Shown: positions 1-34,337 of the stretch, in pieces
Numbering within the stretch: the stretch's first letter is position 1
Layout of the letters: each line of letters opens with the position of its first letter
IMG/VR virus record: IMGVR_UViG_3300000893_000003
Span: 1 to 34,337 of that record
DNA: 34,337 nt
Source: a virus
Strand: one strand, 5' to 3'
Position numbers and translations under genes: made by a program
The notes under the pieces: generated by a model
Databases searched by the model: none
Told to the model about the DNA's origin: nothing
The model's input: the letters and a program-made list of their open reading frames with translations, nothing else

Positions 1-278
1 TTTATAAGGTTGGTATTCTGACCCATGGCATTGGCTTGTAAGCCACCCATTTGCCCAGAAGTTTGATTACCCGCCGATAATGCCGTGCCGCCCAAATTGC
101 CGAGCGAAGTATTCATCAAATCATTAGGCGCAGCATAGGTAGAATACGGCGTATAAGTAATCGGATTATCTTGATAAAGTCGCTGTGTCTCTTGGTCAAT
201 TCCCTGCAAATAATTCGCATTCCAGGGCGTGTTGCTTTGGACGACTGTTTGGGAACCTGAAGAACCACCGAAGCCCAT
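1..278 (-). CDS. Partial virion-associated protein (5' part only)
   Basis: An ATG at 278 overlaps the stop of the upstream gene by one base (TAATG), and the frame stays open to the left edge, giving 92 codons. The visible N-terminus starts MGFGGSSGSQTVVQSN and is rich in Gly, Ser, Asn and Gln with no obvious domain. In podoviruses, a low-complexity Gly/Ser/Gln N-terminus right after the acetyltransferase-like gene fits an internal virion or ejection protein (T7 gp14 position). That role is inferred from position and composition, not from a conserved motif. The gene is truncated by the window, so its length and C-terminal domains are unknown. Confidence 0.75.
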   Translation of the reverse strand, partial: MGFGGSSGSQTVVQSNTPWNANYLQGIDQETQRLYQDNPITYTPYSTYAAPNDLMNTSLGNLGGTALSAGNQTSGQMGGLQANAMGQNTNLI

Positions 279-820
279 TAATGTACGAGGCCCCCTATTT
301 TTGCTTCAATATCGACATGATGACTGCTACCATTGTTCTTGTTCTTCTTCGGTTGCATAGGTGCCACCTCTTCAATTGGTGCGCCTTCCAATGACCGATT
401 CAATTCGGGCTGCAAGTCCTTCACATAGAAGACCGCCCGTGGGCTAAACCCGAGTACGCGTTCCCATCCCTTGCGGCCAGTAATTTCGAAATGATCGCAG
501 CCCATCTTAATAGCGTGATCGGTCAGAACCTTATCAGCCTCGACAAACCATTCCTGCATACGATGCGGTTCGCCACCAACACACCAAAGATTGAAACCCC
601 TACGGCGAGCAAAATTGTCAATCTTGGTTACCAGAATCGCGAGTAATTCATCATCCTCAATGCAAAACCATGCTTGAGAAAAACCACCAAGGAGATTGGC
701 CAGCACATCGACAGCTTGATAGCGCTGTAAGTTGACCGGCATGGCCTTGGTGATCCATGGCTCAACCTTTGCCCATTGGGCGATAACAGCAACTGGGAGG
801 ACAGGGACAACAGAAATCAT
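278..820 (-). CDS. Acetyltransferase-like virion protein (T7 gp13-like position)
   Basis: The protein has 180 residues. The middle part (about residues 50-135) has the feel of a GNAT fold: an alternating strand segment (AWFCIEDDELLAILVTKI) followed by a segment containing HFEITGRKGWERVLGF. This last motif recurs in small podovirus proteins that sit where T7 has internal virion protein A. The tail (140-180) is charged and probably disordered. It lies at the end of the tail block and is coupled by one base to the next gene, which suggests both are virion or ejection components. No strong ribosome binding site precedes the ATG at 820. Whether it acetylates anything is unknown, and it may be structural. 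Confidence 0.7.
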   Translation of the reverse strand: MISVVPVLPVAVIAQWAKVEPWITKAMPVNLQRYQAVDVLANLLGGFSQAWFCIEDDELLAILVTKIDNFARRRGFNLWCVGGEPHRMQEWFVEADKVLTDHAIKMGCDHFEITGRKGWERVLGFSPRAVFYVKDLQPELNRSLEGAPIEEVAPMQPKKNKNNGSSHHVDIEAKIGGLVH

Positions 821-876
821 CTGATATTTACATTGAGCTAGATGCCTAGATACGTCGTGAAATATCTTTTATTTGT

Positions 877-1254
877 GTGGATCATCTGGTGGCTTCATTG
901 GGTTGGCTTCTTCCGTGTATTGTGGCGCAAATTATGCTCTTTGTGTCCCTCGTCGCGCACTGGAGCGACCCGATCACGCCAATACCGGCAGGGCTTATCG
1001 CGATAGGGCTTGGCCTTACACTATGGGCAAGACATCATCTTGCCGAGAACTGGACACCAGATGTCCAAACACCAAAACGAATCGTCATTTCCGGACCATA
1101 CAGATGGGTGAATCATCCAATCTACTGGGGGATAGAGATCGCCTATATCGGCACTGCATTGGCTCTCGGAACAGTCTGGGGATGGATTGCTGCTGTGCTG
1201 ATAGGTGTGGGCCATATCATCAAAGCCAGACAAGAAGACGCCCTTATGCCATGA
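877..1254 (+). CDS. Isoprenylcysteine carboxyl methyltransferase-like membrane protein, short
   Basis: The product has 125 residues and starts at GTG 877; an in-frame TAG at 847 excludes a much longer N-terminus. It has three hydrophobic segments (about 8-28, 36-50, 84-115) and the cofactor-binding signature of the ICMT/PEMT superfamily: NWTPDVQTPKRIVISGPY followed by RWVNHPIYWG (residues 58-85). It ends at RQEDALMP, where full-length relatives continue for about 20-30 residues (EE..L...G..Y..Y), so the C-terminus is cut short. Family members methylate prenylcysteine, lipids or other small hydrophobic acceptors at the membrane using SAM. The substrate here is unknown. It is the only plus-strand gene in the tail block, and its 3' end overlaps the convergent fibre gene by 11 bp. 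No clear Shine-Dalgarno sequence is seen. It may be a cargo gene acquired from a host. Confidence 0.72.
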   Translation: MDHLVASLGWLLPCIVAQIMLFVSLVAHWSDPITPIPAGLIAIGLGLTLWARHHLAENWTPDVQTPKRIVISGPYRWVNHPIYWGIEIAYIGTALALGTVWGWIAAVLIGVGHIIKARQEDALMP

Positions 1255-4200
1255 TGACAATCCGATAAGTCCGATCCGTCGTCGCCAAATTTGCGTGGTT
1301 TATAATCACCGAGCCATTCGTCTGTCCGCTAAACCAAGGCGTATCGTTCGCGGCATTGGCTGTAATCGGGCTGATACTCAAATATGAAGTCGCGCCAATC
1401 CGAGTATCATCTAGCTCCGTTGTGGTCGCATTCGGCGTCAAGGTAATCGTCCGCTGGCTGACGTTTTGCTTACCAGCCAGGATATTATTCATGGATCGCG
1501 CAATACGATTGCTCCACGGGTACCAATTAACCATATGGTAGGGAACCGGGTCATAGCTTTGGCGAACTGTGATTGTTGCCGAGATGACAGGACGTGAAGC
1601 TAGGTCATTGGCATCGATATCTTCTTCAAGGATGAAGGTGAAAATTTGCGGTGTGCGTAACCCATCGGTTTCAGTCTCAACCGCATGACCCAATTCGAAA
1701 ATTCGTGTGCCAATGACAACGGTATTCGCATCGACTGCCAAACCGGCTTCGGGGCGAGTAGCGGTATAGCGATTGGTCGCAGTCGATACGGCATTGGCAT
1801 TTGCCCGTTCTGGAACGGTAAAGGGGTTTAGTCCTTGGAGGGTTGCCGCCGATCCGGTTTCGCTGACCTTGGTACTCGTCCGCGTTGTGGTATTAAAATT
1901 TGCCGATCCGGTTTCGCTAATCGTGAGATGATTAACAATTTGGCCCGATGGGGTATCGGTTGCTGATGTTGGTTCGGTGATCGCGGCACTGGTCAGTCGA
2001 ACAACGGTTTCGGCATCGGTCGCGGTATTGGGTTCAGTGAGAGTACCAGCAGCTTGAAAGACCGGAAGATAAAAATCTTTTGTTAGGGTGCCCGAACCAC
2101 CAAAGAAATCACCTTCGCTAATGATGGTGCTGATTTTTATGGTGGTTGTGAAATTGGCCGATCCCGATTCAGCAATTTGGGTTTGAAGGATAAAGGTCGA
2201 TGTATCAGCCGCTGTACGAGTTTCATGAATCGCAGTAGAAATCTTGACGTTATCCGATGTGATCGGCAATAGCCGTTCATTGATCGAAACGACAATAAGC
2301 GCACCCAGGATAAATTCGGTGTCGGTTGCCGTATTCGTTTCGGTTTGGGTGGCGTTCCAGGCAAATCTGTCCGTATCTGTCGCGGTATTAGGTTCAGTAA
2401 CTGAACCAACTTTGGTCGCAGGACCAGTTGTAACATCGGTCGCGGTGTTAGGTTCACTGGTCGATACATTCCAGCCGAAAGCATCTGTATCAGTTGCGGT
2501 ATTGGGTTCAGTCAATGAAACCGGATAGACAACAGCACCGGTTTCAGTTGAGGTTGCGGTAGCCGGATCACTGACCGAAGGATTAAAGACAGCAGTTGCG
2601 GATTGTGTCGAAGCTGCACTTGCCGGTTCGACCGCGATATCAGTGATAATCCCGTTTTCGGTAGAGATAAGGGTTGAGCTTTCGGTTACTGTTAGATTGG
2701 TAACCATCGCTCCAGATTCGGACGATACCAGAGCATTCGTGGTTTCTAATACCGAGTCACTTATAACCCGAACGCCGGTATCGGTATCAGTCGCTGAATT
2801 CGTTTCACTAAGCGAAACACCCCACCCAGTTACTGCGGATTCGGTAGAGATCAGCGTATTGCTATCAGATGCCGATGAACTGGTTACCCAAGCCCCAGTC
2901 TCTGTCGAGATCAGCGTGTTGCTTTCACTTGTTGAAGGCGCAAAAACTGCCGTGACCGATTCGGTATCGGCCAGCGTATTGCTTTCACTGGTCGAAGGGG
3001 CAAAGACCGCCGTGACCGATTCGGTATCGGCCAGCGTATTGCTTTCACTGGTCGAAGGGGCAAAAACCGCCGTGGTCGATTCGGTATCCGCGAGGGTGTT
3101 GGTTTCGGAAACCGTGACATTATAGGTTTGCGCACCAGAAAGCGACCACCGAACACGTCTTAATACGGGTCGTGGTACGGGTGGAGGTAAGGTGAATAGC
3201 TGACTGATTTCACCTTGCGACAATGCTCGTTTGTAAAGCCGAACATCCCGTACCGTGGCGGTATTAAGCCCGATATCAAAATCGTTGAGAGTACCACCAC
3301 CGACATTGGTTAATGACCCAATGGATGAAATTGAGCCAGTCTGAAAGGCATTACCATTGGCCGACACCTTTAACAGATTGGCCGTCCGATCACAAACCAA
3401 GGCGACGAAATGCCATTGGTTAATCGGGCATGGTGCGGTACAATCGACGAGGACCGAAGTGCCGAGAACATCAACAATCGCCGCACCACCAAAACTCCCA
3501 CCCGACTGGTTCAGATAGAGGTAATAACCAGTGAAGGGCGATGAGGTGAGGACGCGTGAAACAATTTGGCTAAACGCGGTGACGGTTGCGGTATAGCGTA
3601 TCCAGGCGGTAAGCGTAAACGAATCGCTTGCCGTCATATCCGATGTATGCAAATTTGCGCTATACAGCAGATCGCTTGTCGTCGGGAAGTTTATCGCGGT
3701 ACCAAAGCGTTCTGTTCTCGTCCAGGTCGGGGAACCCGAAAACGCCATATTCGCGCCGCAGCCACTGGTATCATACGCAATGGTCCCGGCACCTTCATTT
3801 AACGGCCAATGACCAATCAGCCCGGTATTAATCCCACCCCCGGTACCACCGAGAATTTGCGCAGGCGGGGTATACGTGATCGTAAATGTCAACACGTCCA
3901 TGTTGAACGTGACCACAGCAGACGTTGAGTTACCGGTGGCTATCGAGTAATTCAGATTGATGGTAACCGAATTGCTCGATGGGCTGGTCATGCCCGTCTG
4001 GTTTGTACCAGTCTGGGTATTCCAGCCACTATCAACCGCCGTGGCAGAGGTGATACTTCGAGCAGCGGCTAGGGTTACGGTTGTCCCGCCATCGACAAGC
4101 TGAGCCGTACCAATAGTCGAGTTGCCACCCGTCGTATTGGTGAACAACCGATTCTGCATTGAAGCCGATGTGATACTTGTGACCGTCGCACCAGTGGGCA

Positions 4201-4393
4201 CGCCCATCTGGACATAGGTCATGGTACGAGTCCATTTCTGGCTCGTATCAGTGGCGTTCTTACCGGATAAAGTCTGTTTTAATGAACCGAGCGGATTACC
4301 ATTGGCACTATCCCACGAGGCATGCGTACCATCAGTGGTAGTGAATCCTTGAGCGTCTGAGACGAATTGGAAGGTTACAACGACTGTCGCCAT
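1244..4393 (-). CDS. Large tail fibre/adhesin with LamG domain and 20-aa stalk repeats
   Basis: The protein has 1049 residues. Residues 1-175 form a Ser/Thr-rich beta domain. Residues about 192-400 are a LamG/concanavalin-like jelly roll, starting GLIGHWPLNEGAGTIAYD, with INQWHFVALV and ending DVRLYKRALSQGEISQLF. Residues about 425-925 are degenerate repeats of 18-25 residues built on (S/T)E(P/T/S)NTATDT. Three units near 440-500 are almost identical and are encoded by 60-bp DNA repeats. Residues about 930-1049 form a unique C-terminal domain. LamG domains bind glycans, so the likely role is a long receptor-binding fibre or adhesin in which the repeats act as a stalk. The ATG at 4393 follows AAGGTTTAAACA. 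It is the last large gene of the tail block and its 3' end meets the convergent methyltransferase-like gene. Confidence 0.85.
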   Translation of the reverse strand: MATVVVTFQFVSDAQGFTTTDGTHASWDSANGNPLGSLKQTLSGKNATDTSQKWTRTMTYVQMGVPTGATVTSITSASMQNRLFTNTTGGNSTIGTAQLVDGGTTVTLAAARSITSATAVDSGWNTQTGTNQTGMTSPSSNSVTINLNYSIATGNSTSAVVTFNMDVLTFTITYTPPAQILGGTGGGINTGLIGHWPLNEGAGTIAYDTSGCGANMAFSGSPTWTRTERFGTAINFPTTSDLLYSANLHTSDMTASDSFTLTAWIRYTATVTAFSQIVSRVLTSSPFTGYYLYLNQSGGSFGGAAIVDVLGTSVLVDCTAPCPINQWHFVALVCDRTANLLKVSANGNAFQTGSISSIGSLTNVGGGTLNDFDIGLNTATVRDVRLYKRALSQGEISQLFTLPPPVPRPVLRRVRWSLSGAQTYNVTVSETNTLADTESTTAVFAPSTSESNTLADTESVTAVFAPSTSESNTLADTESVTAVFAPSTSESNTLISTETGAWVTSSSASDSNTLISTESAVTGWGVSLSETNSATDTDTGVRVISDSVLETTNALVSSESGAMVTNLTVTESSTLISTENGIITDIAVEPASAASTQSATAVFNPSVSDPATATSTETGAVVYPVSLTEPNTATDTDAFGWNVSTSEPNTATDVTTGPATKVGSVTEPNTATDTDRFAWNATQTETNTATDTEFILGALIVVSINERLLPITSDNVKISTAIHETRTAADTSTFILQTQIAESGSANFTTTIKISTIISEGDFFGGSGTLTKDFYLPVFQAAGTLTEPNTATDAETVVRLTSAAITEPTSATDTPSGQIVNHLTISETGSANFNTTTRTSTKVSETGSAATLQGLNPFTVPERANANAVSTATNRYTATRPEAGLAVDANTVVIGTRIFELGHAVETETDGLRTPQIFTFILEEDIDANDLASRPVISATITVRQSYDPVPYHMVNWYPWSNRIARSMNNILAGKQNVSQRTITLTPNATTTELDDTRIGATSYLSISPITANAANDTPWFSGQTNGSVIINHANLATTDRTYRIVIMA
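2881..3120 (-). repeat. 60-bp tandem repeats encoding 20-aa stalk units
   Basis: Units 2941-3000 and 3001-3060 differ at only two positions. The flanking 2881-2940 and 3061-3120 are diverged copies in the same register. Each unit encodes 20 residues of the form TAVFAPSTSESNTLADTESV. The period is a whole number of codons, so gain or loss of a unit keeps the frame. Confidence 0.93.
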
Positions 4394-4403
4394 TGTTTAA
4401 ACC

Positions 4404-4907
4404 TTACGTATTGGTATATGTAATCGCGGTATAAGTCGCTGAATTGGTCGTGGTTTTTAGAGTCTGCACGGTACTATGCGTGCAGAACAAACCAAAGTGA
4501 TCGGGCACAATACCACCAAAAAGGGCGGCTAGACTACCAACGTTCCAGTTATACGCGCGGTTGGTTGTGGCATCGGTGCCGGTTGAGAACGCCAATTTCA
4601 TCGTATTTTTTACGGCGGTGGTTGCTGGTGGGCTGGTTGTGACATCGGTACCGGGTGAGCTAGCGGTGTAGGTTGTGCCATTATCAAAGCTGGAATAGAC
4701 CCAAATTTCAATCGTGCCTGCCGTGGGTGTGCTACTACCATTAAGAACCACAACACCACCCAGCATATAATCGACGGCCAAGGTACTGGTGTTGCTCACA
4801 TTCGCAGACCAAGCACCGTTTAGCAAATTGGTATCAGATGCAAGGCTATTAAGCGTGGTCCAGGTAAATGCGGTTGCTGTGCCGTAGCTGGTTTTGATCG
4901 TCGTCAT
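4404..4907 (-). CDS. Small virion/tail protein, beta-rich
   Basis: A 167-residue protein of low charge, rich in Thr, Ser, Asn and Gly, with alternating hydrophobic strands (AVDYMLGGVVVLNG, GTIEIWVYSSFDNG, HFGLFCTHS). It has no Cys-metal motif, signal peptide or membrane span. Short all-beta proteins of this type occur among tail and decoration proteins of podoviruses. The segment IEIWVYSSFDNGTTY resembles a jelly-roll edge. It lies 10 bp upstream (in transcription order) of the LamG fibre gene and so belongs to the same transcript. Its exact role is not recognised. Confidence 0.75.
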   Translation of the reverse strand: MTTIKTSYGTATAFTWTTLNSLASDTNLLNGAWSANVSNTSTLAVDYMLGGVVVLNGSSTPTAGTIEIWVYSSFDNGTTYTASSPGTDVTTSPPATTAVKNTMKLAFSTGTDATTNRAYNWNVGSLAALFGGIVPDHFGLFCTHSTVQTLKTTTNSATYTAITYTNT

Positions 4908-4921
4908 TTCGTAGGTATTTA

Positions 4922-5167
4922 TTAGTAGTCGAGCGCACGATATCCGCCGCGTGCGATGCTCGAATACATTTCCGTTTCACCCGACAAATAGGGTCTGATC
5001 CCGACACTAATGATCACGCAGATCAGGTGAAGGTCGATATAGGGGCCATAGCGTTGATTGGTTTTACCGGTGCGACGGCAACGCGGATCGATATGGATAC
5101 CGAGACTAATCCAGCCCATGTTGCTGAACTGGATCATCCAGTATTTGCCATGGATAATATACCACAT
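4922..5167 (-). CDS. Small conserved-type phage protein, unknown function
   Basis: An 81-residue aromatic-rich protein. Its core GWISLGIHIDPRCRRTG, then GPYIDLHLICVIISVG, resembles small proteins often seen in phage and plasmid genomes with a G.H.D..R....GPY.DLHL pattern. It has no transmembrane helix with clear boundaries. The ATG at 5167 comes directly after the T-tract of a minus-strand terminator hairpin (5169-5200), and no Shine-Dalgarno sequence precedes it, so translation may start later, for example at Met11 (5137). The function is unknown. Confidence 0.65.
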   Translation of the reverse strand: MWYIIHGKYWMIQFSNMGWISLGIHIDPRCRRTGKTNQRYGPYIDLHLICVIISVGIRPYLSGETEMYSSIARGGYRALDY

Positions 5168-5168
5168 T

Positions 5169-5200
5169 AAAAAGGGCCACCTGCGCCCAGAGTGGCCCTT
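5169..5200 (-). terminator. Rho-independent terminator, minus strand
   Basis: A perfect 9-bp inverted repeat AAGGGCCAC/GTGGCCCTT (5172-5180 and 5192-5200) with an 11-nt loop. On the minus strand it is followed by a run of five T. It lies between the gene ending at 5249 and the gene starting at 5167. Confidence 0.8.
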
Positions 5201-5248
5201 ATTAGGCTAGACATCAAAGATTGCAGATCGTATTGAGGTTTCGCCTAA

Positions 5249-5770
5249 TTACAAACTAGTTGAATATGAGACATTAATACTATCGCCTGAAGCTACAACT
5301 TTGTCGCCACCAGTAAACAATCCGGCTGAGTAAAGCGTACCTGCGGTTGAATCAATGGTGCTCACGGCTCCAGAACCATAGACAACAAAGCAGCCCTTGA
5401 CAGTTCCAGAACCGGTCATCGCAAATGACAAAGCTGAACTCAACGACTTGGACCCACCCGATGCCGAACTCCAGGCTGCGGTCTTGCGTGGTGAGGTATA
5501 AGTCGGGGCATTAGTTGCACCAGCTTCGGTCCAGCCAGAGTGTGATGCCATCGTATCGCCCGCCGCAATCGCTGAGAAACTGACCGAGCTAATCAGACCC
5601 ACGTATGGACCAACAACGGTATATGAACTCCCGGCTAGATAGGTATCGAGCGCCAAATTTTTACCAACGGTCACAACCGTATTTTTGAAAACATCTCGCC
5701 ATTTTTCTTCGCCATCTGGCCCAATGCACCATACTTCAAAAATGCCAGTTGCACCACATTCTTCGTTCAT
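5249..5770 (-). CDS. Small tail protein, paralogue A of a repeated module
   Basis: A 173-residue protein that is clearly paralogous to the next upstream protein (5786-6361) and to the first 160 residues of the GH26/GH16 protein. All share a (D/E)V.C...G..KW start, an N-VV-GK/N-L-LD segment, a YSGLI/PYVGLI turn followed by a F..I..GDTM..H..W.E segment, a middle AW.S...GKK/GGSK strand, GCF(V/L)VYG(S/T)GA, then TLYSA..F..G...V..GD.I.V.Y.T at the C-terminus. This looks like a beta-sandwich that acts as a tail attachment or fibre-base module. The ATG at 5770 follows GGGGTTAGACTT. A terminator follows the gene. Confidence 0.8.
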   Translation of the reverse strand: MNEECGATGIFEVWCIGPDGEEKWRDVFKNTVVTVGKNLALDTYLAGSSYTVVGPYVGLISSVSFSAIAAGDTMASHSGWTEAGATNAPTYTSPRKTAAWSSASGGSKSLSSALSFAMTGSGTVKGCFVVYGSGAVSTIDSTAGTLYSAGLFTGGDKVVASGDSINVSYSTSL

Positions 5771-5785
5771 AAGTCTAACCCCAAT

Positions 5786-6361
5786 TTAAATGGAAAATGA
5801 ATATGTAACCTGGATCGTATCACCGCTGCCCACGCTTTTATTTCCGCCCGTGAACGGACCAACCGAGAGCAAGAAATTGTTGAGACCACTCACCGCAGAG
5901 TTATCACCGACTGTGGTGGTCACGGTATACATCACGGCGCAGCCTGCGATGGTATCGGTGCCCGTGATCGAAAAACTCACGGCATTAGCTGTCTTCGTAC
6001 CGCTAGATGATGCGGTAAAGGACATCACGAGGCGGGCGGCAATTCTTGTGGTTTCGGTATAGTCGGGATGGGACTGATAGGTATTGGTGGCAGCCGGTGT
6101 GGTATTAAAACCGGTGGACGTACAAAGGGTCATATATGGACCCGGTGTGGTGAACGAACTCCCAGATAAGGAGTTGTTCAACATATAATCCTTGCCTTGG
6201 TTCACCACGGTGTTTTCGATTTCATCAACCCATTTCACATTGCCTTCTGGATCGAGGCAAACGACATCAAAATGTCCATGGGCACGTGCTTCTTCCCTCT
6301 GATCCCCGCCACGGATAACCGTAACGTTTGAAAAATCTATTGAGTCTAGTCTATCATCCAT
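5786..6361 (-). CDS. Small tail protein, paralogue B of a repeated module
   Basis: A 191-residue protein of the same family as its neighbour at 5249-5770 and the N-terminus of the 9219-12323 protein. The N-terminal 20 residues are extra and charged. The module starts at HFDVVCLDPEGNVKWVD, passes through GPYMTLCTSTGFNTTP, has GCAVMYTV and ends FTGGNKSVGSGDTIQVTYSF. The gap to the next gene is 15 bp, so both copies are on one transcript. The start ATG at 6361 has GAGG 11 nt upstream. The family probably forms an adaptor layer that carries alternative receptor-binding proteins. That role is inferred from its presence as the N-terminal domain of an enzyme-bearing tail protein. Confidence 0.8.
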   Translation of the reverse strand: MDDRLDSIDFSNVTVIRGGDQREEARAHGHFDVVCLDPEGNVKWVDEIENTVVNQGKDYMLNNSLSGSSFTTPGPYMTLCTSTGFNTTPAATNTYQSHPDYTETTRIAARLVMSFTASSSGTKTANAVSFSITGTDTIAGCAVMYTVTTTVGDNSAVSGLNNFLLSVGPFTGGNKSVGSGDTIQVTYSFSI

Positions 6362-6391
6362 GGAAAATTTGACCTCGTAAGTTGCTTATAT

Positions 6392-7819
6392 TTATGTACC
6401 GGGTTTTTTGTATACCTGTACATCCGAGATATTGATGTTATACGGACCAGGGCCATTCAATGGTGTTGACTGTGGGTTTTGGGTATTATTCCACAGAGTA
6501 TGGAAGCTGCTATACCGATTGAGTGCCGCGCCTTGCGAAAATACACAATGCCAACCAATACTAGGATTGCCATTGTTTTCAACAGATGTCTGTTTTAGTA
6601 CACCATCAATATAATATCGCCATGTACCTGCTGCACCCCCAGGAGTTCCACCAGACCATTCCAAAGCGAAAGTATGCCAATTTCCTAGATTACCACTACC
6701 GACTCCATCGTCCCCGGTTGTGATATCAGCGCTACCATTTGCTACGTTGTTTAAACCAAACCCGACGTGTTGACTAGAGCCGCCCCCGGCGGTGTAACCT
6801 AACTCATAGTTTGCGTTTGTAGTACCACCTTGAAGACCACTAACACCATCGACGGCTTCACATTCAACGCCGGGATACATACCATTCGACAAGCCAGTTA
6901 AATCAAATTGTGCGCGAAATTGCATAAGCCCGCCGGTAGGTGGGATTAATGCGGTCGTGTTTCCCACAGACGTAGTTGCCGTGTTGAGACCCCCAAGGCT
7001 CATTGCGCCACCGATCCAGTTTGCATAGTTACAATTTAGACCGGCGGACTGACCTGTTTGACTTGTGCAATAAGTGCCGCTGATCGAGTTCGGATTCGTA
7101 TTGTACCACTTGCTTGCTAGGGTCAATACCCCATTAGCTTGCTTTTGCATTGGCGTGTGGGTTAATGTCAGGCCACTAACGGTCGTTGATGTGCCATAAC
7201 CGAATGAATAACCAATCCAAGATTGGCAGCCATCTACGTCCCCGTTACACCATGAGGTAAGCGGAAAGGTGATCATTTCGGGGAAAAATCCTGGCATTTC
7301 ACCGCACAATGCGTTTCCTGTGGTGCTACCATTGCACCGATATAGACCAGCATACCAAATACCATTTGGATTACCAGTGGACCACGTGTTCAAGGAAGTG
7401 GATGTCCAGTGATCATCGATGCGCAAGCAATTATGTGCGCCATCATTAATTGGTGGGGTTCCGGTACATGACCCTGTGCCATAATTGCCCAATGTGGTAA
7501 CCGGTGCAGCCAAGATCGGTGAAGCAGTACCCGCACCACCGGCCATCAGCTTCCAACCGCCACCATCGCAAAAGATGGTGGCCACCCCCGTCCCGCCACC
7601 TGCGTTTACGGCTTGATTCCATGTATTAATACTGCTGGGTAAATCAGTAATAAGCGCCCGAGAACCAACGGCTGCTGCATTACATGTCGGCAAATTTGCA
7701 AACGCCATCGGGTTCAAACCATCGTCAAATTTCGCCGCAGCATATGACTGGTGAATATAATATGGATTTGAAATTAAAATTGTCGCTGCTATTGCTACAA
7801 ACCAAGATTTTAAATTCAT
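6392..7819 (-). CDS. Secreted-type concanavalin/GH16-like protein in the tail block
   Basis: A 475-residue protein. It begins with a Sec-type signal: basic MNLK, hydrophobic FVAIAATILIS, then a c-region ending QSYAAA (likely cleavage near residue 27-29). The C-terminal half reads as a GH16/concanavalin jelly roll: LMQFRAQFDLTGL, then PGVECEAVDG, NWHTFALEWSGGTPG with WRYYIDGVLKQ, ending NISDVQVYKKP. The place where GH16 enzymes have ExDxxE carries only ECEAVDG, so catalysis is doubtful and a lectin role is more likely. The N-terminal part has many Cys (CNGSTTGNALCGEMPG, CNGDVDGC), suggesting disulphides and export. The ATG at 7819 has a strong AAGGAGA site. A signal peptide on a tail-block protein is unusual. 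Confidence 0.75.
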   Translation of the reverse strand: MNLKSWFVAIAATILISNPYYIHQSYAAAKFDDGLNPMAFANLPTCNAAAVGSRALITDLPSSINTWNQAVNAGGGTGVATIFCDGGGWKLMAGGAGTASPILAAPVTTLGNYGTGSCTGTPPINDGAHNCLRIDDHWTSTSLNTWSTGNPNGIWYAGLYRCNGSTTGNALCGEMPGFFPEMITFPLTSWCNGDVDGCQSWIGYSFGYGTSTTVSGLTLTHTPMQKQANGVLTLASKWYNTNPNSISGTYCTSQTGQSAGLNCNYANWIGGAMSLGGLNTATTSVGNTTALIPPTGGLMQFRAQFDLTGLSNGMYPGVECEAVDGVSGLQGGTTNANYELGYTAGGGSSQHVGFGLNNVANGSADITTGDDGVGSGNLGNWHTFALEWSGGTPGGAAGTWRYYIDGVLKQTSVENNGNPSIGWHCVFSQGAALNRYSSFHTLWNNTQNPQSTPLNGPGPYNINISDVQVYKKPGT

Positions 7820-7827
7820 CGCTCTCC

Positions 7828-9201
7828 TTAGTTCAACACATAAGCCCGCGTTACGCCGAAGAACTGATTCCCACTTAATGAAACCCCAGTCGTACCAGTC
7901 TGATCTTGATACCCATTTGTTTGCTTGGCCCCAGCACCGCGATCATCAATGGCGTAATTACCAATCCACGACGAGTTATTACCATTGAACGTGCTACTTA
8001 CAAACAAGGTAAAATAGGCGACAGTGCCGACATTATCCGTGCGGTTTTCGTTATTATACGCCCAGTTGGCGCTGATGATGGAGTTTTGCCCACCATTATC
8101 AATGCATGCACCACCAAGATTCCAACATCGATTATTGTTAATTGCTGAACTCTTGGCATAATTCAAAATGCCATTGGCCGGATTGCCTTGGGCATCCAAT
8201 GCAAATCCCGAATCATGAACCTTATTACCAAAGATATGCATGTTATTGGAATTGGCCGATTGCTCGGTTTGAATACCGGCACCAAAATTCCAACCCGAAA
8301 TGTCATTGTTTGAAATGGTAACGTCGGAAGCCAGGACATCAACATTGCCATTAACACAGACATTATCGGAGATCAGACCAGCGGTGACATGACTGGTTGT
8401 GCCATCGACCACCGAAATACATTTCGTCGGGGTTGCTGTGGCGGCTGCATTAAATCTGAGTGCGCTATTCCGGATAGTCGCTTGAACATTGCCCGAAGCC
8501 GCCGCCGCGATCTTGATCAGGTCCATATTGGTGGTGGCACGGGTCACCTGCATATTCAGATAGGATGGAGTGAGATTGACCGTGGCACCATTGACATTAC
8601 TCACAACCGGTTGCTCCGTGGAGACCGTATTGCTATTAACATCAACGGTGATATTCTGCATACTGGCGAGATTGATCAATCCACCAGTCGGGAAGGTACA
8701 ACCCGTTGGTACACGAATCGTGCTCACCCGCCAATCATCGCCATAAATGAGGATGCCATTGCTGGCATTATGGGTGGCACAATTAATGAGAAAGGTGCCC
8801 TGCGGGATATAACAATTTTTACCGCTGGTCGTGCAGGAGACAAAGGCGGCATCGGAACTCGCACCACCGGTTGGGTCAGCCGATGGGAAGTCCATAATCG
8901 AAACCGAACCGGTATTCGCGGCAACCGAACCAAAGCCCAAATTGTTTCGAGAATTGGCCTTGATCGCTACGTCTGACAGATTATTGGCTGCCTGGAGGTT
9001 CGTTGTGGCAGGAGCACGATAGCTCACACTACCCCGTTCAACGAGGATGTTGTCGGTGCTCAGCATGGGAAAGCTCGGCAACAATGTCGAGTTATGGATC
9101 ACCGCACCGAGCTTGACATCACTAAACCCATCGGTCACAAAATATCCACCAACGGTAAAAAACAATGCCAGGGAAGCGATTACAATCGTGCGTCTTTTCA
9201 T
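7828..9201 (-). CDS. Right-handed beta-helix (pectate-lyase-like) protein with N-terminal signal/anchor
   Basis: A 457-residue protein. Residues 1-24 (MKRRTIVIASLALFFTVGGY) form a signal peptide or membrane anchor. From about residue 100 the chain shows the tailspike-type entry DFPSADPTGG, AFVSC then a GKNCYIPQGTFLIN strand, followed by about 12 coils of a parallel beta-helix rich in Asn, Ser and Val (VTISNNDISGW, MHIFGNKVHDSG, NNRCWNLGGACIDN, SIISANWAYNNENR). Such folds form phage tailspike depolymerases, pectate lyases and epimerases. No catalytic residues can be assigned by eye. The N-terminal signal does not fit a normal virion tailspike, which would carry a tail-attachment domain. It lies between a GH16-like protein and the GH26/GH16 protein, so the cluster targets extracellular polysaccharide. 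Confidence 0.8.
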   Translation of the reverse strand: MKRRTIVIASLALFFTVGGYFVTDGFSDVKLGAVIHNSTLLPSFPMLSTDNILVERGSVSYRAPATTNLQAANNLSDVAIKANSRNNLGFGSVAANTGSVSIMDFPSADPTGGASSDAAFVSCTTSGKNCYIPQGTFLINCATHNASNGILIYGDDWRVSTIRVPTGCTFPTGGLINLASMQNITVDVNSNTVSTEQPVVSNVNGATVNLTPSYLNMQVTRATTNMDLIKIAAAASGNVQATIRNSALRFNAAATATPTKCISVVDGTTSHVTAGLISDNVCVNGNVDVLASDVTISNNDISGWNFGAGIQTEQSANSNNMHIFGNKVHDSGFALDAQGNPANGILNYAKSSAINNNRCWNLGGACIDNGGQNSIISANWAYNNENRTDNVGTVAYFTLFVSSTFNGNNSSWIGNYAIDDRGAGAKQTNGYQDQTGTTGVSLSGNQFFGVTRAYVLN

Positions 9202-9218
9202 TTCACGTTTATTTATCC

Positions 9219-12200
9219 TTATGTAACCACGAAATCGACACCCACCGTGCTGACACCAAGGGTATTCGAATTGCCCTGTTCATAGACCCGGACATAATCG
9301 ACTTCGAGCGCTTGTGGGAACGCGGTGTTATCGACACCATTGCGTCCAGCCCAACTACCACCGATGGCAAGATTGAGGATGATATTACCGGTGGCCGGGG
9401 TCGAATCATCGTATATCCATTTGTACGTTCCCGCGAGGATCAGCAAACCATCGATATAGATGAAGAAATTCGAGGTTACCGCATCGACATAGGGGTTAAA
9501 TTGGAAACCCCAGACATGATAGTCCAGGGACATGTCCTTACCTGCATACCAATATCCCCATTGTCCAACAAAATTCGGATCGGCATAGAGCCAATTGACA
9601 CCGAATATAGAATTGCCATTATCTTGGGTTCCTAGATGAGGCGTCCATGTGCCATCTGCTTGACCGGGTACTGTGGTATTAACCACAAGTTCCAGGAAAT
9701 CAATTTCAGGAGGCCATGTGTCTAATCCTGGCCCGCGATCATCAGCGGCTGTCCAGAAGGCTGGCCAGACACCAAGACCACTGGGGACTTTCATTCGACC
9801 TTCGACATAGAATCCATGACTCTGCCCAAAGGGGATAACCACCTTGCTCCGAATCATACCGCTGGGCCAGAAACCGACTGAATTGTCATAGGGCAATCCG
9901 GTAAGTCTGAGGGTACCTCGGGGTGTTAAGACATGGTTGCCGGTTTCGCGATAGCGCTCCCACTCATCATTGAGATAATCGAGGGTGCCGCCACTAAATG
10001 ACATCCGGGTCCACCACTTTGTCTGATCGAGCTTTGGTGCATCAAAATTATCAAAGAAGACCTGGGTATACCCGGCAGGCACGAACATGCTGGCTTCATT
10101 GCGGAACCCAGCAGGAGCCGTCGCCATAAATTGGGCAAACTGGTTCGGCTTTGTATCGAGATAACCATCGTAGCCACTACCACTCTGGCCCGACCAATAT
10201 GCCATGATCCCAACCGGAGCCGGGGATGTCCGCACCCATTGCGCCATGCTGGCGATAAACTCCGGATTATCCGGACTAAAGGCGGTGGAATCACCCGCGC
10301 CAAACTCACAAACACCTGTCATCTTGCTATACGTCTTCGCGGTATTGGCAATCGATTGCAGATTCGGCAGGACAAATTGATCAAACCGCTGCTGATTGGT
10401 CAGGATGGGATTGTTATTAACATCAAGCCCGCCCTGGTATTGCGGCTTATCAAAGATATCGATGGCATACATATCGGTGATCGCAATAACCGCTGGTGAC
10501 AGGATCGTGTTGATATCAAGGAAGTTGCCACCACCAACATTGGCAAAATCACCATTGAGGTTGAGACAGATGATCATATTGACGCCGGTCGCCTGACCGA
10601 CGTTTTTGAAAATTTGCGCACAACGGGCAAAAGCTGCGGCGAAATCGGTTGCCCATGTGCCAACCTGACCGGGATATCCCTTGCCCCAGCAATACCAATT
10701 GCCGTTCATCTCCCAACCCGGACGAACAATAATGTTTCGCCGCGCGGGTTGCGGGTTGGCTGATGTATAGCTGATACCATAGGCAGCAACATTAGCCGCA
10801 AAGTTCCAATTGGCATCCATCGCACCCGATGCCGCCTGAGTCAGGGTGACCGCTGCGGGTGATTGGAAGCTATTGTCAGTCGGGTAATTTAAGCCAACCG
10901 AGATTACCCAATCATTCTTGGTATCGAGATTGATCTGACCACTAATCGGATCGCTGGAATTATACCAGAGCGTGACATCACCTGGATAATTGGAATTGAT
11001 CCCAACCGCTAATGGCAAGGCGAGGATCGGTGTTGTCCGATTCAACAGACCGGCATCATACTCCCAGCTATTGGTATAGAAGTACGGATCACCCGGTGGC
11101 GGATTGGCCACTGTGGCGGGGTCGGGTCGCAGGACATAGGACATGCCCAAGGGCACGGTGCCGGGATCATTGGTGGCAGGCCACCTTGCCGTCGCTGACG
11201 CGGTATCAATGATGATTCGGTTCCCACTTTCATCGGTAATGAAATTGCCCAATTCATCGAGGATGTAGATGCCAAGCGCACCATCCGTGCTCGCGGTTGC
11301 ACCAAATTGTGATTGCTCATGTGCCGAAACAATAAAGATCGATCCTGGTGTGCTTTGGGTATCCTGCGCAAATGCCGGGTCGGCAACAACACCACCAAGT
11401 GTAACCAAACTGGTTTGTAGACCACGGGTCTGGAAGAGTGCCTCGGCGGTAGTGACCTTGTAGGTCTGGGTTGCACTTGGGAAATCGGCAGCAGTCGCCG
11501 ACTCGTGGACAAAGAAGAAAGCTCCATCCGAGGTATCAACAGCCGATGCCGGTTCAGACACCGTAACCAGATAAGCCGTACCCGGCGTCTGCGCATCTTG
11601 GCTTCGCAAGGTTTCGAGATACGAAATGCGATATGTCGGGTTCGCCAATTGCGCGGTCAGCGCACTGCCAGCTTCTGGATATACGGTGTGGTAACCAGTG
11701 ATCGTAACAGCGGAGAACACCGCCAAGGTGCGCTCGTTGACGAGCATCAAGGTTTGCAGAATGTTATTCTCGCGAGCAAATCCACCTTCATTAACAAGAA
11801 CCGGGAATATCGTCGGGTTAACCGGTCTCACCAATTGCGTGGCATATTGAACGGTGATAACATCTCCTGGCTGAACCGATTGACTACCATTGGCAAAGGT
11901 GGACGCGCTATACAACGTTCCCGTATTGCTCAACACATTATGAGTGGCCCCAGTACCATATACCAGAAAACACCCATTAATCGTATCAGCCGTGGCTACA
12001 CGATATTGTACCGGGGCTGACCAGACCTTCTTGCCAGAATTGGCTGATTGCCATGCGACCTGGGGACGATTGCCTGTATAACACGCACTCTCAATCCAGT
12101 TCTTCGCCAACATGGTATCATTGACATTAATCGCCCCAAAGCCTGTGGTGGTGATCAAACCACTATATGAAATACCAGGAGGGGCATTTGAAAAGGCACA

Positions 12201-12323
12201 ATCCAGCATCAGGTTAGCACCAACAACAACCACCAAATTCGGTGCCTTGAGTGACCATTTCACCCTGCCATTTCGAGTGCAGGTGACTTCATATTCGCCC
12301 TGTGCCTGTGCTTCTTCGAACAT
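9219..12323 (-). CDS. Tail protein with tandem GH26 and GH16 glycoside hydrolase domains
   Basis: A 1034-residue protein. Residues 1-160 are the tail module shared with the two small paralogues. Residues about 165-400 are a linker with degenerate SEPASAVDT-type repeats like those of the LamG fibre. Residues about 405-745 resemble GH26: NIIVRPGWEMNGNWYCWGKG, with probable acid/base Glu538, and TGVCEFGAGD, with probable nucleophile Glu673, then a GIMAYWSG barrel strand. Residues about 755-1015 are GH16: FFDNFDAPKLDQTKWW, SGMIRSKVVIPFG, then the catalytic motif EIDFLE (Glu873, Asp875, Glu878), ending EVDYVRVYE. GH26 members cleave beta-mannans and related glucans; GH16 members cleave beta-1,3/1,4-glucans or galactans. 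Together they predict a two-enzyme depolymerase on the tail that opens the host EPS or capsule. The start ATG at 12323 lies one base after the upstream stop. Confidence 0.9.
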   Translation of the reverse strand: MFEEAQAQGEYEVTCTRNGRVKWSLKAPNLVVVVGANLMLDCAFSNAPPGISYSGLITTTGFGAINVNDTMLAKNWIESACYTGNRPQVAWQSANSGKKVWSAPVQYRVATADTINGCFLVYGTGATHNVLSNTGTLYSASTFANGSQSVQPGDVITVQYATQLVRPVNPTIFPVLVNEGGFARENNILQTLMLVNERTLAVFSAVTITGYHTVYPEAGSALTAQLANPTYRISYLETLRSQDAQTPGTAYLVTVSEPASAVDTSDGAFFFVHESATAADFPSATQTYKVTTAEALFQTRGLQTSLVTLGGVVADPAFAQDTQSTPGSIFIVSAHEQSQFGATASTDGALGIYILDELGNFITDESGNRIIIDTASATARWPATNDPGTVPLGMSYVLRPDPATVANPPPGDPYFYTNSWEYDAGLLNRTTPILALPLAVGINSNYPGDVTLWYNSSDPISGQINLDTKNDWVISVGLNYPTDNSFQSPAAVTLTQAASGAMDANWNFAANVAAYGISYTSANPQPARRNIIVRPGWEMNGNWYCWGKGYPGQVGTWATDFAAAFARCAQIFKNVGQATGVNMIICLNLNGDFANVGGGNFLDINTILSPAVIAITDMYAIDIFDKPQYQGGLDVNNNPILTNQQRFDQFVLPNLQSIANTAKTYSKMTGVCEFGAGDSTAFSPDNPEFIASMAQWVRTSPAPVGIMAYWSGQSGSGYDGYLDTKPNQFAQFMATAPAGFRNEASMFVPAGYTQVFFDNFDAPKLDQTKWWTRMSFSGGTLDYLNDEWERYRETGNHVLTPRGTLRLTGLPYDNSVGFWPSGMIRSKVVIPFGQSHGFYVEGRMKVPSGLGVWPAFWTAADDRGPGLDTWPPEIDFLELVVNTTVPGQADGTWTPHLGTQDNGNSIFGVNWLYADPNFVGQWGYWYAGKDMSLDYHVWGFQFNPYVDAVTSNFFIYIDGLLILAGTYKWIYDDSTPATGNIILNLAIGGSWAGRNGVDNTAFPQALEVDYVRVYEQGNSNTLGVSTVGVDFVVT

Positions 12324-12325
12324 TC

Positions 12326-13903
12326 TTACCTGGGTGTGGTGCGATTAAAATCAATTTCAACACCCTGGAAGTGGCTCCACAAGGTGTTTCGTGGGATGGT
12401 TACCCGTGCCCGAAAATAGCGATCACTCGCGTATTGCGGACACTCGCCATGGATATTCATCGGTGTCGGATTATTAAAGATTACCGGGTCTTCCAACCGG
12501 TTGCGATGCCCAAGTGCAATCGTCGGTGTCGAACCATCAATAATCGGTCGGCTACTGGTAATCTTACAACGATTGCCCAAAACCGGTTGGGTCTCCATCG
12601 TCTCTATCGTCGTCTGCATCACCGGACCACCCAAATGAGCGAACATGGTATTGGCATCAAATGCGTAAAGACCCTGCGCCCCACCCTTCCACGCTGGGCT
12701 ATCAAGCGAAAATGGCAGACCATCCAAACCCAAACCCGGTGGGCAAAACTGATCCAATTGCTCCATCGTGTAGCCCAATGAAATCGATTTCGCGATCCAT
12801 TGCGCCTGGACATTGGCAATCCCCCACATATCGAGGGACCAATTATAAATCAGCATTTTATTCGGGTTCACCCCATTATGGTTTGATCCATAATAAAGCC
12901 AATAAATGTACTTTCCGGTCGGGTCAGCCGCACCTTGCACCCTGTCGAGAAAACTGATATCCAAGTCATTAAAGAAAAACCGATCAATTTTATTAGCACC
13001 AATTGGCTTTGGTGATGTGCCATCAAATTGATAATAGCCGTCCAGACCAAGGAAATAAGAATAACCCCGATGTGTTACTATGGATTGAGGCGAACGACAA
13101 CCAACAGCACCTTGAACTATTTGGAAATTAAAGATTGCTGGTGTACCAACATAGTATCCAACGTAAATCGCATCCTCCATTATTATCGCCATATCGGCGG
13201 TCTGGAGGTTAGATGCTAACCCAGTAATGGCTCCGAGATCAGAACGAAAGTCGTTGATATCGCTTTGGGCTTGGATGGCTTCGACCGAACCAATTGGTGG
13301 AAAGTTATTGGCATTACCAAGGGCTGACCAATGGATACGATAGGGATATGATGTATCATCAGCTAATTCGATGATATTGCCCAAAACCAGAAAACCACGG
13401 CAGACGGTGGCATATTTGGCAAAGGGAGCCGTTGTAATGGGTGTAAACTCAATATTGCCAATCGTCATAATTTGGGGCTGATCACCGATTTGTACCGCGA
13501 TAACCGATTCAGCAAATGCGGTAAAATCCCATGGTGCATCAAGATCGGCGTGATATGGACCATTCAAATTCGTGGCATCAACAAACTGGTTGCCCGTTTC
13601 CAATGCCAGATGATAAAGCGAACTGGTGGTACCTGCAAAGACATGGGCGGCACCCAGATTATCGACAAAATGGTATAGTCCTATAACCTGCTGATCGGAG
13701 GGCACACCCGTGATCCCGACCGGCTGTAATGAGGGTACAGGACCATAAGACATCGGACTGAGCGGCTGGGCATTAATGATATTTGTAACACCAGGATTCA
13801 TATAATCCGGCAAATCGGGCAACCATTGCCCAACCGGCAGAATCTTTGGTTCTTGCACATATTGGGGTAAGGTGATGCTTTCGGGTTGTGGCTGTATCGG
13901 CAT
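12326..13903 (-). CDS. Tail nozzle / tail tubular protein B-like
   Basis: A 525-residue protein from the ATG at 13903, which overlaps the upstream stop as TAATG; a GTG at 13918 is possible but less likely. Repeated short beta-hairpins (VIGLYHFVDNLGAAHVFAGT, LYHLALETGNQF, DFTAFAESVIAVQIGDQP, GFLVLGNIIELAD) and the HRGYSYFLGLDGYYQFDG segment followed by KPIG are typical of the beta-propeller-like nozzle proteins of podovirus tails (T7 gp12 / P22 gp10 class). It sits right after the adaptor gene, the normal place for the nozzle. It would form the distal tube of the short tail and carry the fibres encoded downstream. Confidence 0.85.
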   Translation of the reverse strand: MPIQPQPESITLPQYVQEPKILPVGQWLPDLPDYMNPGVTNIINAQPLSPMSYGPVPSLQPVGITGVPSDQQVIGLYHFVDNLGAAHVFAGTTSSLYHLALETGNQFVDATNLNGPYHADLDAPWDFTAFAESVIAVQIGDQPQIMTIGNIEFTPITTAPFAKYATVCRGFLVLGNIIELADDTSYPYRIHWSALGNANNFPPIGSVEAIQAQSDINDFRSDLGAITGLASNLQTADMAIIMEDAIYVGYYVGTPAIFNFQIVQGAVGCRSPQSIVTHRGYSYFLGLDGYYQFDGTSPKPIGANKIDRFFFNDLDISFLDRVQGAADPTGKYIYWLYYGSNHNGVNPNKMLIYNWSLDMWGIANVQAQWIAKSISLGYTMEQLDQFCPPGLGLDGLPFSLDSPAWKGGAQGLYAFDANTMFAHLGGPVMQTTIETMETQPVLGNRCKITSSRPIIDGSTPTIALGHRNRLEDPVIFNNPTPMNIHGECPQYASDRYFRARVTIPRNTLWSHFQGVEIDFNRTTPR

Positions 13904-14595
13904 TAGGAATGCCACCACGTTGAACTAAACCGAATCGGTGGCATCATCTTGAGGGGTGCTGGTCCAAGGCGATACTTGCGATCAGCTAGCATAATCTGCT
14001 GATAAAGCCCCTCTCGACGCTGCATCAATTCCATGACCCGGCTATCCGATGCGGTCGCACCAAAGAAAATTTCGGCTTCAATCAGACTGCCAATCAGATA
14101 AATGTTCGGATATTGCTGAAACAACCAATTGACACCTTGCGCTAAAGGCGGATTGATACCCTGATAATACCCTAGCCGGATGGTGTAGACCTGATCAGGG
14201 GTGGGGCCAAACCGGATATTGGTGGCTTCCAAGGTATAAATCTCGGGCTGACCCAAATCTTCCGAATCCGGATCAAGTCCAATATCGAGACCAAAAACCG
14301 AATCCAGCTTAGCTGGTGGCACATATTGTAGAACTTGCACCGGATCGACCGAAATCACCGCAACCTCGCGCAATTCGATCAGATCGGTAGGCAGTGCATA
14401 GGTGGGCGTACCAGCAACCGTGGTAATCGTACCACTGGTTTCTTGAAAATGGGTTCGAAGCCGGGTATTGGCATCAGCCTCGAACATCAGGACAAAATCA
14501 TCATACGAACTACCTTGTGGCATCGTCGGATCAACCGGTCTGCCAAGGTAATTCTGAATTGATGTTAAAAGCTGCTGGTAATTACCAAATGCCAA
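13903..14595 (-). CDS. Head-tail adaptor (SU10/T7 gp11-like)
   Basis: A 230-residue protein. It begins FGNYQQLLTSIQNYLGR with an alpha-helical start, continues through FEADANTRLRTHFQETSGT then a strand pair ending TYALPTDLIELREV, and has a C-terminal helical bundle (LIGSLIEAEIFFGATASDSR, MELMQRREGLYQQIMLADR). This layout matches podovirus adaptor proteins that dock beneath the portal and join it to the nozzle. No ATG fits the start. TTG at 14595 is preceded by GAGG about 10 nt upstream and gives MAFGNYQ. The gene is coupled to the nozzle gene by a one-base overlap. Confidence 0.85.
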   Translation of the reverse strand: MAFGNYQQLLTSIQNYLGRPVDPTMPQGSSYDDFVLMFEADANTRLRTHFQETSGTITTVAGTPTYALPTDLIELREVAVISVDPVQVLQYVPPAKLDSVFGLDIGLDPDSEDLGQPEIYTLEATNIRFGPTPDQVYTIRLGYYQGINPPLAQGVNWLFQQYPNIYLIGSLIEAEIFFGATASDSRVMELMQRREGLYQQIMLADRKYRLGPAPLKMMPPIRFSSTWWHS

Positions 14596-14660
14596 TGAAA
14601 TCGGGCCTCAGTGTGACCGGTGGCTTTGCCACCTTAGTGCCCATAGGCACGCCCGAATAT

Positions 14661-14993
14661 TTACTCGTAATTCCCCATGATAAAGTGGCCCACTCGCAGG
14701 TACCGATATTCATTGCTATCGAGCAGGCGAGCAACGGCACCCATGTGATTTTTATTAAAAACGTTTACCCCGTGTTTGAGCAGCCACTCATACACAACAG
14801 AGTCAGGAATATGAGCAGCCAAGCGACGGGATTTATCAGCATTCCACCCATCCCATTCGCTCGCAACTCTCTTAGTATGGTCAACGAACCGGGTTGGGTC
14901 TTCCTGATGGTGGACCAGTATTCGCTCTCCGTCTTCGTCATACTCATAGGTTTCCGTTGCTCCCGATGCCGAAACATCTAATAGGCGTTTCAT
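14661..14993 (-). CDS. Conserved podovirus head-region protein, unknown function
   Basis: A 110-residue protein. The pattern YDEDGERILVHHQEDPTRFVDHTKR, AAHIPDSVVYEWLLKHGVNVFNKN and YRYLRVGHFIMG is the signature of a small protein that commonly lies between capsid and adaptor genes in podoviruses: an N-terminal strand-rich part, a DHTKR/NDKR helix and an IP..V...WL..GV...NKDH segment. The function is not established. A minor head or completion role is likely from position. Its ATG at 14993 overlaps the preceding stop as TAATG. A 65-bp gap with short hairpins separates it from the adaptor gene. Confidence 0.82.
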   Translation of the reverse strand: MKRLLDVSASGATETYEYDEDGERILVHHQEDPTRFVDHTKRVASEWDGWNADKSRRLAAHIPDSVVYEWLLKHGVNVFNKNHMGAVARLLDSNEYRYLRVGHFIMGNYE

Positions 14994-15310
14994 TAGACAG
15001 AGCCGAGTCCTTCCCCAGGTGTAGCGTAAAGCGTTCCCGTTGTACCAATCACCGCCACATAATTGCTCGCTGTGGCCACAACAATGGCGCTATTCGGAAG
15101 CACCGGCATACCAGTCGTGGTCGTCGTCGTAATGCTAGATGGACCAAAATCCACAAACATGATGTTGGCACTGGCATTGGTCAGACGAACATGACGGGCA
15201 ATGACATTAGTTCCCTTAACCTGCAAGGCTTGGGATGACGATGATACCGAAATATTAACAGTGCTAGCGGGGACTGGCGCAAAGGCTGGTTGATTCACGT
15301 TTCCAGACAT
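14993..15310 (-). CDS. Small beta-rich head decoration-like protein
   Basis: A 105-residue protein with alternating strands (VNISVSSSSQALQV, VIARHVRLTNASANIMFVDFG, NSAIVVATASNYVAVIGTTG) and a Ser/Thr/Ala-rich composition without Cys. It has no recognised enzymatic motif. The ATG at 15310 has an ideal AAGGAG site five bases upstream, so it is well translated, as expected of a protein made in many copies. Position directly after the major capsid and another small beta protein suggests capsid decoration, stabilisation or head fibre. The role is inferred. Confidence 0.78.
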   Translation of the reverse strand: MSGNVNQPAFAPVPASTVNISVSSSSQALQVKGTNVIARHVRLTNASANIMFVDFGPSSITTTTTTGMPVLPNSAIVVATASNYVAVIGTTGTLYATPGEGLGSV

Positions 15311-15319
15311 AGTAACTCC

Positions 15320-15790
15320 TTATACCGGACAATAACTCACATACAAATTACCGACCAAACCCGCTGATGCCCCCGAAACCTTGGAAACCGTCAGCCACTT
15401 GCCATTTGGCAGCTTCTGTGGCGTCGATGCGCCAAAGGTACCCGCCGCAGTATTGACATCCTGGGATGCAATTAAATTGGTCGCTGATGTGGTACCACTC
15501 GTGGACGTAACACCAACACCAATGGAACATGCCGCCGAAGCAACCGTAGTCACATCCATAACCACAGACTGGATAATCATGTCATAACCAGTAACATTCT
15601 GATAAGAGAGAATACCACCACCCGTGTCCGTACCCCCGACAAGCGGAAGCTTCGCTGACCGTTCAGCATAAACCCGAGGAGCCGTAGCAGAAGGTATCGA
15701 TGGACCACCAATGAGAAGGTCATAAACCCCATCATTGTTGATCATACCAAATGTGCCGTCCGGGTTTTGCTTAAAATTCTCATTCGACAT
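15320..15790 (-). CDS. Head-associated protein, possible decoration or head fibre
   Basis: A 156-residue protein starting at ATG 15790 (MSNENFKQNPDGTFG), because GAGGA lies eight bases upstream; the upstream TTG at 15805 is not needed. The N-terminus (about 1-40) is extended and polar. From residue about 50 the chain is beta-rich (GGGILSYQNVTGYDMIIQSV, ACSIGVGVTSTSG, KLPNGKWLTVSKVSG) and ends GLVGNLYVSYCPV. This resembles small head proteins found after SU10-type major capsid genes. A strong hairpin between it and the capsid gene (15810-15838) probably lowers its expression relative to the capsid. Confidence 0.78.
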   Translation of the reverse strand: MSNENFKQNPDGTFGMINNDGVYDLLIGGPSIPSATAPRVYAERSAKLPLVGGTDTGGGILSYQNVTGYDMIIQSVVMDVTTVASAACSIGVGVTSTSGTTSATNLIASQDVNTAAGTFGASTPQKLPNGKWLTVSKVSGASAGLVGNLYVSYCPV

Positions 15791-15809
15791 TTCTAAAATC
15801 CTCAATATA

Positions 15810-15838
15810 AAAGTATGGGCGGTAATCGCCCATACTTT
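15810..15838 (-). terminator. Terminator or attenuator after the major capsid gene
   Basis: A perfect 12-bp stem AAAGTATGGGCG/CGCCCATACTTT with a 5-nt loop, followed on the minus strand by TATATT. The downstream genes have no clear promoter of their own, so it probably works as a partial terminator or as an mRNA 3'-end stabiliser for the capsid message. Confidence 0.75.
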
Positions 15839-15850
15839 CTTTAGCTTACA

Positions 15851-16837
15851 TTACTGTAGGTCGAATGCTCCACCGCTACCAGCTTCATTAGAAGCTTGCA
15901 AGGTGTACTCAGTTATCAACATGAACTTGTCGGCATCACCGGTTTTCGCCAACCGCTCCATGCTGATTGGGTGAAAGAACACTAAGCGCCACAAATCAGT
16001 ATTTATCGCCAGTATCTCACGACCCGTACCAGATAGCCCATTTCTCATAAATCTGTTCGGGACTACCGTGTGACGGCCCCAATCGCTAACATATACATCC
16101 ACACCGGCAATAAGTTCCTTCGACTCTGCATCGATGAACCGGGTTGAATTGGCGGAGAAGCCAGAGATAGCGGATCGCAAATTTGGCGGGGCCATAATCA
16201 AATCCGGCTGTTCACCAGACGAGATGTACACCTTCTGAAGGACAGACTTTAGCTGCGTCTCAGCAAATGTCCGCTGTGTACCATCGGTGCGGGTGTGTGT
16301 CCCGTCCGCCGCCGATGGATCAGCCGCTGTACCCGTACCCTTATCACTATTCGTGACAATCCAGGCCAACACCGATCCCAGCTTACCAGCAGTATTGGTA
16401 CCACCACCCACAGGTGCTACCGCTGCCTGATTAGAAAGCATAATTGCTTCCATGTCTCTTTTCAATTCCTTACCCTTTTTCATCACCTGGTAGCCAATTT
16501 CGTCTTTTCTACCAGCCTTGAGGGCTTCTTGCTCGGAACGCGCGATGATGGCCGTCTTCCGGCTGATCTGCAACCGATTGCCTAAACGAACAGTTGCAGT
16601 GACGGCATCAAAAGAACTGATGTCATCACCTTGAACCTGTGCGTTACTGGTGTCAGGTGTAGCCAACGTATCGGTTTGCCACTCAAAGAGTAAGGGACTG
16701 GTGGCTCTTGCTTTACCAATTGAGGAACTGAAAGGAGTATCAATTGGAGCCACGTTGTAGATAATATCTGTTAGGTTCTCGCGGAGACCTTTAGCATCTG
16801 GTGCTTGAAAGGTATTAGTGATGACATTACCAGCCAT
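15851..16837 (-). CDS. Major capsid protein, SU10-like (DUF5309 type)
   Basis: A 328-residue protein. It starts with MAGNVITNTFQAPDAKGLRE, then NLTDIIYNVAPIDTPFSSSI (the N-arm), followed by LFEWQTDTLATPD, and a long helix with EIGYQVMKKGKELKRDMEAIM. The P-domain and A-domain region reads QPDLIMAPPNLRSAISGFSA, VDVYVSDWGRHTVVPNRFM, ending DKFMLITEYTLQASNE. This order is characteristic of SU10-type HK97-fold major capsid proteins. The protein follows the scaffold gene, as usual. The ATG at 16837 has a G-rich site about 12 nt upstream. Confidence 0.92.
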   Translation of the reverse strand: MAGNVITNTFQAPDAKGLRENLTDIIYNVAPIDTPFSSSIGKARATSPLLFEWQTDTLATPDTSNAQVQGDDISSFDAVTATVRLGNRLQISRKTAIIARSEQEALKAGRKDEIGYQVMKKGKELKRDMEAIMLSNQAAVAPVGGGTNTAGKLGSVLAWIVTNSDKGTGTAADPSAADGTHTRTDGTQRTFAETQLKSVLQKVYISSGEQPDLIMAPPNLRSAISGFSANSTRFIDAESKELIAGVDVYVSDWGRHTVVPNRFMRNGLSGTGREILAINTDLWRLVFFHPISMERLAKTGDADKFMLITEYTLQASNEAGSGGAFDLQ

Positions 16838-16856
16838 TTGTTAGTAAACCCCCTTG

Positions 16857-23672: not shown

Positions 23673-24021
23673 CATCGTCATCATCAGTGTCACCCAGCAA
23701 CACAGTCGCTGGACCGGGCAATGGCTCAAAGTTGCGGACAATGACTTCGACACGACTATTGCTTGAACCATCAGCATGAATGGGTTTTGGCTTGGCTACA
23801 GTGTACTCTGCAAGCTTGGCTGCGGCCATATCACGCCTATTGACTGGGGCTTCAGGATCATTCAAGATGGCAAACCACCACATTAATGGATCAATAACAT
23901 CGTCATTTTCTTCGATATGGAACTTGTGGCGACGCAGCACATCTTCAAGCATTCCCTTGGTTCTCCATGCTTTTGGCTTGCATCCTGCGCCATATCGTTT
24001 GCCGCCCCAACCATTTGCCAT
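23653..24021 (-). CDS. Terminase small subunit-like protein
   Basis: A 122-residue protein from the ATG at 24021; the frame upstream of it overlaps the divergent gene and is not used. The N-terminus GGKRYGAGCKPKAWRTKG is the basic G-R-P-x-G-x-K type start seen in many TerS proteins, followed by a helix with LEDVLRRHKFHIEENDDVID. The segment MWWFAILNDPEAPVNRRDMA, then AAKLAEYTVAKP, matches the common LL..M.DP..P...R..AA..AAPY.HPK pattern of phage TerS. The C-terminus is acidic (DTDDDDESPSD). TerS binds the packaging site and activates TerL. It is the first gene of the packaging operon leading to terL. A palindrome cluster overlaps its 3' end and could be its site. Confidence 0.75.
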   Translation of the reverse strand: MANGWGGKRYGAGCKPKAWRTKGMLEDVLRRHKFHIEENDDVIDPLMWWFAILNDPEAPVNRRDMAAAKLAEYTVAKPKPIHADGSSNSRVEVIVRNFEPLPGPATVLLGDTDDDDESPSDT

Positions 24022-24054
24022 TTGTCTATTCTTGAACTCTTTGAATGATTGGTA

Positions 24055-24083
24055 TTTACAAGCCCAGCAAGGCATGCTAGTGT
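24055..24083 (+). promoter_or_regulatory. Possible plus-strand promoter
   Basis: TTTACA (24055-24060), a 17-bp spacer, then TAGTGT (24078-24083), about 22 bp before the start codon of the plus-strand gene at 24106. The -10 is weak. The region also separates this gene from the divergent TerS-like gene. Confidence 0.4.
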
Positions 24084-24105
24084 GCGAGCAGCAATGGAGG
24101 AAGTG

Positions 24106-24321
24106 ATGGCTAAAGACAAGTTTATTGTTATCACTACTGAGCCTAATGGCGATCAATCTGCATATGGACCATATAGCAGCTTTCAAAACGCTGAAGCAGA
24201 TTGTCGTATCTTTGGGAACGCTATCGTGCTTCCACTCACACCATATACGCAACACCCTTATTGGCAGGAACAAATACGTCTTTATAGCGAGAAAAATAAG
24301 TTACATGAAAAACGGCGCTAG
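24106..24321 (+). CDS. Small plus-strand phage protein, unknown function
   Basis: A 71-residue protein. The ATG at 24106 is chosen because GGAGG lies at 24096-24100; an upstream start gives an unlikely N-terminus. It has a strand-helix-strand look: KFIVITTEPNGDQSAYGPYS, SFQNAEADCRIFGNAIVLPL, then a charged helical tail. The pattern (a short strand, a helix starting S..NAE, a strand ending VLPL) resembles small phage accessory proteins of unknown role. It is flanked by leftward packaging genes and convergent with the small late genes. Its 3' end lies in the shared terminator hairpin. It has its own ribosome binding site, so it is probably expressed separately from the late operon. Confidence 0.72.
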   Translation: MAKDKFIVITTEPNGDQSAYGPYSSFQNAEADCRIFGNAIVLPLTPYTQHPYWQEQIRLYSEKNKLHEKRR

Positions 24322-24339
24322 GTAGGAACTAGCGCCGTT
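24307..24339 (-). terminator. Rho-independent terminator of the small-gene operon
   Basis: A perfect 11-bp stem AACGGCGCTAG/CTAGCGCCGTT (24311-24321 and 24329-24339) with a 7-nt loop. On the minus strand it is followed by TTTTTC. It ends transcripts coming from 25.9 kb and overlaps the last codons of the convergent plus-strand gene. Confidence 0.82.
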
Positions 24340-24348
24340 ATACCGTAG

Positions 24349-24397
24349 CTTCGCAGATTCTGCGAAGAAGCTTCGCAGTCTCCGCAGGTCTGCGAAG
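24349..24397. repeat. Two CTTCGCAG hairpins
   Basis: CTTCGCAG/CTGCGAAG occurs at 24349-24367 with a 3-nt loop, and again at 24371-24397 with an 11-nt loop. The sequence GAAGCTTCGCAG here is shared with the dispersed palindromic element at 23.07 and 24.48 kb. Confidence 0.85.
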
Positions 24398-24483
24398 GTA
24401 CTTCGTAGCGTGAGGCTAACACTGACTACGACGAGTAGGCATCCGCTTGGAGAATCGGTTGCCTATTCCTATTTATGTGATTT

Positions 24484-24528
24484 GGCTGCTTGCTTCTAGC
24501 GAAGCTTCGCAGAAGCTCCGCTAGCCGC
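24484..24528. repeat. Dispersed palindromic element, copy B
   Basis: It matches copy A (23074-23118) except at two positions. On the minus strand its stem is CTAGCG-G-AGCTTC with GAAGCT-T-CGCTAG around TGC. It encodes the last ten residues and stop codon of the overlapping gene. Confidence 0.9.
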
Positions 24529-24684
24529 TTTGCGACCTTTTGCCGTCGCCTTATTGCCTCTCATCAGGCCAATTTTATTAAGCGTCCCGTAGACGGCAGA
24601 ATCATTATCACCATATTCACGTTTCAGCTTGCCTTCGACATCGCCTAATGCCGTCTTTTTACCTGATTTGGTAAAGAGAGGCAT
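24496..24684 (-). CDS. Small basic protein with palindrome-derived C-terminus
   Basis: A 62-residue basic protein, MPLFTKSGKKTALGDVEGKL to ASGASAKLR. The ATG at 24684 follows the previous stop directly (TAAATG). Small proteins starting MPLFTKSGKK or similar are frequent in phage head and packaging regions but have no known function. The last residues (AASGASAKLR) and the stop come from palindromic element copy B, so the original C-terminus may have been replaced. It is last in its operon before the terminator. Confidence 0.68.
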   Translation of the reverse strand: MPLFTKSGKKTALGDVEGKLKREYGDNDSAVYGTLNKIGLMRGNKATAKGRKAASGASAKLR

Positions 24685-24978
24685 TTAGCGATCACCGCTG
24701 TCGTGTTCAATGCCATCATGGTGAAACTTTTTCATTCCGTTATCAAAGCTCACACCACCATGGATATGAGCACCGGAATGCACGCCTTTGCCTGAACCGG
24801 ACGACTGATCAACTGTTGCCTTTGATCCAGGGGTATGAGCGCCACCCATAAAATTTGCTGCTCCATTGGGTGGCTTTTTCATGGTATCGCCGCTATCGGT
24901 ATCCTTGTCAAAATGCTGATTAGCAGGACCATATGCCTTAGCTTTTGCCTTATTAACCTTTGGTGGGAACTTGTTCAT
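24685..24978 (-). CDS. Small Lys/Gly/His-rich protein, unknown function
   Basis: A 97-residue polar protein without hydrophobic core (NKFPPKVNKAKAKAYGPANQ, NFMGGAHTPGSKATVDQSSG, then SGAHIHGGVSFDNGMKKFHH). It is probably disordered. A strong AGGAG site lies seven bases before the ATG at 24978, so it is well expressed. It is coupled to the next gene. Such proteins may be DNA-associated virion components, but nothing in the sequence proves it. Confidence 0.68.
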   Translation of the reverse strand: MNKFPPKVNKAKAKAYGPANQHFDKDTDSGDTMKKPPNGAANFMGGAHTPGSKATVDQSSGSGKGVHSGAHIHGGVSFDNGMKKFHHDGIEHDSGDR

Positions 24979-25004
24979 GTGAATCTCCTATAAAATCGAT
25001 TTTA

Positions 25005-25247
25005 TTACGCAGCCCTCGGAGAGGTCTGACTCTTCGAGGCAGCTTTCTTACCAAGCACCCTGTTCGCCTTGGCATCAATTTTAGCTTTTGAACTTGGACT
25101 GAGCTTACCGGCATTGACCATCTGTGTGGCTCTTGCTTTAGCATTAGCTGCGTGAGATTTATCCGGCATTGGATATTTGCGTTCACCCGGCAATCCGAAT
25201 GTCGAGCTTTTTAATTTATTCCGGGCTTTTGCTTTGAGCAGGGCCAT
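25005..25247 (-). CDS. DUF6582-like small basic phage protein
   Basis: An 80-residue protein. The pattern FGLPGERKYPMPDKSHAANA, then KARATQMVNAGKLSP and KAKIDAKANRVLGKK resembles phage proteins in which F.LP..R.YP.PD..HA.NA..R......G...S..K..V..K...K.P is conserved. The same sequence is known both as a free small protein and as the tail of head proteins. It is strongly basic and helical. The ATG at 25247 has GAGGA nine bases upstream. The function is unknown. Confidence 0.72.
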   Translation of the reverse strand: MALLKAKARNKLKSSTFGLPGERKYPMPDKSHAANAKARATQMVNAGKLSPSSKAKIDAKANRVLGKKAASKSQTSPRAA

Positions 25248-25293
25248 CGCGATGAATCCTCATGATTCGGTCATCGCTGGTATTTATAACGAA

Positions 25294-25324
25294 AAGAGCC
25301 ACCGTATGCCTGCCGGTGGCTCTT
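25294..25324 (-). terminator. Strong hairpin, probable minus-strand terminator
   Basis: A perfect 11-bp stem AAGAGCCACCG/CGGTGGCTCTT (25294-25304 and 25314-25324) with a 9-nt loop. On the minus strand the stem ends CTCTT followed by TTCGTT, so the T-tract is modest. Confidence 0.65.
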
Positions 25325-25359
25325 CATCTCTTCGTTGTCAGACCGCAGAGAGGAACGTA

Positions 25360-25382
25360 GCGAGCTAATAATATTAGCTCGC
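25360..25382. repeat. Hairpin at the end of a small gene
   Basis: A perfect 10-bp stem GCGAGCTAAT/ATTAGCTCGC with a 3-nt loop. It contains the stop codon of the gene ending at 25374. No T-tract follows on either strand. Confidence 0.7.
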
Positions 25383-25661
25383 CAGATTATTTATGATGTG
25401 AGGATTAACTTCAACCTCATATTCGCCGAGATCGATGCCAGCCGATTGGAGAATTTGCATGACGGCATCATGATAAGGCAAGTTGGCTTCGTTCTCATCG
25501 AGATTGCCGTGAAACTGAATTCGGATTGTCGGTTTCATACCGTTCGAAATCGATATCAGAGATTCTGGACGTTGGTGGTTTACCGTCAGCTTATCGCATT
25601 TAAACCGACCAGCGAGAGCTTTACGAATAGCAGAACTGCGTTGTGGTGGTGTCATATCCAT
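25374..25661 (-). CDS. Small protein, unknown function
   Basis: A 95-residue protein. It has a basic helical N-terminus (MDMTPPQRSSAIRKALAGRF), two strands (LISISNGMKPTIRIQFHGNL) and a C-terminal helix plus strand (YHDAVMQILQSAGIDLGEYE, VEVNPHIINN). GAGGG lies eight bases before the ATG at 25661. The fold might be a small alpha/beta domain. No family is recognised. It is second in the leftward operon that starts at the origin-side promoter. Confidence 0.7.
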   Translation of the reverse strand: MDMTPPQRSSAIRKALAGRFKCDKLTVNHQRPESLISISNGMKPTIRIQFHGNLDENEANLPYHDAVMQILQSAGIDLGEYEVEVNPHIINNLAS

Positions 25662-25682
25662 TTTAACGCCCTCTGAGTGCGG

Positions 25683-25907
25683 TTAAACAGATTGAGCTAT
25701 ATGGGTAGCTGACATCCCCGTTCGCAGCATCACTGAGCCGTCCAGAACGGGGTTATGACGATTATAGATCGACATCAGCACTTCGCGTTGTCTTTGGCTT
25801 AGACCACCATGATTCCATGCTCGTTCGAGGTTCACGACCCATTGGCGTTGATTCGGAGGAAGCGTCATCACGAACAATTCGAGAAAAACTTGATCTACAG
25901 TCAGCAT
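25683..25907 (-). CDS. Small protein, first gene of the leftward operon
   Basis: A 74-residue helical protein, MLTVDQVFLELFVMTLPPNQ through VVNLERAWNHGGLSQRQREV to HIAQSV. The part LSQRQREVLMSIYNR matches a motif (LS.(K/R)Q...L..I..R) found in small phage replication or homeostasis proteins. AAGGA lies eight bases upstream of the ATG at 25907. A minus-strand promoter can be drawn 37 to 64 bp upstream of the ATG. Its place next to the origin suggests an early function. Confidence 0.7.
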   Translation of the reverse strand: MLTVDQVFLELFVMTLPPNQRQWVVNLERAWNHGGLSQRQREVLMSIYNRHNPVLDGSVMLRTGMSATHIAQSV

Positions 25908-25917
25908 GGGCTATCCT

Positions 25918-25945
25918 TTGATTCAGTGGATAGCTTTCATATAAT
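25918..25945 (+). promoter_or_regulatory. Plus-strand sigma70 promoter at the origin
   Basis: TTGATT (25918-25923), a 16-bp spacer, then a perfect TATAAT (25940-25945). It could drive the peptide at 25975 or a transcript into the iteron region. Confidence 0.65.
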
Positions 25946-25966
25946 GCGCGTTTGGTTCGGTTCAAG
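25939..25966 (-). promoter_or_regulatory. Minus-strand sigma70 promoter at the origin
   Basis: Read on the minus strand: TTGAAC, a 16-bp spacer, then TATATG, overlapping the -10 of the opposite promoter. It would drive the leftward operon beginning at 25907. Confidence 0.5.
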
Positions 25967-25974
25967 GATCGCGA

Positions 25975-26172
25975 ATGATAGATAAAATTTTAGCTAAATT
26001 GTTCTTATATTCACTCAATTATTTGTTTGAACGAAGGGGGTGTTTTTTTGTATATAGGCAAGCTGACGGTTCAGTTCAAGGTTCAGTTAACGAAATGCTG
26101 AATCGGAATAGAGAGAAAAGGGAGTCCCTTCCCTTCAGCGAAGCGTTGAGCAGTACGACATTTTGGCTCTGA
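25975..26172 (+). CDS. Possible small basic protein at the origin
   Basis: A 65-residue product (MIDKILAKLFLYSLNYLFER, then GCFFVYRQADG, ending SSTTFWL). The ATG at 25975 has AAGGA six bases upstream and a good plus-strand promoter 30 bp away. The start is hydrophobic and amphipathic; the rest is basic. The stop codon lies in the loop of an inverted repeat of iteron halves (26155-26183). No family is recognised, and it might not be a gene; the promoter could instead make an origin-activating or regulatory RNA. Confidence 0.42.
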   Translation: MIDKILAKLFLYSLNYLFERRGCFFVYRQADGSVQGSVNEMLNRNREKRESLPFSEALSSTTFWL

Positions 26173-26183
26173 CAAAATGTCGT
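26155..26183. promoter_or_regulatory. Inverted pair of iteron halves
   Basis: The inverted repeat ACGACATTTTG/CAAAATGTCGT has 11-bp arms and a 7-nt spacer. The arms contain the same CGACA..TTG core as the iterons 66 bp away, as in plasmids where an inverted iteron pair is the autoregulatory operator of the initiator. Confidence 0.72.
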
Positions 26184-26248
26184 GCTTGTCTAGTGGAGTC
26201 TTAAAAAGGAGTCTTGTCACTTAATCTTTACTTGAGTCTAGTAGTATA

Positions 26249-26348
26249 CGACAGATTGTCGCCTTACACACGTCATTTTGTCGTATGATAACACGTCATT
26301 TTGTCGTGTGCTATACGACAATTTGTCCAATATAAGGCGACAATTTGG
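26249..26348. repeat. Iteron array, 22-bp period (candidate replication origin)
   Basis: Five copies of a core CG(A/T)CAnnTTGTCG start at 26249, 26271, 26294, 26316 and 26338, that is with spacings of 22, 23, 22 and 22 bp, two helical turns. Copies 1 to 3 have the full palindromic end; copies 4 and 5 are decayed on the right. An AT-rich stretch lies at 25976-26035. The gene for an initiator-like winged-helix protein ends 7 bp away at 26355. Confidence 0.87.
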
Positions 26349-26354
26349 TTTTGC

Positions 26355-27404
26355 CTACTTCTTCTTCGACTGCACGTAGGGTGGTAAAAGCTCCGTACGG
26401 AGGATGATATAGGTATCGATATCCATGTGTTTATTTTTCTTCACTCTGATCCATTTGCCATTTTCCAATTCAGGGATTGCGGTACGTTGGAGGGTACGCA
26501 CACTGCATCCGGCTTTGCTAGCGATATCCTCTTGGGATAGATTGCATTGTTTGGCGGACTGGCATTTTTTGAGGATGGCGAGTAACGCTATGCGAGAAAC
26601 AGGTGAGAGGTCTGACTGTTCGAATTGTGCCCAAGTTCGATTCATTAGCCGTTGGAACCCGTTGACCTCATAAAAATGGCTACGTTTTTCCTCACCACGT
26701 GCTAAGCCTTCCCGATAGGCTCGATAGTCTTTGATCAGAATGTTGGCTTTGCTATCTTTTGACCAATTGAACATCGGCCCATCGTCGGACAATTTCATTT
26801 CGATAAAATTGCCATTGTCGAGCAAATCTGTAGTTGTCCAGACAAACCCCAATTCGGCACCCATATGCCATTCGAGTGCATCGCGTAAAATGCTCCATTC
26901 TGTATTTTTGCTTTCAAGGGGTTGTTTTAGCCGCCAGATATAGACCTCGCCCTCTTCACGAATTGGTACTCCTAAAATCTCATAGACATAGTTTTTGATT
27001 CGTGGCGGCATGATGCCAGTGCTCACCAATCCATAGATGCGTTTGCTATCGGGATCAAGGATAGGACCAAAGAACGCGGGTGAATTTGACACTGATTCTT
27101 CGGCGGGTTCTTCGGCTGGCGGTATGGCTGTGGGCGGTTTTGGTGTTGCTTGAAGTCGATAGTTTTCGAGATAATGTTGTAGCTGCGATACCGTGCGGCT
27201 ATGATATGTCGTCATATCATATTCGATGTTATTCGTCTCCGCGATATAGACGATATCCTTGATGATCTCGTACCGTGGATCATCTTGTGTGATTCCGAGC
27301 TTGGTGATACCCTTTTCAAATTTGACCTTTGCGGCAATCGTTTTTACGTTGGTGCGCTCTTGAACATCCTGCCCGTTCGGCATAGATATGGATTGTTCGG
27401 TCAT
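26355..27404 (-). CDS. Replication-initiator-like protein with C-terminal winged helix
   Basis: A 349-residue protein from the ATG at 27404, which overlaps the upstream stop as TGATG; GTG at 27407 is an alternative. Residues about 1-100 are helical and followed by a Pro/Glu-rich linker (PKPPTAIPPAEEPAEE). A middle domain (110-260) has MPPRIKNYVYEILGVPIREE. The C-terminal 75 residues have the order of the HTH_36 winged helix of phage O-type initiators: SPVSRIALLAILKKCQSAKQ, NLSQEDIASKAGCSVRTLQR, then ELENGKWIRVKKNKHMD and DTYIIL. Such proteins bind origin repeats and load helicase. The iterons next to its 3' end support this role. It is coupled to the zinc-ribbon gene upstream. Confidence 0.75.
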   Translation of the reverse strand: MTEQSISMPNGQDVQERTNVKTIAAKVKFEKGITKLGITQDDPRYEIIKDIVYIAETNNIEYDMTTYHSRTVSQLQHYLENYRLQATPKPPTAIPPAEEPAEESVSNSPAFFGPILDPDSKRIYGLVSTGIMPPRIKNYVYEILGVPIREEGEVYIWRLKQPLESKNTEWSILRDALEWHMGAELGFVWTTTDLLDNGNFIEMKLSDDGPMFNWSKDSKANILIKDYRAYREGLARGEEKRSHFYEVNGFQRLMNRTWAQFEQSDLSPVSRIALLAILKKCQSAKQCNLSQEDIASKAGCSVRTLQRTAIPELENGKWIRVKKNKHMDIDTYIILRTELLPPYVQSKKK

Positions 27405-27829
27405 CACTTTTGCTCCTTCTTCTTAGCAAGGAATTCTTCATGCATTTCGAGAATGCTCGGCCAGAAATGATGGAAGCGATACGGCGACATATGAACCTTA
27501 TCGCCCCCCAGCAGCGTAAACAGCTTGCACGCTCGGTCACCCGGTTCGTATTTGGACGACGCGAAGAACCAAACGGTGTCGTTGAATTCGCACCCGGTGT
27601 TTTTGCACTTAAACATGAAGCCGCCATCTTTCATTATCTTGAACAGCGCGCTGCTCTCCGCACCACAGGACGGGCAGTCAAATTTTAATCCATAGGGGCC
27701 GGGAACACTGGGTAGCAATTCGATAAAAAGATTGGTATAGGTTCTCGGTGTATAAACAACCGGCCCCTTTTTCTTTCGTGGCTTTAGTGACTTGGGTAAT
27801 TTGACTTTGGTAAATAATTCATCTGTCAT
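27404..27829 (-). CDS. Zinc-ribbon protein, replication module
   Basis: A 141-residue protein. The N-terminal 30 residues are basic (KVKLPKSLKPRKKKG). Residues 52-80 form a four-cysteine ribbon (CPSCGAES, then MFKCKNTGCEF; Cys52, Cys55, Cys75, Cys80), like the zinc ribbons of primases and DNA-binding replication factors. The C-terminal part contains RACKLFTLLGGDKVHMSP and a charged helix. It is encoded directly upstream of the initiator-like gene and coupled to it, so a role in primosome or origin function is likely. It lacks the TOPRIM or polymerase domain of a full primase. Confidence 0.72.
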   Translation of the reverse strand: MTDELFTKVKLPKSLKPRKKKGPVVYTPRTYTNLFIELLPSVPGPYGLKFDCPSCGAESSALFKIMKDGGFMFKCKNTGCEFNDTVWFFASSKYEPGDRACKLFTLLGGDKVHMSPYRFHHFWPSILEMHEEFLAKKKEQK

Positions 27830-27862
27830 GATGTCTATATGCTCCGTATAGAAGGTGAAGAC

Positions 27863-27901
27863 ACCCCCCGCTCATTGGGTAGATGGACGGGGGGTTTTTT
27901 T
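27863..27901 (+). terminator. Plus-strand rho-independent terminator in the leader of the replication operon
   Basis: ACCCCCCG/CGGGGGGT (27863-27870 and 27888-27895) with a 17-nt loop, followed on the plus strand by seven T. Both neighbouring genes are on the minus strand, so the terminator serves a plus-strand transcript that has no visible gene. Confidence 0.8.
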
Positions 27902-27909
27902 GTGTTATC

Positions 27910-28107
27910 TTAGTCGGTTACGCCTTTGAGCAAGGACTCTTCGATATCCTGCTCATTATAATAATTCCGTTTGCCAATGGAGATCGGCTTGCTGATGACG
28001 CCATTCTTCTCCCACCGACTCAACGTCATCCCACTGATGCCAAACCGCTCTTCAATGAGCCTTGTGACCTTAAAGGTCTTACCACCTAACACCATTTCGT
28101 CTTTCAT
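27910..28107 (-). CDS. HTH (MerR/excisionase-type) DNA-binding protein
   Basis: A 65-residue protein from the ATG at 28107, chosen because GGAGG lies 11 nt upstream and the longer frame has no site. The whole chain is a winged HTH: KTFKVTRLIEERFGISGMTL, SRWEKNGVISKPISIGKRNY, then YNEQDIEESLL. This is the pattern of AlpA/Xis and MerR-type DNA-binding domains. An inverted repeat (28126-28157) in its leader is a likely operator. It is placed between a divergent plus-strand gene and the replication operon, suggesting a regulator of early transcription or copy control. Confidence 0.8.
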   Translation of the reverse strand: MKDEMVLGGKTFKVTRLIEERFGISGMTLSRWEKNGVISKPISIGKRNYYNEQDIEESLLKGVTD

Positions 28108-28125
28108 GCTTGTATTAACCTCCAA

Positions 28126-28157
28126 ATATGCACTGGTACGCACTTGTTTGTGCATAT
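28126..28157. promoter_or_regulatory. Operator-like inverted repeat
   Basis: ATATGCAC/GTGCATAT, perfect 8-bp arms separated by 16 bp, directly upstream of the ribosome binding site of the HTH gene and between it and the divergent gene at 28281. Confidence 0.65.
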
Positions 28158-28280
28158 CCTCTATATAGGCTGACAGCTTCATATAACAAGGATTATGATT
28201 CACAAAAAAATCATCATCTGTGCTATTGCTATCCTCGTGGGACGACATATATCTGTATTGTACCAACGAGAGGATAGGTT

Positions 28281-29084
28281 ATGGCCAAGAAGCGTTATAT
28301 TCCAGCGGCATCTGGCACCAAGCTTTATCTGTATCGGATTAGCCATTCTGAGGATGCTGTGTTCGACCGTCAAGACGATGTTGTTGTGGTATGGCAATTA
28401 CACAACAAAAAAGAGTATGATGGGGGAGATACGTATCGTTGGTTTACGGTGACGGCGATTGGTGCGAGAACGGGTAAGCTCAATCCAGATGACGAAGATT
28501 ATATCATTGTGTATCCGGATGGTACGATTGATTACAATGGGATGGGGGGTATGGAATCGTTGAGTGCGGCTGAAGCGGCACTATCCGCTGAGTATGAGAC
28601 ATTGCGTGACAAGCATCGGTGTTTGGATTGCCGGGAATTGCATTTGCATGTTCCGACTGACAAGGCACCGATGTTAGAATCCGAAATTTGGGAGAGGATC
28701 GTGCCTGGTGGTAAGGGTATCCTTTGCCGGTCCTGCATGGAGAAGCGGTTGGGTCGTCCGATAGGATTGGATGATCTGGAAACCAATTGGCTACAAACAC
28801 CGAGTGGCACACATTATGTCACTGTGATGGGATTCAGAAAGAGAGAGGAAGGTAGCATGGACGCATGGCTATTGTACATCGACCGCAAAGGCGAGATCGA
28901 AACCGGGCTATTCCATACTTTGGAAAAGGCCCAGCAAGCCGCTGAAGAATGGTGGCAAGAGTACAAGGACGAAGAAGACGAAGCGCTGAAGTGGGATAGC
29001 ACTCAGACCAGTTCCGCTCCGATAAACATCACCGAGACTGGGGACCAGCCCGAGATCAGCATCAACAAGCTCCCCATCGTATAG
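28281..29084 (+). CDS. Zinc-ribbon protein of unknown function
   Basis: A 267-residue protein starting at ATG 28281 with AGAGGA eight bases upstream. Residues 1-100 are beta-rich (KLYLYRISHSEDAVF, DVVVVWQLHNKKEYDGGDTY). Residues 114-152 carry CLDC...CRSC (Cys114, Cys117, Cys149, Cys152), followed by EKRLGRPIGLDDL, a motif seen in several phage proteins with a zinc site and a RLGRP(L/I)...D tail. After residue 165 there is a second alpha/beta unit (YVTVMGFRKREEGSMDAWLL, then FHTLEKAQQAAEEWW), and the C-terminus is acidic and disordered. It is divergent from the HTH gene and ends at a terminator. The function is not recognised. Confidence 0.78.
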   Translation: MAKKRYIPAASGTKLYLYRISHSEDAVFDRQDDVVVVWQLHNKKEYDGGDTYRWFTVTAIGARTGKLNPDDEDYIIVYPDGTIDYNGMGGMESLSAAEAALSAEYETLRDKHRCLDCRELHLHVPTDKAPMLESEIWERIVPGGKGILCRSCMEKRLGRPIGLDDLETNWLQTPSGTHYVTVMGFRKREEGSMDAWLLYIDRKGEIETGLFHTLEKAQQAAEEWWQEYKDEEDEALKWDSTQTSSAPINITETGDQPEISINKLPIV

Positions 29085-29098
29085 CTGGTCAACAATTT

Positions 29099-29120
29099 GG
29101 GGGGCTAATGGCCCCCCTTT
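29099..29120. terminator. Terminator between convergent genes
   Basis: GGGGGGC/GCCCCCC (29099-29105 and 29111-29117) with a 5-nt loop; TTT follows on the plus strand and AAATTGTT on the minus strand. It separates the plus-strand zinc-ribbon gene from the minus-strand operon ending at 29144. Confidence 0.7.
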
Positions 29121-29143
29121 AAGTTCGCGATTCGCGCCACCAT

Positions 29144-29395
29144 CTACCACCACCTATATGATATTCCGATTTGCATGATAGTGCTGACCATGACGATGAT
29201 CCAGCACACCGCGAAGATTCGGCTTTGCCATTTAAAAATGGTATACATCCGAATCAGGTCTTCGTTCATATCCCATTGCGTCTTGGCGAGCATCACCATC
29301 AGCGCCATCAGATCGATCCGAGGGCCAGTTGGTGTCCAGCCTTGTAGGATGGGTTCGTTCCACGGATTTTCTGGTTTGGGCTTACGGCGAAACAT
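29144..29395 (-). CDS. Small single-span membrane protein
   Basis: An 83-residue protein from the ATG at 29395 (MFRRKPKPENPWNEPILQGW), which overlaps the upstream stop as TGATG; the ATG at 29404 is an alternative. A basic N-terminus is followed by a helix (LMALMVMLAKTQWDMNEDLI) and a transmembrane segment IFAVCWIIVMVSTIMQIGI near the C-terminus. It is the third gene of an operon headed by a ribbon-helix-helix regulator. The function is unknown. The topology would allow a membrane-acting toxin, holin-like or superinfection role, but nothing shows this. Confidence 0.7.
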   Translation of the reverse strand: MFRRKPKPENPWNEPILQGWTPTGPRIDLMALMVMLAKTQWDMNEDLIRMYTIFKWQSRIFAVCWIIVMVSTIMQIGISYRWW

Positions 29396-29601
29396 CACAT
29401 CCATCCAAGGCTGATGGCAATTTCGGCGATACGGATGGCTTCGTCTTTCCGGAGATAGACCCCATATATCACATCTTTATCTGTTCGTTGCATAAGAATT
29501 ATACGTTCACCGGTTAGGTTTTTGTCTATGTTTGCTGGCCCATTTTCATCACCAAGCATTTTTCGTTGAAACCCTTTTGGATTTGTCGTCATGACTCTCA
29601 T
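29395..29601 (-). CDS. Small protein in the RHH operon
   Basis: A 68-residue protein from the ATG at 29601, with GGAGGG five bases upstream, overlapping the end of the RHH gene (ATGA). The chain has strand-strand-helix elements (GERIILMQRTDKDVIYGVYL, RKDEAIRIAEIAISLGWM). The family is not recognised. As the partner of a ribbon-helix-helix protein it could be a toxin or an accessory regulator. Confidence 0.72.
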   Translation of the reverse strand: MRVMTTNPKGFQRKMLGDENGPANIDKNLTGERIILMQRTDKDVIYGVYLRKDEAIRIAEIAISLGWM

Positions 29602-29765
29602 TCGTTCCCTCCATAATTGCTGAGCCATTCGCGCATCAGCGCCGTAACTGACATATCCCGATCACGTGCGATTCGGCGAATACGCTCATAGACTTCGATG
29701 GGTAGGGTGATCGTAACACGGTGCGTCGTTTCTTCCAAGTCTCTTATCACATGCCGTGCAGCCAT
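29598..29765 (-). CDS. Ribbon-helix-helix (Arc/CopG-type) repressor
   Basis: A 55-residue protein (MAARHVIRDLEETTHRVTIT, LPIEVYERIRRIARDRDMSV, TALMREWLSNYGGNE). The strand THRVTITLPIEVYERIRRIA and the helix MSVTALMREWLSNY are the RHH fold. AGGAAAG lies just before the ATG at 29765. A minus-strand promoter (29796-29824) fits. It diverges from the AAA+ ATPase gene, and the shared region carries a 24-bp tandem repeat and a palindrome, the usual targets of such repressors. It likely controls both its own operon and the AAA+ transcript. Confidence 0.85.
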   Translation of the reverse strand: MAARHVIRDLEETTHRVTITLPIEVYERIRRIARDRDMSVTALMREWLSNYGGNE

Positions 29766-29795
29766 TTTCTTTCCTCATCATTTGTTATGCACCTT

Positions 29796-29824
29796 ATCTT
29801 AAGGCAACCTTTAATCCAGATCAA
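29796..29824 (-). promoter_or_regulatory. Minus-strand promoter of the RHH operon
   Basis: Read on the minus strand: TTGATC (29824-29819), a 17-bp spacer, TAAGAT (29801-29796), about 30 bp before the start codon. Confidence 0.62.
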
Positions 29825-29829
29825 TAGGC

Positions 29830-29877
29830 ATTTTCGTGTTCACGGTTTGTTCTATTTTCATGTTCACGTTTTGTTCT
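29830..29877. repeat. 24-bp tandem direct repeat in the divergent control region
   Basis: Two adjacent 24-bp copies, 29830-29853 and 29854-29877, differ at two positions; each reads ATTTTC-TGTTCACG-TTTGTTCT with one variable base at each gap. They end 2 bp before the -35 box of the plus-strand promoter. Confidence 0.92.
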
Positions 29878-29879
29878 GG

Positions 29880-29908
29880 TTGACAGGGCTGGCGAGAGGT
29901 CGTACTAT
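29880..29908 (+). promoter_or_regulatory. Strong sigma70 promoter of the AAA+ gene
   Basis: A perfect TTGACA (29880-29885), a 17-bp spacer and TACTAT (29903-29908). The palindrome TCACAC-AAGT-GTGTGA (29915-29930) covers the expected transcription start, so it is a likely operator. Confidence 0.85.
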
Positions 29909-29962
29909 AGAGAGTCACACAAGTGTGTGAAGGTGTGTTCAATCTTTCTCTGGAGAAAGATC

Positions 29963-30847
29963 ATGGCGCTCACCAACGATCCAATGCAGCTTGCATGGGC
30001 TGACATGTCCCATGCAGTTAAGTTAGTACGCGAGGGGTACACACGGCTGGTGTTTATTGGCGGAGCACCAGGGATTGGCAAATCCCGCCAAGTGATTGAA
30101 GACCTTCGCAGCTACGTCCAGCAGGAAGAAGCTCTCTGGGCAATGATCGCTGATGAAAACAAGCGTGAGCTTGCTGGTCGGCGCACAGCGATCACTGTAG
30201 AAGGTCAGCTTGTGTTTGTCCCACCTGTTCATATTATTCCCGGCGGCGACCGCAACGAGATCAATCTCTATATGCACTTGTATCAATGCTCGTATCCAGG
30301 CGAGATTGGTGTCCTTGATGATGCACCTGCGGCTGCTTATAAACGGCCCCAGGAATTGCTTAACGATGCCTGTGATGAAGAACGCAACGGCAAGGTGTCA
30401 ATGGATCGCGGGCATAAGATTCTTGCGGCATGCGGTGTCCCAACCGAGTACAACTTCCATGGCGGGTTGATTCTCATCCACAACTATACGCAGGCCGAGA
30501 TCAACCACATATTCCATCAACGTGTACGTAGTCGAGCTTATATCGTCAACTTCCCTACTGACCCAGCGATCCTCTTCCGCTATGTCTATGAGACTGGCAT
30601 CAAGCAGAAAAGCCTGTTGCCTTATCTCAAGGCGCTAAACAACAGGGCGCTGGGCCGCAATCGTGGGCTGGGATTATCGGATGCCGAAGCTCAGCAATGC
30701 CTGAATGATCTCGACAAATTCTACTTCACCTTCCAAGAGCGTGTACCCGAACATAGCTTTCGCTTGCTCCGGACCATCGCGATGGACTGGGCAACGGATC
30801 GGGTGCATTGGGAGCGGCGTGCAAAAAATCGCTTCCGCATCCGCTAA
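29963..30847 (+). CDS. AAA+ family ATPase
   Basis: A 294-residue protein from the ATG at 29963 (GGAG nearby; an upstream GTG/TTG start is not needed). The Walker A motif GGAPGIGKS is at residues 33-41, Walker B is GVLDDA at about 116-121, a sensor-1-like strand is LILIHNYTQ, and there is an Arg pair in QRVRSRAYIV that could be the arginine finger. The C-terminal part is helical. It lacks the ParA deviant Walker motif, helicase motifs and a protease domain. It resembles MoxR/RuvB-type small AAA+ proteins. It is transcribed from its own strong promoter together with an AT-hook protein, so a DNA-related remodelling or loading function is plausible. Confidence 0.82.
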   Translation: MALTNDPMQLAWADMSHAVKLVREGYTRLVFIGGAPGIGKSRQVIEDLRSYVQQEEALWAMIADENKRELAGRRTAITVEGQLVFVPPVHIIPGGDRNEINLYMHLYQCSYPGEIGVLDDAPAAAYKRPQELLNDACDEERNGKVSMDRGHKILAACGVPTEYNFHGGLILIHNYTQAEINHIFHQRVRSRAYIVNFPTDPAILFRYVYETGIKQKSLLPYLKALNNRALGRNRGLGLSDAEAQQCLNDLDKFYFTFQERVPEHSFRLLRTIAMDWATDRVHWERRAKNRFRIR

Positions 30848-30853
30848 AAGGTG

Positions 30854-30886
30854 TTGACATGATGGCGGGCTACCTGTAAGGTAGCC
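30854..30886 (+). promoter_or_regulatory. Promoter with operator-like palindrome over the -10
   Basis: TTGACA (30854-30859), a 17-bp spacer, TAAGGT (30877-30882). The inverted repeat GGCTACC-TGTAA-GGTAGCC (30868-30886) overlaps the -10 box. It precedes the AT-hook gene, which has an AGGAGG site. Confidence 0.7.
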
Positions 30887-30912
30887 TTGTCATCGAACGA
30901 TAGGAGGATGAG

Positions 30913-32244
30913 ATGGCAGTTGCAGGACGACCACGCGGACGACCGAAAAAGAATAGCAATGCGGTGTCACCAATCGCTTCTTCGTGGGTTTTTGATGAGA
31001 AAGCCGCCGAGGGAGCAATGGGCCAGTTTGAGTACACAGCCAGACAATTGGCCCAAACAGAAGCTGACCGTTTGGGCGGCTTCCGTAGTTTGGCACGTGC
31101 CGCACGTGAGTTTATCGTCACGCTGTTCCCGATGAATGAGCTTGACAAGCTCAAGCGTGAGATCGGCCAGCATGACAAAGACGTGACGCTGAGCATGCCG
31201 CAGGATGTGAGCGATTTTCTCTACAAACATCGCTTGCCGCAGCCATATTGGACGGCACGTAACCCGTTCCTCGGCATCATTCAGGCTGTATGGTCGGATG
31301 CGGTGAATGAAGAAACATTTACCCGTAATTCGATTAATATCATGGACGGGATACCTTCTCTGACTGACGAAGGTCTCGAACCAGCGGACGTGGCAAATAT
31401 CGCACAGAGTCGTAAACCCGAAGACCAGGACAAGATCATCGAACCAACGGTGAAAACCGCCAATGCCAATTACGTGATGATCAGCCGATGGGCGATGCTG
31501 GTATGTGCTTCGATAGATCGCGATGATATCAATATCATCGAGCAAAACCCCATCACGGCATTAAAGGATTATGTCAAGTGGCGTGAAAAGCATCGCACAT
31601 TGGCATTGCCCAAGCCCACCAGCAAGCGTGGTGAGAAGAAGAAGAGCAATGGCGATGACGACGAGATGACAGATGCCGAGAAGGCACGCGTCGAAGAGTG
31701 GGAAGCTCAGAACAAAGAAAGCCGAGACGCATTCAAAACCGATGAAGCTTCACCGGAACCCAATCCACAAGCTGCGACATCAGAAGCGGAGGCTGCACCA
31801 GAAGCTGCACCAGAAACAGCACCAGAAGCTGCACCAGAAACAGCACCAGAAGCTGCACCAGAAGCTGCACCAGAAACAGCACCAGAAGCTGCACCAGAAA
31901 CAGCACCAGAAACAGCACCAGAAGCTGCACCAGAAGCTGCACCAGAAACAGCGTCAGAAGCAGAGGTTGAACCGGAATCGCCATCGATAGAGTTAGAGGT
32001 GGTGAAAGTCCCACGCGACTTGATCGAACCGGTCGGTGACATAACCTTTGGTCAGAACCTGCAAGCAGTGTTCGAACGGGCTGGAATCAAATCAATGCCC
32101 GATCCAGGGCTGTACAATACCCAGAACGAAGTCGAAAGCTGGGTACGCATCAATGGTCAATGGTTTGGACCCAACCTCGATCCAATGACAAGCGCATTAG
32201 TAGCTCGGGAGATCGCAAAGATCACAAAGGTAGAGGCGCAATAA
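30913..32244 (+). CDS. AT-hook protein with (A/T)APE repeats, partner of the AAA+ ATPase
   Basis: A 443-residue protein; ATG 30913 with AGGAGG five bases upstream. Residues 5-13 (GRPRGRPKK) are an AT-hook that binds AT-rich minor groove. Residues about 20-245 form a helical domain (FEYTARQLAQTEADRLGGFR, DVSDFLYKHRLPQPYWTARN). A charged segment follows, then 14 tandem tetrapeptides of (A/T)APE type (about 294-349) forming an extended rod. The C-terminal 75 residues (DLIEPVGDITFGQNLQAVFE, then WVRINGQWFGPNLDPMTSAL) form a small domain. It is probably DNA-binding and works with the preceding ATPase. The family is not recognised. Confidence 0.8.
   Translation: MAVAGRPRGRPKKNSNAVSPIASSWVFDEKAAEGAMGQFEYTARQLAQTEADRLGGFRSLARAAREFIVTLFPMNELDKLKREIGQHDKDVTLSMPQDVSDFLYKHRLPQPYWTARNPFLGIIQAVWSDAVNEETFTRNSINIMDGIPSLTDEGLEPADVANIAQSRKPEDQDKIIEPTVKTANANYVMISRWAMLVCASIDRDDINIIEQNPITALKDYVKWREKHRTLALPKPTSKRGEKKKSNGDDDEMTDAEKARVEEWEAQNKESRDAFKTDEASPEPNPQAATSEAEAAPEAAPETAPEAAPETAPEAAPEAAPETAPEAAPETAPETAPEAAPEAAPETASEAEVEPESPSIELEVVKVPRDLIEPVGDITFGQNLQAVFERAGIKSMPDPGLYNTQNEVESWVRINGQWFGPNLDPMTSALVAREIAKITKVEAQ
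31792..31959 (+). repeat. 12-bp tandem repeats encoding (A/T)APE
   Basis: Fourteen in-frame 12-bp units, GCTGCACCAGAA or ACAGCACCAGAA; the last is diverged. The translation is a Pro/Glu/Ala-rich rod. Confidence 0.93.
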
Positions 32245-32260
32245 TGCGCCTCCTCTTTTT
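32233..32260 (+). terminator. Rho-independent terminator after the AT-hook gene
   Basis: A perfect stem GAGGCGCA/TGCGCCTC (32233-32240 and 32245-32252), loop ATAA, followed by CTCTTTTT. The stop codon of the AT-hook gene is in the loop. Confidence 0.9.
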
Positions 32261-32275
32261 CTGTAGGTGGTGATA

Positions 32276-32365
32276 ATGACAGAGCAACAGAAACATATCA
32301 TGGCAGCAATCGTCGTAGGCATCGTCATTATCGGTTACGTCTTCATAGGCGTACCATGGTGGTAA
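32276..32365 (+). CDS. 29-residue membrane peptide
   Basis: The frame encodes MTEQQKHIMAAIVVGIVIIG then YVFIGVPWW. AGGTGG precedes the ATG by a suitable distance. It has one hydrophobic helix of about 19 residues and an aromatic C-terminus, like single-span micropeptides of phages. It lies just after a terminator, so it would need readthrough or a promoter inside the terminator region. The function is unknown. Confidence 0.55.
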   Translation: MTEQQKHIMAAIVVGIVIIGYVFIGVPWW

Positions 32366-32413
32366 AAAAGCAGGGTGTTTAATATTGGTTTGTTTTGTCG
32401 CCTTAAATATAGG

Positions 32414-32977
32414 ATGACAGTAACCAACAAACAAAATGACGTAGTGGCAGCACTCATCGACGGGTTCACCCACATGGTCAAAGCTCTGGAGATGCAAGCG
32501 ATGGCAGTGTCTCCAGAGCCTTCTTTTATTCAGCCACCTCAACTCACTCGCCAGGAAGCGAGTGCCAATCGCCGTGAGGCATTGCTCAATGGTAATCCGT
32601 TTTATCAGGGGCAGAGTTGTCATCTCGGGCATAATGGATTGCGGTATAGCAGTGGGGCCACGTGTGTGACCTGCAAACGCGGGCAAATGGATGCGCGGCG
32701 TGGGGGCTGTAAATCGAATAAGGTGCGTCCTACGAACATTGTCGAAGCCGAAAAGGCAGTCGAGAGTAAGGCACGCCGGTTAGTCGCTTTGGCTAATGGC
32801 CAATCAACATTTGAATCATTGATTCCGTGTACTGAAGGGCATTACATAAAGTACTCGCGAAACGGTGCCTGCCAGGAGTGTTGCCTTATTCGGCGACGGT
32901 CTCGCGCTGAGCCAATCGCAGTGCAGCGCGGTAACGGTGTGCGGCACGTTCCACGATCTGTTGACCTATCGCATTAA
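32414..32977 (+). CDS. Protein with two zinc-knuckle repeats (endonuclease VII/HNH-type DNA-binding motif)
   Basis: A 187-residue product from the ATG at 32414; the start is uncertain because no clear ribosome site is seen, and GTG 32375 is also possible. Two copies of C..GH...(R/K)Y......C..C are present: SCHLGHNGLRYSSGATCVTC (about residues 68-87) and PCTEGHYIKYSRNGACQECC (about 138-157). In phages this repeat is known next to HNH or recombination endonuclease VII domains, where it binds DNA. The nuclease core is not visible here. The 3' end overlaps a minus-strand gene by about 90 bp, so the last 30 residues are less certain. Confidence 0.65.
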   Translation: MTVTNKQNDVVAALIDGFTHMVKALEMQAMAVSPEPSFIQPPQLTRQEASANRREALLNGNPFYQGQSCHLGHNGLRYSSGATCVTCKRGQMDARRGGCKSNKVRPTNIVEAEKAVESKARRLVALANGQSTFESLIPCTEGHYIKYSRNGACQECCLIRRRSRAEPIAVQRGNGVRHVPRSVDLSH

Positions 32978-33122
32978 CGACATCGCGTCGCTTATACCCT
33001 TTGATCTGATCGCAGAACTCGGCCCATAGCAGGGGATAATAATTCAGAATTAGTAAGGCGATGGCATCACCGGCTAATTCTGGGCCGGTTTCCTCGCTAT
33101 TCCCCGGTGGGATTTTGTTCAA
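32886..33122 (-). CDS. Small helical protein upstream of the zinc-knuckle gene end
   Basis: A 78-residue helical protein (ELAGDAIALLILNYYPLLWA, then EFCDQIKGYKRRDVVNAIGQ). No ATG is available; TTG 33122 is the only good start. The frame overlaps the end of the 52-residue gene upstream (33097) and the 3' end of the convergent zinc-knuckle gene. The composition is that of a real protein, but the rare start and overlap lower confidence. Confidence 0.5.
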   Translation of the reverse strand: MNKIPPGNSEETGPELAGDAIALLILNYYPLLWAEFCDQIKGYKRRDVVNAIGQQIVERAAHRYRAALRLAQRETVAE

Positions 33123-33255
33123 CGGGGATTTGTTCCGCCAGTTGCTTTAGAGCATTAACCACTTCTACCATGATAAAGGCTTCCTGACCCGTGCATTGGG
33201 CACGCGCGAGAAACGCCAAGATGGCTTGAATTTGAGCGACAGTGAGTGATTGCAT
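33097..33255 (-). CDS. Small helical phage protein
   Basis: A 52-residue protein (MQSLTVAQIQAILAFLARAQ, CTGQEAFIMVEVVNALKQLA, EQIPVEQNPTGE). The LTV.Q.QAIL.FL.R.Q.TG.E......V.NAL..L pattern is frequent in small proteins encoded near tail or lysis genes of podoviruses. The ATG at 33255 follows an A-rich stretch without a clear ribosome binding site. The function is unknown. Confidence 0.7.
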   Translation of the reverse strand: MQSLTVAQIQAILAFLARAQCTGQEAFIMVEVVNALKQLAEQIPVEQNPTGE

Positions 33256-33274
33256 TTTTTTATTTAGTTGTCGG

Positions 33275-34337
33275 TCATTTCTTGGTGCGTGATGCGCGTG
33301 GTTTTAGTGCATCAATCCGGTCGTTCAATTGCTGGATGGCACGAAAGAGATAGGGGATCACCAATTGATCCGCGATCATCCGGAGATCATCCAACCGATT
33401 AAACACGGGATCATTGCCTAGTTTCACGACGACATCGGGCATGGTTTCTTCAACTTCTTGGGCCACGAGACCAATGGGTTTTGCTTTGGTATAATACTTC
33501 TGACCTTCTTCATTGAATTCAAAAGCCCGAACCGGTGTTGCACAAATCGCGGCAAGAGCGTCGATTTCAGTATCCCGAATATTGGTTTTTAGCCGTGCAT
33601 CAGATGTCGTATCGGGGAAAATAAGAAACGTCGTATCCGGCGCATCGACGTTGTTATTGAAATCCAAGATGCGGCCAAACGGCCCACCGGATTCCTGGGT
33701 GAATTGGACAAAATCCCAGGTACTACTCCAGTTTTCAATACGTGCGCCTCTGCCGCCACCAAATGCCAGTGAACTTCGACGATACACACCATTAGCCGCG
33801 ATATCATTGGCGGTATTGATATTCTGGCACATGATAAAATCGGCATTACACGTGATTCGGCCATTGGCGACAACCTGACCCGCGACCACGGCATCACCAC
33901 CCGTCAGATTTAACGCGGTACCACCCCGGCTGGAGATAAAGGCTCCATTGGCGAGAATATCCCCATTGGGCGCATAAAACGCCGTGCCCCCGGCGTTGGC
34001 TTGGATAAAGCCTGCGGCTCCGATATTGCCATTTGATGAAATGCCATTTGCCACCATGGAATTCGCCACCATGACATTGGCTGAAACCTGGCCGGGGAAT
34101 CCCACATTGCCTGATCCATCCATCAGCACGATGCGCCCGACATTAGTGCGGTCTACCCAGCAATTGACATAGGCACCATCCCATGAGAAGCCATGCTGAT
34201 GGCCAATGCCAAAGTACTGAATCCCATTGGTCCCGGTGATGACATTGCCGCCATTGGTATTGAGCGAGCCACTGAGCGTGAGGTTTGGCCCTGCCATGTT
34301 GACGCCGAAATTAAAGCCCGATGGGGTGAGGCTGATG
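33275..34337 (-). CDS. Tail fibre/spike with C-terminal S74 chaperone domain (5' end outside window)
   Basis: The frame is open to the right edge. The first Met in the window (34297) has no ribosome binding site and the residues before it (ISLTPSGFNFGVN) continue the fibre pattern, so the gene starts outside. Numbered from that Met, residues 1-225 are short beta-strand repeats rich in Ala, Asn and Gly (VSANVMVANSMVANGISSNG). Residues about 229-330 are the S74 intramolecular chaperone: TSDARLKTNIRDTEIDALAA with the Ser232/Lys237 cleavage dyad, PIGLVAQEVEETMPDVV and a C-terminal coiled coil. The domain trimerises the fibre and then cleaves itself off. It is a receptor-binding protein candidate. 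Confidence 0.88.
   Translation of the reverse strand, partial: ISLTPSGFNFGVNMAGPNLTLSGSLNTNGGNVITGTNGIQYFGIGHQHGFSWDGAYVNCWVDRTNVGRIVLMDGSGNVGFPGQVSANVMVANSMVANGISSNGNIGAAGFIQANAGGTAFYAPNGDILANGAFISSRGGTALNLTGGDAVVAGQVVANGRITCNADFIMCQNINTANDIAANGVYRRSSLAFGGGRGARIENWSSTWDFVQFTQESGGPFGRILDFNNNVDAPDTTFLIFPDTTSDARLKTNIRDTEIDALAAICATPVRAFEFNEEGQKYYTKAKPIGLVAQEVEETMPDVVVKLGNDPVFNRLDDLRMIADQLVIPYLFRAIQQLNDRIDALKPRASRTKK

Follow-up and report, generated by a model that had tools for sequence, protein, structure and literature searches.

Known origins and the present locus

In phage lambda, whose origin ori-lambda has been described (PMC7466680), the initiator O carries its winged-helix DNA-binding domain at the N-terminus, near-palindromic iterons around an A-tract lie in the middle of its gene, and an AT-rich tract follows the array; a C-terminal domain completes the protein, and replication relies on the host replisome. 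As the origin of lambda and of many of its relatives lies inside the initiator gene, a mutation in the DNA may also alter the protein, and the two roles are hard to separate. The DnaD-like or replisome-organizer initiators of phages such as Staphylococcus phage P954 likewise have an N-terminal winged helix and a coding array, often next to a helicase or helicase-loader gene. Among plasmids, those of the RepA_N group use semi-palindromic iterons around an A-tract (PMC7145576), and the RK2 plasmid protein TrfA binds the 13-mers of the unwinding element on one strand (PMC4081077).

Here, we describe a phage locus in which the lambda-type parts occur in unchanged order outside the gene, which relieves the origin DNA of coding constraint. 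As in lambda, a winged-helix initiator, near-palindromic A-tract iterons and an AT-rich tract past the array are found, and the host replisome is probably used. Unlike in lambda, the winged helix comes last in the protein, the array lies past the stop codon, and no match was obtained for the N-terminal 260 aa. As judged from the sequences compared, the array outside the gene and the winged helix as last domain are the new features. Since the elements are extragenic, the persistence of the iterons, the AGAYT repeats and the AT-rich tract here must reflect selection at the DNA level, and the origin of this phage can be dissected without altering the protein.

The window analyzed is the whole virus record IMGVR_UViG_3300000893_000003 (34,337 bases). 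It contains a tailed-phage gene set, including portal (phrog_1216, E 3e-130), terminase and SU10-type capsid genes, along with one for a tail fibre bearing an S74 chaperone domain. The record lacks a terminal repeat. A minus-strand tail-fibre-like reading frame of ~446 aa crosses the record ends (34337 to 1) in frame and without a stop, which suggests, but does not prove, that the record is a circular, complete genome. The features of the proposed origin region are as follows:

25956–26055, no strand: AT-rich stretch, likely the DNA unwinding element; least stable duplex of the record
26152–26186, no strand: 14-bp dyad with iteron half-sites, CGACATTTTG...CAAAATGTCG
26195–26243, minus strand (gene strand): AGAYT repeats with first bases at 26239, 26227, 26214 and 26201, 12–13 bp apart
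26249–26261, plus strand: iteron 1, CGACAGATTGTCG, exact core
26271–26283, plus strand: iteron 2, CGTCATTTTGTCG, exact core
26294–26306, plus strand: iteron 3, CGTCATTTTGTCG, exact core
26316–26328, plus strand: iteron 4, CGACAATTTGTCC, one mismatch to the core pattern
26338–26350, minus strand: iteron 5, half-site; by its flank, the 26249 site in inverted orientation
26355–27407, minus strand: initiator (rep) gene, 350 aa, GTG start, stop codon at 26355–26357
27404–27829, minus strand: zinc-ribbon-like gene, 141 aa, overlapping the rep start; weak matches only

A non-coding array of near-palindromic iterons

The initial annotation listed five cores of the form CG(A/T)CAnnTTGTCG. Three of them (26249, 26271 and 26294) match the core pattern CGWCANNTTGTCG exactly, and the one at 26316 carries a single mismatch. 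The fifth, at 26338 (CGACAATTTGGTT), turned out to be a half-site that retains the left half only, and its minus-strand flank TTGTCGCCTTA marks it as an inverted copy of the 26249 site. The reported start spacing of 22, 23, 22 and 22 bp is correct. In gene-strand orientation, the iteron unit is CGACAAAATGACG or close to it, as in CGACAATCTGTCG, with two arms and an A-rich centre, and the cores are near-palindromic around this A-tract. The gene-strand sequence of iteron 1, CGACAATCTGTCG, is identical to one iteron of the IMG/VR locus L009.

The array is far above chance expectation: a span of 110 bp contains four sites that deviate from the core by no more than one mismatch, while 100 dinucleotide-shuffled versions of the window never gave a cluster larger than a single site, or than two sites when two mismatches were allowed. 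Self-similarity at a lag of 22/23 peaks, window-wide, in the 110-bp windows that start at 26234–26248. Read along the gene strand, the array begins with iteron 5, 4 bp past the initiator stop codon, and is therefore outside the gene; beyond this stop codon all three frames contain stops, and the array is non-coding. It sits in a 447-bp intergenic region upstream of leftward-read genes. Palindromic iterons and the inverted outer copies largely account for the hairpin potential of the array (z −5.3). As single-stranded DNA, the dyad at 26152–26186 folds well below its shuffles (z −4.4), and it may be an accessory initiator site or a hairpin. The near-palindromic A-tract cores, this dyad and the AGAYT repeats at ~26195–26243 were absent from the initial annotation.

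The probable initiator ends in a winged helix

A C-terminal winged helix of the O/HTH_36 type had been proposed for the gene ending at 26355, and this assignment was borne out. HTH_36 (PF13730) scored 25.6 bits in the genome search, just above the cut-off of 25, and the winged helix, contained in the last ~80 residues, forms the C-terminal domain at about aa 265–335 or 273–330 of 350, with no domain after it and the stop codon 36 aa downstream of the recognition helix. The best PHROG matches of the 350-aa protein are replication initiators, and Phage_rep_O (PF04492) reached only E = 0.098. No match to the first 260 aa was obtained in the searches made, nor did the whole initiator match any of 50,697 phage and 72,556 plasmid records. 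Likewise, single-protein searches of IMG/VR with the initiator, the portal and the terminase did not reveal close relatives. A close homologue of the whole initiator was found in none of the collections searched, and the conservation described below is that of arrays in other phages.

When the last 106 aa were modelled from an alignment with seven initiators, a mean pLDDT of 82.5 was reached; the prediction for the full-length initiator was set aside (mean pLDDT 46). The model matches DNA-binding winged helices, including the RepA_N-type initiators 4pql and 4pt7 over 90 residues (Z 8.2–8.4), with which CRP-type domains tie. The best PDB matches are thus generic winged helices, and the modelled fold alone is no proof of initiator identity. 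The alignment also gave profile matches to TAL effectors, but these covered only ~30 positions and were dismissed as chance. The 141-aa zinc-ribbon-like gene is probably co-transcribed with rep.

Phage initiators with the same order of elements

A scan of IMG/VR by DNA only, using the iteron pattern, returned 46 loci, many of them due to chance. Twelve ORFs in these loci score above 70 bits with the winged-helix profile, and in 12 of 12 the array lies inside the ORF, 3′ of the winged-helix code; seven of these ORFs built the profile, while the other five did not, though two are duplicates of profile members. The initiators returned are phage initiators of the O/DnaD-like class, with the order winged-helix code, iterons 22–24 bp apart and AGAY-rich AT tract. 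The first core lies 117 bp from the recognition-helix code in the window, compared with 48–218 bp in the other loci measured. Matches of a three-iteron pattern in bacterial genomes mostly reflected coincidences in coding repeats, and these hits were rejected as origins.

One of these initiators, that of locus L052, matches several records, including lambda O in its C-terminal part, and a further comparison set of phage records with annotated replication genes was reached via this match. The order winged helix, near-palindromic repeats, AT-rich tract recurs in lambda (locus L084, Lambda_ev087), in E. coli phage mEp460 and in Staphylococcus, Klebsiella, Xanthomonas, Vibrio and Bacteroides phages. 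Their repeats are mostly 22–24 bp apart and often centred on CAAAATG, the arrays of lambda and of the E. coli, Staphylococcus, Klebsiella, Xanthomonas and Bacteroides phages are intragenic, and some comparison arrays adjoin helicase-loader or helicase genes. No clear array was seen in the Geobacillus (L065) and Vibrio (L070) loci. The iteron arms vary from phage to phage, as would follow if every initiator recognized its own iterons. The loci with DnaD-like initiators (phage P954; L023, L046, L048 and L052) share with the window the spacing of 22–23 bp, the order of the parts and AGAYT repeats past the array; those from IMG/VR also have CGACA arms flanking an A-tract core.

A C-terminal winged helix with a non-coding array is contrary to the great majority of the comparison set. 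Two partial precedents for this arrangement were found. Locus L026 has a short ORF whose stop codon lies inside the array. Pelagibacter phage HTVC106P, which has a related portal, encodes the 132-aa winged-helix protein gp70, in which the winged helix is followed by palindromic repeats at a spacing of 47 bp and an AT-rich end, with no C-terminal domain; unlike in the window, the arm is ACTACCC, the repeats lie inside the gene and an N-terminal extension is absent.

Recognition helices and iteron arms tended to pair in the loci compared for this purpose (L004, L009, L020, L023, L046, L048, L052, L053 and L064–L084): S-x-[RK]-T-x-[QE]-R with CGACA, S-E-S-T-x-K-R with GGTCA, and S-L-x-T-I-K-R with GTATCA. 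The pairing may represent a specificity code of O-type initiators, with L020 and L075 as exceptions. The contigs of L024, L033, L040 and L041 share intergenic GCGACAATTTGTCGC palindromes, beside which no winged-helix gene was found.

AT-rich tract, AGAYT repeats and GC skew

The AT-rich stretch previously placed at 25976–26035 was confirmed; at scales of 40, 60 and 100 bp, no duplex of the record is weaker, and the stretch of least stability extends over 25956–26055. The AGAYT cluster at 26195–26243 is the densest in the record on either strand, and the iterons, this cluster and the weakest duplex share one 450-bp interval. We put forward the AGAYT repeats as a putative strand-specific unwinding element, for which the strand binding of TrfA (PMC4081077) provides a precedent.

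The occurrence of AGAC/AGAT in the 75 bp beyond the array was compared for 25 loci, with the expectation taken from shuffles of the same letters. The motif occurs 57 times on the gene strand versus 12 times for the reverse motif, with 21 expected, in a set of loci several of which are related and for a motif spotted before counting. The gene strand leads in 17 loci and trails in one, and the window itself has 5 versus 0 occurrences, with 0.7 expected. Given the relatedness of several loci and the prior sighting of the motif, we regard the strand bias as a lead, not as proof. The AGAY tract is coding in the other phages (e.g., TENTTEITTEN in mEp460) and non-coding in the window, which favours selection on the DNA. 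It is conceivable, though somewhat short of probable, that AGAY repeats ~12 bp apart beyond the iterons are a genuine second, strand-specific element across O-type origins rather than a by-product of the protein code, and that they form the single strand held by the initiator as the duplex melts, much as TrfA binds its 13-mers. If so, the extragenic AGAY element of the window would be natural evidence for such an element and would offer a freely mutable lambda-type origin.

In the full-genome GC skew, which had been suggested as a check, the cumulative minimum lies at 25,122, at a distance of 1.1 kb from the array, and the maximum at 5,096–5,105, the two being ~14 kb apart across the joined ends. 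Such a pattern would be expected of bidirectional replication starting close to the array, but the signal is shallow and may partly reflect transcription.

A probable variant of the lambda-O-type origin

With the elements, order and winged helix described above and their conservation in other phages, the interval ~25950–26355 is very probably a phage replication origin of the lambda-O type. It has the HTH_36/O-like winged-helix initiator, at least four near-palindromic iterons and the AT-rich tract on the far side, while the array is not inside the initiator gene and the protein does not show an N-terminal DNA-binding domain followed by a C-terminal O domain. The locus is therefore best seen as a variant that would work like an O-type origin and departs from the classic form in these two features. 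Moreover, it illustrates that a winged helix ending an otherwise unrelated protein can stay beside its iterons.

The near-palindromic iterons recur every 22–23 bp, or roughly two turns of the helix. We infer that they are bound by the winged helix at the C-terminus of the 350-aa protein, and that each is probably occupied by a dimer. The bound initiators would stack into an O-some-like complex and melt the adjoining AT-rich tract. The one-strand AGAYT repeats, 12–13 bp apart, would mark the side of strand opening and may be the single strand held by the initiator. The host replicative helicase and polymerase would then be loaded, the helicase by the N-terminal 260 aa or by another protein, and theta replication would follow. 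Neither a DnaB-type helicase nor a family-A polymerase (PolA) was matched in the record, and the phage therefore probably uses the host replisome. The P-loop ATPase gene at 29927–30847, which is read away from rep and belongs by its match to phrog_1250 (a family of unknown function, E 2e-11), encodes a candidate helicase loader.

The palindromic cores, the position of the array in the intergenic region upstream of the leftward genes and the many transcription regulators among the structure matches would also agree with an operator, at which the winged-helix protein or the MerR-like product of 27910–28266 regulates the downstream genes and has no role in replication. However, the array is not at the promoter of the initiator's own gene, and promoter-like sites in the region are no more frequent than by chance. 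The first matches of the protein are replication-initiator families, arrays with the same motif in other phages lie inside initiator genes and beside helicase-loader or helicase genes, and the weakest AT-rich duplex together with the AGAYT repeats suits an origin. We therefore consider an operator unlikely.

The initial annotation correctly recognized an iteron origin beside an initiator gene, but called it plasmid-type and, given the missing integrase, considered it reasonable to infer that the phage is maintained extrachromosomally as a phage-plasmid. Indeed, neither a tyrosine nor a serine integrase was found in the record, the iterons adjoin the initiator gene, and RepA_N plasmids (PMC7145576) resemble the locus in their iterons and, with the initiators of pSK41 and pTZ2162 and PLE RepA, in a similar winged-helix fold. 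The lack of an integrase is equally expected of a lytic phage, however, and integrase-free extrachromosomal mycobacterial prophages carry parABS (PMC7157519), whereas a ParA-type ATPase (PF13614) is absent from the record. The initiator has no Rep_3 match and resembles RepA_N proteins in fold only, not in sequence, and relatives of it were found neither among 72,556 plasmid records nor among 50,697 phage records. Tandem near-palindromic A-tract iterons are equally present in ordinary lytic and integrating phages, lambda-type phages among them, and are thus no pointer to plasmids. A phage-plasmid lifestyle is not supported by these results, and a plasmid-type origin appears quite improbable, even more so than an operator. 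Least plausible of all, to the point of being very hard to credit, is an array of parS-like partition or packaging recognition repeats: some parS sites are short repeat arrays, and the terminase genes, on the same strand, are a few kb distant, but no ParA was found, the array adjoins the initiator gene rather than the terminase, and the same class of array lies inside initiator genes elsewhere.

Other features of the genome

Two further repeats were observed outside the lambda-O-type origin proposed here. A 34-bp repeat is present in four copies at 20863–21001, between the portal and terminase genes, and ~13 copies of the 12-bp repeat GCTGCACCAGAA at 31792–31961, inside the ORF 30913–32244, encode a linker rich in Ala, Pro and Glu. 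Amid the minus-strand tail genes, a plus-strand gene (877–1254) encodes a small membrane methyltransferase-like protein (PEMT/ICMT) and is possibly host-derived.
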